Positions 1-64,000 of a stretch of 64,000 nucleotides of DNA are shown here, in pieces. How positions within the stretch are numbered: the first letter of the stretch is position 1; each line of letters opens with the position of its first letter. Source of the stretch: a bacterium A37T11 (GTDB lineage Bacteria > Bacteroidota > Bacteroidia > Sphingobacteriales > Sphingobacteriaceae). Location: NCBI GenBank assembly GCA_900109895.1, contig FOBR01000004.1, forward strand, positions 124,001 through 188,000, written 5' to 3'. The position numbers and the translations under genes are program-made. The notes under the pieces were generated by a model. It ran no database searches, was not told the DNA's origin, and worked only from the letters and a program-made list of their open reading frames with translations.

Positions 1-104
1 GCGGTGAACCAAAGGTTAACCGGTAAAATATATAACAATAAAAATAAGGCAATGATCGCACCGATCACAATAAGAATGGGGGTAATGGCCGTAGCAGTTT
101 CCAT
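1..104 (-). CDS. floA: Flotillin-like protein FloA, N-terminal fragment
   Basis: Reading leftward from the ATG at 104-102 gives about 34 residues before the window edge: a short polar start (METATAITP), one strongly hydrophobic segment of roughly 18 residues, then the motif LPVNLWFTA. A single N-terminal membrane segment followed by PV(N/G)LWxTA is typical of the bacterial flotillin-like FloA family (UPF0365), which forms functional membrane microdomains. Only the first tenth of the protein is visible, so the assignment rests on that motif and on general shape. It lies downstream of dcp on the same strand, but a rho-independent terminator between them suggests separate transcription. Confidence 0.65.
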   Translation of the reverse strand, partial: METATAITPILIVIGAIIALFLLLYILPVNLWFT

Positions 105-126
105 GAATACTATTTGATTTATAATT

Positions 127-156
127 AAAAAACCGGCAAGCCTAACTGCCTACCGG
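127..156 (-). terminator. Rho-independent terminator after dcp
   Basis: On the minus strand a 9-bp stem (CCGGTAGGC with GCTTGCCGG, two G-T wobbles) closes a 6-nt loop and is followed directly by a run of six T. It sits about 15 bases after the dcp stop and before the floA start. Confidence 0.75.
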
Positions 157-171
157 GATAAAGATAACTTT

Positions 172-2205
172 TTATTTAATATTCTGTTCTCCAAAAGCTC
201 TTTCAAGTAACGCTTCGGGAGTAGGTTTGCGACCACGGAAAGCGATGTAAAGCTCCATCGGATCTTTCGTCCCACCGCTGCTCAGCAACGTTTTAAACTT
301 CCGGGCTGTATCGGGATTAAAGATACCCGTTTCCTTAAAATAAGCAAATGCATCCGCATCGAGCACTTCCGCCCACTTGTAGGAATAATAACCCGCTGAA
401 TAACCGCCGGCAAATATGTGCGAGAACGATGGACTTTGGGCCGTCCCGGGAATATTTGGATAAAGCTGGGCCTCCTTTGTGACCGACTTTTCAAAACTCT
501 CTACATTTTCACCTTTTTGTAACTTACCGGTATGAAAAGCCATATCCAGCAGGCCGAAGCTCAGTTGGCGTAAGGTTTGGTACCCCTCCATAAAATTGGC
601 TGAGGCTACGATTTTATTAATTTCGGCATCCGGCAATAGCTCGCCCGTTTGGTAGTGCCTGGCAAACGTCTGCAGGAACTCCTTTTGGTAACAATAGTTC
701 TCCATAAATTGCGAGGGCAGCTCCACAAAATCCCAATAAACGCTCGTACCAGACAGGCTTTCATATACCGTATCGGCCAGCATTCCATGCAGGGCATGAC
801 CAAACTCATGGAACAACGTTGTCACCTCCTGAAACGTTAGCAGGGACGGCTTATCGCCAGATGGACGCGCAAAATTGCAAACAATGGAAATATGCGGGCG
901 GTGATTTATCCCGTCTTCTTTATACTGTCCTTTATAAGACGTCATCCAGGCACCTGGCCGCTTTCCCTTCCGCGGAAACCAATCCGTGTAAAGCAGCGCC
1001 TTGTGCTCTCCATTTTCTTTCACTTCAAATACGTCCACCTCTTCATGGTACTTTTGGATGTCATTATGTAGATGAAAAGTAAGACCATACAACTTTTCAG
1101 CCGCGGAAAATGCCGCTTGCAACACATAGGGTAAGGAAAAATAAGGCTTTAACGCTTCGTCTGAAAAGTCATAGCGAGCCTCCCGAAGTTTTTCGGCATA
1201 GTAAGCATGATCATAAGGCATCACCGTGTCAATACCATCCTTTTCAGCCAATTCTTTTAACGCGGCAATCTCGCTGACGGCATATGGTTTAGCCTTCTGT
1301 AGCAGATCTTCCAAAAAGTGAAAGACATTTTGCGGCGATCCAGCCATACGTTCCTGCAACACAAAATCGGCATGAGTTTCAAAACCAAGCAATTTTGCCC
1401 GTTGCTGCCGTAGTTCCACAACACGGTGAATATTGGCGGCATTATTATAGGCATTATCCTGAAATGCCTTTTTGCCAGCGGCCAGGTGTAATTCTTTGCG
1501 GCGCTCACGGTTAGCAGCGTATTTCAGAAAAGGGACCACACTAGGGAATTGAAGCGTAAATACCCAACCCTCCAGATTCCGTTGGCTAGCTTCTAATTTG
1601 GCTGCTTCTTTAATAGAATCGGGGAGTCCTTCCAGTTCAGCTTCATCGGAGATGTGCAGGCTATAGGCATTGGTCTCTTGCAATACATTTTGCGAATATT
1701 TGACGGTCAAACCTGAAAGTTCTTCATCGATATCCCGCAAGGTCTGTTTGTCAGATTCCGAAAGCAATGCCCCATTCCGGGTAAACGATTTATACGTTTT
1801 ATCCAGCAAACGTTGCTGCTCGCCGCTCAGACTGGCCCGGTTTACAGTATCTACCACAGCCTTGATCCGTTCAAAGAGTGCCTGATTTAGTGTTATGTCA
1901 TTGCCATAGGCTGCCAATATAGGCGAAAGCTCTTCGGCCAGTTCCTCCAGCTGGTCGTTAGTCTCGGCAGAGTGGAGGTTAAAAAATATTTCCGAAGCGG
2001 TACCAAGTTGCTTTCCAGCCCGATCAAGAGCTTCAATCGTATTGGCAAAATCCGGGGTTTCGGCATTTAAAGTTATGGCATCAATCTCAGACTTGGCCTT
2101 CTCAATGAGCTGTAGAATGGCCGGTTTAAAATCTTCGTGGTGTATATCGGCAAATGGGGCACTTTGAAAAGGGGTGGTAAAAGGGCTTAACAACACATTA
2201 CTCAT
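172..2205 (-). CDS. dcp: M3 family peptidyl-dipeptidase / oligopeptidase Dcp
   Basis: Zinc metallopeptidase of family M3 that cleaves short peptides, probably in peptide turnover. At 677 residues it is close to the usual Dcp length of about 680. The zinc site HEFGH is at residues 466-470, with the third ligand Glu near 495 in DFVELPSQ. The C-terminal GGYSAGYYSYKWAEV signature of M3 peptidases is also present. No signal peptide is seen, so it is likely cytoplasmic, although family members can also be periplasmic. The ATG used is the first in frame and the protein aligns from its N-terminus with the family pattern. It is divergent from proB across about 70 bp and ends at a clear terminator. Confidence 0.9.
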   Translation of the reverse strand: MSNVLLSPFTTPFQSAPFADIHHEDFKPAILQLIEKAKSEIDAITLNAETPDFANTIEALDRAGKQLGTASEIFFNLHSAETNDQLEELAEELSPILAAYGNDITLNQALFERIKAVVDTVNRASLSGEQQRLLDKTYKSFTRNGALLSESDKQTLRDIDEELSGLTVKYSQNVLQETNAYSLHISDEAELEGLPDSIKEAAKLEASQRNLEGWVFTLQFPSVVPFLKYAANRERRKELHLAAGKKAFQDNAYNNAANIHRVVELRQQRAKLLGFETHADFVLQERMAGSPQNVFHFLEDLLQKAKPYAVSEIAALKELAEKDGIDTVMPYDHAYYAEKLREARYDFSDEALKPYFSLPYVLQAAFSAAEKLYGLTFHLHNDIQKYHEEVDVFEVKENGEHKALLYTDWFPRKGKRPGAWMTSYKGQYKEDGINHRPHISIVCNFARPSGDKPSLLTFQEVTTLFHEFGHALHGMLADTVYESLSGTSVYWDFVELPSQFMENYCYQKEFLQTFARHYQTGELLPDAEINKIVASANFMEGYQTLRQLSFGLLDMAFHTGKLQKGENVESFEKSVTKEAQLYPNIPGTAQSPSFSHIFAGGYSAGYYSYKWAEVLDADAFAYFKETGIFNPDTARKFKTLLSSGGTKDPMELYIAFRGRKPTPEALLERAFGEQNIK

Positions 2206-2266
2206 AAAGTCTATTCTATTTATCTATTTATTCATGTTACAAGGGGTAAAGATACGGCAAAATCCC

Positions 2267-2274
2267 TAATTTTG
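2267..2274 (+). promoter_or_regulatory. -7 box immediately before proB
   Basis: TAATTTTG matches the Bacteroidota -7 consensus TAnnTTTG exactly. It ends four bases before the GTG start of proB, so transcription would begin at or within a base or two of the start codon. No TTG is found at the expected -33 distance, so this is a partial match. Confidence 0.35.
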
Positions 2275-2278
2275 CAGT

Positions 2279-3358
2279 GTGAACCACACTTACAAACGCA
2301 TCATTGTAAAAATAGGATCCAACGTCATTACGCAAAGCAACGGATTGCCAGACCTGGACCGCATCCAACATTTGGTAGACCAGATAGCGGAATTTAAGAA
2401 ACAGGGGCTGGAAATTATTCTGGTGTCGTCTGGAGCCGTTGCATCCGGCCGCAGCCTTATCAGCATCCCGGAGAAGCAGCAACCAGTAGCCGCGCGGCAA
2501 TTGTTGGCTTCTATCGGGCAGGTCAAGCTGATCAACACATACTCACAGCTGTTTGAAACTCATGACATGCTGTGCGCGCAGGTATTGGTCACCAAAGAAG
2601 ACTTCAGGGACCGGGCACACTACCTCAATATGAAAAACTGCCTCCACATCCTGTTACAAAACAAGGTTGTGCCCATTGTCAACGAAAATGATGTTGTTTC
2701 GGTCACCGAGCTTATGTTTACTGACAATGACGAACTGGCCGGACTCATCGCCTCTATGCTCAACGCAGATGCCCTGTTGATCCTTTCTAATGTAGATGGC
2801 ATCTTTGACGGCGATCCCAAAGATCCAAGCTCCCATCTCATCGAAGAGATCAGGGGTGAGGAAGTTAACCTGAGTGAAGTGGTCAAGACCGAAAAATCGG
2901 AGTTTGGCCGTGGAGGCATGATCACCAAGGCCAGTATGGCCCGCAGAGTTGCCAAATTGGGTATTGGCGTACACATCGCCAATGGAAAAAGAGATCAAGT
3001 ACTTTCTGACTGGATCCAGGGTCAGCTGAAACACACCCATTTTGTGCCCGAAAAACGCAAGTCTGGCAAGAAAAATTGGATTGCTTTGGCTGTGGATAGT
3101 GCCAGGGGATCGGTTAGGCTCAATGACGGGGCCAGGCAGGTATTGACCTCCGGCAATGCCACCAGTTTATTGCCAATTGGCATTGTGGCTATTTTAGATG
3201 ACTTTAAAAAAGGCGACATCATCCGGATACTGGATGAGCAGGACCACCTCATCGGGCTGGGCATTGCACAATATGGCGCAGATAAAGCCCGCGAGCGGAT
3301 CGGCCTAAAATATCAGAAACCTTTGGTACATTATGACTATTTTTGCTCTTTCGTTTAG
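2279..3358 (+). CDS. proB: Glutamate 5-kinase
   Basis: Phosphorylates L-glutamate with ATP to give glutamyl 5-phosphate, the first step of proline synthesis. The amino-acid-kinase fold starts at once with [12 protein letters not shown]. Further kinase motifs are [10 protein letters not shown], the nucleotide-binding segment [12 protein letters not shown] and the [12 protein letters not shown] loop. The C-terminal hundred residues look like the usual PUA domain. At 359 residues it has normal length. The start is GTG. No upstream in-frame start gives a better N-terminus, and the family motif begins within ten residues. It is followed 10 bp later by proA, clearly as an operon. Feedback inhibition by proline is expected from the family. 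Confidence 0.93.
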
Positions 3359-3368
3359 AAATAACAAC

Positions 3369-4616
3369 ATGGATTATAGCGCTTATTTCAAGAACGCCCG
3401 CAAAGCCACGCAAGTCATGGTGGCCCTGACGGAAGATCAGATCAATGCCGTGCTGCTCGAACTGGCAGATGCCGTGGTACTTAAGAGTGCACACATCCTG
3501 GCTGAAAACGAAAAAGATCTGGAGCGCATGCCGCAGTCAGATCCAAAATACGACCGTCTAAAACTAACAGAATCCCGCATCCTGGATATTGCCACCGATA
3601 TGCGCAATGTGGTGAAGCTCCCGAGCCCACTCCATGAGAAACTTTTGGAACGGACCTTGCCCAATGGATTACAGCTAACGAAGGTGCGCGTGCCACTCGG
3701 CGTGGTCAGCGTAATCTATGAAGCCCGGCCAAATGTCACGCTCGATGTCTTTTCCTTGTGTTTTAAAACCGGGAATGTATGCCTGCTTAAGGGTGGCAGT
3801 GATGCCGTATATTCTAATACAGCCATCCTGGCCATTATTCACGACGTGTTGGAAGCACAGGATATTGACCCGCGCGTGGTGAGCCTGCTTCCTGTAGAGC
3901 GCGAGGCAACTGAAGCCCTGCTCCAAGCCGTGGGTTATGTCGATGTGCTCATTCCACGAGGTAGCCAACAGCTCATCCACTATGTGCGTGATCATAGTAA
4001 GATCCCCGTCATAGAGACTGGTGCCGGTATTGTCCATACCTATTTTGACCTGAGCGGTGACCTAACTAAAGCAAAAGACATTGTCTTTAATGCCAAGACC
4101 CGCAAGGTGAGCGCCTGCAATGCCCTTGACACACTCTTGCTTCATCAAGACCGCTTGGCAGATTTAGCGGTGCTGGCCGCTCCGCTGGCCGATAGCCAGG
4201 TAGAGATCTTTGCCGATGAGGCCAGCTACCCCTTTTTAGAAGGACACTATCCGGAGACACTATTGCAGCATGCCGGTGCCGAGAGCTTCGGAACCGAATT
4301 CCTGGATTACAAACTATCCATCAAAACCGTCAGCGGACTGGAAGAGTCGCTCCAACACATCGCGCAGTATAGCTCAGGCCATAGTGAAGCGATTATTACT
4401 GAAGACCCGATTAATATCCAGCGTTTTCTAAACCAAGTAGATGCCGCCGCGGTATATGTCAATGCCTCTCCCGCTTTTACCGATGGAGCCCAGTTTGGTC
4501 TCGGCGCAGAGATCGGCATCAGCACCCAAAAACTGCATGCCCGTGGCCCCATGGGGCTAGAAGAGCTGACGTCGTATAAGTGGTTGGTGATAGGGGATGG
4601 ACAAGTACGATGTTAA
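3369..4616 (+). CDS. proA: Glutamate-5-semialdehyde dehydrogenase
   Basis: Reduces glutamyl 5-phosphate to glutamate 5-semialdehyde with NADPH, the second step of proline synthesis. The protein has 415 residues from the ATG beginning [14 protein letters not shown] longer reading frame exists upstream, but it overlaps the proB end and adds no family sequence. The aldehyde-dehydrogenase fold is recognised by [16 protein letters not shown], the glycine-rich [10 protein letters not shown] segment and the catalytic-cysteine region [14 protein letters not shown]. It is cotranscribed with proB. The two convert glutamate to the precursor that cyclises to pyrroline-5-carboxylate. The reductase proC is not in the window. 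Confidence 0.93.
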
Positions 4617-4625
4617 TGATGGGTT

Positions 4626-4657
4626 ATGAATGATGGATTGTGAACTCCATCATTCAT
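4626..4657. terminator. Bidirectional hairpin between proA and the helicase gene
   Basis: A perfect 12-bp inverted repeat (ATGAATGATGGA and TCCATCATTCAT) with an 8-base loop fills the gap between two convergent genes and touches the helicase stop codon. The flanking T-tracts are weak, so termination efficiency is uncertain. Confidence 0.5.
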
Positions 4658-7500
4658 TATTTCAATAAGTATTGCAAGTCTTCCATGCTCAGGTTTTTGA
4701 CGAAGCCTTCTTCACCGCCGATCAGGTTGTCTGAGAGAAATTTTTTCCGTTCCTGCAGCTGGATGATCTTGTCTTCGATCGTATCCCGGCATATCATCTT
4801 ATAGGCAAAGACGCTTTTAGTTTGGCCGATGCGGTGCGTCCGGTCGATAGCCTGCTGCATAACCGCATTATTCCACCAGGGGTCAAACAATACTACGTAA
4901 CCAGCAGCGGTCAGGTTAAGGCCCATATTACCAGCCATGAGACTGATCAGAAAGACATTGGTCGAACACCCCTCCTCCTGAAATTGATTTACCATCTCCA
5001 TCCGTTTTTTGGGTGGTGTCTGCCCATCGAAATGGAAAAAGCCAATCCCTTTTTTAGTCAGTTCTGCTGCCAGCAGATCCAGCATCTTGCTAAATTGAGA
5101 GAACACGAGTACCTTATGCCCCTTTAGGTTGTTTTGCAGTTCTTCCAGCAAAACATCTGTCTTGACAGAATCTTCACAAGACACCTCTTCCTGGGGCAAT
5201 AACATCGGTGAGTTGCAGACTTGCCGTAGGCGCAGTATGCCATGGATAATGGACAGCTTACTACGGTCAAAGCCTTCGTTTTGTATCTCAAGGAAGATTG
5301 AACTACGTATTTGTTCTTTCAGGCCATCGTACTGCTCGCGCTGCTGACTGCCCATATCGCAGTACAGTACTATTTCCGTTTTTTCGGGCAGGTCGGGGGC
5401 CACCTGTTCTTTGGTACGTCTTAGTATAAAGGGGCACGTGAGTTTTTGCAGCAATTTGATCTTGACCGGGTCCCGGTCCCGGTCTATTGGATCAGCATAA
5501 GTACGTTTAAAAAAGTCACGTCCACCAAATAATCCAGGTACTACAAAGTTGAGTTGCGCATATAGGTCAAAGGTATTGTTCATAATGGGCGTACCGCTGA
5601 GCGCCACCCGGGTCATGGAATGCAGCCTGTTCACAGCCTGGGTTATCTGGGCCGAAGGATTTTTGATCGTATGGCTTTCATCTACTACCACCACGTTAAA
5701 TGACATGGGAGCCAGTAGCTCAATGTCTGATCGCAGCGTACCATTACTCGTGATGATGATGTCGACAGCGGCGTCATCCTTGATTTCTTCGGCCTTCCGG
5801 TCATTCCCGTGGTAGACCTGCACCCGCAGACCGGGTGCAAATTTCTCCAGCTCTTTACGCCAATTGTAGACTAATGATGCCGGGCAGACCACCAAGTGAC
5901 GGATACCCGGATATACCTCCAGCTGATGCGCAAGGTAGCAGATAGTCTGCAAGGTTTTGCCAAGCCCCATGTCATCTGCCAGGCAGGCACCAGCTCCAGC
6001 CTTAGCCAACAGCACCAGCCATTCATAGCCACGTTGCTGATAGGGCCGCAATTTTTCTACCTGTACCGCAACCGGCAGGGAAAATAGCTCTTCCACGTTT
6101 TCCTGCCAGCGATCCCACAGCCCCCACCAATCATCGGCCAATACGGGTTTCAGCAACTGGATGGGCTCGTCGTCGTGCTGTTCAGTAATGGCCATCCAGC
6201 GTTCTATCCGGATTTCGTCGTCTTTTATACGGCCATGTCTGAACACGGAACTGTACTTTTCTAACCATTGATCATCTAACACACCGAGGCTGTCATCTTT
6301 TAATAAGATAGTATGCTGCCCGGTCTGCACGATGCGCTGTAACTGGCTGAGCGGTATTTTTTCTTTGCCAAATGATACATTGACTTTTAATAACAACTCG
6401 TGGGCATGGCTCCCTTCGCTGATCTCCATCGTAGTCTCGGCCTTAAACTCAGAGAATCGGAAATGCCGAAGCAGGTCCATACCAATGATCCGCACACCGA
6501 TATCCAGCATGCGGTGGTAGGCTTTCAGGAACCAGTTCTTTTTGCCGGCATCGGCAAAACTGAGAAAAAAATAACCATTGCGCTGACTACTGAAGTTGGG
6601 ATGCAATTCTTTCAGCAAGCTCAGCAAGTTGCCTTCTGTTTCTTTGTCTCGCTGGATGGTGTATGAACGACCGTCTCTCCTTAACTCAACGGCTTCTTTA
6701 TATTCGCCTTCTATCAACAGCCCCTCATACAGCCATTGAGGGGTGAGCATTAAAAAAGTATCATTCAACTCGCTCACGTACACCTGGCTTTCAGGTTTGG
6801 ATTGTATAGTGAGGTCTTCCAGCAGTCCATTCCTGTTTACAGTGTATCGTTCTTCGAGTTTGGCCAGCACAGCTTTTCGGAAGGTCTGCTCATTCTTTCC
6901 TGCTTGCTGTACTTCATCGGAATCCAGCCATTCGACCATTTGGTAGTCCCGGTAGGGCAGTTGATAGTAAGCCTCTTCTTTTTCCAACAGGAAATCATAA
7001 CGGTTGAAGGATTCAAGAGGTTCGGTCACACTGCCAATACTCACTTGAATCTTTATGACCAGGTTCTTGCCCTTCTTGGCTACGTCAAAGGTGAGTTGGG
7101 GTTTTTCGGTTTTCAGCACACATGGTGCGGTGCGTATTTTACCTTGGTTGTTTTTAACTTTATGATAGCATTTCAGCGTTGATAATGCCGGAAGCAGCTG
7201 GTAGTAGTTGCTGTGTACTTCCCGCAGGCGCGCCAATTCAAAAAATTCTTCGAAGGACTTGCCTGAGTGTTGTACGGCATGCAGCGCTGAGAGTCTTGCT
7301 TCTAGAGCAGCCATTCCTGGCCGGTTAAAAAGAAGCAGACGTTCACGGATGGGTTTATCGATCGTGGAAAAACGTTGCCGCACTTCGTAGGGATCCAATG
7401 TCCGCGTCTTAAAATCGACGGATTTTGGGGTCTTCACTACTTCAAATGATTCGAGGATAATGCCGTCCCTTGATAGTCGCTGTGGGGTTAATAATATCAT
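4657..7500 (-). CDS. SNF2-family DNA-dependent ATPase/helicase
   Basis: Large Swi2/Snf2 ATPase of 947 residues. The C-terminal half holds the two RecA-like lobes. Motif I is DDMGLGKT at about residues 509-516 and motif II is DESH near residue 605. Motif III is ALSGTPI, and motif VI is DRTHRIGQ near residue 895. The N-terminal 480 residues have no motif I can name with confidence and contain no obvious CxCx zinc-finger (SWIM) cluster. Bacterial relatives remodel protein-DNA or RNA-polymerase complexes, but the substrate here is unknown. No methylase, nuclease or other defence gene lies next to it, so a DISARM-type role is not supported. It has its own near-leaderless promoter. Confidence 0.88.
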   Translation of the reverse strand: MILLTPQRLSRDGIILESFEVVKTPKSVDFKTRTLDPYEVRQRFSTIDKPIRERLLLFNRPGMAALEARLSALHAVQHSGKSFEEFFELARLREVHSNYYQLLPALSTLKCYHKVKNNQGKIRTAPCVLKTEKPQLTFDVAKKGKNLVIKIQVSIGSVTEPLESFNRYDFLLEKEEAYYQLPYRDYQMVEWLDSDEVQQAGKNEQTFRKAVLAKLEERYTVNRNGLLEDLTIQSKPESQVYVSELNDTFLMLTPQWLYEGLLIEGEYKEAVELRRDGRSYTIQRDKETEGNLLSLLKELHPNFSSQRNGYFFLSFADAGKKNWFLKAYHRMLDIGVRIIGMDLLRHFRFSEFKAETTMEISEGSHAHELLLKVNVSFGKEKIPLSQLQRIVQTGQHTILLKDDSLGVLDDQWLEKYSSVFRHGRIKDDEIRIERWMAITEQHDDEPIQLLKPVLADDWWGLWDRWQENVEELFSLPVAVQVEKLRPYQQRGYEWLVLLAKAGAGACLADDMGLGKTLQTICYLAHQLEVYPGIRHLVVCPASLVYNWRKELEKFAPGLRVQVYHGNDRKAEEIKDDAAVDIIITSNGTLRSDIELLAPMSFNVVVVDESHTIKNPSAQITQAVNRLHSMTRVALSGTPIMNNTFDLYAQLNFVVPGLFGGRDFFKRTYADPIDRDRDPVKIKLLQKLTCPFILRRTKEQVAPDLPEKTEIVLYCDMGSQQREQYDGLKEQIRSSIFLEIQNEGFDRSKLSIIHGILRLRQVCNSPMLLPQEEVSCEDSVKTDVLLEELQNNLKGHKVLVFSQFSKMLDLLAAELTKKGIGFFHFDGQTPPKKRMEMVNQFQEEGCSTNVFLISLMAGNMGLNLTAAGYVVLFDPWWNNAVMQQAIDRTHRIGQTKSVFAYKMICRDTIEDKIIQLQERKKFLSDNLIGGEEGFVKNLSMEDLQYLLK

Positions 7501-7510
7501 AGTTGGAAGG

Positions 7511-7542
7511 CAAATTTAGGAAAATTTGGTTGGAATATTCAG
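7511..7542 (-). promoter_or_regulatory. Promoter of the SNF2 helicase gene
   Basis: On the minus strand TAAATTTG (complement at 7511-7518) matches TAnnTTTG perfectly and lies 10 bases before the ATG. CTG, one base off the TTG -33 element, is 21 bases further up. The predicted leader is only about five bases. The upstream boundary abuts a palindromic repeat element. Confidence 0.45.
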
Positions 7543-7547
7543 TTATA

Positions 7548-7643
7548 AAAAGTTGTACATCCCTCTGCGGTCATAAACTCTCACTTCGGAGCCTCGGTCT
7601 CCTCCGTTTCGTTCCCCATGCCGCATCTGGCAGTACAACTTTT
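7548..7643 (+). repeat. Palindromic repeat element, copy A (MITE/REP-like)
   Basis: A 96-bp unit is bounded by a perfect 11-bp terminal inverted repeat, AAAAGTTGTAC and GTACAACTTTT. The inside is more GC-rich than the flanks and carries GCCTCGGTC (7591-7599) and CCCATGCC (7615-7622). It encodes nothing. Copy B, 23 bp further right, is the same family in reverse orientation. The unit could be a non-autonomous element or half of a REP-type pair. No transposase gene is in the window. Confidence 0.6.
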
Positions 7644-7666
7644 AATATAATGTATCGGAATTTAAT

Positions 7667-7764
7667 AAAATACAATATTGCCATACGGGGCATGGGAACA
7701 ATAGGCGGAGGGACCGAGGCCCGTAGCCAGCTTGTTTCCGCCGCGGTGCGCGATACTGTATTTT
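7667..7764 (-). repeat. Palindromic repeat element, copy B (inverted relative to A)
   Basis: A 98-bp unit with imperfect terminal inverted repeats (AAAATACAATAT at the left, complement of AAAATACAGTAT at the right). Read on the minus strand it shares with copy A the blocks GCCTCGGTC (complement at 7712-7720) and CCCATGCC (complement at 7689-7696), plus a GCGG near one end and TGGC near the other, at the same spacing. It stops one base short of the GH35 stop codon. Together the two copies could fold into a long hairpin of about 217 bp. Confidence 0.6.
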
Positions 7765-7765
7765 A

Positions 7766-9670
7766 TTACTGAAACGTCAGTTTCTCAAGTACCGGTTTTG
7801 AGATGGTGCTCACCGTTGTTTTCAGCTCATCGTTGAGCTGTTCAAAGATCAAGATTTCGTTAATTCCTTTTTTCAGGTATACACCCGGAATGTACAGCGT
7901 CTGCTGGGGACCTACTTTCCAGTATCGCCCTATGTTCCGGCCATTGATAAAGACGATGCCTTTTCCCCATTTTTCCATATCAATAAAGGTATCGCCGGTT
8001 TTGGTGAGGGTGAAAGAACCTTGGTATACCACGGGTTTATTTTTTAGCTCTCTATCCAGAGAAGCTCTGTTGTCAGAACTAATGTCGTACACCTTTAAAC
8101 TCTTGGAGCTTAGATCGGGAGCTTCCGACATCGGTAGTTGCTGCATGGTCCAATTGCCGGTTATTTCGCGGTCATCGATTTTTACCGGACTAATGATCCC
8201 TTTATTGTTATGCACGATGTCTGCACCATAATTGATGCGCCCCATATTCTCAACCAGGATCTGAAGGGTTGCATTAAATGGAATGTCGATATCTATGCTG
8301 TAATTTTTGAAATACCGGTTCAGCTCCCCCACCCGCTCACCGTCTAAATAGACTACAGCATAATCCCTAAGGCCATCTATTAGGAGTTTACCACTGATGG
8401 GCTGGTTAAATTTACGACTATACAACACATAGCCATGTCCTTGCTTTAGCTGCTCAAATGTCAGTGGATTATTGTCGGTAGTGCCTTTCGCCTGATTGGC
8501 GATATCCAGCACACTGGCTACTTTCGTCAATCCGATGCTGGGTATTTCAATTACTGGGATTGGCTTAGGGATAGATGGTATTTTATACGTCACATATTTG
8601 GTCATTAAATGGCGGATAGAGTCGTATTTGGGGGTTTCCCAGCCGGCTTCACTAATGGGCGCATCATAGTCATAGCTGGTGAGGTCTGGCTGTATATCGT
8701 GTTTTTTATCGTAGTTGGCTCCGCTTGTGAACCCAAAGTTGGTACCGCCATGCACCATGTAAAAATTGAACGAGATGTTGTTCTTCAAGTACGTTTCAGT
8801 TTGCTTGGCCACTGTGCTGGCCTCGACTTTGGGGAAAGGCTCTGCCCAGTGGTCAAGCCAACCCGGGTAGAATTCAGCCACCATATAGGGGCCCGTGCCG
8901 TTGTGGTATTGATCGACCACTTTTTTCAGGTTTTCTACATTGTCTTCTCCATTGGCCGTAGGTAGTGCACCCAGTATCGAGCCACCTTCAAAGAGCCAGC
9001 TACCGTCTGAAGTAAACAGCGGCACGTTAAAGCCTGCTTCTTCCAGCTGTTTTTTGATCTTGGCATTGTACCTCCTATGCTCTTCCAGCGGTATGTCTTT
9101 CCGTTGCGCTACATAGGAACCAAATTCATTTTCGGCCTGAACCATAATGATGGGGCCGCCTTTAGTCACTTGCAGGTTGCCCACTTCCTGTCCCAGCCGA
9201 TCAATATACTTTTTAGTATAGGCGAGAAATGCAGGGTTATCGCGCCTGATCTCGATTCCGGGAACATTTTGCAGCCACCATGGGTAACCGCCAAATTCCC
9301 ATTCGGCACAGGCATAAGGTCCTGGCCGTAATATGACCATGAGTCCTTCTTCTCCGGCTGTTTTAATAAAAGCGGCCAGATCATGATCATCTGTGAAGTC
9401 CCAATGACCTTCTTCAGGCTCATGGAAATTCCAGAACACATAGGATGCAACCGTATTTAACCCCATAGCTTTGAGCATTTGTAACCGATGCCGCCAATAT
9501 TCATGGGGAACCCGGGCAAAATGCATCTCACCGGAGTGTATCTGCACGGGTTTTCCGTCATATAAAAAGTTTCCGTCTTTTATTTCAAAGGTATGCTTCG
9601 CTTTTTGGGCATAACCGGCTGTTAAGGCAAGGGTAAATAAGATCGTATAAATAAAATTTATTCTCTTCAT
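7766..9670 (-). CDS. Beta-galactosidase, glycoside hydrolase family 35
   Basis: Secreted GH35 exo-glycosidase that removes terminal beta-linked galactose. A Sec signal peptide (MKRINF..., cleaved after about GYA) targets it to the periplasm or beyond. The catalytic acid/base is Glu182 in QAENEFGS and the nucleophile is Glu266 in MVAEFYPGW, counted from the chosen start. The C-terminal part is beta-sandwich with a typical INGRNIGRYW motif. Three consecutive ATGs exist (9676, 9673, 9670). The last gives the most usual signal peptide. It is the last gene of the arabinose operon, 132 bp after the symporter. This suggests that arabinogalactan side chains or galactan are also used, or that galactose enters by the same transporter. 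Confidence 0.88.
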   Translation of the reverse strand: MKRINFIYTILFTLALTAGYAQKAKHTFEIKDGNFLYDGKPVQIHSGEMHFARVPHEYWRHRLQMLKAMGLNTVASYVFWNFHEPEEGHWDFTDDHDLAAFIKTAGEEGLMVILRPGPYACAEWEFGGYPWWLQNVPGIEIRRDNPAFLAYTKKYIDRLGQEVGNLQVTKGGPIIMVQAENEFGSYVAQRKDIPLEEHRRYNAKIKKQLEEAGFNVPLFTSDGSWLFEGGSILGALPTANGEDNVENLKKVVDQYHNGTGPYMVAEFYPGWLDHWAEPFPKVEASTVAKQTETYLKNNISFNFYMVHGGTNFGFTSGANYDKKHDIQPDLTSYDYDAPISEAGWETPKYDSIRHLMTKYVTYKIPSIPKPIPVIEIPSIGLTKVASVLDIANQAKGTTDNNPLTFEQLKQGHGYVLYSRKFNQPISGKLLIDGLRDYAVVYLDGERVGELNRYFKNYSIDIDIPFNATLQILVENMGRINYGADIVHNNKGIISPVKIDDREITGNWTMQQLPMSEAPDLSSKSLKVYDISSDNRASLDRELKNKPVVYQGSFTLTKTGDTFIDMEKWGKGIVFINGRNIGRYWKVGPQQTLYIPGVYLKKGINEILIFEQLNDELKTTVSTISKPVLEKLTFQ

Positions 9671-9771
9671 CATCATTTTTATAGTATCAAATGGTAATGT
9701 TAGGAAATTAAACGCTCCTTGCCAAAAGAAATGATAACGCAACCGTTTGATTAAATTGGTAAATTAAATTT

Positions 9772-9794
9772 ATCTCAAATCGTTAATTCGAGAT
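9772..9794 (-). other. Hairpin between symporter and GH35 genes
   Basis: A 9-bp stem (ATCTCGAAT with ATTTGAGAT on the minus strand, one wobble) with a 5-base loop sits in the 132-bp gap. It is followed by an AT-rich stretch without a solid T-run. It may lower read-through or protect the upstream message. I see no clear promoter for GH35 in the gap. Confidence 0.35.
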
Positions 9795-9802
9795 GAAGAA
9801 TC

Positions 9803-11500
9803 CTACCAAAATCGTACATACAGCGCGCTAAAAAGCAAGATGGTTACTACGATCAACACCATAACAGAAGGTTCAACCTTAAACATAGCCCGGTCAAGCA
9901 CAAAAGATTTTGGATTAATCTTTGGCCCGGCAAGGCTCATGCCTACCATAACCAGCATAGTAAAAAGAAAGGCAAGGCCCATGCAGATTTGAAATGGAAT
10001 CTCATAGGTTCCGTGCCCATTGGGGTAAGCCGTATATAACCAGGTATCATGTCCAAACCATGATGGTGCATAGTTGTTAAAAATAACTGACATGATAAAT
10101 CCGGTCAGCAACCCGGCAATAGCCGCAGCTCCTGTTGTCCTTTTCCAGAACATACCGAGCAAAAACATGGCAAATACCCCCGGACTTATAAACCCTGTAT
10201 ATTTTTGAATAAATGTAAATCCACCTTCACCTCCAATACCGAGCATATCATTCCAGGTAAATAATATGGAGAGGCCAATGGCTAACACAATGGTGATTTT
10301 ACCCACATTTACCATATTTTTCTCAGAAGCATCCTTTTTCAAGTACTTCTTGTAAATATCCAGCGTAAAGATCGTGGCAATGCTATTAGCTTTGCCGGCA
10401 AGGGAAGCTACAATGGCCGCGGTAAGGGCTGCAAGCGACATTCCTTTTATTCCGTCAGGAAGATAGCCTAAAATGGCAGAATACGCATTGTCTGCATTAA
10501 AATGTCCTCCGGGAGCCATCTCCTGCTGTAATGCACCATTTTTATAAAGCACATAAGCCGCTATACCTGGCAGCATGACGATCACTGGCATAAACAACTT
10601 TAGAAATCCAGCAAAAAGGATACCTGTACGGGCAGTCTTCAAATCTGCCCCCAAGGCCCGTTGGGTAATATATTGGTTGCATCCCCAATAGTTCAGATTA
10701 ACGATCCATATACCGGCCAGGTACATTCCCAAACCAGGAAGCATAAGGTATTTATTGATATCATTCTGACTGCTTCCAACATGGGGACGATCAACGATCA
10801 ACTTAAAATGGTCGGGTGAATCTTTCATCAGGAGTTTAAAGCCAGCCACCAAATCTTTGCCCAAACCAAAATGCTCACTGACCATGGTCAGGGCAACATA
10901 GGTAGTGGCAATTCCACCGATAATGAGAACTACCACTTGTATGACATCCGTAAAACCAATCACTTTCATTCCGCCTAGTGTGATGATGACAGCAAAAACG
11001 GATAATAAAAGTACGATGGAATGAAAATGATCGCCGCCTGCCAGATTACTGATGGCTAAAGAACCTAAAAATAATATGGAAGTCAGGTTCACAAAAATGT
11101 ACAAGAACAACCAAAAGATGGCCATAACCAAGCTGGTTGTTTCATTAAACCGCTGGTTCAAAAATTGCGGCATCGTAAAGATTTTATTCTTCAGGTATAC
11201 TGGAATAAACCAAACCGCTACTATGATGAGCGCTATGGCAGCTATCCATTCATAAGCGGCGACAGCTACACCAACGGTAAAACCGTTGCCACTCATCCCG
11301 ATAAACTGTTCGGCAGAAATGTTAGAAGCAATGAGGGACGCACCTATGGCCCACCACGTCAATGATCCTTCTGCCAGGAAATAATCTTTGCTTCCTGTAG
11401 ACAGGCTTTTTTTTCGCTGGTAAATCCAGATACCATAACCTGCCACTACAAAAAAGTAGACAAAGAATATGATATAATCAATATTTGCAAATTTAGACAT
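9803..11500 (-). CDS. Sodium:solute symporter (SSS family), probable arabinose/galactose importer
   Basis: Inner-membrane sodium-coupled sugar importer of 565 residues with about 14 hydrophobic segments, as usual for SSS/SGLT proteins. The N-terminus shows the family pattern: a first helix, a basic loop (YQRKKSLSTGSKDYFLAEGSL), then SLIASNISAEQFIGMSGNGF. The sugar-transporter signature region WGCNQYITQRAL lies near residue 280. It sits between araA and the GH35 gene in the arabinose operon, so L-arabinose is the likeliest substrate. Galactose is an alternative given the neighbouring beta-galactosidase and the broad specificity of SGLT-type carriers. Substrate assignment is inference from context only. 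Confidence 0.85.
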   Translation of the reverse strand: MSKFANIDYIIFFVYFFVVAGYGIWIYQRKKSLSTGSKDYFLAEGSLTWWAIGASLIASNISAEQFIGMSGNGFTVGVAVAAYEWIAAIALIIVAVWFIPVYLKNKIFTMPQFLNQRFNETTSLVMAIFWLFLYIFVNLTSILFLGSLAISNLAGGDHFHSIVLLLSVFAVIITLGGMKVIGFTDVIQVVVLIIGGIATTYVALTMVSEHFGLGKDLVAGFKLLMKDSPDHFKLIVDRPHVGSSQNDINKYLMLPGLGMYLAGIWIVNLNYWGCNQYITQRALGADLKTARTGILFAGFLKLFMPVIVMLPGIAAYVLYKNGALQQEMAPGGHFNADNAYSAILGYLPDGIKGMSLAALTAAIVASLAGKANSIATIFTLDIYKKYLKKDASEKNMVNVGKITIVLAIGLSILFTWNDMLGIGGEGGFTFIQKYTGFISPGVFAMFLLGMFWKRTTGAAAIAGLLTGFIMSVIFNNYAPSWFGHDTWLYTAYPNGHGTYEIPFQICMGLAFLFTMLVMVGMSLAGPKINPKSFVLDRAMFKVEPSVMVLIVVTILLFSALYVRFW

Positions 11501-11535
11501 ATATAATAATTTAGGTTTATAACTGATTTGTAAAG

Positions 11536-13041
11536 CTATCGTTGATGAAGTTGATAGTACACTTCGCTCCAGCGCAACTCATTCTCAAAAGTACTGAGTT
11601 GGGTATTTGCATCTATCTGCACCAATTCAATACCGGCTATCCGCGCAAAATCTTGCAGGTGCTCTGTAGTTAGGTTCTGGCTATATATAGTATGATGAGC
11701 CCCCCCAGCATAGATCCATGCGGTACAACCAGTTTTCATATCCGGCAATGGCTGCCACAACACTCTCGCCACCGGCAATTTAGGTAACGCATTTAAAGGT
11801 TCCTTGCCAATCACTTCATTCACAATGAGTCTAAACCGGTTGCCCATGTCTACCAGACTCGCATTGAGGGCAGGCCCGCCCTTAGCTTCAAATACGAGCC
11901 TTGCAGGGTCATCTTTGCCACCAATACCTAGGGGATGTACTTCCAGGGATGGCTTTCCATTAGCCAGAGAAGGATCTACCTCCAGCATATGTGCTCCCAA
12001 AACAAGAGACTGCTTTGGATCAAAATGATAGGTATAATCTTCCATAAAGGCGTTCCCACCAGGTAGACCGGTCGCCATCACTTTACACGCACGTACCAAA
12101 GCAGCGGTCTTCCAATCTCCTTCACCGGCGTATCCAAAACCCTTTTGCATGAGCCTTTGGGTAGCAATACCTGGCAATTGTTTCATTCCATGAAGGTCTT
12201 CAAAGGTGTTGGAAAAACCTTTAAAGCCCCCATCTTCCAAAAATTGGGTGAGGCCGAGCTCTATTTGTGCCGCATCACGCAAATTTTGGCGCTTTTCTCC
12301 GCCAGGCCTGATATTGGTTGCCAGCTCGTAGCTCTCTTCATAAGTTTGAATTAGGCTATCTACCTGGTCTTCGGTTATTGACTCAATCACCTTCACCAAG
12401 TCTCCAACTGCATAAGTATTCACAGAAAAACCAAAGGCCATTTCAGCCGCGGTCTTATCTCCATCTGTCACTGCCACAAAGCGCATATTGTCACCAAAAC
12501 GGGCAAACTTCGCGCCTTGCCAATCCTGCCAGGCCACTGCAGCCCTAGCCCATGTATCGATCTGTTTTATAACCTCGTCATCCTGCCAAAAACCAGTGAT
12601 CACCTTGCGGTTGATGTGCATCTTAGACATAATATGCCCAAACTCCCTATCGCCATGTGCACTTTGGTTAAGGTTCATAAAATCCATATCCATCGTATCC
12701 CACGGAATATATTGATTGAATTGGGTGTGCAAATGTAATAATGGTTTGTGAAGAATGTTCAAGCCCCTGATCCACATTTTAGAAGGAGAGAATGTGTGCA
12801 TCCAGGTAATGACTCCAATACAGTTATTATCGGCATTAGCCGCAGCAAGGATGTCGTAAATTTCCTCAGACGTTTTGACTACTGGTTTAAATGTTACACT
12901 AACTGCCAACTTATCTGACTGGCTTAAGTAGTTTGCTATTTCCTTGGAATGATTATCCACCTGACGCAGCGTTTCTTCGCCATATAAATGCTGGCTGCCT
13001 GTAATAAACCAAATTTCAAAATTTTTTAATGTTGACATCAT
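11536..13041 (-). CDS. araA: L-arabinose isomerase
   Basis: Converts L-arabinose to L-ribulose in the cytoplasm. The protein has 501 residues, matching the standard AraA length. It begins with [16 protein letters not shown], the family N-terminus, and continues with [15 protein letters not shown]. Conserved metal-binding and catalytic regions appear around [16 protein letters not shown] and [16 protein letters not shown]. Two adjacent ATGs (13041 and 13038) are equally possible starts. It lies 57 bp after araD and 35 bp before the symporter, within one operon. Confidence 0.96.
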
Positions 13042-13098
13042 TGTTCAAAATATTGTTTAGTAAGTATAAAATATCGGAAATTTACCTATTCCAATCAA

Positions 13099-13800
13099 TT
13101 AAGTATTTTGCCCATAATAAGAGTCCGGTCCATGTTTTCGCTCGAAATGCTTTTTAATTAAAGCTTCTTTCATCCGCTTGGCAAGGGGGTTAATTTGCTC
13201 CGTGAGTGCTGCCATTTGAGCAACATATTCCAATACAGCGCTATTGTATACCGCTTTAGTCCCGTTTTTACCCCAGGTAAACGGAGCATGGTTGCCTACC
13301 AGAATCATTTCCACATTTTTATAGTCCAAACCATGCTCTTTAAAATAATTTAGAATCTGAAACCCGGTTTCATATTCATAATTGCCGGCAATCATTTGGT
13401 CATCCATGGGGGGTGCACAGGGGATATCAGTAGTGAGATGGTCTGCATGTGTGGTGCCATAAAGCGGGATATCCCGTAGACTTTGCGCCCACGCCGTGGC
13501 ATGCAAGGAGTGAGTATGCACAATGGCACCCACCTCCTGCCAATGCTGATAGAGGACAGCATGCGTTTTGGTATCGGATGATGGTCGCAGACCACCTTCT
13601 ACGACTTGACCGTTAAAATCAACGATCACCATATTTTCCGGAAGGAGTTTATTATAGGCCACACCACTTGGCTTTATCGCAAAAACTCCCTGTGCCCTAT
13701 CGGCCACGCTGACATTTCCAAAAGTAAATAAAACCAGGCCAAGGGCTGGCAACTGCATATTTGATTCGTAGGCTTCTTCCCTGATAGCTGTAAAATTCAT
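13099..13800 (-). CDS. araD: L-ribulose-5-phosphate 4-epimerase
   Basis: Epimerises L-ribulose 5-phosphate to D-xylulose 5-phosphate, the last step before the pentose phosphate pathway. It is a class II aldolase/adducin-fold protein of 233 residues, the usual size. The zinc-binding HTHSLHATAWAQ is present, with the third histidine region near ILVGNHAPFTWGKN. The ATG overlaps the araB stop by four bases (ATGA), indicating translational coupling. This places kinase and epimerase in fixed ratio. Confidence 0.95.
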   Translation of the reverse strand: MNFTAIREEAYESNMQLPALGLVLFTFGNVSVADRAQGVFAIKPSGVAYNKLLPENMVIVDFNGQVVEGGLRPSSDTKTHAVLYQHWQEVGAIVHTHSLHATAWAQSLRDIPLYGTTHADHLTTDIPCAPPMDDQMIAGNYEYETGFQILNYFKEHGLDYKNVEMILVGNHAPFTWGKNGTKAVYNSAVLEYVAQMAALTEQINPLAKRMKEALIKKHFERKHGPDSYYGQNT

Positions 13801-15464
13801 AAATATGAAGGATTAAATTTTTCTTCCAGTTGCGCTTCTAAAAAAGAGCCGGCGGCGGTATACGCCTCATAGCGCTCAGCATATATGGCCACTTTTTCTG
13901 CATTGGGCGTATATTCCTGGTCAAAGCCCTGGCCCATATGTTGCATCGCCTCCTCCACATGATCAAAGACACCGGCAGCGGTAGCGGCAAACATGGCCGC
14001 CCCCATGGCACAGGTTTGTTCTGACCGATGCACGCGGATGGGCATGTTGATGACATCTGCCATTAATTGCATAATAAAGGGGGATTTGCGGGGGATACCT
14101 CCCAAAACGATTAATCCTTTGACCGGGATATCCTGATCTATGAAGCGGTCTACGATTTTTTTTGCTCCAAAAGCCGTAGCTTCTGCCAAAGCACGGAAGA
14201 TCCGTGGGGGGTCACTCGCCAGGTTTAGCCCTGTAATGGCCCCTTTTAATAATTGATTGGCATCCGGGGTACGACGTCCGTTGAACCAGTCCACGGCGAG
14301 TTCGGTAGTAGCGGTAATGGGTATTAAAGCTGCCAGTCTGTTTAATTCAGGCAGGATTGCATCTTCCAATGCCGGGTCGGAAGCTTGCGATAAGTTTTTT
14401 ATGGGCCATAAAAGAATATTTTTGAACCAGGCATAGACATCACCAAAGGCTGACTGGCCAGCCTCCAGACCCACCATATCCGGGATGACTGACCCATTTA
14501 CCTGGCCACAAATACCCCTTACCAACTTCCCTTTCATTTCCTCCCGTGGCGCTACCAGGATATCACAGGTAGATGTACCAATGATCTTGCTGAGGTAATA
14601 CGGTTCAATTTGTCCGCCCACTGCACCCATGTGGCAATCAAAAGCGCCTATACCGATAACCACTGACGATGGCAATCCAAGTTTTTTGGCCCACGCCTCA
14701 CTTAAAGTACCTGCTGCCTGAGCAGCTGTATAGGTTTCTTTGGGCAGCGTGTGGACAAAACCATCCAACAAAGGATCCAGCGAAGCAAAAAATTCATTGG
14801 GCGGGAAGCCGCCAAAAGCTTCTGACCATAAGGACTTATGCCCAGCAGAACATACTCCCCTTCGGATGTCACTGGCTTTATTTCCGCCTGTCAATAAAAA
14901 AGGGATCCAGTCGCAATGTTCTACCCACGTATGGACGGCTTCACGGACAGCAGTATCTGCCCGAAGTACATGCAACAATTTAGCCCAGTACCATTCAGAG
15001 GAATAAATGCCTCCGACATAGTCCAGGTAGTTTGTATTGAATTTGGCTGCGTGCTTGTTGATCTCGGCGGCCTCTTTTATGGAGGTGTGGTCTTTCCAAA
15101 GCACAAACATAGCATTCAGGTTTTCGGCAAACTCCGGCAATAAAGCCAATGGGGTACCCTGTGCATCGACGGCTACAGGGGTCGAACCGGTGGTATCTAC
15201 CGAAAGGCCGACTACCTGCCCCGCTACTTCAGGGCCCACTTGTTGCACGCAATGGCGCACCGTTTGCTCGAGCCCTTCCAGGTAATCCAACGGATGCTGT
15301 CTAAAAAGGTTGGCCGAAGGGTTTGTGTAAAGCCCTTTTTTCCAGCGCGGATAGTAACTTATCGAAGAAGCCAGCTCCGTTCCATTGTCACTATTCAACA
15401 GCACCGCACGCACGGAGTCTGTCCCGAAGTCCACGCCTATTACATACTTATTCATTATCATCAT
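13797..15464 (-). CDS. araB: Ribulokinase
   Basis: FGGY-family kinase that phosphorylates L-ribulose at C5 with ATP. Length is 555 residues, standard for AraB. It begins with YVIGVDFGTDSVRAVLL (phosphate-binding loop of the actin-like fold). It also has GLSVDTTGSTPVAV, the FDCHMGAVGG segment and the C-terminal adenosine-site motif KGLIVLGGIPRKSPFIMQ. Possible starts are 15464, 15461 and 15455. The last gives MNKYVIGVDFG, the commonest form. It is the first gene of the araB-araD-araA-symporter-GH35 operon, expressed divergently from the arabinan genes. Confidence 0.95.
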   Translation of the reverse strand: MMIMNKYVIGVDFGTDSVRAVLLNSDNGTELASSISYYPRWKKGLYTNPSANLFRQHPLDYLEGLEQTVRHCVQQVGPEVAGQVVGLSVDTTGSTPVAVDAQGTPLALLPEFAENLNAMFVLWKDHTSIKEAAEINKHAAKFNTNYLDYVGGIYSSEWYWAKLLHVLRADTAVREAVHTWVEHCDWIPFLLTGGNKASDIRRGVCSAGHKSLWSEAFGGFPPNEFFASLDPLLDGFVHTLPKETYTAAQAAGTLSEAWAKKLGLPSSVVIGIGAFDCHMGAVGGQIEPYYLSKIIGTSTCDILVAPREEMKGKLVRGICGQVNGSVIPDMVGLEAGQSAFGDVYAWFKNILLWPIKNLSQASDPALEDAILPELNRLAALIPITATTELAVDWFNGRRTPDANQLLKGAITGLNLASDPPRIFRALAEATAFGAKKIVDRFIDQDIPVKGLIVLGGIPRKSPFIMQLMADVINMPIRVHRSEQTCAMGAAMFAATAAGVFDHVEEAMQHMGQGFDQEYTPNAEKVAIYAERYEAYTAAGSFLEAQLEEKFNPSYL

Positions 15465-15495
15465 GTATCAGACAAGAATTAACTCGTATTTTTAA

Positions 15496-15524
15496 CAATT
15501 ATAATTATCGATACAGCGCATCAA
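15496..15524 (-). promoter_or_regulatory. Candidate araB operon promoter
   Basis: On the minus strand TATAATTG (one mismatch to TAnnTTTG, complement at 15496-15503) is preceded at 18 bp by TTG (complement at 15522-15524). The start site would fall near 15490, giving a leader of about 25-35 bases before araB. Confidence 0.4.
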
Positions 15525-15540
15525 CACTGTTTACAGCGCA
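15512..15540. promoter_or_regulatory. Direct repeat TACAGCGCA x2, candidate sugar-responsive operator
   Basis: Two identical 9-mers, TACAGCGCA, start exactly 20 bp apart (15512-15520 and 15532-15540), so they lie on the same face of the helix. One lies between the -33 and -7 boxes of the araB promoter candidate and the other just upstream of -33. This placement fits a dimeric regulator. Confidence 0.4.
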
Positions 15541-15838
15541 AATAAACGTCAAAAAAACAAGTATATCAAGAAAAAAAGTTTCCTGGATTATTTTTTTACG
15601 GAAAAATGTCAGCTTACATTTGGATTGGGTATTAAATTTAGAAATGACCTAAACTTCGCTTTTTTTGGAATTCCAGTTATTTTTATCCTTTTGTTTTACC
15701 AGTAATTCGGTAGCAGTTAACTTGCATCTATAGGATGATCCAAAAAATAATCAATAAAAAATAAAAAGGATTTCTTATTAATAACCAAATTGTTAACTTA
15801 TAAAATAGTTAATTATACATTTTTTTTAAATAGTTCTA
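15541..15838. other. AT-rich divergent intergenic region, no gene seen
   Basis: The middle of the divergent control region between araB and the arabinan genes. It is strongly AT-rich and no convincing coding sequence is seen on either strand. Two GTTAACTT words (15716-15723, 15792-15799) are present but are not convincing as a site. Confidence 0.5.
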
Positions 15839-15868
15839 TTGACATTTAATAAAATACTTGTAATTTAG
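15839..15868 (+). promoter_or_regulatory. Promoter of the arabinan-utilisation genes
   Basis: TTG at 15839-15841, 19 bp, then TAATTTAG at 15861-15868 (one mismatch to TAnnTTTG). Transcription would start near 15874, leaving a leader of about 60 bases. That leader carries a small hairpin or direct repeat (two CCGGAG words, the second followed by five T) between 15887 and 15911. Confidence 0.55.
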
Positions 15869-15933
15869 CTGCGTCAATTATGACCACCGGAGCTTTTGGG
15901 CCGGAGTTTTTAAGCCATTTATACTAATAAGTT

Positions 15934-17364
15934 ATGAAAATAAGTCAAATACTTTTATTATTGGGGGCTATCGGCATGCAGTTGCTATGGATTTCCTGCC
16001 AGAAAAATTCGTGGGACGATCCCGCAGGCAATCAAAAACTCCCCGAACCGGAAGCACCGGTTGTGGATGCCGCATACACGAATGTGTCTGATCCTACCAT
16101 TGCCAGTGACGGTACCAATTATTTCATTATCTCCAGTAATGCCAGCATAGAGGGTATCACTTACCAAAAAGGACTAATGTACCGGAAGACCACTGATCTG
16201 GTTACCTTCGAAGGAATGAGCGATGATAATGCATATGTATTAAGTGATGTGATTGATGGCTGGGCTGCTACCCGGATAAAAACCCTAGATCCATCAGTGA
16301 GCGACGACGCCATTAAAATTGGGCAACCATGCCTACGCCATATTGCTAATGAATGGCGGCTATATTATACTGTCTCTGCTGGTACTAAGGCATCCATTAT
16401 TGGTTATGCCACTGCGGTATCTCCCGAAGGGCCATGGCAGGATCAGGGGGAGATTCTATCTTCCACGCCTACTTCCACTTTTGCAGCCTTTGGCCCATCC
16501 GTTTGCCTCTCTACGGATGGTACTGCCTTATATATGGCATACGGCAATAGCGGTGACGGCATTTTTCTCACTGAACTCGACTTAACCACCAACAAACCAA
16601 AGGGTGCAGCAGTAAAAGCAGCTTTCAGGAACGATGCCGCCATCTGCCAGAATGCTGAATTATTTACCTACGGTGGATATTATCATCTCTTATTCACACA
16701 TATCAACGGTGACAATAACCTGACGTGTCATGCAGAATCAGCATCGCCCCTAGGCTCCTACAAAGATTTTACTGGACGTAATGCGGCAGGTATCACAGAT
16801 TTTTGGAACATAACCCGTGTGCTTACCGATCACCAATTGGTCAATAGTACCACATGGACCGGAATATCAGGTGTTGGCGTTTGTCAAAATGGTGATCAGT
16901 TTTATGTGGTGCACCATGCTAAAGCCACTTCCACGTCAGCCCCTATCTTACATATCCGGGAAATGCACTGGATTGAAGATATCCGCCGGGTAAATGGGCC
17001 TAACTTGCCTGTACCCGCCATCTCACCCGAACGCTTTGCAGGAGTGATAGAGAATAATGTAACCGCAGCTGATCTAACAGGCGACTGGAATTTTGGAACA
17101 TTGTGGGGGCATGTACTTAGTGGCATCAATGATCCTATGGCATTTAGTACAGGAGGGACGTATGATGGTGGAAGCTGGGATTTCAATAGTGGAACCCATA
17201 TCCTGCACCTCAGTAGTACCGAATGGGGTGGAGAACAAGTATATCTGTACATTTCCAAAGGGCAGGATTGGGATAAAGAAAAAGCCGTCACCTTGCTTGG
17301 ATCTGGCGTTAATGACACCTTTGGAGACCATCCCGGCGACTGGATGAAAAAGAACTCCCTATAA
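15934..17364 (+). CDS. GH43-like lipoprotein, possibly non-catalytic
   Basis: A 476-residue lipoprotein: the signal peptide ends in the lipobox LWISC (Cys22), followed by an acidic stretch (DD) that can favour surface export in Bacteroidota. A GH43 five-blade propeller occupies about residues 45-360, and a C-terminal beta domain shared with the GH43 gene at 27257 covers about 370-476. The first catalytic Asp is present (Asp53 in VSDPTI) and a Glu fits the general acid (Glu242 in QNAELF). The position of the pKa-modulating Asp, normally in a (I/F)DP(S/N/T) motif, reads FGPSV with Gly187. The usual WAP motif reads GQP. It may therefore be an arabinan-binding surface protein rather than an enzyme, or a very diverged arabinosidase. 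It is the first gene of the rightward operon. Confidence 0.75.
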   Translation: MKISQILLLLGAIGMQLLWISCQKNSWDDPAGNQKLPEPEAPVVDAAYTNVSDPTIASDGTNYFIISSNASIEGITYQKGLMYRKTTDLVTFEGMSDDNAYVLSDVIDGWAATRIKTLDPSVSDDAIKIGQPCLRHIANEWRLYYTVSAGTKASIIGYATAVSPEGPWQDQGEILSSTPTSTFAAFGPSVCLSTDGTALYMAYGNSGDGIFLTELDLTTNKPKGAAVKAAFRNDAAICQNAELFTYGGYYHLLFTHINGDNNLTCHAESASPLGSYKDFTGRNAAGITDFWNITRVLTDHQLVNSTTWTGISGVGVCQNGDQFYVVHHAKATSTSAPILHIREMHWIEDIRRVNGPNLPVPAISPERFAGVIENNVTAADLTGDWNFGTLWGHVLSGINDPMAFSTGGTYDGGSWDFNSGTHILHLSSTEWGGEQVYLYISKGQDWDKEKAVTLLGSGVNDTFGDHPGDWMKKNSL

Positions 17365-17394
17365 CCAATAATAATTACGAACAATTTACATCGT

Positions 17395-20300
17395 ATGAAT
17401 ATCAAAGCCATTTATAAAAACCGGATGTATGCATTGCGCTATAGCATGGTCCTGCTCGTGATGAGCCTATACCTTACTGATGTCAAGTCCCAAGACTTCA
17501 GGGCCACCGGAATTGTCAAAAGCACAGATGGCCTGTCCATTGCTGGCGCCAATGTAAAAGACAAAAAAAATAAGCATTCTGCCATTACTGATTCTCAAGG
17601 AAGGTTTAGTATACAGGCATCTGTGAATAGTACGTTGGTTGTTAGTTATCTCGGATACAGCTCGCAAGAAGTCACTGTTTCTGGCACTGGAGAACTCAGC
17701 ATTATCCTGCAAAGTGAGGATGAAAAATTAGACGAAGTTGTAGTCGTTGGCTTTGGCACTCAAAAAAAAGAAAGTGTTATAGGCGCCATTTCGCAGATCG
17801 GCAACAAAGAACTTTTGCGGTCTGCCTCTGCCAATATCTCACAGGCACTGACTGGAAGGCTATCAGGGATAACCACCTCCCAACCCTCCGGAGCACCTGG
17901 GAATGACGATGCCCAAATATTTATACGTGGCCGGGCGTCTTTTGCAGGTGACAACCAACCCCTCATTCTGGTAGACGGAGTAGAAAGGCCTTTTTCACAA
18001 ATTTCACCGGATGATATAGAGACGATTTCCGTATTAAAAGATGCATCTGCTACCGCCGTATATGGCGTAAGAGGCGCCAATGGCGTAGTATTGGTAACTA
18101 CCAAAAGAGGAAAGGAAGGCCGGCCCGAAGTAAGCCTGACAGCCAATTATCAAAGTCAGGATCCTACGCGAAATGATACCTACCTGAACGCATATCAATC
18201 GGTAGTCTTGTTGCAGGAAGCCCTCCATAATGACGGATTGGCTGCTCAATTTACCGATGCAGATATAGCCATGTACAAGAAATCTGCAGAAGGACAGCTA
18301 TCACCAGAAGAAGCGCAACTCTACCCCAATGTCAACTGGTATGACGAAGTACTCAATAACAACGCCCCCTCCATGCGGTATAACGCGACCATCCGCGGAG
18401 GTACCCAACGTATGCGGTATTTCACCTCCCTGGACTATTATAACCAATCTGGTCTTTATAAAAATGTAAGCACCTATGAGTATGACAGAAGTTCTAACAC
18501 CCAATTCAAACGGTATGGATTCAGGGCCAACCTGGACTTTGACCTCACTAAACGGCTCACATTGTCTGTTAACTTTGCTACCCGATTTGAAGAACGTACT
18601 GGGCCCAATATCGCCAACGAAAACACCAGCGATGACCCTTATAACGATTTATTTTATTACATAAACCATACGCCTGGCTGGCTATTTCCGGTTAAATACC
18701 AGAATGGCTTTTACGGAGGCAACTCTCAAAATCAAAACAATATCGTCGCCAATTTGGCAGAGGGTGGCTTTTATCAACGCACAAATACCATCAATGAGAC
18801 TAATTTCTTAGTAAAACATAATCTGGATTTTATTACCAAAGGGCTTTCCATAAGAGGGCTGGCATCTGTAGACTACAATAATTATTACAACCGCAGATTC
18901 ACGGCTGGCTTTGCCACCTACGAACTTATTGACCGTACACAGCCTGATCTGGAAAGCAGCTATACCCGATATAACGAAGACAAAGAGCTATCTTATGCAG
19001 GAAATTCACAGACCACAGACCTCAAAGTATATATGGAGTTTGCACTGGACTACGCCCGTAAATTTGGAGAAAAACACGATGTAACCGCTTTACTTTTATA
19101 TAACCAAAATGACTACCGTTATCAGGCCGACTTAGCAAAGCGTTACCAGGGATTGGTAGGACGTATTACCTATAACTATGATTCCCGGTATTTTGCCGAA
19201 CTCAATGCCGGATATAACGGATCTGAAAACTTTGCCAAGGGTAACCGGTTTGGCTTCTTCCCTTCCCTATCAGCAGGTTGGATGCTCAGCAATGAAAACT
19301 TCATGAAATCCAGCCAAAGTTGGCTTCAATCGCTCAAATTGCGAGCTTCTTATGGAGAAGTCGGCAACGACCGGTATTTGGTAAATGGGGTAGAATCCAG
19401 ATTTCTGTATGTACCCTCCTGGATTCAACTAAGCAATGCCTACTTATTTGGCGACACCAACTACCAAACCGGTATATATGAAGGCCAATATCCCAATGTA
19501 AACGTAACTTGGGAGCGGGCACGTAAATTTAACCTGGGTTTGGAGTCAAGCCTTTTTCACAACAAATTAACGATCAATGCAGACATCTTTCGCGAAAACC
19601 GGGACAATATATTAACCAGCTACCTTGACAAACCTAGTTGGCTGGCCCAGGTCCTTGCACCCGGCAATCTGGGTGAAACCACCAATACGGGCTATGAGCT
19701 GGATGTAAAGCACAATAACCATATTGGAAAGGTGAGCTATAATCTAGGATTTAATTACACCCATGCACACAATGTCATTAAAAACATGGACGAACCTGCA
19801 GGTAAACCAGCATATCGCAAAATGGAAGGCCACTCCATTGGGCAGTACTTCGGGCTGGTAAGTGAAGGGTTTATAACCAGTGCAGACATCAGCGGAGGTA
19901 AATTGCCCATCTCCACCTTTGGCACCGTCCAGGCAGGTGACCTAAACTATAAAGATCTTAATAACGATGGATTTATAGATGAGCGAGATGTGACTTTCAT
20001 CGGAAACAGCGACTTACCTGAGAACACCTTCAGTTTTTCCTTAGGCGCTTCCTGGAAAGGTGTTAGTATTAATGCGATGTTTCAGGGTGTCAGTCATGTA
20101 TCCCGCTATTTTGATGCAGAGACCCTGTTTGCCTTCGTAAATGGAGGCAAAGTTAAAGAGAACCATCTCAATCGTTGGGATCCGGCCCTCCCCGAAAGCG
20201 AGAATCTGGCTAAGGCTACCTACCCGCTCCTGCATTATGATCAATTTGGCAATCATAACCAGCGCTTAAACTCCTTTTTCCTTGAAAATGGGGCCTTTCT

Positions 20301-20505
20301 TCGGCTCAGGAACATCGAAGTATCGTATGATCTGTCCAAAAACCTGATCAAAAATTGGTTAATGCAGGGTCTCCGCTTTTATGTTAATGCTAACAACCTG
20401 ATCACATGGGATAAGCTGAATGGCCTCACAGATCCGGAAAGTGCCGGGTCAAACCGCTACCCCATTATGAGAACGGTCAATATAGGGTTAAATGCCACAT
20501 TTTAA
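17395..20505 (+). CDS. SusC/RagA family TonB-dependent outer-membrane transporter (first pair)
   Basis: Outer-membrane beta-barrel of 1036 residues that imports oligosaccharides with energy from TonB. After a signal sequence there is a carboxypeptidase-regulatory-like domain (about residues 35-110, ending SIILQSEDE). The canonical TonB box and linker follow (LDEVVVVGFGTQKKES). The plug has RGRASFAGDNQPLILVDG and AVYGVRGANGVVLVTTKRG. The barrel ends with an aromatic C-terminus (VNIGLNATF), as needed for outer-membrane insertion. It pairs with the SusD gene 10 bp downstream. Arabino-oligosaccharides are the expected cargo from the neighbouring enzymes. Confidence 0.93.
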   Translation: MNIKAIYKNRMYALRYSMVLLVMSLYLTDVKSQDFRATGIVKSTDGLSIAGANVKDKKNKHSAITDSQGRFSIQASVNSTLVVSYLGYSSQEVTVSGTGELSIILQSEDEKLDEVVVVGFGTQKKESVIGAISQIGNKELLRSASANISQALTGRLSGITTSQPSGAPGNDDAQIFIRGRASFAGDNQPLILVDGVERPFSQISPDDIETISVLKDASATAVYGVRGANGVVLVTTKRGKEGRPEVSLTANYQSQDPTRNDTYLNAYQSVVLLQEALHNDGLAAQFTDADIAMYKKSAEGQLSPEEAQLYPNVNWYDEVLNNNAPSMRYNATIRGGTQRMRYFTSLDYYNQSGLYKNVSTYEYDRSSNTQFKRYGFRANLDFDLTKRLTLSVNFATRFEERTGPNIANENTSDDPYNDLFYYINHTPGWLFPVKYQNGFYGGNSQNQNNIVANLAEGGFYQRTNTINETNFLVKHNLDFITKGLSIRGLASVDYNNYYNRRFTAGFATYELIDRTQPDLESSYTRYNEDKELSYAGNSQTTDLKVYMEFALDYARKFGEKHDVTALLLYNQNDYRYQADLAKRYQGLVGRITYNYDSRYFAELNAGYNGSENFAKGNRFGFFPSLSAGWMLSNENFMKSSQSWLQSLKLRASYGEVGNDRYLVNGVESRFLYVPSWIQLSNAYLFGDTNYQTGIYEGQYPNVNVTWERARKFNLGLESSLFHNKLTINADIFRENRDNILTSYLDKPSWLAQVLAPGNLGETTNTGYELDVKHNNHIGKVSYNLGFNYTHAHNVIKNMDEPAGKPAYRKMEGHSIGQYFGLVSEGFITSADISGGKLPISTFGTVQAGDLNYKDLNNDGFIDERDVTFIGNSDLPENTFSFSLGASWKGVSINAMFQGVSHVSRYFDAETLFAFVNGGKVKENHLNRWDPALPESENLAKATYPLLHYDQFGNHNQRLNSFFLENGAFLRLRNIEVSYDLSKNLIKNWLMQGLRFYVNANNLITWDKLNGLTDPESAGSNRYPIMRTVNIGLNATF

Positions 20506-20515
20506 TATTAAGATC

Positions 20516-22267
20516 ATGAAAAGATACATTATATACTGCCTAACCGCTTTACTGTCAATGGGAACATTTTCTTCCTGTGAAGATATGTTTGGTCATTACT
20601 TGGATAAGCAGCCCAGTAACGAACTTTCAGAAGAAGACGTCTTTTCCAGCTGGAAAAACACGCAAGCTTATTACTACGACATTTATAATTTCCTTCGTAA
20701 CGGACTTGCCTACATCAATAACTCCTGGATGGATGCCGCCACAGACCTTGCTGAGAACAGTTATTCGTGGGGAGGAACACGTTCCAGCTTTAATATAGGC
20801 AATTATTATGCGGCGGGTGGGGCCCCTGAAATTACTGCCACTTGGGAACACTATTTTAGAGGAATCCGAAAATGCAACACATTGCTGCAAAAGATTGATG
20901 CCGTGCCCCTGGACGCAGATGAAACTTCCGCCCTACGCCAGGCAACAGCAAACCGTATGAAAGCCGAAGCCCGTTTCTTCAGAGCATATTTCTATTGGGA
21001 ACTTTGCCTGCGGTACGGTGCTCTTCCAATCATTGAAGTACCTTTGGATCCGGAAGACGAATCTATCAATGACCTACCCCGGCCCTCATCTGTCAAAGAT
21101 AATTACGCCTATATCCTACAAGAATTAACAGCCTGCTATGCTGACCTGGAAGATGACCTCTCCATCGCAGCAGCCAATCTGGGACGCATCACCAAAGGTG
21201 TCAACCTGGCCTTGCAAAGCCGCATAAAACTATACCTGGCCAGTCCGCGGTATCAGGACCTTGGACTAGCTACCTGGCAGGATGCTGCCGATGCGGCACA
21301 GTTATTTATAGATCAATTTGGCGAGGGTACCCATTACCATCTGTATACTGCCGCCGACGCCCCCAGTGCTTACTCCTTGGCTATTACCCGCCGCGTATTT
21401 GATGGCAATCCGGAAGTTATCTTTTGGAGGAACGATGCTGTTGGAGACTGGTGGCCCAATGAATCGCCCGTAGGCTACGGCGGAAACGGCGGGCTATGCC
21501 CATCACAAAATCTGGTTGACATGTATGATATGGCCAACGGAACTTCTCCCTTCATCAGTTATGATGATACTGGAGCACCGGTGTATCTAAATGGGCAACC
21601 CACCGTTGCTGTGGTTTCCGGTTATGATGACCAAAAGCCCTACGCCAACCGTGATCCCAGATTTTACCGTACCGTGTTGTACAATGGCGCAACCTGGTGG
21701 AACCGGGCCATTAATACCCAAGCCGGAGGGACGGATAATCCTACTGGCAATGCCAACGCCACTCCAACCAGCTATTATAACCGCAAATATCTGGACGATT
21801 CGCAGACTAATTACCTAACCGGCGGCACCATGTACCGTAATTGGATTTTCATTCGTTATGCGGAAATACTTCTCAATTTTGCTGAAGCAGAAAACGAACT
21901 CAACGGACCAAGCGATGCGGTTTTTTCGGCCTTACAAAAACTTAGGGACCGGGTAGGCCTCACCGCGCTACTTAGCAGCCGCACCGACCTGAAAGACAAG
22001 ACGTCCCTGCGTAGATTTATCCATAAGGAACGCACCGTAGAACTGGCCTTCGAAAATCACCGCTCCTGGGATGTACGCCGGTGGAATGTAGCCAAAGAAG
22101 CCCTTTCACGTCCCATATACGGCCTTACCATCACCAGCAATGGCCAGCAGGTCAATTATGAGCGCAAAGTTTCACAGACTAGGATATTTGAAGACAAAAT
22201 GTATTTATATCCCATCCCGGAAGAAGAAGTCTGGAAAACGGGTATCGCCAACAATCTGGGTTGGTAG
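20516..22267 (+). CDS. SusD/RagB family surface glycan-binding lipoprotein (first pair)
   Basis: Lid of the SusC transporter that binds glycan at the cell surface. The start chosen (MKRYIIYC) gives a clean lipoprotein signal with lipobox FSSC. An upstream ATG at 20492 overlaps the SusC gene and would add eight unlikely residues. At 583 residues it has usual SusD size, with tetratricopeptide-like helices in the N-terminal half (TANRMKAEARFFRAYFYWEL) and the C-terminal RagB signature (HKERTVELAFENHRSWDVRRW, ending in YPIPEEEV). It forms a pair with the preceding SusC. Confidence 0.92.
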   Translation: MKRYIIYCLTALLSMGTFSSCEDMFGHYLDKQPSNELSEEDVFSSWKNTQAYYYDIYNFLRNGLAYINNSWMDAATDLAENSYSWGGTRSSFNIGNYYAAGGAPEITATWEHYFRGIRKCNTLLQKIDAVPLDADETSALRQATANRMKAEARFFRAYFYWELCLRYGALPIIEVPLDPEDESINDLPRPSSVKDNYAYILQELTACYADLEDDLSIAAANLGRITKGVNLALQSRIKLYLASPRYQDLGLATWQDAADAAQLFIDQFGEGTHYHLYTAADAPSAYSLAITRRVFDGNPEVIFWRNDAVGDWWPNESPVGYGGNGGLCPSQNLVDMYDMANGTSPFISYDDTGAPVYLNGQPTVAVVSGYDDQKPYANRDPRFYRTVLYNGATWWNRAINTQAGGTDNPTGNANATPTSYYNRKYLDDSQTNYLTGGTMYRNWIFIRYAEILLNFAEAENELNGPSDAVFSALQKLRDRVGLTALLSSRTDLKDKTSLRRFIHKERTVELAFENHRSWDVRRWNVAKEALSRPIYGLTITSNGQQVNYERKVSQTRIFEDKMYLYPIPEEEVWKTGIANNLGW

Positions 22268-22276
22268 CAATTAATA

Positions 22277-25200
22277 ATGAACATCTTAAAATCTGGACAT
22301 ATGTATAGATTATTAAATATAAATCCCCTGCTGAACCTGCGGTCTTTCCTATCGGTTATAAGCCTTTTGTTGGCCATCAACAGCACATTTGGACAAGATG
22401 AAGGCCTAACCCTAACAGGAAGGGTGGTCAATGAAAACGGGCTTCCCGTTTCAGGCGCCATTATCAGCGTAGCTGAAGAAAGTCGTATTGGAGTTAGCGA
22501 TAAGAATGGCTACTTCAGCCTTAAAAAAGTTCATCCGCAGGACGAGCTGATTATCACAGCCAATGGCTATAAAGCTACACGGGCCACAGCCGTATTCAAA
22601 GAAGGTTTTCAGATTAGTCTGGTGGCTGAGACAGACCCGTACGTTAACAAGATTGCCGTACCTTTTTCAGAAATGCCCCTGAAACTGGTGGTCAATTCCA
22701 TGTCAACGATTACAGGAGATGAACTGGAAAAACATCCGGTCACTGTATTGCAAAATGCCTTACCTGGCGGGGTTACCGGTATAGCTACCTATGAAGCTAA
22801 TTCAGAGCCAGGATGGTCACAAACTGAGCTTTATATAAGGGGATTGCGCACAATGAATACTGCAGCCAGGCAACCGCTCATCATGATAGACAATATGGAA
22901 CGTGACCTTTCCTTTCTTGATGCCTACCCCATCAAGACCATTTCTATCCTGAAAGACGCAGCAGCAGCCTCCATCTACGGCATGAGGGGTGCAAACGGGG
23001 TATTCCTGGTAACCACCAAGCGTGGAGAAGCCGGAAAAGCAGCCATCCAAGTTTCACAGGAATTTGGTTTCCAAGCCCTATCCGGCCTGCCCTTGCATCC
23101 CAATGCTTACAACTATGTATTGACGGTTAATCAGGCCCGGTATCTGGACGGCCTGCAACCCCTATACAGTGATGAAGACATACAGCATTATAAAGAAGCC
23201 AGCAACGGAACCCTGGACCCCTCCCTACGTTATAAATACGTAAATACAGACTGGTATGATGTCATGCTGCGCAACCTGGCACCTCAAAACCGCACGAACC
23301 TGACCTTAAGCGGAGGTAATCGAGCTGCCCGATATTTTGTCTCCTTCACCTACTTGCGCCAGGAAGGAATGTATGACGAGAAATGGACCAACTATAATGA
23401 TGGATATACCACCCAACACATACTCGATCGCTTCAATTTGCGGTCAAATGTAGATATGGATATCAATAAGTTCCTGAATGTATCTTTAGATCTGGGTGGG
23501 CGGATAGACCGCATTGCCCAACCCTTGGCCAGTACCTGGACCATATTTACCTGGGGAGCAGGAGAAAACTTGCCTATTAACCCAGTATACGCACCCAATG
23601 GCGAGTTTTCACTTCCTAACGACAACGATTCGAAAAATGCCGCTGCGCTCATAGCCCGGTCAGGCATTGACTTTAACCGCCGCCGCAACCTTTACTCCAA
23701 CATCACGGCAACAGGCAACCTCGATTTCATTACGAAAGGACTCAACATCAAAGGAACTGCCGGTTTTGATGCTTACAACACCTTTGAATATACGCAATCA
23801 CAAAATTTCAATGGGTTTTATTACGACCCCAATACGGGTACGGCAGACGATCCATCTTCTTATACCTATACCCGGAAGCGTACCGCCACTGCTTTGGCCA
23901 ATCCAACGACCATAGCCAGGGACATGAGTTATAATATCAACCTCATCGGGTCGTTAAATTACCAAAGGAGTTTTGGTGTGCACGCGATAGATGCCCAGGT
24001 AATGATGCGGACCTACCGCAATGTGGTTGAAGGATACACCTCTTCAAACAGATACCTTTCGTACGGAGCCATCGCCAATTACAGTTACAAAAACAAATAT
24101 ATTGCACAGGCATCTGCTTCGTATATGGGCAATGACAACTACGCCAAAGGAAACCGCTTTGGATTCTTTCCTGGGCTATCATTGGGTTGGCTGGCCTCAG
24201 AAGAAGATTGGCTTAAAGGCCACGATCTGCAATTACTCAAATTGCGTGCATCTTACGGCCGTACAGGGCAGTCTGTCACCGGAGTACGCAGGTATCCTTA
24301 CCAAGGTGAGTACGTGGAAGGAGCCGGATATAACTTTGGCACTACCCAAGCCTATCAGCAAGGCGCCTATGAATCGGCCGCTGGTAACTACAACATCAAG
24401 TGGGAGCTTTCGGACATGGCTAACATCGGGGTAGACTTTGATGTATGGAACCATCAATTATACGGACAAGTGGACGTCTTTAAAGAATGGCGGTCCAATA
24501 TCCTGGTTACCCGTTCAACCATTCCGGATATTTATGGTGTCGCCGTGCCACAGGATTCTTATGGAAAAGCCGAGACTAAGGGGCTTGAAATTACTCTTGG
24601 CCATAAGAAAAAGGCTGGTCAAATCACCTATTTCATAGAAGGTATGCTCACCTACAACCAGAATAAAGTGACCGAAATGGATGAGCTGCAAAAAACCGAA
24701 CCCTACCAAGTACTTACTGGCAGACGGCTATCCTATAATGGAGAGGACGGGCTATATTTTATTAAAGAAAAATGGGCCTCTGATCCTGCACTCATTTCCA
24801 CCTCAGCACAGGATGCCATAGACCACCCCGAAAAATATCCATACCAAGGAAGTATGAAAGTAGGCAACGCAGTATTCAGGGATGCCAATGGCGACCGGGT
24901 TATTAACGACTTTGATCGTTTGCCCTATAATTATACCCGTATACCTGAACTCGTGCCATCACTGAAAGCCGGATTTGAATGGCACGGCATTGATGCCAGG
25001 ATCATATTTACAGCCTATCTAAACCGTACTGTAGAAACCCGTGAAAACATGGATAATGCTTTTGGTTGGGGGGGCTCCACAACCCATGAGGTCACCAAGA
25101 CATGGGGATATTATACCGATGACCCCACAGATCCAAGCAATATAAACGCCTTGTATCCCAGGTTGTCTACTACGTTTAGTGACAATGACCGCAATTACCC

Positions 25201-25453
25201 GCGCAATACTTCAAACATTTGGATAAAAAACGGAAATTTTCTTTCGCTGCGAAATGTAGAAATAGGCTATTCATTGCCTATCAGTGTGATCAGTAAGATC
25301 AATCTTAGAAAACTGCGCATATATTGCAGTGGCTACAATCTGTATAACTGGAGTAATTTTGAAAATGGTTTTGATCCGGAGTCTCCCCTCAATTATATTT
25401 GGGCATACCCCAAAACCAAATCCTTTTCGGTAGGCCTGAATGTAGGATTTTAA
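22277..25453 (+). CDS. SusC/RagA family TonB-dependent outer-membrane transporter (second pair), atypical TonB-box region
   Basis: A second outer-membrane SusC-type transporter, 1058 residues. It has a signal peptide, a carboxypeptidase-regulatory-like domain, and a plug with TELYIRGLRTMN and ASIYGMRGANGVFLVTTKRG. The barrel ends in VGLNVGF. Unlike the first SusC it has no VVVGYGTQKK-type box. The stretch between the regulatory-like domain and the plug reads AVPFSEMPLKLVVNSMS. The start may be 22277 or the ATG at 22301. The two SusC proteins have little wording in common outside family motifs, so this is not a recent duplication. It probably takes a different arabinan fragment size or branch pattern. 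Confidence 0.9.
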   Translation: MNILKSGHMYRLLNINPLLNLRSFLSVISLLLAINSTFGQDEGLTLTGRVVNENGLPVSGAIISVAEESRIGVSDKNGYFSLKKVHPQDELIITANGYKATRATAVFKEGFQISLVAETDPYVNKIAVPFSEMPLKLVVNSMSTITGDELEKHPVTVLQNALPGGVTGIATYEANSEPGWSQTELYIRGLRTMNTAARQPLIMIDNMERDLSFLDAYPIKTISILKDAAAASIYGMRGANGVFLVTTKRGEAGKAAIQVSQEFGFQALSGLPLHPNAYNYVLTVNQARYLDGLQPLYSDEDIQHYKEASNGTLDPSLRYKYVNTDWYDVMLRNLAPQNRTNLTLSGGNRAARYFVSFTYLRQEGMYDEKWTNYNDGYTTQHILDRFNLRSNVDMDINKFLNVSLDLGGRIDRIAQPLASTWTIFTWGAGENLPINPVYAPNGEFSLPNDNDSKNAAALIARSGIDFNRRRNLYSNITATGNLDFITKGLNIKGTAGFDAYNTFEYTQSQNFNGFYYDPNTGTADDPSSYTYTRKRTATALANPTTIARDMSYNINLIGSLNYQRSFGVHAIDAQVMMRTYRNVVEGYTSSNRYLSYGAIANYSYKNKYIAQASASYMGNDNYAKGNRFGFFPGLSLGWLASEEDWLKGHDLQLLKLRASYGRTGQSVTGVRRYPYQGEYVEGAGYNFGTTQAYQQGAYESAAGNYNIKWELSDMANIGVDFDVWNHQLYGQVDVFKEWRSNILVTRSTIPDIYGVAVPQDSYGKAETKGLEITLGHKKKAGQITYFIEGMLTYNQNKVTEMDELQKTEPYQVLTGRRLSYNGEDGLYFIKEKWASDPALISTSAQDAIDHPEKYPYQGSMKVGNAVFRDANGDRVINDFDRLPYNYTRIPELVPSLKAGFEWHGIDARIIFTAYLNRTVETRENMDNAFGWGGSTTHEVTKTWGYYTDDPTDPSNINALYPRLSTTFSDNDRNYPRNTSNIWIKNGNFLSLRNVEIGYSLPISVISKINLRKLRIYCSGYNLYNWSNFENGFDPESPLNYIWAYPKTKSFSVGLNVGF

Positions 25454-25473
25454 ACCTATAAATATTAATAAGC

Positions 25474-27249
25474 ATGAAAAAGTCATTATCCCTGATCGTA
25501 TATATAACCAGCATCCTGTCGGGAACATCCTGCAGCCATTATCTGGACAAAGAGTTTGATGCATCTCTTTCTGAAGAAAAAGTCTTTGGCAACGCCACCA
25601 TGACCCGCGAATTTTTAACTAATATCTACACCAATTTGCCAGATGGTATAGGCATATATAACGATCCGCAGTTTCTGGGGGCATCCCGCGACTGTATGAC
25701 GGACAACTCAGTCTCATTTTGGGGATTGCATTATTATACCAAAATAGCCACAGACAACTATACCGCCACGGATCACCCATTGTTGGGTTTTTGGGGCAAC
25801 AATTTTAATGGTATCAGAAAATGCAATCAGTTTCTTAAATATGTGGATCCAACCAATCCCAATAACCCCCATCCGGATAAAAGCGTCATTTCAAATAGCG
25901 AAGTTCCGGGAGATGATAACCACTTACGTGACCGGTATGTGGCCGAAGCCAAATTTATGAGGGCCTTGTTTCACTTTGAACTGGTGGATTATTTTGGAAA
26001 TACGCCGATTTTGGAGAACCAAATCTTCGACCTGAGCGATCAGGCTGCAATGAACACTCCCCGAAAAGATGCCGCCGAGGTACTTAAATGGATCGCCGAC
26101 CAATGCGATGCTATAAAAGATGTGCTTCCATTTCGCTATAGTTCAGACGGCAATTGGGGGCGCATAAACGGAGCAGCAGCTTATGCCCTCAAATCCAGGG
26201 CGCTGTTATACCGGGCCAGCGCCCTGCACAATAGCAGTAATGACAAAAGCTGGTGGACAGAAGCTGCCAATGCCGCCAAAGATTTCATCACAAAAAATAC
26301 CGCATCAGTAACTCCATTTAAACTATATCCGGACTATCAAAAATCCTTTTATGAGACTCCCTATCAAAATGATGAACTAATTCTGAGCCGGTCCATCTGG
26401 TATACCAATGCTATCGAGACTAATTTACTTCCCTACGGCTTTTCTGGTTGTTCAGGGCGTACGAACCCGACGCAAAACTTTGTAGACAGCTATGAAATGA
26501 GCAATGGAAAGATGATCGATGAGGCGGGTTCCGGCTACAACCCCCAAAAGCCATATGACAATCGAGACCCCCGCTTGGAAGCCACCATCTTTCATGAAGG
26601 ATCGGTCTGGGGCCGTGCTGACTATAACGAACAGCGGGCCATTGACGTTACTACAGGGGGCAAAGACTACCGTGGCGACCTCGGAGGAACCTTTACCGGT
26701 TATTACCTGAAAAAATTTGTCAACCCGGACATGGTTATGCAAGATAAAAAGACTTTTGCCCATGTATGGGTCATATACCGTTATGCCGAGATCCTGCTCA
26801 ACTATGCCGAGGCGCTAAATGAGGCCGGTGCAACGTCCAGCGAGGTATCTGCCCCTCTTAACGAAGTGCGGAAACGAGCAGGACAACCAGAGCTGGCAGC
26901 AGGACTCAGCCAGGATGCATTGCGCAAAAAAATACGTAATGAACGACGCGTAGAACTGTGCTTTGAAGACCATCGCTTTTTTGACCTGAGGCGGTGGAAA
27001 GCCTACGAAGGAGTCACAGCCACCAACGAAACCAGTAAACCTCGCTATGAACAATTGCTTAACTTGTATGTCACTACAGTGACTGCGACAGGAGGCGTGC
27101 CAAAATATACCGGTACCACCGTTAACCAGAACGTGAAAGATGATAATATACAAACACGGGTATTCAATTCACCCAAAAATTACCTGTTCCCAATCCCTTA
27201 TAACGAAGTAGTTAAGGCGCCAAACCTGGTTCAAAATCAGGGCTGGTAA
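25474..27249 (+). CDS. SusD/RagB family surface glycan-binding lipoprotein (second pair)
   Basis: Partner of the second SusC, 591 residues. The lipoprotein signal ends in GTSC at about residue 20, followed by SHYLDKEFDASLSEEKVF, the usual SusD N-terminus. The helical repeat region includes RYVAEAKFMRALFHFELVDYFG. The C-terminal RagB motif is RNERRVELCFEDHRFFDLRRW with a final FPIPYNEV. It lies 20 bp after its SusC and 7 bp before the next GH43 gene, so it is part of one transcription unit. Confidence 0.92.
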   Translation: MKKSLSLIVYITSILSGTSCSHYLDKEFDASLSEEKVFGNATMTREFLTNIYTNLPDGIGIYNDPQFLGASRDCMTDNSVSFWGLHYYTKIATDNYTATDHPLLGFWGNNFNGIRKCNQFLKYVDPTNPNNPHPDKSVISNSEVPGDDNHLRDRYVAEAKFMRALFHFELVDYFGNTPILENQIFDLSDQAAMNTPRKDAAEVLKWIADQCDAIKDVLPFRYSSDGNWGRINGAAAYALKSRALLYRASALHNSSNDKSWWTEAANAAKDFITKNTASVTPFKLYPDYQKSFYETPYQNDELILSRSIWYTNAIETNLLPYGFSGCSGRTNPTQNFVDSYEMSNGKMIDEAGSGYNPQKPYDNRDPRLEATIFHEGSVWGRADYNEQRAIDVTTGGKDYRGDLGGTFTGYYLKKFVNPDMVMQDKKTFAHVWVIYRYAEILLNYAEALNEAGATSSEVSAPLNEVRKRAGQPELAAGLSQDALRKKIRNERRVELCFEDHRFFDLRRWKAYEGVTATNETSKPRYEQLLNLYVTTVTATGGVPKYTGTTVNQNVKDDNIQTRVFNSPKNYLFPIPYNEVVKAPNLVQNQGW

Positions 27250-27256
27250 ATTAGGT

Positions 27257-28870
27257 ATGGATATGAAGACCAACTATTTAGCACATTGGGGAGCTGCCAT
27301 CCTTCTTTTGACCGGTTGTTCTTCCAAAGACCCCGGTGCTCCTGAAATACCAGACGAGGATCAGTCAGAACAGCCAGAAGTAAGTTACAGCCCACCCACC
27401 TATACTGATGATTACTATTCAATCGCCGGCTGGGATGAACGAGCCAAGTGGAACTTGGCCAATGTGCATGATCCTACCGTTGAAAAATGCGGGGATTATT
27501 ATTATATGTATGGCACAGATGCTTCCTATGGCAATGCGCTTGATGGCCACGGTCATTTTCCCTACCGGCGATCTAAAGACTTAGTAAATTGGGAATTTAG
27601 GGGTACAGCCATAACCAAAACTCCCACATGGGTCAGCGACACCCTCCAACAAATGCGCACACGCGCAGGTCTGCCGTTTATTGAACAACCTGTATATGGC
27701 TATTGGGCGCCCGTAGTCCGCAAAGCTGGCAACAAATACCGCATGTATTACAGCATCGTGGTAGACAACTATATTCGTACCGGGTTACCCAATAATACGG
27801 CTAATTTTGATGGTTCATGGACCGAACATGCCTTCATTGGGTTGATGGAAACTGATGACCTGGCCAATAACCTGTGGATAGACCGGGGAATGGTGGTCTG
27901 TTCGGTGAGTGACAAGGGGCAAGACTGGACACGCAAGAGTCTCAACGACTGGAATGCGTACTTCAAATGGAACGCCATCGATCCCACCTATATCATCAAT
28001 CCGGAAGGCGAGCATTGGCTGATATATGGCTCCTGGCATTCCGGTATCGTCGCCCTGTCGCTAGATCAGGCAACGGGAAAACCCAACCATCTAGGTGACC
28101 TGCCAGATTATGGCACCTGTATAGCCAGGCGGGATGCCAATAGTCAAAACCGATGGCAGGGGCAGGAAGCCCCGGAGATCATTTACAATGCCGCCACAGG
28201 CTACTATTACCTATTTCTGGCCTATGACGACCTTTCTGTCGGGTATAACACCCGTGTTTGCCGATCCAAAAACATTACCGGTCCTTATTTGGGTATAGAC
28301 GGCCGGGACATTAGCTCCGGCGGGGAGTGCTGGCCTCTTCTTATTCATCCGTACCGGTTTAATGATCATTCCGGTTGGGAAGGCATTTCCCATTGTGCCT
28401 TATTCAAAGACCCAGATACAGACAACTGGTATTATACTTCACAGGCCAGGTTGCCTGCCGGTACAGGAGGCAACGCTTATAGCAATGCGATCATGATGGG
28501 GCAAGTCAGGCAGGTGCGTTGGACAGACAGTGGATGGCCAGTACTCATGCCGGAGCGATATGCCGCTGTTCCTGAGCAACAGATTACAGAAACGGAAATC
28601 GCCGGAAACTGGGAACATATCCGGCTTAACTATCAATATCAGGTACAGCAAACTTCCCAAATTCTTTCGCTTTCGACCGAGCACCAAGCCACAGGCGCCC
28701 TCACCGGCAGCTGGAATTATGACGCTACCAAAAAACAACTGCATATTGGCGAGGTCACCCTGTTGGTAGAACGCGGGCTGGACTGGGAATCACAACCCAG
28801 AAAAACCACCCTTATCTACGCAGGACTAAGTGCCGACGGACGATCCCTGTGGGGCAAAAAATCAGAATAA
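27257..28870 (+). CDS. GH43 arabinan hydrolase, lipoprotein
   Basis: A 537-residue glycosidase, anchored by a lipobox LLTGC followed by a run rich in Asp and Glu, which suggests surface display. All three GH43 catalytic motifs are intact: HDPTVEK (base), NAIDPTYI (modulating Asp) and GQEAPEII (acid). The substrate-cleft motif YWAPVV is also present. A C-terminal beta domain (about residues 440-537, ending SLWGKK) resembles that of the first GH43-like gene. It is probably an endo- or exo-acting alpha-1,5-arabinanase that trims arabinan before import. Starts at 27257 (MDMK) or 27263 are both possible. Confidence 0.87.
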   Translation: MDMKTNYLAHWGAAILLLTGCSSKDPGAPEIPDEDQSEQPEVSYSPPTYTDDYYSIAGWDERAKWNLANVHDPTVEKCGDYYYMYGTDASYGNALDGHGHFPYRRSKDLVNWEFRGTAITKTPTWVSDTLQQMRTRAGLPFIEQPVYGYWAPVVRKAGNKYRMYYSIVVDNYIRTGLPNNTANFDGSWTEHAFIGLMETDDLANNLWIDRGMVVCSVSDKGQDWTRKSLNDWNAYFKWNAIDPTYIINPEGEHWLIYGSWHSGIVALSLDQATGKPNHLGDLPDYGTCIARRDANSQNRWQGQEAPEIIYNAATGYYYLFLAYDDLSVGYNTRVCRSKNITGPYLGIDGRDISSGGECWPLLIHPYRFNDHSGWEGISHCALFKDPDTDNWYYTSQARLPAGTGGNAYSNAIMMGQVRQVRWTDSGWPVLMPERYAAVPEQQITETEIAGNWEHIRLNYQYQVQQTSQILSLSTEHQATGALTGSWNYDATKKQLHIGEVTLLVERGLDWESQPRKTTLIYAGLSADGRSLWGKKSE

Positions 28871-28895
28871 ACGGCAAGTAAAAATAATAGTATTA

Positions 28896-28925
28896 TTGAC
28901 TTTTATTAATTAACACGTATCTTTA
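28896..28925 (+). promoter_or_regulatory. Internal promoter before the second GH43 block
   Basis: TTG at 28896-28898, 19 bp, then TATCTTTA at 28918-28925 (one mismatch to TAnnTTTG). It lies in the only sizeable gap (75 bp) of the rightward run and would start a message for GH43-GH51-epimerase-GH43. Confidence 0.5.
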
Positions 28926-28945
28926 ATGAAAATTTAAATGCTCCC

Positions 28946-29968
28946 ATGAAAGTTAAGAAAATCTTTTTTTGGACAACTATGGCCGCATCCTCCCTGCTTA
29001 TAACAGGGACTGCCTGTCTAAATCAGACCAGTGCGCAGCTATTGTCAAACGTGTCCCTGCCCTATCAGTTTAAAGCTACTGGTAACCCAATTATCAGGCA
29101 TACCTACAGTGCAGATCCTGCAGCATTGGTTTACCAGGACAAACTATATATATACGCAGGCCATGATGAAGCCCCTGCCCGGCAAGAGGCGTATATCATG
29201 AACGAATGGCTTGTTTTTTCCAGCGCAGACCTCACCAACTGGACAGAACATCCAGTACCTCTCAAAGCCAAAGACTTCAGCTGGGCAAAGGGTGACGCCT
29301 GGGCATCACAGGTCATTGAGCGGGATGGAAAATTTTATTGGTATGTAGCCGTAGAACATGGCAGCATACCAGGAAAGGCCATTGGCGTTGCAGTTGCTGA
29401 TACACCCATCGGCCCTTTTAAAGACGCACGTGGATCGGCCCTCATCACCAATGATATGACTACTCAATATACCCAAATTGGCTGGGACGATATTGACCCC
29501 AGTGTCATTATTGATACCGACGGCCAAGCCTATCTGTTTTGGGGCAATTCTAAATGTTACTATGTCAAGCTCAAAAAAAATATGATAGAAATCGACGGGC
29601 CCATTACCCCAGTCAAGGGACTCTCCCCCTTTACTGAAGCCCCTTGGATCCATAAGCACAAGGATTGGTATTATTTATCGTATGCCGTCGGTTTCCCAGA
29701 GAAAACCGCCTACTCTATGAGTAAAAGCATACATGGCCCCTGGAACTATGGGGGTATCCTCAACGAATTAGCAGGCAACTCCAACACTAACCATCAAGCT
29801 ATAGTCAGTTTCAAGGGCAAAGACTATTTTATTTACCATAACGGCGCCATCAATCCAGATGGAGGAAGTTTCCGTCGCTCAGTCTGTATTGACCGGCTAT
29901 TCTATGAAAAAGATGGCCATATTAAACGCATTCAGATGACCTCCGAGGGCGTCCAACAAACACCATAA
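28946..29968 (+). CDS. GH43 alpha-L-arabinofuranosidase/xylosidase-type hydrolase
   Basis: Secreted GH43 enzyme of 340 residues consisting of a single propeller domain. The catalytic residues are intact: YSADPAALV (base), DDIDPSVII (modulating Asp) and FTEAPWIH (acid). The N-terminal hydrophobic segment is a signal peptide. A Cys in GTAC could be a weak lipobox, but the motif is imperfect, so periplasmic release is just as likely. Exo-removal of arabinose from imported oligosaccharides is the natural role in this locus. Xylose-containing substrates cannot be excluded from sequence. The next gene starts 2 bp later. Confidence 0.85.
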   Translation: MKVKKIFFWTTMAASSLLITGTACLNQTSAQLLSNVSLPYQFKATGNPIIRHTYSADPAALVYQDKLYIYAGHDEAPARQEAYIMNEWLVFSSADLTNWTEHPVPLKAKDFSWAKGDAWASQVIERDGKFYWYVAVEHGSIPGKAIGVAVADTPIGPFKDARGSALITNDMTTQYTQIGWDDIDPSVIIDTDGQAYLFWGNSKCYYVKLKKNMIEIDGPITPVKGLSPFTEAPWIHKHKDWYYLSYAVGFPEKTAYSMSKSIHGPWNYGGILNELAGNSNTNHQAIVSFKGKDYFIYHNGAINPDGGSFRRSVCIDRLFYEKDGHIKRIQMTSEGVQQTP

Positions 29969-29970
29969 CT

Positions 29971-31920
29971 ATGCATATCAAAAAATCAGGAATCCTGGCA
30001 TTGGCCATTAGCAGCCTGGCCGCACCTGCCTTAGCACAGCCAGTACAACCCAAAGTATTGACCATTCAGGCAGATAAGCCTATCGCTTCGGTACCAAGCA
30101 CCATGTGGGGCATCTTTTTTGAAGACATCAACCTGGGGGCAGATGGCGGCATTTATGCCGAGCTGGTTAAAAACCGCTCCTTTGAATTCAGGCAGCCACT
30201 AATGGGATGGAAAAGACTTGGCAAACCCATGGAAGGCGACCTGCTGGTATTAAATCGCACAGACAATACCAGCAACCCCCGGTTCATACGCATTAAGCGT
30301 AGCCTTGCAGATACCAGTACATGGGTCCTGAGCAACGAAGGCTTCCGGGGTATGGGTATCAAAAAAGATCTTCGCTACGATTTTTCCCTCCTGTACCGGG
30401 CTGAGCAAGCAGGCATCAAACTCAAGTTCGAATTGCGCGATAGCAGCAACCATTTACTCGGCGAAGGCCACCTAACCCCCGAAACGCCCGATGGCCAATG
30501 GCATAAGCAGTCAGTCAGTTTCCAAACCCAAGCCGGGGCATTGCGGGCACATCTGGACATTTGGGCTGAAGGGGCAGGTACCCTTGACCTGGACATGCTA
30601 TCCCTCTTCCCAGCCGATACCTGGAAAGGGAGGCCAGGCGGCATGCGGGCAGACATGATACAAATGCTAGCTGACCTGAAGCCAGGCTTTATCCGTTTTC
30701 CCGGGGGCTGCATCGTAGAAGGCTACGATCTGAGCACGCGCTACCAGTGGAAAAAAACCATCGGCCCGGTTGAAGATCGGCAGCTGATCATCAATCGCTG
30801 GAACAACGAGTTTGCCCATCGCCCTACCCCAGACTATTTCCAGACCTTTGGCCTGGGCTTTTTTGAATACTTCCAGCTAGCCGAAGACATCGGGGCCGAA
30901 CCCCTACCCATCCTCAACTGTGGTATGGCCTGCCAGTTTAATTCAGCCGAACTCGTGCCAATCGACGAATTGGATCCCTACGTGCAGGATGCTCTGGATC
31001 TTATCGAGTTTGCCAACGGGCCGGCAGACAGCCCATGGGGTAAAATACGGGCGAGTATGGGCCACCCCGCCCCATTTCATCTGAAAATGCTCGGCGTAGG
31101 CAATGAGAACTGGGGGCCGCAATACCTGGAAAGACTCGCCATCTTTGAAAAAGCCCTCCACTCCCGTTACCCGGACCTGCATATCGTAGCCAGCTCCGGC
31201 ACCGACCCCAATGGCGAGCGCTTTGACCTACTAAATACCGGGTTGCGAAAAATGAACATAAATCTAATTGATGAGCATTACTACCGCCCACCATCCTGGT
31301 TTTTTGAAAATGCCGGTCGCTACGACCACTATGATCGTCAGGGACCAAAGATCTTTGCCGGCGAATATGCTGCACAGAGTAAAGCTATAGCCAGTCCAGA
31401 CAATAAAAACACCTGGGAGACGGCCCTAGCCGAAGCCGCTTTCATGACCGGGCTGGAGCGCAACGCAGGCGTTGTATCGTTGGCATCCTATGCCCCTTTA
31501 TTTGCCCACGTGGATGGATGGCAATGGACACCAGACCTGATCTGGGTAGACAACCTGCACGTATATGGCACCCCCAACTACTACATTCAAAAGCTCTATT
31601 CAACCAATAAAGGGACGCAGGTGCTCCCCCTTACAGAACAGGAAAAAGCCCTTAGCGGACAAGACGGCTATTTTGCATCCGCTGTGCGGGATGATACGAA
31701 ACATGAGCTCATCATCAAGATCGTCAATCACACCAATGAACAGCGGCCGGTGACCTTTGCCCTCAAAGGTGTCAAAAAAGTGCAGACCACTGCCAAGCAG
31801 ATCACCCTAAACGGCGATCTTCATACCCCGGAGGAAACCACGATAAAAGCATCTGCCAAAAAAGTAGACGCACAGCTGGCCCCCAACTCTTTCAACGTCA
31901 TAAAAATAAAACTACTTTAG
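29971..31920 (+). CDS. Alpha-L-arabinofuranosidase, glycoside hydrolase family 51
   Basis: Retaining exo-enzyme that releases L-arabinose from arabinan and arabinoxylan fragments. Length is 649 residues. It has a Sec signal peptide (cleaved near ALA-QPV), an N-terminal carbohydrate-binding-like beta domain (to about residue 215), then the (beta/alpha)8 barrel. The acid/base is Glu379 in GVGNENWGP and the nucleophile is Glu465 in FAGEYAAQ. The conserved RFPGGCIVEGYDL is also present. The C-terminal region is the usual beta domain. It acts in the periplasm on oligosaccharides brought in by SusC/D. The ATG is 2 bp after the preceding stop. Confidence 0.94.
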   Translation: MHIKKSGILALAISSLAAPALAQPVQPKVLTIQADKPIASVPSTMWGIFFEDINLGADGGIYAELVKNRSFEFRQPLMGWKRLGKPMEGDLLVLNRTDNTSNPRFIRIKRSLADTSTWVLSNEGFRGMGIKKDLRYDFSLLYRAEQAGIKLKFELRDSSNHLLGEGHLTPETPDGQWHKQSVSFQTQAGALRAHLDIWAEGAGTLDLDMLSLFPADTWKGRPGGMRADMIQMLADLKPGFIRFPGGCIVEGYDLSTRYQWKKTIGPVEDRQLIINRWNNEFAHRPTPDYFQTFGLGFFEYFQLAEDIGAEPLPILNCGMACQFNSAELVPIDELDPYVQDALDLIEFANGPADSPWGKIRASMGHPAPFHLKMLGVGNENWGPQYLERLAIFEKALHSRYPDLHIVASSGTDPNGERFDLLNTGLRKMNINLIDEHYYRPPSWFFENAGRYDHYDRQGPKIFAGEYAAQSKAIASPDNKNTWETALAEAAFMTGLERNAGVVSLASYAPLFAHVDGWQWTPDLIWVDNLHVYGTPNYYIQKLYSTNKGTQVLPLTEQEKALSGQDGYFASAVRDDTKHELIIKIVNHTNEQRPVTFALKGVKKVQTTAKQITLNGDLHTPEETTIKASAKKVDAQLAPNSFNVIKIKLL

Positions 31921-31938
31921 TCTTCAATTAATCAAAAA

Positions 31939-33102
31939 ATGTATAAATCCATTCTCACCGCAACAACAGCAAGCCTCGGAATTTTACTCATGGCCGCCTG
32001 CAACAACCAGCCTAAAAAAGCCAATGAAAACACGCAACAGACAGACAGCGTGCCAACGACAGCCTACATTGACAGCAGTTCCTTTGACAGCACCATCAAT
32101 GGGAAACCTGTCAAGCTATATGCCTTGGCCAACGGCCCGCTTCATGCCGCCATCACCAACTTTGGCGCACGCGTGGTGAGCCTGCAAGTACCCGATACAA
32201 CCGGGAATCTCATAGACGTCGTACTTGGATACCGCGACCTGAATGCCTACACGCAAAAAGGAGACGGATTTTATGGATCTATCGTCGGGCGCTTCGGCAA
32301 CCGTATTGCTAAAGGCAAGTTTTCCTTGGGTGGAAAATCGTATCAACTAGAAATCAATGATGGCGTCAACACGTTACATGGAGGCACCAGCGGCTATTAT
32401 AGCAAAGTTTGGGATGTAAAAAGCGCCTCAGATACCACCCTTGCACTGCATTACCTTTCGGTCGACGGCGAAGGTGGCTACCCGGGCAATCTGGATATCA
32501 CTGCTACCTATACCCTTCACAAGGATGGTTTAGAGATTAACTACCTGGCCACTACAGATCAAGCCACCATTATAAACGTCACCAACCACGCTTACTTTAA
32601 CCTCAATGGAGAAGGTGACAGTACGATCCTGGACCATCAGCTCACTATCGATGCCGATGAATATACACCGGTAGACTCCACCCTTATCCCTACAGGTAAA
32701 ATCGCATCCGTAGCCAACACACCTTTTGATTTCAGAAAAGCGACAGCTATCGGAGCACGCATTCAGGATGCCAATGACCAGCTCAAACTAGGCGGTGGCT
32801 ATGACCACAATTATGTACTTAATAAAAAGGAAGGGCTGCGATTGGCCGCCACCGTCCAAAGCCCCAAGACCGGTATCATCTTAGAAACCTGGACTGACCA
32901 GCCTGGACTGCAGTTCTATAGCGGCAACTTTATAAAAGACATTAAAAATGCCAAAGGAGGCAAAGTGTACGGCTACCGTTCGGCATTCTGCCTGGAAACC
33001 CAACACTTTCCCGATTCGCCAAATCATCCTGGATTTCCATCCACAGAGCTGAAACCAGGCCAGCAATATCGCAGCAAAACCATTTATAAATTCCGAAAAT
33101 AA
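31939..33102 (+). CDS. galM: Aldose 1-epimerase (mutarotase), lipoprotein form
   Basis: Interconverts alpha and beta anomers of free aldoses. Length is 387 residues. A lipoprotein signal with lipobox LLMAAC precedes a low-complexity linker (about residues 25-50) and a GalM domain. Family motifs are GRFGNRIAKGKFSL, NDGVNTLHGG, VTNHAYFNL (catalytic His) and ETWTDQPGLQFYSGN (near the catalytic Glu). Export means that it acts on sugar released in the periplasm, presumably supplying the anomer preferred by the symporter. It is embedded in the arabinan operon, with the next gene starting directly after its stop codon. Confidence 0.92.
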   Translation: MYKSILTATTASLGILLMAACNNQPKKANENTQQTDSVPTTAYIDSSSFDSTINGKPVKLYALANGPLHAAITNFGARVVSLQVPDTTGNLIDVVLGYRDLNAYTQKGDGFYGSIVGRFGNRIAKGKFSLGGKSYQLEINDGVNTLHGGTSGYYSKVWDVKSASDTTLALHYLSVDGEGGYPGNLDITATYTLHKDGLEINYLATTDQATIINVTNHAYFNLNGEGDSTILDHQLTIDADEYTPVDSTLIPTGKIASVANTPFDFRKATAIGARIQDANDQLKLGGGYDHNYVLNKKEGLRLAATVQSPKTGIILETWTDQPGLQFYSGNFIKDIKNAKGGKVYGYRSAFCLETQHFPDSPNHPGFPSTELKPGQQYRSKTIYKFRK

Positions 33103-34086
33103 ATGCGCTATTTAATCTTCCTACTTCTCGCATCCATTCAGTGCCTGGCCCAGGACAACCATCCTCCCAGCGTACATGACCCTGTGATGGCCAAGCAGGG
33201 AGATACCTATTATATTTTTGCCACCGGATATGGCATCTCCACCTGGTCATCCACAGACTTTCAGCATTGGAAGGAAGGGCCACCCGTATTTGCAAATCCG
33301 CCCAAGTGGGCCCTTGACGCCGTCCCCGGCTTCAAGGGCCATATCTGGGCCCCAGATATCAGCTATTACCAAAGTCAGTACTACCTTTACTATTCCATAT
33401 CCACCTTTGGTAAAAACCGCTCCAGCATAGGCTTGGCCACCAATGTAACCTTAGACCCCGCAGATCCACGCTACCATTGGACTGATCATGGAGCAGTAAT
33501 TAGCTCCGTTCCGGGCAAGACACCATGGAATGCCATTGACCCCAACTTGGCTATTGGTGAAAAAGACACCCCTTACCTCGCCTTTGGCTCTTTTTGGAAC
33601 GGCATCCAATTGGTCAGGCTGCGCAAAGACCGCATACATCTGGCCGAGGCCCCATCCAAGGCCATTACCTTGGCCAGCCACAAAAAAGACCCCGGCAGTT
33701 CCGGGGACAACGCCATTGAGGGCGCATTTATTTTTAAAAAAGGAGGTTATTATTACCTATTTGCATCCATTGACTACTGCTGCAAAGGGCCACAAAGCAC
33801 TTACAAAATGATCGTTGGCCGATCCAAAAGCCTCAAAGGCCCGTATTTAGACAATCAAGGCAACGATCTGCGAAAAGGGGGCGGCCACATCCTTCTGGCA
33901 GGTGATACCGACTGGTATGGCGTTGGGCACAATGCCGTCTTTCACGATCCCAAAAGCGGGATAGACTACTTGATATTTCATGGGTATGATGCCCACGAAA
34001 ATGGCCGGCCTAAATTGCGTATCGAGCCTCTCATTTGGAATCCGGACGGTTGGCCAACCATCCAACCCAACACATCACTTCAATAG
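33103..34086 (+). CDS. GH43 endo-1,5-alpha-L-arabinanase
   Basis: A 327-residue arabinanase with a Sec signal peptide (cleaved near CLA-QDN; Gln before Cys makes a lipobox unlikely). The motifs match the endo-arabinanase branch of GH43 closely: VHDPVMAK (base), HIWAPDISYY, NAIDPNLAIG (modulating Asp), GSFWNGIQL, AIEGAFIF (acid) and the diagnostic SIDYCCKG. It cuts the alpha-1,5-linked arabinan backbone. The ATG follows the galM stop with no gap, so translation is probably coupled. Its last 12 bases overlap the end of the convergent GH127/GH146 gene. Confidence 0.92.
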   Translation: MRYLIFLLLASIQCLAQDNHPPSVHDPVMAKQGDTYYIFATGYGISTWSSTDFQHWKEGPPVFANPPKWALDAVPGFKGHIWAPDISYYQSQYYLYYSISTFGKNRSSIGLATNVTLDPADPRYHWTDHGAVISSVPGKTPWNAIDPNLAIGEKDTPYLAFGSFWNGIQLVRLRKDRIHLAEAPSKAITLASHKKDPGSSGDNAIEGAFIFKKGGYYYLFASIDYCCKGPQSTYKMIVGRSKSLKGPYLDNQGNDLRKGGGHILLAGDTDWYGVGHNAVFHDPKSGIDYLIFHGYDAHENGRPKLRIEPLIWNPDGWPTIQPNTSLQ

Positions 34087-36435
34087 CCTGATACCATATA
34101 CACCCGCCGTGAAAGAACCATTGGCCGCTTCAAACCGGAGTAACCAACGGCCGTCCTGGTTGGCATCTAACCAACCGCTGGGTATCGCATAGTCCGCATC
34201 AAAGAACTGGCCCGGCTTTTCCCCATCCATCACAACTTCTTTTAGCAGGCGACCATCCAGATAGATGTTAAATTTCCGTCCGCGGTCATCGCCATGATAG
34301 GTCACCCGGAGGGTTTTTGCCTGCTTATCCGGATCCCTCAGCACATAGCTAAACCAACCCCTTGCATCGCGCCAGTGGCGATCATAGGCCACCCCTGTCG
34401 AACTATTATCCCCCTGGTATCCGTGGTCATTCTCGGGTTGTTGTTCACCAGTGGCTATATGGTCTACCGTCAACGCATCCAATGCCAGCGCAGCCTCTTC
34501 AGAAGAACGCAATGTACGTTTTAGGCTATCTAGCCCCTTTTTTGTAGCTATTGGCCAATAAACCATATACCGCGCATCGTGTATTGAAAAGAAAGGCTGA
34601 AGCAAGATACCCTGAAATTTCTGCGGCCACACATGCTCGCCCAAACTAAAGGTGAGCGGTTTACCCTTTACGGGCTTCAGTACGTCAGATGCCGTCGAAT
34701 CATCCGAAACCACTATAGGCGCATCTTTGATCGGAATCAAAGACCCACTAGCAATATGCCCCATCCTGCTTCCGTCAGCCAACAGGCCAGTCAGGTCTTG
34801 GTGACCCGTAATGGCAGCCAACACCACCGGTCCATGCACAAAAGAAACCCATGGAGAACCATCCGGCAACCATTCGACACGGGTCCGCATCGGCAATGAT
34901 ACTTTGATATGGTCATTATCCTTCCAAATCCGGTCTATACCCAGGTAGCCTGGCTTGGCTTCCAAGGCTTTTACCCGCGCACCATTAACCCAGATCTGCA
35001 TCTCACCACCCAACCATACCGGCTTTCGTATGTAAAGCGTAAACGCCTTTGCTTTGTCTAGCCCTAGCCGCAGTTCGGTACCTTCCTCAAATGGAAAAGA
35101 GCCCAGTTGCCTCACCTTGATCCCCATTTCCTTCCAATCGAGCGATGAAGGGATGAACAGATTTACAAACAAGTCCTTATCCAGGTGCGTATAAATCAGT
35201 TCACCATATTTCGCATGATTTTCCATGCCCGAACCCACGCAACACCAAAAGCTCTCCTGCGGCTGTGAGTACACCCGGTAGTGCTGCGGCCTCATTGAAG
35301 TAAAGTAGACAAAACCACCTTTATCCGGATGCTCCGAAGAAAGAATGTGATTGAAAGTTGCCCGCTCATAGTAGTCCATGAACTTCGCCAGGGGCTCGGT
35401 CAAAAACAACATCCTGGTCAATTTTAACATGTTATAGGTATTGCAGGTTTCAGGCCCCTCCCGCGACTCAATCATACTGCTAAAATCGGTAGACGGATGA
35501 AAATGCTCGCTCACACTATTACCCCCAATGGAGACCGTCCGATGGTCTATCACCGTTTCCCAGAAAAATTCACTGGCCTGCAATAGGGAATCATCCCCAT
35601 CCACCTCTTCCTCCCGTTTGTAGCCGATCACTTTTGGGATCTGCGTGTTGGCATGCAACCCATTCAGCACATCGTGCTTTTCCAAGAGTGGATCTAGGGT
35701 CACTTTCTGGTTAAACCGCCGGGCCATCTGCAGATATTTGTCCTCATGGGTTTTGTCAGCCAGGTCGGCATAGACTTCATTCATACCCCCATATTCCGTT
35801 TGCAGCATGCGTTCAAACGCTTCGTTACTAATCCCTTTAGAAAGATTTATCCACCAATCGGCCAATTTAATGACTATTTTTTTGGCCCTGCCATCACCCG
35901 TATAAGTCCAGGCATCGAGTAAACCCGAAAAAAGCTTATGCAAGTTGTACCAAGGCACCCACTTACCATTCAGGTCAAAAGCACCTGCGCGGATATCCCC
36001 TTTACCCACTTGCGCCCACATAGCCGCCCCGCCGGGTATCCCTCCGAGATAGCCGTCCGTTCGCTGGCTTTGGCAACTATCCAACACCTTCAATATATAT
36101 TGAAGCCGCTCACGCACCTCATTCTTCCCAGTTGCGGCCTCCATCATCGATAATGCCGAAACGTACTGCCCCAGTATATGGCCATCTAAGCCCGTATTTT
36201 CCCAATTTCCATAACCCGGCTTAACCGGATGTAAACCCGCCTCGCGCAGATAAGGCGATAATAACCGGTCCGGATCAAGTGCCATCATATAGCGCAGATC
36301 CGTTTGTTGTGCTATTAAAAAAGGACTTGCTGACAGACGAACACGCGATAATGGAAATGGTTCCATCTGGGAGAAAGCCGTACTGGAAATACCCAAAAAA
36401 AGGAAAACCAGGACATATACAGGTTTTAACATCAA
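34075..36435 (-). CDS. Beta-L-arabinofuranosidase, GH127/GH146 family
   Basis: Removes beta-linked L-arabinofuranose from branched arabinans. Length is 786 residues. The signal peptide ends near AFS-Q. The (alpha/alpha)6 barrel follows, with the zinc/cysteine catalytic centre visible as Glu329 and Cys331 in GPETCNTYN and the Cys398-Cys399 pair in FWCCVGSGMEN. The wording NWENTGLDGHILGQYVSAL near the N-terminus fits the arabinan-acting branch now called GH146, but GH127 cannot be excluded. Beta-sandwich domains fill the last 300 residues. It completes the set of arabinan linkages addressed by the locus. It runs against the other arabinan genes with its own -7 box. Confidence 0.88.
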   Translation of the reverse strand: MMLKPVYVLVFLFLGISSTAFSQMEPFPLSRVRLSASPFLIAQQTDLRYMMALDPDRLLSPYLREAGLHPVKPGYGNWENTGLDGHILGQYVSALSMMEAATGKNEVRERLQYILKVLDSCQSQRTDGYLGGIPGGAAMWAQVGKGDIRAGAFDLNGKWVPWYNLHKLFSGLLDAWTYTGDGRAKKIVIKLADWWINLSKGISNEAFERMLQTEYGGMNEVYADLADKTHEDKYLQMARRFNQKVTLDPLLEKHDVLNGLHANTQIPKVIGYKREEEVDGDDSLLQASEFFWETVIDHRTVSIGGNSVSEHFHPSTDFSSMIESREGPETCNTYNMLKLTRMLFLTEPLAKFMDYYERATFNHILSSEHPDKGGFVYFTSMRPQHYRVYSQPQESFWCCVGSGMENHAKYGELIYTHLDKDLFVNLFIPSSLDWKEMGIKVRQLGSFPFEEGTELRLGLDKAKAFTLYIRKPVWLGGEMQIWVNGARVKALEAKPGYLGIDRIWKDNDHIKVSLPMRTRVEWLPDGSPWVSFVHGPVVLAAITGHQDLTGLLADGSRMGHIASGSLIPIKDAPIVVSDDSTASDVLKPVKGKPLTFSLGEHVWPQKFQGILLQPFFSIHDARYMVYWPIATKKGLDSLKRTLRSSEEAALALDALTVDHIATGEQQPENDHGYQGDNSSTGVAYDRHWRDARGWFSYVLRDPDKQAKTLRVTYHGDDRGRKFNIYLDGRLLKEVVMDGEKPGQFFDADYAIPSGWLDANQDGRWLLRFEAANGSFTAGVYGIRLLK

Positions 36436-36464
36436 TGTTATTTTTTAACAAACATTATAAAAGT

Positions 36465-36472
36465 CAAATATA
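36465..36472 (-). promoter_or_regulatory. -7 box of the GH127/GH146 gene
   Basis: On the minus strand TATATTTG matches TAnnTTTG exactly, about 30 bases before the ATG, giving a leader near 25 bases. No TTG lies at the right distance upstream, which may point to activator dependence. Confidence 0.4.
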
Positions 36473-36516
36473 CGCTTTTAATGGCACATATCCATTCTAT
36501 AAGTGTTGTTAATTAA

Positions 36517-37392
36517 TTACAACGCATAGGCATTTTTTAAAAATGCTTTCAATATTTCCGGCTTTCTGCCTATCAGCTGTTCCAAGTCAGTAGCCGGAAA
36601 ATCAAATTCTCCCTGGGCAATACCGTGGCAGAATGTTGCGGCCCCCAATATCGCTTCTTCTGCTACTCCAGCCTGCTTTAATGCATTAGTAAACGTATCT
36701 ACATCAGGTGCTGCATACTGAATGTTTTTGCCAGAAAGTTCGGTTAGTAAGGCTGCTATATCATCGAACGAATAGGATTCGGCTACCGCAATGTCATAGG
36801 TTTTATTTTCATGCCCTGTACTTGTTAATACTTTTGCCCCTGCAGCAGCCATATCACTGCGCGATGTGTAGGGACATTTACCTTGCCCTGCTGGCAAGAA
36901 AATCGATCCCGTAGCCAGGACCTGTTCACCCATAAACAGGGGTAAAATGTCGGCATATAATGCATGCTTTAAAATGGTATAGGTAAGACCAGATTCTTTA
37001 ATTAGTTTTTCGGATAATAAATGTGCTTGTGCCACAAAAGCAATGGGCGAAGTACCGTCTTCAGTTTTGCGCTGAAAACTGGTATATATCATATGACCCA
37101 CCTTGGCGGCCGTTGCTGCCTTCACCACGTTTTCATGCTGTTTGCTACGGTTCGCTATATCACTGCCTGAAACAAAATAGAGTTTATCCACATCTTTAAA
37201 CGCATTGACCAGTGAATCATAATCATCATAATCACCATGGATCAATCGAATTCCTTTTTCATCCAGGTCGCCTGCTTTGGTAACATCGCGTACTAAAGCA
37301 GACACTTGTGCCTTATGATTGCTTTTTATCAATTCCTGAATGACTTCCCTGCCCAAATGCCCGGTACCACCTGTAATTAGTATATGATTCAT
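36517..37392 (-). CDS. NmrA-like / QOR2-type NAD(P)-binding oxidoreductase
   Basis: An atypical short-chain dehydrogenase of 291 residues. The N-terminus ILITGGTGHLGREVI is the dinucleotide-binding GxxGxxG loop. HGDYDDYDSLVNAFKDVDKLYFVSG is typical of NmrA/QorB-like proteins, and no classic YxxxK active site is evident. Relatives are quinone reductases or NAD(P)H redox sensors and are often induced by electrophiles. It is cytoplasmic with no signal peptide. The gene stands alone, with a palindromic operator candidate over its predicted start site. No HxlR or MarR gene, the common neighbour of this family, is adjacent. Confidence 0.85.
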   Translation of the reverse strand: MNHILITGGTGHLGREVIQELIKSNHKAQVSALVRDVTKAGDLDEKGIRLIHGDYDDYDSLVNAFKDVDKLYFVSGSDIANRSKQHENVVKAATAAKVGHMIYTSFQRKTEDGTSPIAFVAQAHLLSEKLIKESGLTYTILKHALYADILPLFMGEQVLATGSIFLPAGQGKCPYTSRSDMAAAGAKVLTSTGHENKTYDIAVAESYSFDDIAALLTELSGKNIQYAAPDVDTFTNALKQAGVAEEAILGAATFCHGIAQGEFDFPATDLEQLIGRKPEILKAFLKNAYAL

Positions 37393-37526
37393 TTGCGTTT
37401 TTTTTATTAATCAATTTAACTTTTTTAGATAATGTGGCAAAACTATTTAAAAGATCGGATATAACCCCCCATCGTAACGGGTAACTAAACTAAAAGCGTT
37501 TTTTCATCTTTATTCAGTATTTCATG

Positions 37527-37554
37527 TGTTCATTTAAATGAACAAGCAAATATA
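37527..37554 (-). promoter_or_regulatory. Operator palindrome plus -7 box of the NmrA-like gene
   Basis: TGTTCATTTAAATGAACA (37527-37544) is an 18-bp perfect palindrome. Directly upstream on the minus strand is TATATTTG (complement at 37547-37554), an exact -7 match, so the start site falls on the palindrome edge. A further TGAACA half-site lies at 37556-37561. This fits repression by an HxlR, MarR or TetR-type dimer encoded elsewhere. The leader to the gene is about 150 bases and shows nothing else. Confidence 0.5.
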
Positions 37555-37632
37555 ATGAACAGAAAATAATCTTTCAGAGCAAACAAAGAACAGGATTGCG
37601 AGCAGGTGTAAAAATTCTTTTCATTTAGGTGT

Positions 37633-37661
37633 TTGAATTTTGGATTTTAACCGTATTTTTG
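37633..37661 (+). promoter_or_regulatory. Promoter of atpD-atpC
   Basis: TTG at 37633-37635, 18 bp, then TATTTTTG at 37654-37661, a perfect -7 match. The leader to atpD is about 60 bases. Confidence 0.6.
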
Positions 37662-37724
37662 CAGTCCGAAATGGAAACCCATTAACGTTCAGTAAATCTG
37701 TATATTAAAAATATTAGTTTGTAA

Positions 37725-39230
<1,506 letters not shown>

Positions 39231-39231
39231 C

Positions 39232-39480
39232 ATGAAGTTAAGCATCATCACACCGGATAAGTCGGTTTACGAGGGGGAGGTTACTTCGGTAACGGTACCT
39301 GGCACCTTGGGTTCTTTTGAGGTGCTTGAGAATCATGCTCCGATCATTTCGACCTTAGACGATGGGAAAGTGATCATCCGGAAACATAAGGAAGAAGAAG
39401 TCATCCGAATTAAAGGCGGCGTCGTGGAAGTCATTCGTAACAACGTTACGGTACTTGCGGAAGCCGTTTTGGATGCTTAG
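39232..39480 (+). CDS. atpC: F1F0 ATP synthase subunit epsilon, short form
   Basis: An 82-residue protein starting one base after the atpD stop. It matches the N-terminal beta-sandwich of epsilon (LSIITPDKSVYEGEVTSVTVPGTLGSFEVLENHAPI). It ends where the C-terminal two-helix domain of longer epsilons (about 135 residues in Escherichia coli) would begin. It should therefore couple F1 to the c-ring but lack the helical autoinhibitory arm. No frameshift is seen downstream, and a strong terminator follows within 30 bases, so the short length is genuine. Confidence 0.92.
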   Translation: MKLSIITPDKSVYEGEVTSVTVPGTLGSFEVLENHAPIISTLDDGKVIIRKHKEEEVIRIKGGVVEVIRNNVTVLAEAVLDA

Positions 39481-39507
39481 AAAAATACAAAAACTAAAGC
39501 AAAAAAA

Positions 39508-39545
39508 GAGGCCCGGAAGTATCAAACTTCCGGGCCTCTTTTTTT
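39508..39545 (+). terminator. Rho-independent terminator after atpC
   Basis: A perfect 12-bp stem, GAGGCCCGGAAG with CTTCCGGGCCTC, has a 7-base loop and is followed by seven T. An A-run before the stem makes it potentially bidirectional. Confidence 0.9.
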
Positions 39546-39789
39546 AAACTTTTTTAAGGCCCGGCCCGGTTTTACGCAGAATTTGATGCGATATGAGTTG
39601 GGCTATAATTTTGAACTAAAAACCAGAATTGGTTTTGGTCTATTTGATACAAAATTAAATTTTACTAAAATATATAAAATAAGAATAAAATATAAAATAA
39701 TGTCGGCTAAAACATATTTAATTGTTTTTTCATTTTTTTTGTTTTGCTATTGCCAGTATAAAAGGAACATCTTACCTTGAATCCGGAAT
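39546..39789 (+). promoter_or_regulatory. AT-rich upstream region of ilvE with a weak promoter
   Basis: No convincing gene: the only reading frame (39583-39780) is low-complexity and AT-driven. The best promoter is TTG at 39750-39752, 20 bp, then TACCTTG at 39773-39779, one base short of consensus. It would give a leader of only about five bases before ilvE. A near-duplicate of an AAAATATAAAATAA word lies around 39667-39700. Confidence 0.35.
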
Positions 39790-40680
39790 ATGAATCACTT
39801 GAACGAGCATACATTTTTATACCTGAACGGGGCCTTTATGAAGGCCAAATCGGCAGGTATCAGCCTGACTGGCGAAGCCATCCATTCGGGGTTTGGTGCG
39901 TTTGAGGGAATACGTGCTTACAACACGCACAACGGTGCCCGGATGTTTAAGGCCGAAGAGCATTTTAGCCGCTTAGAGCGGTCGTGCAAACTGATTGGCA
40001 TTTCTTATCCGTGGGATAACGCCGAGCTGATAGCCGATACGTATCGCCTGCTTGAGATCAATAACATCCGCAGTGCATATATACGTCCGATGGTGTTTAG
40101 CGGCCACCACATGTTCCAGACGCAGGTTTCAACGCCATCAATCCTGATCACTGCCTGGGAATGGGGCCCTTATTTGGGTTACAGTTCACTAAGGGTAACG
40201 GTATCTGACTATAAATATCCACATGCGGATACGGTTCCGCTGCAGGCCAAAATAACCGGACAGTTTGTGACGTCGCTATTGGCTAGCAAAGCAGCAGTTA
40301 GAAAAGGGTTTCAGGAGGCCGTGTTGACAGGCCTGGATGGGTTTTTGGCGCAAGCTGCCGGATCAAACTTATTTATTGAAAAGGACTATAAATTATATAC
40401 CCCTGCGGCTTCAGCCAATTTCCCAGGCATTACGCGGGCGACCATTAAAGAGATTTGTGCGACGCTGCATATAGATTTGGTGGAAAAAGACCTGACAGTG
40501 GATGACCTGAAACGTGCAGACCATGCATTTCTATGCAGCACGGCTGCAGAGGTGATGGAGATATCAGGGGTAGATGAAGTAACTTACACGGAACCCTGGG
40601 GTGAGAGCCTGGGTGCAAATATACAACGTACCTACAAGAATTTGGTACTGGAGAAAGAGAATTACGAAGTGATAATATAA
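39790..40680 (+). CDS. ilvE: Branched-chain amino acid aminotransferase
   Basis: PLP enzyme that transfers an amino group between glutamate and the branched-chain 2-oxo acids, the last step for valine, leucine and isoleucine. It is a fold-type IV protein of 296 residues. [13 protein letters not shown] near the N-terminus, the AKITGQF region containing the PLP lysine, and [20 protein letters not shown] (usually DxxGxVxEGxGxNxF) are recognised. [13 protein letters not shown] near the C-terminus is also typical. It is the first gene of the branched-chain cluster, 4 bp before ilvD. Confidence 0.93.
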
Positions 40681-40684
40681 TAGC

Positions 40685-42382
40685 ATGCTAACTAAACAAA
40701 ACAATAAACTAAACAAATTTAGTAGTGTTTTAACAGAAGACATTACGCAGCCTGGGGCGCAGGCGATGCTTTATGGCATCGGCCTAACGGATGATGACCT
40801 GAAGAAGGCACAGGTTGGCATAGCAAGTATGGGCTATGATGGCAACACGTGCAACATGCACCTGAATGACTTGGCCAAGCTAGTGAAAGAGGGTGTGTGG
40901 AAAAATGACCTGGTGGGCCTTATTTTTAATACGATCGGTGTGAGCGATGGGATGGCTAATGGTACGGATGGTATGCGCTACTCCCTAGTAAGCCGCGATA
41001 TCATAGCCGATAGCATCGAGGCCATCTGCGGTGGTCAGTATTACGATGGGCTGATTGCCATACCGGGTTGTGACAAGAACATGCCTGGTGCGGTGATGGC
41101 GATGGGACGCCTGAACAGGCCTTCTATCATGGTTTATGGGGGCACGATTGCTCCAGGCCATTATAAAGGGCAAGACCTGAATATTGTGTCTGCTTTTGAA
41201 GCGCTTGGGCAAAATATCGCCGGAACCTTATCTGCAGAAGATTTTAAGGAGATTGTGAAGCATACCTGCCCGGGTGCGGGTGCTTGTGGGGGCATGTATA
41301 CCGCCAATACAATGGCTGCGGCCATTGAGGCGCTGGGCATGAGTTTGCCCTATTCTTCATCATACCCGGCGGTGAGCGAGGAGAAACACCAAGAGTGCCG
41401 GGAGGCAGGTAAATACATCCAGATTTTGCTGGAGCGTGACATAAAGCCCTCGGATATCATGACACAGGAAGCATTTGAAAATGCGTTACGGGTGATCATT
41501 GTGTTGGGAGGGAGTACCAATGCGGTGTTGCACTTTATCGCCATCGGTAAGAGTGTAGGAATTACCATTACGCAGGATGATTTTCAGCGCATGAGTAACA
41601 AGACGCCTGTATTGGCCGATTTCAAACCCAGTGGTAAGTACTTGATGCAGGACCTGCACAATTATGGCGGTGTACCCGCGGTGATGAAATATTTGTTAAA
41701 CGAAGGGCTGCTGAATGGCGATTGCCTAACGGTGACTGGTCAAACGCTGGCTCAAAACCTGTCGGACGTGACGCCGATCAATGAGATAGATCAGCCGATC
41801 GTGCAAACACTGGACAACCCGATCAAAGCAACCGGACACTTGCAGATTCTATATGGCAACCTGGCCGAAAAAGGCAGCGTGGCCAAAATCTCTGGAAAGG
41901 AAGGGGAGCGTTTTATAGGCCCAGCCCGCGTGTTTGATGGTGAGCATGACCTGGTAGCAGGCATTGCTTCGGGTCGGGTGAAACATGGGGATGTGGTAGT
42001 GATCAAGAATGAAGGCCCGGTGGGTGCACCGGGTATGCCCGAAATGCTTAAACCGACAGCTGCGCTGATAGGTGCTGGCCTGGGTAAAAGCGTGGCCTTG
42101 ATAACGGATGGCCGTTTTAGTGGTGGTACGCACGGTTTTGTAGTGGGCCACATTACGCCGGAGGGCTACAACGGTGGCTTGATTGCTTTTGTGGAAGATG
42201 ATGATGTTATTGAACTGGATGCGGTAAACAATACCATCAACCTCAAAGTGAGTGACGAGGTGATCGCTGAGCGGCGTAAATGTTGGGTGCAGCCTCCGCT
42301 GAAGGCTACCAAAGGGGTGTTGTATAAATATGCGAGAACGGTTTCGGATGCAACGGAAGGTTGCGTAACTGACGAAAAATAA
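40685..42382 (+). CDS. ilvD: Dihydroxy-acid dehydratase
   Basis: Iron-sulfur enzyme that dehydrates 2,3-dihydroxy acids to 2-oxo acids in valine and isoleucine synthesis. Length is 565 residues, as in the IlvD/Edd family. Cluster cysteines are visible in [21 protein letters not shown] and [16 protein letters not shown]. The C-terminal [20 protein letters not shown] is the family signature. It is cytoplasmic. It lies between ilvE and ilvB in a tight cluster. Confidence 0.96.
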
Positions 42383-42400
42383 TAGTAATAATTAAGAGTT

Positions 42401-44152
42401 ATGAGCACACTCGAAGTAATAACAGAAGGGCTGCAACAGGATGTGGCTGAGAAAGCACCGATTACGCAGATAAGCGGGTCAAAGGCGGTATTGGAAGCGT
42501 TGCTGGAGGAAGGGGTCGATACCATTTTTGGGTATCCCGGTGGTGCCATCATGCCCATTTATGATGCCTTATATGATTACAATGATCGCATTAAACACAT
42601 CCTGGTGCGCCACGAACAGGGCGGCATTCATGCTGCTCAGGGGTATGCGCGTACTTCTAGCCGAATAGGGGTGGTGTTTGCGACCAGTGGCCCGGGTGCG
42701 ACCAATTTGGTGACAGGTTTGGCAGATGCCATGATCGATAGTACGCCGCTGGTCTGCGTAACGGGGCAGGTATTTGCTTCGCTGCTGGGCACGGATGCCT
42801 TTCAGGAGACGGACATCATCAACATTACTACGCCGGTGACTAAATGGAATTTTCAGGTAACGGATGCTGCTGAGATACCGGCTACGCTGGCAAAGGCATT
42901 TTATATTGCCAAAACGGGTCGCCCAGGGCCGGTGCTGATCGATATCACCAAAAACGCGCAGTTCCAGCTGTTTGACTATGAGGGTTACACGCCTTGTAAT
43001 CATATCCGCAGTTATCGCCCCAAGCCTAAAGTACGCAAGGAGTATGTGGAGGAAGCTGCTGGGCTCATCAACGCGGCTAAAAAACCGTTTGTGTTGTTTG
43101 GCCAGGGCGTTATTCTGGGAAATGCCGAAAAGGACCTGAAAGCTTTCATTGAGAAAACAGGGATTCCAGCGGCGTCCACGGTATTAGGCCTAAGTGCCCT
43201 CGAGACCAGCCACCCGCTGCATGTAGGGATGCTGGGCATGCATGGCAACTACGCGCCCAATGTGCTGACCAATGACTGCGATGTGCTCATCGCGATCGGG
43301 ATGCGCTTTGACGACCGCGTTACGGGCCGGCTGGATAAGTATGCTAAACAGGCGCAGGTGATCCATTTGGATATTGACCCGGCCGAAATAGACAAGAATG
43401 TAAAATCGACGGTACCAATTTGGGGCGATTGTAAGGAAACCTTGCCGTTGCTGACTGAGCTTGTACATGCAAAGGAACACACCGATTGGTTGCAGCGGTT
43501 TCGCGAGTTGGAGAAGGATGAGATAAAGGAGGTGATCCATGATGAGCTCAACCCAACCAGCGACACAATGACCATGGGTGAGGTGGTCAACATTCTGAAT
43601 GAGCTTACTGATAATGATGCAGTGATCGTAACAGATGTGGGACAACACCAAATGGTGGCCTGCCGATATGCCCAATTTAAGCAAAGCCGAAGCAATGTGA
43701 CTTCTGGTGGGTTGGGTACCATGGGCTTTGGCCTGCCGGCTGCGATTGGTGCTTGGTATGGTGCCCCCCATCGTACGGTGGTGGCCATAGTAGGTGATGG
43801 CGGTATTCAGATGACCATCCAGGAGCTGGGTACAATCATGCAATTTGGCGCCAAAGTAAAGTTATTGATCCTAAACAATGAGTTTTTAGGCATGGTACGT
43901 CAGTGGCAGCAGTTGTTCCACGATAAACGCTATTCGTTTGTAAACATCACCAGCCCTGATTATGTGACCGTAGCTAAGGGATATTATATCCCCGGCCAAA
44001 AGATAGACAAACGTGCCGAGCTAAGGGATGCCCTGAAGGCCATGCTTGACCACGATGGGGCTTATTTGCTGGAAGTGATGGTGGGCAAGGAAAATAACGT
44101 TTTCCCGATGGTTCCGCAAGGTAGCAGTGTAAGTGAAATAAGGTTGAAGTAA
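42401..44152 (+). CDS. ilvB: Acetolactate synthase, large catalytic subunit
   Basis: Thiamine-diphosphate and FAD enzyme that condenses two pyruvates, or pyruvate with 2-oxobutyrate, at the first common step of branched-chain synthesis. Length is 583 residues. The N-terminal domain has the catalytic Glu in VRHEQGGIHAAQGYART. The thiamine-binding signature appears as VGDGGIQMTIQELGTIMQFG, followed by LNNEFLGMVRQWQ. The first 25 residues are a variable lead-in before SGSKAVLEALLEEGV. It works with the small subunit encoded 4 bp downstream. Confidence 0.96.
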   Translation: MSTLEVITEGLQQDVAEKAPITQISGSKAVLEALLEEGVDTIFGYPGGAIMPIYDALYDYNDRIKHILVRHEQGGIHAAQGYARTSSRIGVVFATSGPGATNLVTGLADAMIDSTPLVCVTGQVFASLLGTDAFQETDIINITTPVTKWNFQVTDAAEIPATLAKAFYIAKTGRPGPVLIDITKNAQFQLFDYEGYTPCNHIRSYRPKPKVRKEYVEEAAGLINAAKKPFVLFGQGVILGNAEKDLKAFIEKTGIPAASTVLGLSALETSHPLHVGMLGMHGNYAPNVLTNDCDVLIAIGMRFDDRVTGRLDKYAKQAQVIHLDIDPAEIDKNVKSTVPIWGDCKETLPLLTELVHAKEHTDWLQRFRELEKDEIKEVIHDELNPTSDTMTMGEVVNILNELTDNDAVIVTDVGQHQMVACRYAQFKQSRSNVTSGGLGTMGFGLPAAIGAWYGAPHRTVVAIVGDGGIQMTIQELGTIMQFGAKVKLLILNNEFLGMVRQWQQLFHDKRYSFVNITSPDYVTVAKGYYIPGQKIDKRAELRDALKAMLDHDGAYLLEVMVGKENNVFPMVPQGSSVSEIRLK

Positions 44153-44156
44153 AAAA

Positions 44157-44747
44157 ATGGAAAAGCAAGAATATACGATAACCCTTTATACTGAAAATTC
44201 GGTGGGGATGATCGGCCGGATCTCGACTATCTTTTCGCGGCGGAAGATCAATATTGAGAGTTTGAATACTTCGCCTTCGGAGGCGGAAGGCATACACCGG
44301 TTCACCATTGTAATCAATGAGTCTGAGGAGGTAGTGCGTAAGCTGTGCCGCCAGATTGAAAAACAGGTGGAGGTGTTAAAGGCTTATTTTAATACCAATG
44401 ACGAGGTCATTTGGCAAGAACAGGCCTTATATAAAGTTCCTACCGATGTGGTTGCTGAAAAAGCGCCAGTAGAGCGGCTGTTGCGCCAATTTGGTGCCAG
44501 CGCTGTGGTGATACGCAATGACTACACGGTGTTTGAAACGGCTGGACACCGGGAAGACATCGATAAGCTGACCGAGGCCCTGGCCGAATATAACCTCATA
44601 GAGTTTGTGCGGGGTGCCCGCATCGCCATCATCAAAGACAGTGCGGGTTTCCACCGGAAACTGAAACAGTTTGAACAGGCAGAGCCTGCTGAAGAAGTGG
44701 TAGAGAATGAATACCTGGACAAACAGGACAAGGTATTCACAATGTAG
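44157..44747 (+). CDS. ilvN: Acetolactate synthase, small regulatory subunit
   Basis: Regulatory partner of IlvB that confers valine feedback inhibition. Length is 196 residues. An N-terminal ACT domain (about residues 5-80) begins YTITLYTENSVGMIGRISTIFSRR, with the IxSLxxSPSE-type motif NIESLNTSPSEAEG. A second, C-terminal ALS-small-subunit domain follows (about 85-165). The last 25 residues are acidic and unconserved. A 222-bp gap with a hairpin and a heptamer repeat separates it from ilvC. Confidence 0.92.
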   Translation: MEKQEYTITLYTENSVGMIGRISTIFSRRKINIESLNTSPSEAEGIHRFTIVINESEEVVRKLCRQIEKQVEVLKAYFNTNDEVIWQEQALYKVPTDVVAEKAPVERLLRQFGASAVVIRNDYTVFETAGHREDIDKLTEALAEYNLIEFVRGARIAIIKDSAGFHRKLKQFEQAEPAEEVVENEYLDKQDKVFTM

Positions 44748-44859
44748 GGGGGTTGAAAGGTTTATTAAAAATCATAACTTAGCACCGTTATAAACCGGCA
44801 CCCAATTTATATCAGTATTAATGCTAATAAAGTTTTAAATCGTATGTTTATAAAAATTA

Positions 44860-44905
44860 GTTTGTCCTTCAGCGGCTGCGAAAACCACAGGATCAAACAA
44901 ATTTT
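44860..44905 (+). promoter_or_regulatory. Terminator-like hairpin in the ilvC leader
   Basis: GTTTGTCCT (44860-44868) pairs with AGGATCAAAC (44889-44898) with one bulged base over a 20-base loop, and five T follow at 44902-44906. A weak promoter (ATG, 19 bp, TATGTTTA at 44843-44850) lies just upstream, so it could act as an attenuator or simply end the ilvN message. Confidence 0.35.
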
Positions 44906-44930
44906 TAAAAACGTTTCTAATATTCAAAAT

Positions 44931-44965
44931 CGTAAATCGTAAATCGTAAATCGTAAATCGTAAAT
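44931..44965 (+). repeat. Five tandem CGTAAAT heptamers next to the ilvC start
   Basis: CGTAAAT is repeated five times without a single change, ending four bases before the ilvC ATG. The array occupies the whole ribosome-binding region. Short perfect tandem repeats at such sites can change copy number by slipped replication. Confidence 0.85.
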
Positions 44966-44969
44966 TAAA

Positions 44970-46028
44970 ATGGCACAAATCAATTTCGGCGGGACCGTAG
45001 AAGAGGTAGTTACCCGCGAAGAGTTTCCGTTAGAGAAAGCTCAGGAAGTATTAAAAAATGAGACCGTAGCAGTGATCGGTTATGGTGTACAGGGCCCAGG
45101 CCAATCATTAAACCAAAAAGATAACGGTATTAACGTAATAATTGGTCAACGCAAGAATTCAAAAAGTTGGGATAAGGCAGTAGCAGATGGTTTTGTACCT
45201 GGCCAAACCTTGTTTGAAATAGAAGAAGCGTTAGAGCGCGGTACCATTATTTGCTACTTACTGAGCGATGCGGCACAGATTGAATTGTGGCCTACCGTTC
45301 AAAAACACCTGACTCCTGGCAAGGCGTTATATTTTTCCCATGGTTTTGGCATTACCTTTAATGAGCAAACCGGCATTGTTCCTCCTAAAGATGTGGACGT
45401 GTTTTTGGTGGCTCCAAAGGGTTCTGGTACTTCCCTGCGCCGCATGTTTTTGGAAGGCCGCGGGCTGAACTCCAGCTTTGCCATTTTCCAGGATGCAACT
45501 GGTAAAGCTTGGGATCGCGTCATTGCCCTGGGCATTGCGGTAGGAAGTGGTTACTTGTTTCAAACAGATTTCAAAAAAGAAGTTTTTTCTGACCTGACTG
45601 GTGAGCGTGGTACGCTGATGGGTGCTATCCAGGGTATTTTTGCTGCGCAATACCAAGTGCTGCGCGATCATGGCCACTCCCCTTCTGAAGCGTTTAACGA
45701 AACAGTAGAAGAGTTAACTCAGTCATTAATGCCATTAGTGGCCGAAAATGGCATGGACTGGATGTATGCCAATTGCTCAACGACGGCTCAACGCGGTGCG
45801 CTTGACTGGTGGAAAAAATTCAGGGATGCGACGGCACCGGTATTTAAGGAATTGTATGAGAGTGTGGCTGCCGGCAAAGAATCCCAGCGTTCTATTGATA
45901 GCAACAGCCAACCTGACTATCGCCCAAAACTGGATGCTGAATTGAAAGAGCTCCGTGAAAGTGAATTGTGGCAGGCAGGTGCGGCGGTGAGAAGCCTTCG
46001 TCCGGAAAACCAACCTGCTGAGGTTTAA
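44970..46028 (+). CDS. ilvC: Ketol-acid reductoisomerase
   Basis: Isomerises and reduces acetolactate or acetohydroxybutyrate with NADPH and magnesium, the second step of valine and isoleucine synthesis. Length is 352 residues, class I size. The Rossmann loop reads VIGYGVQGPGQSLNQ with Pro where many enzymes have Ala. The cofactor loop has GQRKNSKSW. SHGFGITF and VAPKGSGTSLRR are present. Knotted-domain metal ligands appear in DLTGERGTLMGAIQGIF and the EETVEELTQS region. Translation starts directly after the heptamer array. A hairpin follows the stop. Confidence 0.95.
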   Translation: MAQINFGGTVEEVVTREEFPLEKAQEVLKNETVAVIGYGVQGPGQSLNQKDNGINVIIGQRKNSKSWDKAVADGFVPGQTLFEIEEALERGTIICYLLSDAAQIELWPTVQKHLTPGKALYFSHGFGITFNEQTGIVPPKDVDVFLVAPKGSGTSLRRMFLEGRGLNSSFAIFQDATGKAWDRVIALGIAVGSGYLFQTDFKKEVFSDLTGERGTLMGAIQGIFAAQYQVLRDHGHSPSEAFNETVEELTQSLMPLVAENGMDWMYANCSTTAQRGALDWWKKFRDATAPVFKELYESVAAGKESQRSIDSNSQPDYRPKLDAELKELRESELWQAGAAVRSLRPENQPAEV

Positions 46029-46047
46029 TTAGGATAAAAGAATAAAC

Positions 46048-46079
46048 GGCGGTGCTTACTGGTAAAAGCACCGCCTTAT
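46048..46079 (+). terminator. Hairpin between ilvC and leuA
   Basis: A perfect 10-bp stem GGCGGTGCTT with AAGCACCGCC has an 8-base loop, followed by TTATT. The T-tract is short, so partial termination is likelier than a full stop. Confidence 0.65.
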
Positions 46080-46104
46080 TAGTATACACTTTAAAAGTAT
46101 CATC

Positions 46105-47268
46105 ATGTTACACGATCCGAATCGCATTTATGTTTTTGACACCACCCTACGCGACGGGGAACAGGTGCCTGGCTCACAATTGACCACTGAAGAAAAGCTC
46201 ATCATTGGCGAGGCACTGCAATCGCTGGGTGTAGATGTGATCGAGGCCGGATTTCCAATATCCAGCCCCGGCGACTTCCAGAGCGTGGTGGAGTTGTCCA
46301 AACTTTTGCGTGAACCGGTGATCTGTGCACTAACCAGGGCTATCAAGGGCGATATTGACCGCGCTGCAGAAGCCTTGAAAGAGGCCAAGCGTCCCCGTAT
46401 CCATACGGGGATCGGTTCGTCTGACATGCATATTCAGTACAAATTTAACAGTACCCGTGAGGCAGTACTCGAAAGAGCTGTCGAGGCTGTAAAATATGCC
46501 AAGACCTTTGTGGAGGATGTGGAATTTTATGCAGAGGATGCGGGCCGGGCCGACAATGTGTATTTGGCACAGATGGTGGAGGCGGTGATCGGGGCAGGTG
46601 CTACCGTGGTTAATATACCGGATACTAACGGATACTGCCTGCCTGAACAATATGGAGAAAAAATCCGGTTCTTAAAAGAACATGTAAAGAATATTGACCA
46701 GGCAGTGATCTCCGTGCATTGCCACAATGATCTGGGCCTAGCGACGGCCAATAGCATCGCCGGTCTTCAAAATGGAGCCCGCCAAGTGGAATGTACCATC
46801 AACGGCATCGGCGAACGTGCCGGTAATACCTCGCTTGAAGAGGTGGTCATGATCATCAAGACGCACCAATCTTTAAACTTCCAAACCCAAATAAATAGCA
46901 AACACCTCACACCACTGAGCCACATGGTAAGCCGCATGATGAACATGCCGGTGCAGGCGAACAAGGCCGTGGTAGGTCGCAATGCGTTTGCCCATAGTTC
47001 TGGTATACACCAGGACGGGGTGTTGAAACACCGGGAAACGTATGAAATTATGAATCCGGAAGATGTAGGGCTGGATAAATCGTCTATTGTGCTGACTGCC
47101 CGAAGTGGCCGGCACGCCCTCAAATACCACCTGGAACGCCTGGGATTCCCAGCAGACCGCATTGACCTGGAAGGCGTTTACCAGCGTTTCCTCGAACTGG
47201 CGGATGTAAAGAAGGAATTGCAGGATGAAGATCTCCTGCTATTGATGGAGGCCGAAACCCAGCATTAG
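46105..47268 (+). CDS. leuA: 2-Isopropylmalate synthase, catalytic-domain-only form
   Basis: Condenses acetyl-CoA with 2-oxoisovalerate, the first committed step to leucine. Length is 387 residues against about 510 for the standard enzyme. The TIM barrel is complete ([15 protein letters not shown] at the start, metal-binding [14 protein letters not shown], then [15 protein letters not shown]). It stops at the end of the second helical subdomain, so the C-terminal leucine-binding regulatory domain is absent. The active-site word DTNGYCLP is the isopropylmalate-synthase form. A separate paralogue with a regulatory domain lies 2 kb downstream. It heads the leuA-leuC-leuD block. Confidence 0.9.
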
Positions 47269-47323
47269 GTTCCCGGCCTTTTAAGGCACCAAAAAACTAA
47301 CAACATCATTCAATATTTTTAAA

Positions 47324-48724
47324 ATGAGCAATACATTATTTGACAAGGTGTGGGACGCACATGTCGTAAGGAAAATAGATGGAGGGCCGGATGTGTTATT
47401 CATCGACCGCCACTTGATCCATGAGGTAACCAGTCCGGTGGCTTTTTTAGGGTTGAAGAACCGCGGCATCGGGGTATTGTATCCTGAGCGCACGTTTGCT
47501 ACCGCCGACCACAATACGCCTACCATTAACCAGCATTTACCGGTGCAGGATCCCTTGTCTGCCAACCAACTGAAAACACTCGAAGAAAATACAAAAACCT
47601 ACGGTATTAAAAACTACTGGGGCCTGGGCGACTATAAAAATGGTATTGTGCACGTAATTGGACCAGAGTTTGGCATTACCCAGCCAGGCGCTACCATTGT
47701 GTGCGGCGATTCGCACACGTCTACGCATGGTGCTTTTGGGGCGATTGCATTTGGTATAGGTACATCTGAAGTGGAAATGGTACTCTCCTCGCAGTGCATC
47801 ATGCAGCCTAAACCTAAGAGTATGCGCATCACCATCAACGGCTCATTGGGAAAAGGGGTGGTTCCAAAAGATGTGGCTTTGTTTATTATATCCAAACTGA
47901 CTACTTCAGGCGCTACAGGTTACTTTGTAGAATATGCCGGTGAAGTATTTGAAAATATGAGCATGGAAGGTCGGATGACGGTATGCAACCTGAGCATTGA
48001 GATGGGTGCGCGCGGGGGCATGATCGCACCGGACCAAACCACCTTTGACTATGTGCAGGGCCGGGAGTTCAGCCCGAAGGGTGCTGACTGGGACCGCGCA
48101 ATGGCTTATTGGAAGACGCTAAAAACCGAGCCTAATGCGGTATTTGATAAAGAACTAGTGTTTGATGGGGCCGAAATTGAGCCCATGATCACCTACGGTA
48201 CAAACCCGGGGATGGGTATGGGTATCTCCCACCACATCCCGGATGCGGAACAAGTGGAAGGCGGTGTGGCCACCTACGAAAAATCATTGGGTTATATGGG
48301 TTTCAATGAAGGAGATGCGATGATCGGCAAAAAAATTGATTATGTGTTTGTGGGTAGTTGTACTAACGGGCGTATTGAGGATTTCCGTGCCTTTGCATCG
48401 TTGGTAAAGGGCAAGCACAAAGCCAATGATGTGACGGTTTGGCTGGTGCCGGGATCGCATGTGGTAGAAAAACAGATCAGGGAAGAAGGTATACTCGATG
48501 TGCTGACCGAAGCGGGTTTCACGCTGCGCCAGCCTGGTTGCTCGGCTTGCCTGGCCATGAATGATGATAAGGTGCCGGCTGGTAAGATAGCCGTGAGTAC
48601 GTCAAACCGCAATTTTGAGGGTCGGCAGGGTCCGGGTGCACGCACATTACTGGCCAGCCCCTTGGTAGCTGCTGCTGCTGCGGTAACTGGGGTAGTGACC
48701 GATCCAAGAACCCTTCTACAGTAA
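47324..48724 (+). CDS. leuC: 3-Isopropylmalate dehydratase large subunit
   Basis: Aconitase-family subunit carrying a 4Fe-4S cluster; it isomerises 2- to 3-isopropylmalate together with LeuD. Length is 466 residues. Cluster cysteines lie in [10 protein letters not shown] and in the [10 protein letters not shown] segment. [24 protein letters not shown] and [12 protein letters not shown] are family signatures. The leuD gene follows 8 bp later. If a citramalate synthase operates, the same enzyme would also isomerise citramalate to methylmalate. Confidence 0.96.
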
Positions 48725-48732
48725 TTTAGATA

Positions 48733-49329
48733 ATGGCATACGATAGTTTTAACAAATTGACAAGCCGGGCTGTTCCACTCCCGATAGAAAATGTGGATAC
48801 GGATCAAATCATCCCTGCACGGTTCCTAAAGGCTACCGAGCGTGTGGGTTTTGGAGATAACTTGTTTCGCGATTGGCGCTACCACCCGGACAATACACCT
48901 AAGGCTGATTTTGTGTTGAACGACCCGACCTATTCGGGCAGTATCCTGGTAGGCGGCAAGAATTTTGGGTCTGGTTCTTCTAGGGAGCATGCGGCATGGG
49001 CCATCTACGATTATGGATTCCGTTGTGTGGTTTCAAGCTTTTTTGCTGATATTTTTAGGGGCAACTGCCTTAATATTGGTGTGCTTCCGGTGCAGGTTAG
49101 TGCTGGATTTCTCGAAAAAATCTTTGCAGCCATCTTTGCGGATCCACATACTGAGCTTGAAATAAACCTTCCTGCGCAGACGATAACGCTGCTTGCCACT
49201 GGTGAGCAGGAATCCTTTGACATCAACAGCTATAAAAAAGAAAATATGCTGAATGGCTTTGATGACATTGATTATTTGATCAACATCAAGTCGAATATCC
49301 AGGAGTTTGCCAAGACGCTTCCGTTATAG
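48733..49329 (+). CDS. leuD: 3-Isopropylmalate dehydratase small subunit
   Basis: Swivelling-domain partner of LeuC, 198 residues. The family pattern is clear: NVDTDQIIPARFLK near the N-terminus, NFGSGSSREHAAWAIYDYGFR, then SSFFADIFRGNCLNIGVLPV. The stop codon is 3 bp before the citramalate-synthase-like gene. No signal peptide or unusual extension is seen. Confidence 0.95.
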   Translation: MAYDSFNKLTSRAVPLPIENVDTDQIIPARFLKATERVGFGDNLFRDWRYHPDNTPKADFVLNDPTYSGSILVGGKNFGSGSSREHAAWAIYDYGFRCVVSSFFADIFRGNCLNIGVLPVQVSAGFLEKIFAAIFADPHTELEINLPAQTITLLATGEQESFDINSYKKENMLNGFDDIDYLINIKSNIQEFAKTLPL

Positions 49330-49332
49330 GCC

Positions 49333-50865
49333 ATGGCTAGGAAGAAAATAGAAATCATGGACACCACGCTGCGGGATGGTGAGCAGACATCGGGTGTGTC
49401 ATTTTCTGTTTCTGAAAAACTGACCATCGCACGGTTGCTACTGGAAGAACTGCAGGTGGACCGCGTTGAAGTGGCATCTGCCCGGGTTTCTGAAGGAGAG
49501 TTTGAGGCGGTCAGGGCGATTGTGTCCTGGGCGGAGAAACATGGAGCCTTGGAGCGTATTGAAGTGCTTTCCTTTGTAGATAACGGCATATCGGTCGATT
49601 GGATGGAGCGGGCTGGGGTGCGGGTGCAAAACCTGCTGACCAAAGGTTCTTTAAACCACCTGACCTACCAGCTCAAAAAAACGCCGGAGCAGCACTTTGC
49701 CGAGATTGCCTCGGTTATCGCACTGGCGCAAAGTAAAGGCATCAGCAGTAATGTGTACCTGGAGGACTGGAGCAATGGCATGCGCCATTCAACCGATTAT
49801 GTGTACCAGTACCTGGATTTCCTGCAAACGCAGTCCATTAAACGTATCCTTTTACCGGACACGCTGGGTATCCTGACGCCGGCCGAATCCTTTACATTTA
49901 TTTCGTCCATCAAACAACGATATCCGGGCCTGCATATCGATTTTCATGCACATAATGACTACGACCTGGGTACAGCCAATGTCCTGGAAGGGTTAAAGGC
50001 TGGCGCGGATGGGTTGCACCTAACGGTGAATGGCATGGGCGAACGGGCAGGCAACGCGCCGATGGCGAGTGTGGTAGCGGTGATCAACGATTTCCTGCCT
50101 GAGTTGGAGATCGGGGTGAAAGAATCGGCCATCTACTCGGTGAGCAAACTGGTGGAGACCTTTTCGGGGATTCGTATACCGGCCAACAAACCGATCGTGG
50201 GTGATAATGTGTTTACTCAGACGGCCGGCATCCATGCGGATGGCGATAATAAGAAGAACCTTTATTTTAATGACCTCCTGCCGGAACGCTTTGGCCGTAA
50301 ACGCAAATATGCGCTGGGAAAGACCTCTGGCAAGGCCAACATTGAGAAGAACCTGCAGGAACTGGGCTTAAAGCTAAATGATGAAGACCTGAAAAAGGTA
50401 ACCCAACGGGTCATAGAACTGGGTGATCGTAAAGAAACGGTAACTAAGGAAGATCTGCCGTATATTATCTCGGATGTCCTGGCGAGCAATGCCTTTGAGG
50501 AGGAGGTGCTGGTAGAGGCGTATGTGCTGACCAACACCAAAGGGCTACGCCCTTCGGCCACCCTGGCGGTACGGATACATGGCGAGCTTTTTGAAGAACA
50601 CGCGCAAGGTGACGGCCAGTTTGACGCATTTATGAATGCTTTGACGGCTGCCTATACCAAAAACAAGATCAAGCTGCCTGATCTGATTGATTACACGGTA
50701 CGCATTGCGCCTGGCAGTAACTCTGACGCACTTTGCGAAACGATCATCACCTGGGAAACCCCCACAAAGACGTTTAAAACGCGGGGTTTGGACTCTGACC
50801 AGACAGTTTGTGCCATCAAGGCCACCCAAAAAATGCTCAACATCATCCTGCGGGACGAAAAATAA
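49333..50865 (+). CDS. LeuA paralogue with regulatory domain, citramalate-synthase-like
   Basis: A 510-residue acyltransferase of the DRE-TIM family. The catalytic barrel begins [16 protein letters not shown], with metal-site histidines in DFHAHNDYDLGTAN and NGMGERAGNAPMASV. A C-terminal LeuA-type regulatory domain spans about residues 370-505. The word LPDTLGILTP replaces the DTNGYCLP of the upstream LeuA, and YLEDWSNGMRHS is present. Both, as I recall, resemble citramalate synthases (CimA, Leptospira type), which use pyruvate instead of 2-oxoisovalerate. It may thus feed isoleucine synthesis from pyruvate, or be the feedback-regulated isopropylmalate synthase. Sequence alone does not settle this. 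Confidence 0.8.
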   Translation: MARKKIEIMDTTLRDGEQTSGVSFSVSEKLTIARLLLEELQVDRVEVASARVSEGEFEAVRAIVSWAEKHGALERIEVLSFVDNGISVDWMERAGVRVQNLLTKGSLNHLTYQLKKTPEQHFAEIASVIALAQSKGISSNVYLEDWSNGMRHSTDYVYQYLDFLQTQSIKRILLPDTLGILTPAESFTFISSIKQRYPGLHIDFHAHNDYDLGTANVLEGLKAGADGLHLTVNGMGERAGNAPMASVVAVINDFLPELEIGVKESAIYSVSKLVETFSGIRIPANKPIVGDNVFTQTAGIHADGDNKKNLYFNDLLPERFGRKRKYALGKTSGKANIEKNLQELGLKLNDEDLKKVTQRVIELGDRKETVTKEDLPYIISDVLASNAFEEEVLVEAYVLTNTKGLRPSATLAVRIHGELFEEHAQGDGQFDAFMNALTAAYTKNKIKLPDLIDYTVRIAPGSNSDALCETIITWETPTKTFKTRGLDSDQTVCAIKATQKMLNIILRDEK

Positions 50866-50933
50866 TTTTAAGAACTTTTAACTTTTTATTGAATTTTACT
50901 TTATAATTTTTACTTTAAAATTATCCTTAACAA

Positions 50934-51992
50934 ATGAACTTACATATTGCACTACTGGCCGGCGATGGGATTGGCCCGGAAGTGACCGACCAGGCGGTGA
51001 AAGTCGTCAACGCTGTAGCTAAAAAATTCAATCATTCCATAACCTGGACTCCTGCCCTGACGGGTGCGTCTGCCATTGATGAGGTTGGTGAGCCCTACCC
51101 CGACTCCACACACGAAATATGTATGGCTGCCGATGCTGTCTTGTTTGGAGCCATTGGCCACCCCCGCTATGACAATGATCCTAAAGCAACGGTACGGCCA
51201 GAACAGGGGTTGCTGAAAATGCGCCAGAAACTGGGTTTGTTTGCTAACGTGCGCCCTACTTTTACGTTTCCTTCCCTGATCGATAATTCACCCTTAAAAA
51301 GGGAACGCATTGAAGGCACCGACCTGGTGATCTTGCGTGAGCTGACCGGTGGTATCTATTTTGGTGAGCGGGGTCGCAAAGACGATGGCAACACGGCATT
51401 TGATACCTGTAAATATACGCGTGCTGAGATTCAGCGCCTGGCAAAGCTTGGTTTTGAGATGGCGCTGGGCCGTAGTAAAAAACTTTGCTGTGTAGATAAA
51501 GCCAATGTATTGGAAAGCTCACGGCTTTGGCGCGAAACTGTACAGGCCATGGAAAAAGATTATCCGGAGGTAACGGTGAGCTATGAGTTTGTGGATGCAG
51601 TGGCCATGCGCCTGGTGCAATGGCCCAGCTCCTATGACGTCATCATCACTGAAAACCTGTTTGGCGATATTCTAACCGATGAGGCTTCAGTCATTTCTGG
51701 GTCGATGGGTCTGATGCCTTCTTCCTCGATCGGGGTGCACACCTCGCTGTTTGAACCGATCCATGGTTCTTATCCGCAGGCAGCCGGTAAAGATATTGCC
51801 AATCCGCTGGCTACGGTGCTTTCTGCAGCGATGATGTTTGAAGATGGGTTTGGCCTGAAAGATGAGGCTGCCCTGATTAGGGAGGTGGTGAACAAATCGC
51901 TGGCTGAAGGGGTGGTGACAGAAGACCTGGCTGGTAAAAATAAGGCTTATAAGACCAGCGAAGTGGGCGATTGGCTGGCTACGCATATCTAA
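50934..51992 (+). CDS. leuB: 3-Isopropylmalate dehydrogenase
   Basis: Oxidatively decarboxylates 3-isopropylmalate with NAD+. Length is 352 residues. GDGIGPEV at the N-terminus, LLKMRQKLGLFANVRP, ELTGGIYFGERG, the catalytic DKANVLESSRLWRE, and the metal-binding TENLFGDILTDEASVISGS are all present. HGSYPQAAGKDIANPLA is the NAD-binding region. The preceding 68-bp gap is AT-rich with no clear promoter. The stop overlaps the ilvA start (TAATG). LeuB relatives also oxidise methylmalate in the citramalate route. Confidence 0.96.
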   Translation: MNLHIALLAGDGIGPEVTDQAVKVVNAVAKKFNHSITWTPALTGASAIDEVGEPYPDSTHEICMAADAVLFGAIGHPRYDNDPKATVRPEQGLLKMRQKLGLFANVRPTFTFPSLIDNSPLKRERIEGTDLVILRELTGGIYFGERGRKDDGNTAFDTCKYTRAEIQRLAKLGFEMALGRSKKLCCVDKANVLESSRLWRETVQAMEKDYPEVTVSYEFVDAVAMRLVQWPSSYDVIITENLFGDILTDEASVISGSMGLMPSSSIGVHTSLFEPIHGSYPQAAGKDIANPLATVLSAAMMFEDGFGLKDEAALIREVVNKSLAEGVVTEDLAGKNKAYKTSEVGDWLATHI

Positions 51993-53239
51993 TGGGCCAG
52001 AATACTGCTGTGATAGATGTAAAAGCGGCGGCTGCAAGGCTGCAAGGGGTGGTAAACCGTACGCCCCTGATGTACAATGCGCGGATGTCTGAAAAATATG
52101 GCGCCGAGATCTACCTGAAGCGGGAAGACCTGCAGGTGGTACGGTCTTATAAGCTGCGCGGGGCTTATAATATGATCTGCCAGTTGGACCAGGCCAGCCT
52201 GGATAAGGGGGTGGTATGCGCCAGTGCAGGCAACCATGCCCAGGGGGTGGCCTTTTCCTGTCGCAAACTCAACACCCGCGGCGTGATCTTTATGCCGGAG
52301 ATAACGCCCAAACAAAAGATTGACCAGACCTTATTATTTGGGGCTGGTATGGTGGAGATTGTACTGGTGGGCGACACTTTTGATGATTGCCTGAAGGAGG
52401 CTTTGGCATATACCGACAGCCATGGGATGCATTTCATCCCCCCGTTTGATGACCTGCGCGTCATCGAAGGGCAGGGGACAGTAGCCTTGGAGATCCTGGA
52501 AGACCTGCCAAATACGGATATGGTATTCATCCCCATGGGTGGTGGTGGCCTTATTGCGGGAATGGGTACTTACTTAAAAGTGGTAAATCCGGCCATCTGT
52601 ATTGTGGGCACAGAGCCAGCGGGAGCGCCTTCGATGAAAGCGGCCCTGGAAGCTGGAGAACCGGTAACGCTTGACAAGATCAATCGTTTTGTGGATGGGG
52701 CAGCAGTTAAAAGGATCGGCGCCCTCACCTTTCCGTTAGCCAAAAAAGTGCTGGATGAGGTGCTTCTGGTACCGGAAGGTAAGGTTTGCAGCTCGATATT
52801 AAAGTTATATAACGAAGAGGCTATCGTGGCCGAACCTGCAGGAGCACTTTCTGTTGCCGCGCTTGATTTGTATAAAGATCAGATCAGGGGCAAAAAGGTG
52901 GTGTGTGTGATCAGTGGCGGCAATAATGACATTGCCCGCATGCAGGAAATTAAAGAACTGTCCCTGCTATATGAAAAATTAAAGCATTATTTTATTGTTC
53001 GCTTTCCGCAACGGCCAGGTGCGCTAAAGCTTTTTGTCAATGAGGTACTCGGCCCGCACGATGACATTACACGGTTTGAATTCATCAAAAAAACCGAGCG
53101 GGAGAACGGCCCCGCACTGGTTGGTATAGAGTTACAATCGGCGGCTGATTATGAATCGCTTATCGGCCGAATGCACCTGTATCATTTTGATTTTAAGGCA
53201 ATAAATGAAGACCAAACCTTGTTTGAGTATTTAATTTAG
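51992..53239 (+). CDS. ilvA: Threonine deaminase with one C-terminal ACT-like domain
   Basis: PLP enzyme that converts threonine to 2-oxobutyrate and ammonia, the classical entry to isoleucine. Length is 415 residues. The Schiff-base lysine is in VRSYKLRGAYNM (about residue 56). The Ser/Gly phosphate loop is MGGGGLIAGMG. SAGNHAQGVAFSC and the C-terminal VISGGNNDIARM are also present. A single ACT-like domain fills about 330-415 (FIVRFPQRPGALKLF), as in the short IlvA form. The chosen ATG overlaps the leuB stop by one base. Upstream ATGs lie inside leuB. It ends the branched-chain cluster. Confidence 0.94.
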   Translation: MGQNTAVIDVKAAAARLQGVVNRTPLMYNARMSEKYGAEIYLKREDLQVVRSYKLRGAYNMICQLDQASLDKGVVCASAGNHAQGVAFSCRKLNTRGVIFMPEITPKQKIDQTLLFGAGMVEIVLVGDTFDDCLKEALAYTDSHGMHFIPPFDDLRVIEGQGTVALEILEDLPNTDMVFIPMGGGGLIAGMGTYLKVVNPAICIVGTEPAGAPSMKAALEAGEPVTLDKINRFVDGAAVKRIGALTFPLAKKVLDEVLLVPEGKVCSSILKLYNEEAIVAEPAGALSVAALDLYKDQIRGKKVVCVISGGNNDIARMQEIKELSLLYEKLKHYFIVRFPQRPGALKLFVNEVLGPHDDITRFEFIKKTERENGPALVGIELQSAADYESLIGRMHLYHFDFKAINEDQTLFEYLI

Positions 53240-53259
53240 CCTCTGTAACTTTTCTTGGG

Positions 53260-53314
53260 GGTGGTGTGAAGTTGGTGTTAATAAATTATGAATATAGATT
53301 GACTTCACACTGCC
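53260..53314. other. Long inverted repeat after ilvA
   Basis: GGTGGTGTGAAGT (53260-53272) pairs with ACTTCACACTGCC (53302-53314), 13 bp with two wobbles around a 29-base AT-rich loop. No T-tract follows, so it is a poor rho-independent terminator. It may be a protein site or a message-end stabiliser. Confidence 0.4.
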
Positions 53315-53466
53315 ATTTTCACCAAAAAAATCAACTGATAACCAGAACCTAATACTGGCAAATCATCCGAATGTCATTTTGGATGTTAGTAATCCACCGT
53401 CTGTTGATAACAATTCTATCTAATCAGCAACATTATGATGCAACTTTGTTCTTAAGCAAAAAATAA

Positions 53467-53515
53467 CCCCCGGATTTCGGCTACCGGCTTTCCGACAGGG
53501 ATGGTTTTCTGCCCT
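53467..53515 (+). promoter_or_regulatory. Structured, GC-rich leader just before nrdH
   Basis: Within an otherwise AT-rich 305-bp gap a compact segment folds as nested stems (CCC, CGGA, CGG paired with CCG, TCCG, GGG). The last AGGG (53497-53500) can instead pair with CCCT (53512-53515). No clear promoter or NrdR-type box was seen; the rest of the gap contains no gene. Confidence 0.3.
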
Positions 53516-53544
53516 AATTAAGTAACAATTTTAATATAATAACA

Positions 53545-53781
53545 ATGACCAGGATTTTAAAATTCGAAAAAAACGACTGCGCACCCTGCAATCAGGTTTC
53601 AGACTTTCTTGACAAAAAAGGCGTAAACTATGAAAAGGTCAATCCTTTCGATAAACCCGAGTTGGCCATGCGCTATAGAGTGCGTACGGTGCCTACCGTC
53701 ATTGTGCTCCAAGAAAACGAAGAGACCCAACGCATTATTGGCTTCAAGCCGGAAGAACTGGCAGCCCTACCTTTGGTTTAA
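53545..53781 (+). CDS. nrdH: NrdH-like redoxin
   Basis: A 78-residue thioredoxin-fold electron donor for class Ib ribonucleotide reductase. The redox motif is CAPC at residues 12-15, the cis-proline is in VRTVPTVIVL, and IGFKPEEL near the end resembles the NrdH tail. It has glutaredoxin-like sequence but thioredoxin-like partners. The first gene of nrdH-nrdI-nrdE-nrdF supports the assignment. A generic thioredoxin-family protein is the alternative. Confidence 0.82.
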   Translation: MTRILKFEKNDCAPCNQVSDFLDKKGVNYEKVNPFDKPELAMRYRVRTVPTVIVLQENEETQRIIGFKPEELAALPLV

Positions 53782-53796
53782 TAGACATGTAGCGAG

Positions 53797-54189
53797 ATGG
53801 AATGGATTTATTACGATAGCAAGACGGGCAATGTAGACCGTTTTGTACAAAAAATAGCCGGGCTCATACCCTGGAAGGTTCAAAAGATAATGCCCGGCAT
53901 GGAAATTATCCACCCAGGACACCTGATTACCTTTACGACCCGCTTTGGCGAAGCTCCTGAGACCACTACCCAGTTTCTGAACCATGCCGGGAGCCTGATC
54001 AAATCGGTTTCGGCCAGTGGCAATCGTAATTGGGGTAAAAATTTTGCGTTGGCAGCCAATAAACTGTCTGCGGCTTATGAATTGCCCTTACTCCTCAAGT
54101 TTGAATTGTCAGGCACCATGGAAGATGTAAAAGAATATATTAACCTCATAAAAAATAATCATGATTACCAAAAAATGGATATTGCTTAA
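53797..54189 (+). CDS. nrdI: NrdI flavodoxin-like ribonucleotide reductase activase
   Basis: Flavodoxin-like protein of 130 residues that supplies oxidant for assembling the dimanganese-tyrosyl cofactor of NrdF. IYYDSKTGNVDRFVQKI is the FMN phosphate loop, followed by LITFTTRFGEAPETTTQFL and SASGNRNWGKNFALAANK, which is diagnostic for NrdI. It lies 15 bp after nrdH and 10 bp before the nrdE start used here. Its presence argues that the reductase downstream is class Ib and can use manganese. Confidence 0.9.
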   Translation: MEWIYYDSKTGNVDRFVQKIAGLIPWKVQKIMPGMEIIHPGHLITFTTRFGEAPETTTQFLNHAGSLIKSVSASGNRNWGKNFALAANKLSAAYELPLLLKFELSGTMEDVKEYINLIKNNHDYQKMDIA

Positions 54190-54199
54190 CAATGAGATC

Positions 54200-56254
54200 A
54201 TGATAAAGAAAGATGATGAGTTCAGCCTAGATAAGGACAAGGAGGCTGTGCGCTCATATTTTCTGGATTATGTTAACAAGAATACCGTATTTTTCTATAC
54301 GCTGAAGGAAAAGATAGATTACCTCATCGAGCAAAACTACTACATTAATTTTTATGAGTGGTTTACGTTTGAGGAAATGGAGCAGGTATACGACTTTGTC
54401 GCTTCCAAGAAATTCCGTTTCCCCTCTTTCATGAGTGCATTCAAATTTTTCCAGAGTTATGCCTTGCGGGATGATTCAGGCGAGAAGTTTCTGGAGCGCT
54501 ATGAAGACCGCGTGGTGGCGGTATCGTTATTCCTGGCACGCCATGACGGGGTGGAACAGGCTTTGCAATATGCAGAGCTGCTGATCAACCAGGAGTACCA
54601 GCCAGCGACCCCGACGTTCCTGAATGCGGGTAAAAAACGCTCTGGTGAGCTGGTTTCGTGTTTCCTGGATGAAATTGGCGACAACCTGAACGGCATAGGT
54701 TATGCAGTAGACTCAGCCATGAAGCTTTCTTCCATTGGCGGAGGGGTTTCTTTCAATATTTCTAAAATTCGGGGCCGTGGCGAGGCCATTAAAGGGGTGG
54801 AAGGCCGCGCAGGTGGTGTACTGCCGATCATGAAAATCCTCGAAGATACCTTTTCTTATGCCAACCAGTTGGGTCAACGCCCCGGGGCTGGAGCGGTATA
54901 CCTAAACATCTTCCATTCGGATATTGAAGAATTTTTGGATTGCAAAAAGATCAATGTGGATGAGAAGGTGCGTATCAAATCGCTTTCCATTGGCATCATC
55001 GTTCCGGATAAGTTTATGGAACTTGCCGAAAAAGATGAGCCTTGTTTCCTGATCTATCCGCACACGGTTATGCAGGAATATGGAAAATACATGGACGAGA
55101 TTGATATGGATGAAATGTATGACGAGCTTATTACCAATCCGAAGATCCGTAAGCGTAAGGTCAATGCTCGGCATTTATTGGTAAAAATAGCCCAAACGCA
55201 AAAGGAAAGCGGTTATCCATACATCTTTTTTAAGGAAAATGCCAATCGTCAGCATGCCCTGAATGGCATCGGGCAGGTGAAATTCTCTAACTTGTGTACA
55301 GAGATCATGCAGGTGTCACAAGTATCTGACATCAATATTTACGGCAAGCAAGACACCATCCGCTATGGTATCTCCTGCAACCTTGGCTCGCTCAATATCG
55401 CCACCGTGATGGACAACAAGCGCATTGAGGAGTCTGTTAAAACCGCAATGCGCTCTTTAACGATGGTGTCTGATGTAACCAATATAGAGATGGTTCCTTC
55501 CATCCAAAAGGCCAACAGTGAGCTGCACAGCGTGGGTCTTGGGGCTATGAACTTGCATGGTTACCTGGCCAAAAGCATGATCATGTATGAAAGTGATGAG
55601 GCCCTGGACTTCTGCAACGTGTTCTTTATGATGATGAATTTCTATTCGCTGCAAAGCTCTATGGAGATAGCGCGTGAACGCAAGACAACGTTTTTGGGTT
55701 TTGAAAAATCAAGCTATGCGGATGGTACTTACTTTGACAGCTACGTTGAAAACGATCACTATCCGGCTACGGAAAAAGTAGCGGCACTGTTTGATGGCAT
55801 AAGCATACCTACCCGGGCTGATTGGGCTGAGCTGAAGCAGCAGGTACAGGAACATGGTGTTTATCATGCCTACCGCATGGCCATCGCCCCTAACCAATCG
55901 ACCTCTTATATTATGAATGCAACGGCATCTGTCATGCCAATTGTAGATATCATCGAGGTGCGTGAGTATGGAGACAGTACCACCTACTACCCCATGCCTT
56001 ACCTGACCAACGATAATTACTTCTTCTATAAGTCAGCGTATGATATGGACCAAATGAAAGTGCTAAAGCTTATTTCGGTAATACAGCGCCACGTAGACCA
56101 GGGGGTATCAACCATCCTGCACACAAACAGCAAAGACAATACCCGCGATTTAGCGAAATATTATATATACGCGCACAAAATGGGGCTTAAATCGTTGTAC
56201 TATACACGTACGCGGAAAGCCACCATTGATGAGTGTATCAGTTGCTCAGTATAG
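54200..56254 (+). CDS. nrdE: Class Ib ribonucleoside-diphosphate reductase, alpha subunit
   Basis: Catalytic subunit that reduces ribonucleotides to deoxyribonucleotides. Length is 684 residues from the ATG of MIKKDDEFSLDKD. An earlier ATG at 54161 overlaps nrdI and is less likely. It lacks the long N-terminal ATP-cone of class Ia enzymes. GELVSCFLDEIGD holds one active-site cysteine, YGISCNLGSLNIAT the central active-site segment, and MAIAPNQSTSYIMNATASVMP the late barrel signature. The C-terminus has a CISC tail cysteine pair, the part reduced by NrdH. Between it and nrdF is a terminator-like hairpin. Confidence 0.95.
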   Translation: MIKKDDEFSLDKDKEAVRSYFLDYVNKNTVFFYTLKEKIDYLIEQNYYINFYEWFTFEEMEQVYDFVASKKFRFPSFMSAFKFFQSYALRDDSGEKFLERYEDRVVAVSLFLARHDGVEQALQYAELLINQEYQPATPTFLNAGKKRSGELVSCFLDEIGDNLNGIGYAVDSAMKLSSIGGGVSFNISKIRGRGEAIKGVEGRAGGVLPIMKILEDTFSYANQLGQRPGAGAVYLNIFHSDIEEFLDCKKINVDEKVRIKSLSIGIIVPDKFMELAEKDEPCFLIYPHTVMQEYGKYMDEIDMDEMYDELITNPKIRKRKVNARHLLVKIAQTQKESGYPYIFFKENANRQHALNGIGQVKFSNLCTEIMQVSQVSDINIYGKQDTIRYGISCNLGSLNIATVMDNKRIEESVKTAMRSLTMVSDVTNIEMVPSIQKANSELHSVGLGAMNLHGYLAKSMIMYESDEALDFCNVFFMMMNFYSLQSSMEIARERKTTFLGFEKSSYADGTYFDSYVENDHYPATEKVAALFDGISIPTRADWAELKQQVQEHGVYHAYRMAIAPNQSTSYIMNATASVMPIVDIIEVREYGDSTTYYPMPYLTNDNYFFYKSAYDMDQMKVLKLISVIQRHVDQGVSTILHTNSKDNTRDLAKYYIYAHKMGLKSLYYTRTRKATIDECISCSV

Positions 56255-56277
56255 GCCAGTAACTGAAAAAAGAATGG

Positions 56278-56311
56278 CAGCAGCCACGCGCAAGCGGAGG
56301 CTGCTGTTTTT
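56278..56311 (+). terminator. Terminator-like hairpin between nrdE and nrdF
   Basis: CAGCAGCC and GGCTGCTG form a perfect 8-bp stem with a 13-base loop, followed by five T. It would reduce transcription into nrdF from the nrdH promoter. The remaining 90 bp before nrdF is T-rich without a clear promoter. Confidence 0.7.
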
Positions 56312-56401
56312 GTCATAGGTTTCAGGTGCCCCGTGCATCAGCTTTTTATAATTTTTTAATTTTTACACTTTCTTTTTTACTTTTACTTTATCCTTTTCAT
56401 C

Positions 56402-57388
56402 ATGGAAACCACATATAGAGCTGTCAATTGGAACACCCCCGATAATGATTATGCGGGCATGTTCTGGGAACAAAACATCAAACAATTCTGGGTGGATACC
56501 GAATACATCCCCTCTAAAGACATAGACAGTTGGAAAAGCCTGAGTCCGGAGATGCGGGAGTGTTATAAAAAAGCACTGGGTGGGCTGACCTTACTGGATA
56601 CCTTGCAAAGCCACACGGGTATGCCCAAGATCATTGATCATATTTACTCTTTGCAAAATAAGGCTGTATTGTCTTATATGTGTATGATGGAAGCGATCCA
56701 TGCCAAGTCATACTCTACTATTTTCACTACCGTGGCCACCACGCAGGATATTGAAGATATCTTTGCCTGGGTACAGAACAATAAGTACCTGCAGTTCAAA
56801 GCAAGCACAATTGACAAATACTACCGCGCACTGGAAAAGCCCAATGTAAGCCAGGAGGACCTGTTTATGGCGCTTGGGGCTTCGGTATTATTGGAGTCAT
56901 TCCTGTTTTACAGTGGCTTCTTTATTCCTTTGTGGCTGTGTGGCCAGGGCCAGATGGTGGCCAGTGCGGATATTATTAAAAAGATCGTGGCAGATGAGTC
57001 CATCCACGGGGTATTTGTGGGCTTACTGGCCCAGGATGTTTATAAGAAATTGCCAAATCCGGAGAAAAGCAAGCAAAAACTGGAAGCACTGTTGCATGAA
57101 CTGTATGACAACGAGCTGAAGTATACCGAGGAAATTTATACGGATGTTGGCCTGACGGCAGATGTGAAGGAATATGTGCGCTATAATGCAAACAAAGCCC
57201 TGATGAATCTGGGTTTTCAGGAACTTTTTGAGGTAAAGAACGTCAACCCGATCGTGTTGAATGGATTGAACCTAGAAACGACCCAGCATGATTTCTTTTC
57301 CAAAAAATCGACCAACTACGAAAAGTCAACAGAGATTGTGCATTTGAGAGATGAGGATTTTGTATTTGATACGGCCGTAGTGGTGTAG
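56402..57388 (+). CDS. nrdF: Class Ib ribonucleoside-diphosphate reductase, beta subunit
   Basis: Subunit of 328 residues that carries the metal-tyrosyl radical cofactor. The ferritin-like helices include MFWEQNIKQFWVDTEY at the N-terminus, YMCMMEAIHAKSYSTIF (metal Glu and His) and VADESIHGVFVGLLAQD (second metal pair). LLESFLFYSGFF is the usual hydrophobic helix. The C-terminal ~25 residues (EDFVFDTAVVV) are the flexible tail that docks into NrdE. A Dabb gene starts 4 bp after the stop, suggesting one message. Confidence 0.94.
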   Translation: METTYRAVNWNTPDNDYAGMFWEQNIKQFWVDTEYIPSKDIDSWKSLSPEMRECYKKALGGLTLLDTLQSHTGMPKIIDHIYSLQNKAVLSYMCMMEAIHAKSYSTIFTTVATTQDIEDIFAWVQNNKYLQFKASTIDKYYRALEKPNVSQEDLFMALGASVLLESFLFYSGFFIPLWLCGQGQMVASADIIKKIVADESIHGVFVGLLAQDVYKKLPNPEKSKQKLEALLHELYDNELKYTEEIYTDVGLTADVKEYVRYNANKALMNLGFQELFEVKNVNPIVLNGLNLETTQHDFFSKKSTNYEKSTEIVHLRDEDFVFDTAVVV

Positions 57389-57392
57389 GGCG

Positions 57393-57809
57393 ATGGAAAG
57401 ACGAAAATTTATAAAATCGGCCACCGGAATCAGTGCTGCGGCTGCGGTGGCCAGCCTTATTCCATCAACAAGTTTTTCACATACATTAAAAAATAAAGAA
57501 GTGATCGCGCATTATGTATTATTTTGGCTCAACGACGGCCTGACCGAACAGGAAATAGACGATTTTACAGGCTTTTTCGAGGAGCTCCGGAGTATCCCCA
57601 ATATTAAATCTTTCCACTACGGCCGTCCCGCCCCTACCCACCCACGCCCGGTAGTTGACAATAGCTTTACGTATAATCTGCAGCTGCAGTTTGATAGTTT
57701 GGAACATATTAATGTGTATGAAAACCACCCGATACATTTGAAAGCTATAGAAAAGTATTCAAAATTTTGGCATAAAGTGGTTGTGCATGATTCGGTATTG
57801 AAAAGTTAA
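57393..57809 (+). CDS. Tat-exported Dabb (stress-responsive alpha/beta barrel) protein
   Basis: A 138-residue protein. It begins MERRKFIKSATGISAAAA, a twin-arginine export signal (RRKFIK) with a hydrophobic stretch and a cleavage region near SFSHT. The remaining ~105 residues are a dimeric ferredoxin-like Dabb domain (VIAHYVLFWLND at the start, the central FHYGRPAP, and the closing HPIHLKAIEKYSKFWHKVVVHD). Family function is poorly defined. Some members act on polyketides or in stress tolerance. Tat export suggests folding or cofactor loading in the cytoplasm. It is only 4 bp from nrdF, but no functional link is known to me. Confidence 0.82.
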   Translation: MERRKFIKSATGISAAAAVASLIPSTSFSHTLKNKEVIAHYVLFWLNDGLTEQEIDDFTGFFEELRSIPNIKSFHYGRPAPTHPRPVVDNSFTYNLQLQFDSLEHINVYENHPIHLKAIEKYSKFWHKVVVHDSVLKS

Positions 57810-57827
57810 ATCTTTTTTATACTTTTG
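57798..57827 (+). promoter_or_regulatory. Promoter of carA
   Basis: TTG at 57798-57800 (inside the end of the Dabb gene), 19 bp, then TACTTTTG at 57820-57827, a perfect -7 match. The leader is about 110 bases and contains an attenuator candidate. Confidence 0.65.
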
Positions 57828-57839
57828 TCCTTTGTGAAA

Positions 57840-57950
57840 ATGATCGCAAAGCAATGCCCTTCCGAGCTCCTGTTTACTAGGCCTGAAGGGCCATTTTTTT
57901 TGCCTATACTTCCCCTTTCCTTATTAAAATCAATACATCATAATGACTAA
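57840..57950 (+). CDS. Candidate leader peptide overlapping the carA start
   Basis: An open frame of 36 codons starts eight or so bases after the predicted transcription start, runs through the hairpin and T-run, and stops eight bases inside carA in another frame. It resembles no known protein (MIAKQCPSELLFTRPEG at the start). Such a layout recalls leader peptides that couple ribosome movement to attenuation, as in enteric pyrBI. It could equally be chance. Confidence 0.3.
   Translation: MIAKQCPSELLFTRPEGPFFLPILPLSLLKSIHHND
57856..57901 (+). terminator. Terminator/attenuator hairpin in the carA leader
   Basis: GCCCTTC (57856-57862) pairs perfectly with GAAGGGC (57885-57891). Inner bases add a CCT/AGG helix, and eight T follow at 57894-57901. 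It lies downstream of the carA promoter and before its start codon, so it must be passed by every carA transcript. It may also end the nrd message. Confidence 0.7.
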
Positions 57951-59046
57951 CTACATTAAACTGCCTGCTATTTTATTACTGGAAGACGGCACAGTTTACC
58001 ACGGCAAAGCCGCGGGCAAGATCGGCACGACAACGGGTGAGATTTGTTTCAATACGGGCATGACCGGTTATCAGGAAATTTTTACGGACCCCTCTTACTA
58101 TGGCCAGATTATGGTAACAACCAATGCACACATAGGTAACTATGGTATTGCCGACGAGGAGATCGAGTCTGGAAAGATCCAGATAGCGGGATTGGTATGC
58201 AAAAATTATAACATCACCTACAGCCGTAAGATGGCGGATGAATCAATTCAACGTTATTTTGAGGAAGAAAACCTGGTGGGCATTTCGGATATCGATACCC
58301 GCTCGCTGGTGCGGCACATCCGCGACAAAGGAGCGATGAATGCAATTATTTCTTCTGAAACGACAGATCTGGATGAACTAAAGCAGAAATTAAGCAAAGT
58401 ACCTTCCATGGACGGGCTTGAACTTTCTTCCAGGGTTTCAACCGAGTCTCCTTATTATTATGGTAAGGAAGATGCCCAATACCGGGTAGCCGTTCTTGAC
58501 TTGGGCGTTAAAAAGAACATTCTGCGTAATTTTGATGACCGGGATGTTTATGCGAAAGTTTTTCCGGCAAAGACTTCCTTTGCAACGATGGAAGAATTTG
58601 CACCTGATGGGTATTTCATTTCCAATGGCCCGGGCGATCCAGCTGCTATGGATTATGCGATTGATACGGTGAAGGAGATTCTTAAAGCCGACAAGCCACT
58701 TTTTGGCATTTGCCTGGGGCATCAGCTTTTAGCTTTGGCAAATGACATCCGTACGCAAAAAATGTTTAACGGCCACCGCGGCATTAACCACCCGGTTAAA
58801 AACATCCTGGCTGACCGGTGCGAGATCACCAGCCAAAATCATGGATTTGGGGTGGTACGCGAGGATATCGAAAAATCGGCTACTGTTGAGGTGACGCATA
58901 TTAACCTGAACGACCAATCCATTGAAGGCATCCGTGTTAAAGGGAAAAAGGCGTTTTCTGTGCAGTATCATCCGGAGTCATCGCCGGGGCCGCATGATTC
59001 CAGATACTTATTTGACGATTTTAAGGAATTGTTAAGTAAAAATTGA
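57943..59046 (+). CDS. carA: Carbamoyl-phosphate synthase small (glutaminase) subunit
   Basis: Hydrolyses glutamine to supply ammonia for carbamoyl phosphate, shared by pyrimidine and arginine synthesis. Length is 367 residues. The N-terminal CPSase_sm domain begins PAILLLEDGTVYHGKAAG with NTGMTGYQEIFTDPSYYGQI. The class I glutamine amidotransferase domain has the nucleophile Cys in FGICLGHQLLALA and the His-Glu pair in QYHPESSPGPHDS. The large-subunit gene carB is not adjacent. The next gene is eno. Confidence 0.96.
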   Translation: MTNYIKLPAILLLEDGTVYHGKAAGKIGTTTGEICFNTGMTGYQEIFTDPSYYGQIMVTTNAHIGNYGIADEEIESGKIQIAGLVCKNYNITYSRKMADESIQRYFEEENLVGISDIDTRSLVRHIRDKGAMNAIISSETTDLDELKQKLSKVPSMDGLELSSRVSTESPYYYGKEDAQYRVAVLDLGVKKNILRNFDDRDVYAKVFPAKTSFATMEEFAPDGYFISNGPGDPAAMDYAIDTVKEILKADKPLFGICLGHQLLALANDIRTQKMFNGHRGINHPVKNILADRCEITSQNHGFGVVREDIEKSATVEVTHINLNDQSIEGIRVKGKKAFSVQYHPESSPGPHDSRYLFDDFKELLSKN

Positions 59047-59066
59047 AAAGGAAAAACCTCTTAGAT

Positions 59067-59097
59067 TTGCTTTTAAATTCCTTTTTAAGTATGTTTG
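59067..59097 (+). promoter_or_regulatory. Promoter of eno
   Basis: TTG at 59067-59069, 20 bp, then TATGTTTG at 59090-59097. Both elements match the Bacteroidota consensus perfectly. The leader is about 55 bases. Confidence 0.7.
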
Positions 59098-59117
59098 GCG
59101 TCTGATAGTGTATTTAA

Positions 59118-60452
<1,335 letters not shown>

Positions 60453-60479
60453 GGCGACCTTTTAAAAAGGATACCCAAG

Positions 60480-60526
60480 CCGGTATTTGCTAACTAATCA
60501 GGCAGCAAATACCGGTTTTGTTTTTT
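60480..60526 (+). terminator. Rho-independent terminator after eno
   Basis: A perfect 12-bp stem, CCGGTATTTGCT with AGCAAATACCGG, has a 12-base loop, followed by TTTTGTTTTTT. The T-tract doubles as the -33 region of the next promoter. Confidence 0.9.
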
Positions 60527-60547
60527 AATGGATAATGCTTACGTTTG
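60518..60547 (+). promoter_or_regulatory. Promoter of the ftsB/divIC-like gene
   Basis: TTG at 60518-60520, 19 bp, then TACGTTTG at 60540-60547, a perfect match. The start site falls on or next to the ATG at 60552, so the transcript is predicted to be leaderless. Confidence 0.6.
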
Positions 60548-60551
60548 TCAT

Positions 60552-60854
60552 ATGAATCGGTTAATTAACATCATCAAAAATAAATACTTTATAGCCGCCC
60601 TGGCTTTTGTGGTTTGGATGTTATTCTTTGACCGCAATGATCTGTCCACTCAGTTTGAATATCGCTCTCAATTAAAAGCCCTCAACACAGAGAAGGACTT
60701 TTATACTAAAGAAACCGAACGGGTAAAAAAAGACCTGGAAGAATTAAGCAGTGATCCTAATAAACTGCAAAAGTTTGCCCGCGAAAAATACCTGATGAAA
60801 AAGGACAACGAAGATGTCTTCGTCATCGTCAAGCAACCCAAAACTGAAGAATAA
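60552..60854 (+). CDS. FtsB/DivIC-family septum formation initiator
   Basis: Small bitopic cell-division protein of 100 residues. A short cytoplasmic start is followed by one transmembrane helix (about residues 12-26, FIAALAFVVWMLFF) and then a charged coiled coil (about 35-75), with the KFAREKYLMKKDNEDVFVI tail typical of Bacteroidota FtsB/DivIC proteins. It would join FtsL and FtsQ at the septum. An ATG at 60528 would lie upstream of the predicted transcription start, so 60552 is preferred. A DUF-type name such as septum formation initiator is the safe label. Confidence 0.88.
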   Translation: MNRLINIIKNKYFIAALAFVVWMLFFDRNDLSTQFEYRSQLKALNTEKDFYTKETERVKKDLEELSSDPNKLQKFAREKYLMKKDNEDVFVIVKQPKTEE

Positions 60855-60910
60855 CAATTTTTTAAATCACCATTCTTCAGCTCTGCTTTTTATCTTTAAG
60901 CTTTCCGCTC

Positions 60911-61660
60911 TTAAAGCATTCCCCCATCTACCGGTATAACAGTTCCCGTAACATATGCAGCAAGGTCAGAAGCCAGCCATACACACACATTGGCTACATC
61001 CTCGGTGGTTCCTGCCCTTTTAAGCGGAATCGCTTCTTCCCATTTTTTAATTTTTTCAGGGTTCAGCGCGCCGGTCATTTCCGTGATGATAAAACCTGGT
61101 GCCACTACGTTTGCCCGAATGTTCCGTGATCCCCACTCCTTGGCAATGGATTTAGTGAAACCGATGATACCGGCTTTGGATGCCGCATAATTGCTTTGTC
61201 CGGCATTACCTTGAATCCCCACGACTGAACTCATGTTAATAAAAACACCCTTCTTTTTAGCCATAAATGGTTTTATGGCTGCCTTCGAAACGTTAAATAC
61301 CGATTTTAAGTTTACATTTATCACTTCGTCCCAGCTTTCTTCAGTCAGCTTTATCAACAGTTGGTCTTTGGTAATGCCAGCATTATTTACCACAATGTCC
61401 AGGGCTCCAAAATCATCTACGATAGCTGTAATCAGTTTTTCGGCCTCATCATATTTGGACGCATCCGAACGGTAACCTTTAATCTGGGTACCAAACTTGC
61501 TCAGCTCCTCTTCCAGCTCCTGTCCTTTCTCAACAGATGATAAGTAGGTAAATGCCACATTGGCCCCATTTTCTGCAAATTTCTCAGCGATCTTACGGCC
61601 TATCCCTTTGGAGGCACCGGTAATTAATGCTGTTTTTCCTTCCAGTAACTTCATACTCAT
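60911..61660 (-). CDS. fabG: 3-Oxoacyl-[acyl-carrier-protein] reductase
   Basis: NADPH-dependent reductase of the fatty-acid elongation cycle, 249 residues. The classical short-chain dehydrogenase motifs are intact: TGASKGIG near residue 17, NNAG in IVVNNAGITKD, the catalytic Ser in INMSSVVG and the YAASK catalytic pair. VAPGFIITEMT and the C-terminal YVTGTVIPVDGG are typical of FabG. Starts at 61660 or 61654 are possible. It stands alone in this window, convergent with the division gene. The 140-bp upstream gap shared with the next gene shows no perfect promoter. A different SDR activity cannot be fully excluded. Confidence 0.92.
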   Translation of the reverse strand: MSMKLLEGKTALITGASKGIGRKIAEKFAENGANVAFTYLSSVEKGQELEEELSKFGTQIKGYRSDASKYDEAEKLITAIVDDFGALDIVVNNAGITKDQLLIKLTEESWDEVINVNLKSVFNVSKAAIKPFMAKKKGVFINMSSVVGIQGNAGQSNYAASKAGIIGFTKSIAKEWGSRNIRANVVAPGFIITEMTGALNPEKIKKWEEAIPLKRAGTTEDVANVCVWLASDLAAYVTGTVIPVDGGML

Positions 61661-61801
61661 ATAATGTGGGTTTTCTTAATTTTTAATCCGGGCTAAAATA
61701 AGACAATCTGCCCAAATAAATTGTTCACAATGACACAAATAAAATTAAATAAATTTCACTATCATTGTTACATTAATTGACAAATATTCAATTCGTATTT
61801 T

Positions 61802-63826
61802 ATGGCCCTAAAAGTTACCCTAAGAATATATCTGTTTACAATTATATGCTACAGCTGGTATCCATTTGCGATAGCCCAGGAGACTACCCCTGCGCAGTTT
61901 GGAAAAATATCTCCCGAAGATTTTAAAGTTAAGGTTTCCACAGTCGATTCAACTGCAGATGCAATGATCATAGCCGATGTAGGTGAATCGGCTATCATTG
62001 CCAATAATAAAGGTTGGTTTTCCATTGAGTATAAGCATTTCCGAAGGGCACGTATTCTTAATAAGAATGGGTATGATATAGCCGATGTAGTAATTCCGCT
62101 ATATGTAGATGGTGCTGATCAGGAAAAATTGGTAACCCTAAAAGGGAATACCTATAATTTAGTAAATGGAAAGGTTGAAACTACTAAATTTGAAAAAGAC
62201 CAGCTTTTTACGGATAAACAAGGCAAACATCACGTGATCAAAAAGTTTACACTTGCTAGTGTGAAGGAGGGTAGCATCATTGAATACGAATATAAAACAA
62301 CCTCCGACTTTTTGTTCAACCTGCCTTCCTGGTCGTTTCAGGGATCCCTGCCGCGCTTATGGAGCGAATATACTACCCGGATTCCCCAGTTCTTTCAATA
62401 TGTATTTCTTTCCCAGGGTTACCAACCGTTCTTGGTCAAAGAGAACCGCAATTCCATGGTTAGTTATACTGTCCGTGATCAAACCGGTATCCAAACCGAC
62501 CAAAATGCGGTTTCTATTACTGCCAATTTATCTATAAACCACTGGGTCATGAAAGACGTTCCACCATTAAAGGAGGAACCTTATACGAGTACGCTGGCTA
62601 ATCACTTATCATCTATCCAGTTTCAACTGTCTGGATATGCCGATCCGCTGGTGCCAAAGAAAATCATGAACAGTTGGCCTGAAACCTGCAAACAGCTCCT
62701 CCTCGATGAAGATTTTGGTGCCGACCTGGATAAATCCAATGGCTGGATGGATAAATATCTCAGCTCGGTGTTGTCCGCAGGGCAGGATCAGTTGGCCAAA
62801 GCCCAAGCGATCTATACACACGTGCGAGATAGCTATTCTTGCACACAACGGGAAGGTTTTTACCTGACGAAGCCGGGCTTAAAAAATGTGGTGGAGGCTA
62901 AGGGAGGAAAATCATCCGACATTAACTTGCTGCTGACCGGCTTATTACGTCATGCTGGTCTGGATGCGTGGCCTGCAATCCTCAGTACAACCGATAATGG
63001 CTATGCCCATCCAATCTATCCGTTAATGAATAAGTATAATATTGTTATAGCTACGGCAGCAATTGGCGGGAAAACATATGTGATGGACGCCAGCAATACC
63101 CAACTGCCTTTTGGAAAGCTAAGCCCTGATTGTTACAATGGGGTAGCTCGCAAAATCAATGCGTTGGGCGATCCGATCACCCTTGTCTCTGATTCGTTGA
63201 TGGAGCACAAGGTGGTAAATATCCGCATCGTTCCCAATGAAAAAGGGGAACTAGCCGGACAAATGGACACTTGGCCGGGCGATTATGAGAGTATACGGAT
63301 TAGGACGGCAATTAAAACCAAAGGTCTGAGCGAGTTTAAAAAGAAAGTGATCGGCGATCTGGGCGGAATGTTCACGCTGGATGAGCTAAAAGCAAAAGGT
63401 TATTCTTCGCCAGACAGCAGTGTAAGCCTGACGTATAATTATAGCTTTAACAATAACCAGGAACACATGTTATATATATTGCCCTTGCAACAGGAAGCGA
63501 CGAAAGAGAATCCGTTCAAATCGGCCGTTAGAAATTACCCGGTAGAAATGCCTTACGGATTTGATGAGGTGATTAATGTGTCGTTGATCGTTCCTGAGGG
63601 CTATGCGGTAGAAGAAATACCTAAACCGGTGCAGGTAAGCCTGGATGAAAATCGCAACTGTATGTTTAGGTTCTTGGTGCAGTATGATGGCAACAACATC
63701 CAGCTAAGCTCCAGGATTATTTTTAAGCGGGCTTATTTTGCTCCGGAGGAATACGCTAACCTCCGTGAATTTTTCAATCTCATTGTTAAAAAACAAGGCG
63801 AACAAATTGTGCTAAAAAAGATCTGA
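61802..63826 (+). CDS. DUF3857 / transglutaminase-like exported protein
   Basis: A 674-residue protein with an N-terminal signal peptide (cleaved near AIA-QET). A DUF3857 beta domain occupies about residues 50-235 (FRRARILNKNGYDIADVVIPLY, KEGSIIEYEYKTTSDF). A transglutaminase-like core follows at about 300-400, with RDSYSCTQREGFYL and GKSSDINLLLTGLLRHAGLDAWP. In that core the usual nucleophilic Cys after GGK(C) reads as Ser in KGGKSSDI, so protease-like activity is doubtful. The C-terminal 200 residues are beta-rich. Such proteins are common in Bacteroidota envelopes with unknown function. A homologous gene starts 2 bp later. Confidence 0.85.
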   Translation: MALKVTLRIYLFTIICYSWYPFAIAQETTPAQFGKISPEDFKVKVSTVDSTADAMIIADVGESAIIANNKGWFSIEYKHFRRARILNKNGYDIADVVIPLYVDGADQEKLVTLKGNTYNLVNGKVETTKFEKDQLFTDKQGKHHVIKKFTLASVKEGSIIEYEYKTTSDFLFNLPSWSFQGSLPRLWSEYTTRIPQFFQYVFLSQGYQPFLVKENRNSMVSYTVRDQTGIQTDQNAVSITANLSINHWVMKDVPPLKEEPYTSTLANHLSSIQFQLSGYADPLVPKKIMNSWPETCKQLLLDEDFGADLDKSNGWMDKYLSSVLSAGQDQLAKAQAIYTHVRDSYSCTQREGFYLTKPGLKNVVEAKGGKSSDINLLLTGLLRHAGLDAWPAILSTTDNGYAHPIYPLMNKYNIVIATAAIGGKTYVMDASNTQLPFGKLSPDCYNGVARKINALGDPITLVSDSLMEHKVVNIRIVPNEKGELAGQMDTWPGDYESIRIRTAIKTKGLSEFKKKVIGDLGGMFTLDELKAKGYSSPDSSVSLTYNYSFNNNQEHMLYILPLQQEATKENPFKSAVRNYPVEMPYGFDEVINVSLIVPEGYAVEEIPKPVQVSLDENRNCMFRFLVQYDGNNIQLSSRIIFKRAYFAPEEYANLREFFNLIVKKQGEQIVLKKI

Positions 63827-63828
63827 TC

Positions 63829-64000
63829 GTGAAGGCTATTACTTTCTTTAAGGGTGTATGCATGCAACTAGCTTGCTCAGTAGCCCTAGTTTCAGTTGCC
63901 AAGGCCCAGGACCTGGCGATCTCCAATATCCCTCAGGCCTTTCGCGATTCGGCGGATGTGGTGAAACGGTTTGAAGATATTCGGTTTGAGGTAAATAGCC
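63829..64000 (+). CDS. Second DUF3857-type exported protein, N-terminal fragment
   Basis: A GTG start 2 bp after the preceding stop opens a frame that reaches the window end (57 codons). It has a signal peptide (MKAITFF..., cleaved near AKA-QDL) followed by AISNIPQAFRDSADVVKRFEDI, wording typical of the start of DUF3857 proteins. The tandem position beside a DUF3857 gene supports the assignment. The rest is outside the window. Confidence 0.65.
   Translation, partial: MKAITFFKGVCMQLACSVALVSVAKAQDLAISNIPQAFRDSADVVKRFEDIRFEVNS

Follow-up and report, generated by a model that had tools for sequence, protein, structure and literature searches.

The window, i.e. the whole stretch of 64,000 nucleotides that was analysed, carries carA on the plus strand at 57943-59046. 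The gene, which encodes the small subunit of carbamoyl-phosphate synthase, was identified by TIGR01368 (E 1.5e-138) and NF009475, both above cut-off. It serves the first step of pyrimidine and arginine synthesis. Its nearest named relatives are found in Sphingobacteriaceae, Mucilaginibacter and Pedobacter, and in a CarA tree the window protein groups within Sphingobacteriaceae. The end of a co-directional Dabb gene upstream is separated by 10 nt from the -7 box of the carA promoter. The promoter consists of TTG at 57798-57800 (plus strand), which we take to be the -33 element according to the Bacteroidota promoter consensus, a spacer of 19 nt and the -7 box TACTTTTG (TAnnTTTG) at 57820-57827 (plus strand). 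In Flavobacterium psychrophilum, TAnnTTTG is the sigma-A box and is situated at -12 to -5 (PMC9723704), and the spacer between -7 box and start is 4-5 nt in Flavobacterium johnsoniae (PMC6847099). Based on these Flavobacterium spacings, transcription is predicted to start at 57832-57833 on the plus strand.

A leader uORF of 38 codons extends on the plus strand from a GTG at 57834 to 57950. Its stop codon TAA (57948-57950) lies 8 nt inside carA, and the overlap of uORF end and carA start at 57943-57950 reads ATGACTAA. The initial annotation had described this frame with 36 codons, starting from the in-frame ATG at 57840; its course across the hairpin and its end inside carA were found as described. 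The start, judged from the comparison of leaders, is most likely GTG 57834 rather than ATG 57840, since the former matches the start position and codon of most relatives. With the predicted transcription start about 2 nt upstream, this GTG would be almost leaderless. In the first transcribed bases, a 6-bp hairpin enclosing the GTG is possible (57832-57849, -4.5 kcal/mol) and may tune leader translation.

The promoter pair and the 7-bp stem followed by eight T are present in the sequence as initially annotated. The stem is formed by GCCCTTC (57856-57862) and GAAGGGC (57885-57891), and the predicted fold at 57856-57891 on the plus strand has -13.5 and -14.3 kcal/mol. CA separates it from the T8, i.e. 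the U8 tract at 57894-57901 (plus strand), which lies within the uORF and encodes Phe-Phe. This hairpin is not the single one before the T8: a shorter form of 5 bp, GGCCT (57880-57884) with GGGCC (57888-57892) and loop GAA, was predicted at 57880-57892 on the same strand (-7.7 kcal/mol). Long and short form are mutually exclusive and both precede the same T8.

Taken alone, hairpin and frame of the window are no stronger than chance. Two terminator-like sites were observed at 57000-58500 compared to 1.8 expected, the leader fold has a z value of -0.97 and the terminator folds have -1.08 and -1.22, and the frame is open in 6% of full shuffles or in 23% when the start is kept. The features rise above chance because they are conserved across Sphingobacteriaceae. 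Of 53 open frames in the window with at least 120 codons, carA alone has such a leader, bar one probably accidental case on the minus strand. The latter, a near-leaderless uORF before the minus-strand ORF 9803-11500, was rejected; it is located where an upstream coding region ends, in front of an SSF transporter gene, and appears accidental.

Alignment of related carA leaders, which the initial annotation had proposed as a check, revealed a frame conserved family-wide and a terminator conserved clade-wide. The sample comprised 136 distinct Sphingobacteriaceae carA leaders (144 minus 8 duplicates). In 131 of these, TAnnTTTG precedes carA by 70 nt or more, and the five without usable -7 box were removed. 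An ATG or GTG follows 2-12 nt past the -7 box in 128 of the 131 leaders (20.6 expected from dinucleotide shuffles). In 110 of the 131, no stop codon closes the frame until it has entered carA or come within 16 nt of it; full shuffling would give 3.3 such leaders and shuffling that preserves the start 26.4. Such shuffle controls do not remove relatedness, and dereplicated leader sets were used where stated. Among the 128 leaders, the spacing between box and start is mostly 6 (GTG, 59 leaders), 9 (ATG, 30), 4 (GTG, 20) or 5 (GTG, 8), and the uORF ends at +8 (ATGACTAA) in 43 and at +4 (ATGA) in 35. Two leaders (L116, L126) were scored as having no ORF since their ATG is 13 nt past the box; both contain a frame of 22 codons. 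Such a leader frame was found in none of the 31 carA loci from outside Sphingobacteriaceae, some of which are named only to phylum; 20 of these have a -7-like box at most 69 nt from carA. Solitalea (L053) and its sister row L103 have their -7 box 15 nt before carA. Leaderless mRNAs are uncommon in F. psychrophilum (5.5%; PMC9723704).

For the distribution of terminators, a CarA tree of 106 rows was used, the bootstrap of which is not fully settled. The window belongs to a clade of 21 rows (support 100/100), and an intrinsic terminator is predicted in the leaders of all 21, window included. Terminator stems in this clade vary in a compensating manner, e.g. AGCCC/GGGCT and CGGCC/GGCCG. A second small terminator clade is formed by L091, L054 and L105, plus L101, whose terminator hairpin of -10.0 kcal/mol was recorded in the first scan and is below the stricter label used on the tree. 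Four further terminator labels (L003, L012, L088, L092) are outside both clades. Genus g17 may be Sphingobacterium, and the single locus bearing that name, L019, is outside the terminator clade. The first terminator count had been 56 of 132 leaders with 11.3 expected, including weak 5'-proximal hairpins in Mucilaginibacter. Many genera with the frame (Mucilaginibacter, Pedobacter, others) have no convincing terminator; thus, termination is not the universal output of the leader.

Hairpin and U8 could also act solely as terminator of the upstream nrdEF-Dabb message, combined with a plain carA promoter and an incidental uORF. This explanation, already raised in the initial annotation, agrees with the co-directional Dabb gene ending just before the -7 box, with the chance-level features of the window, and with an upstream gene that is co-directional in 18 of 23 terminator-bearing loci compared to 4 of 73 others (coarse neighbour assignment). 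However, the terminator is downstream of the carA promoter and its distance to the leader start remains steady, being 81-94 nt past the start in 16 GTG-start leaders of the window's clade, while upstream genes and distances change. The terminator is at 74 nt in L086, which has an ATG start, and at 22 nt (long form) or 46 nt (short form) in the window. Upstream neighbours in the clade are a Dabb gene in L081 (PF07876) and, by eye, in L085 and L129, an rpoN-like gene in L036, rseP-like genes in L117 and L086, and an obg-like gene in L132. In the second terminator clade, the upstream neighbour of L054 and L101 is a panB-like gene (by eye) in divergent orientation, and hence the terminator of these two can act on the carA message only. 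In addition, the uORF is conserved far above shuffles. As far as sequence can tell, a terminator of the upstream message only was rejected on its position tied to the leader start and on the divergent neighbour in the second clade, and we consider this explanation quite improbable. Insulating carA may be part of the terminator's role, as neighbours of terminator-bearing loci are mostly co-directional. Across the family, carA often has a panB-like gene in divergent orientation as its neighbour (by eye; L011, L021, L082-L084, L087); in the terminator clade of the window (L081, L085, L036, L086), it adjoins various, mostly co-directional genes.

The uORF runs through the terminator to the carA region in the window, in its clade mates of genera g16 and g18 and in most of g4. 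Most g17 frames close upstream of the terminator, at a large distance from carA; the interval between stop codon and terminator is 7-11 nt in eight g17 loci and 6 nt in L116 and L126. This genus comprises both layouts: in L115 and L167 of g17, the uORF passes through the terminator and has 45 codons instead of the usual ~24. In E. coli, a stop codon moved to 5 bp before a terminator reduced termination from ~90% to <10% via the ribosome (PMC4824070). According to the same source, terminators are efficient when they lie no more than 100 bp into a coding region, where the ribosome seldom catches up unless the polymerase pauses. Unless something slows the polymerase in the window, this finding speaks against ribosome control there.

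A putative pause element was recognized in relatives. Alignment A1 of 40 chosen leaders supports two hairpins, and 11 of 12 pairs vary on both sides. The covariation score of A1 is 0.317 versus 0.199 in shuffled alignments (reached in 0 of 500 shuffles) and 0.093-0.146 when slid. Unpaired cells amount to 20.6%, partly due to a one-column shift in some g16 rows, and the pairing percentage is biased upward since 30 of the 40 leaders were already known to have a hairpin. The hairpin begins 39-48 nt past the start codon in 40 of 43 hairpin-bearing leaders, i.e. ~43 nt into the frame, and is built from 27 distinct stems. Exceptions are L008 (at 8), L148 (at 36) and L164 (at 82, which is the terminator of L164). 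The gap between hairpin and first U peaks at 10-11 nt, with 27 cases observed and 1.1 expected in 128 leaders. In 63 dereplicated leaders, 11 such gaps compare to 0.5 expected, and the A-tract control gave 1 compared to 0.25. Using a strict definition, a hairpin-U-tract module at 9-15 nt is present in 40 of 128 leaders, the window not being among them, and Mucilaginibacter leaders are mostly without the 10-11 nt module. In E. coli, an RNA hairpin promotes pausing when it lies 10-13 nt from the 3' end, and that of hisL is at 11 (PMC10268239). Because of the hairpin-to-U-tract geometry, the predicted pause would sit where UTP must be added next.

The window leader is shorter than those of its clade mates. 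It contains no separate pause hairpin and U-rich region upstream of the terminator (hairpin-to-U gap 1 nt), and a U-rich pause region is present in clade mates, e.g. in g16 and several g4 leaders. The window has lost, or never had, a separate pause module. The short form GGCC-GGCC-A-U8 of the window resembles the terminator GGCC..GGCC-A-U8 of the clade mate L036 (Albibacterium), from which we guess that the pause segment was deleted in the window. Of the pyrBI-like control of carA suggested in the initial annotation, a leader frame combined with a terminator is supported as a control device, but the window itself is without the pause hairpin and U-tract for pyrBI-like timing, which many relatives possess.

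Selection on the peptide was estimated by pN/pS, computed pairwise per group of leaders; the pairs are not independent. In Mucilaginibacter and 38-codon Pedobacter leaders, the uORF frame has 0.49-0.66 and the other two frames have 0.69-1.04. Values of 0.55-0.62 were obtained for g17 (other frames 1.24-2.48) and of 0.36-0.61 for a small Pedobacter group. In g4, the uORF frame has 0.96-1.26 and the other frames are lower (0.31-0.82). With few pairs each, g16 (0.78) and g21 (0.73) show no clear difference from other frames. The strongest constraint was found in g20, with 0.19 for close pairs (other frames 1.44 and 1.81) and 0.38 for wider pairs. A constrained leader frame of 73 codons with the common C-terminal IAYG...W.. 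occurs in L087, L114, L119, L125, L135, L142 and L143 (six g20, one g7). The two of these peptides that were submitted to Pfam had no match, and the 73-codon leader peptide may have turned into a small protein. In 72 dereplicated leaders, Arg is depleted (2.9% vs 5.1% expected), Phe is enriched (12.0% vs 6.6% expected), and no run or excess of pathway amino-acid codons was found.

A leader sensing an amino acid or its own nascent peptide, in which the ribosome stalls in the uORF on Arg codons or an arrest peptide as in trp-type leaders or with the fungal arginine attenuator peptide, would fit the role of carA in arginine synthesis and the constrained peptide of g20. Such sensing is very unlikely in view of the Arg depletion, on which Arg-codon attenuation was rejected, of the 13 among 31 terminator-type uORFs without any Arg codon, and of the weak constraint in the larger groups (Mucilaginibacter and 38-codon Pedobacter, g4). 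Judged by the pN/pS values, the frame is kept and the peptide mostly is not. Given the little constraint on the peptide in most groups tested and the depletion of Arg, the act of translation, not the peptide, seems to matter for the leader.

The element is, as far as sequence searches reach, nearly carA-specific and almost always single-copy. The pattern TTTG-N4-6-GTGAANNTTGAAGT was found in 6 of 26 genomes, once each and always at the carA leader, and the reversed control pattern gave one match. A covariance model, R1, was built from A1, and matches within the family are thus partly by construction. In 121 Sphingobacteriaceae genomes, R1 matched in 73 at E ≤0.01, covering 19 of 25 genera; 35 candidates per genome were scored with strict filters, by which weak copies elsewhere could be missed. 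Of 75 matches, 67 are at most 300 nt upstream of carA and five were uncheckable. The remaining three, none of which scores better than E 4.8e-4, lie at other places; one of these is on the strand of carA, 427 nt before the gene. When R1 was run on 120 relatives, genomes of other families stayed at E 0.015 or above. The window leader is the best match in its own genome, though a weak one (E 0.089).

A leader RNA bound by PyrR or acting as riboswitch would bind its ligand directly and the frame would be secondary. Two covarying hairpins speak for such an RNA, and in all nine genomes tested a pyrR gene precedes pyrB on its strand (at most 100 nt in eight, 608 nt in G014). Despite this pyrR gene, no Rfam 15 family reached the gathering score in the window or in leaders of 11 relatives, in agreement with the initial annotation, which had recognised no PyrR-binding element. 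Only sub-threshold miRNA and snRNA matches were obtained, and a known Rfam RNA was rejected as identity of the leader. The hairpins are furthermore short with variable loops, and conservation of the open frame clearly exceeds chance expectation; we regard direct ligand binding as highly improbable. The same leader type at pyrR-pyrB was rejected as well: within 330 nt upstream of pyrR, no comparable uORF was detected in the nine genomes, bar two very short near-leaderless frames. These have 10 codons in the genome of the window (L208, G000:C28:67527-69008), ending 6 nt before pyrR, and 9 codons in G003 (L207), ending at ATGA.

We consider it probable from these comparisons that the carA leader is a translation-coupled attenuator working like that of E. 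coli pyrBI, with a probable pyrimidine response. Support at the sequence level comes from the frame and its position, the hairpin covariation, the hairpin-U spacing, the clade-wide terminator and the near carA-specificity. The carA transcript would start within a few bases of the GTG or ATG opening the uORF. In the relatives of the window, ribosomes entering at this near-leaderless start would translate the uORF as far as the terminator or into it. In most leaders, the frame ends around the start of carA. A ribosome that closely follows the RNA polymerase would block folding of the terminator, as coupling across pyrL prevents the pyrBI terminator (PMC5021804; for coupling in the pyrBI leader see also PMC3641672), and transcription would end in the leader when the polymerase outruns the ribosome. 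In many relatives, the hairpin 10-11 nt before the U-tract would hold the polymerase where UTP must be added. At low UTP, the pause would last longer and the ribosome would gain time, by which carA would rise on pyrimidine shortage. UTP as signal is a conclusion we infer from the pathway and the pause geometry.

Translational coupling could also act without any regulated termination, in that the near-leaderless uORF loads ribosomes and passes them to carA by termination-reinitiation. In line with this, the uORF ends at ATGA or ATGACTAA in 78 of 128 leaders, terminators are missing in many genera, and reinitiation at leader genes was proposed to raise expression (PMC4833913). Coupling only, however, leaves the terminator clade, the covarying hairpin and the 10-11 nt U-tract spacing unexplained, and most g17 frames stop before the terminator, far from carA; as a full explanation it is unlikely. 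Most likely, ribosome-coupled attenuation would operate in the clade of the window, whereas genera without terminators would rely on coupling or on reinitiation at carA, with ribosomes delivered to carA via termination-reinitiation; the comparative evidence for this part of the mechanism is strong. In many relatives, a UTP-sensitive pause would provide the timing. More tentatively, Sphingobacteriaceae may have evolved a UTP-timed carA attenuator independently of enterobacteria. A pause hairpin ~43 nt into a near-leaderless uORF would halt the polymerase at the very position where UTP comes next, and the ribosome behind it would either block the terminator or, in genera from which the terminator was lost or always absent, pass to the overlapping carA start; one pause module would have two outputs.

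In E. coli pyrBI, a leader frame (pyrL) likewise overlaps an intrinsic terminator before a pyrimidine gene, ribosome coupling is proposed to suppress termination, and a U-rich stretch is present, which is found here in relatives and not in the window. The system described here differs in gene (carA, not pyrBI), phylum, near-leaderless start and a frame overlapping carA, as well as in the many members without terminator, the missing separate U-rich pause region in the window and a UTP response that is putative. A uORF precedes the same enzyme subunit in fungi as well, where it encodes the arginine attenuator peptide. The sequence of that peptide is conserved and it arrests ribosomes. Among the leaders described here, the larger groups tested show weak conservation of the peptide. 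Amino-acid leader-peptide attenuators of F. psychrophilum (PMC9723704) also combine a leader frame with a terminator, and this kind of control is thus already known in Bacteroidota; here, a run of pathway amino-acid codons is absent and Arg is depleted. The word carA does not appear in the main text of that paper or of a survey of 104 motifs (PMC2864571). The Polynucleobacter carA motif (SRC-12-1; PMC8632094) is likewise a cis element immediately upstream of carA, but it is described as an extended imperfect hairpin next to the ribosome-binding site in beta-proteobacteria, and the accessible part of its description mentions neither uORF nor terminator. A description of the present leader was not found in the open-access literature, as far as its texts were accessible, and subscription papers may hold an earlier account.

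The best-known cases of translation-coupled attenuation come from enterobacteria and involve Shine-Dalgarno starts. To our knowledge, mRNAs of Bacteroidota are without Shine-Dalgarno sequences. Members of this phylum appear to regulate the enzyme at the entry to pyrimidine and arginine synthesis through a near-leaderless uORF and, in many cases, a polymerase pause. Since the element is easily found and occurs in natural variants, with or without terminator and with short or long frame, the mechanism is directly testable.
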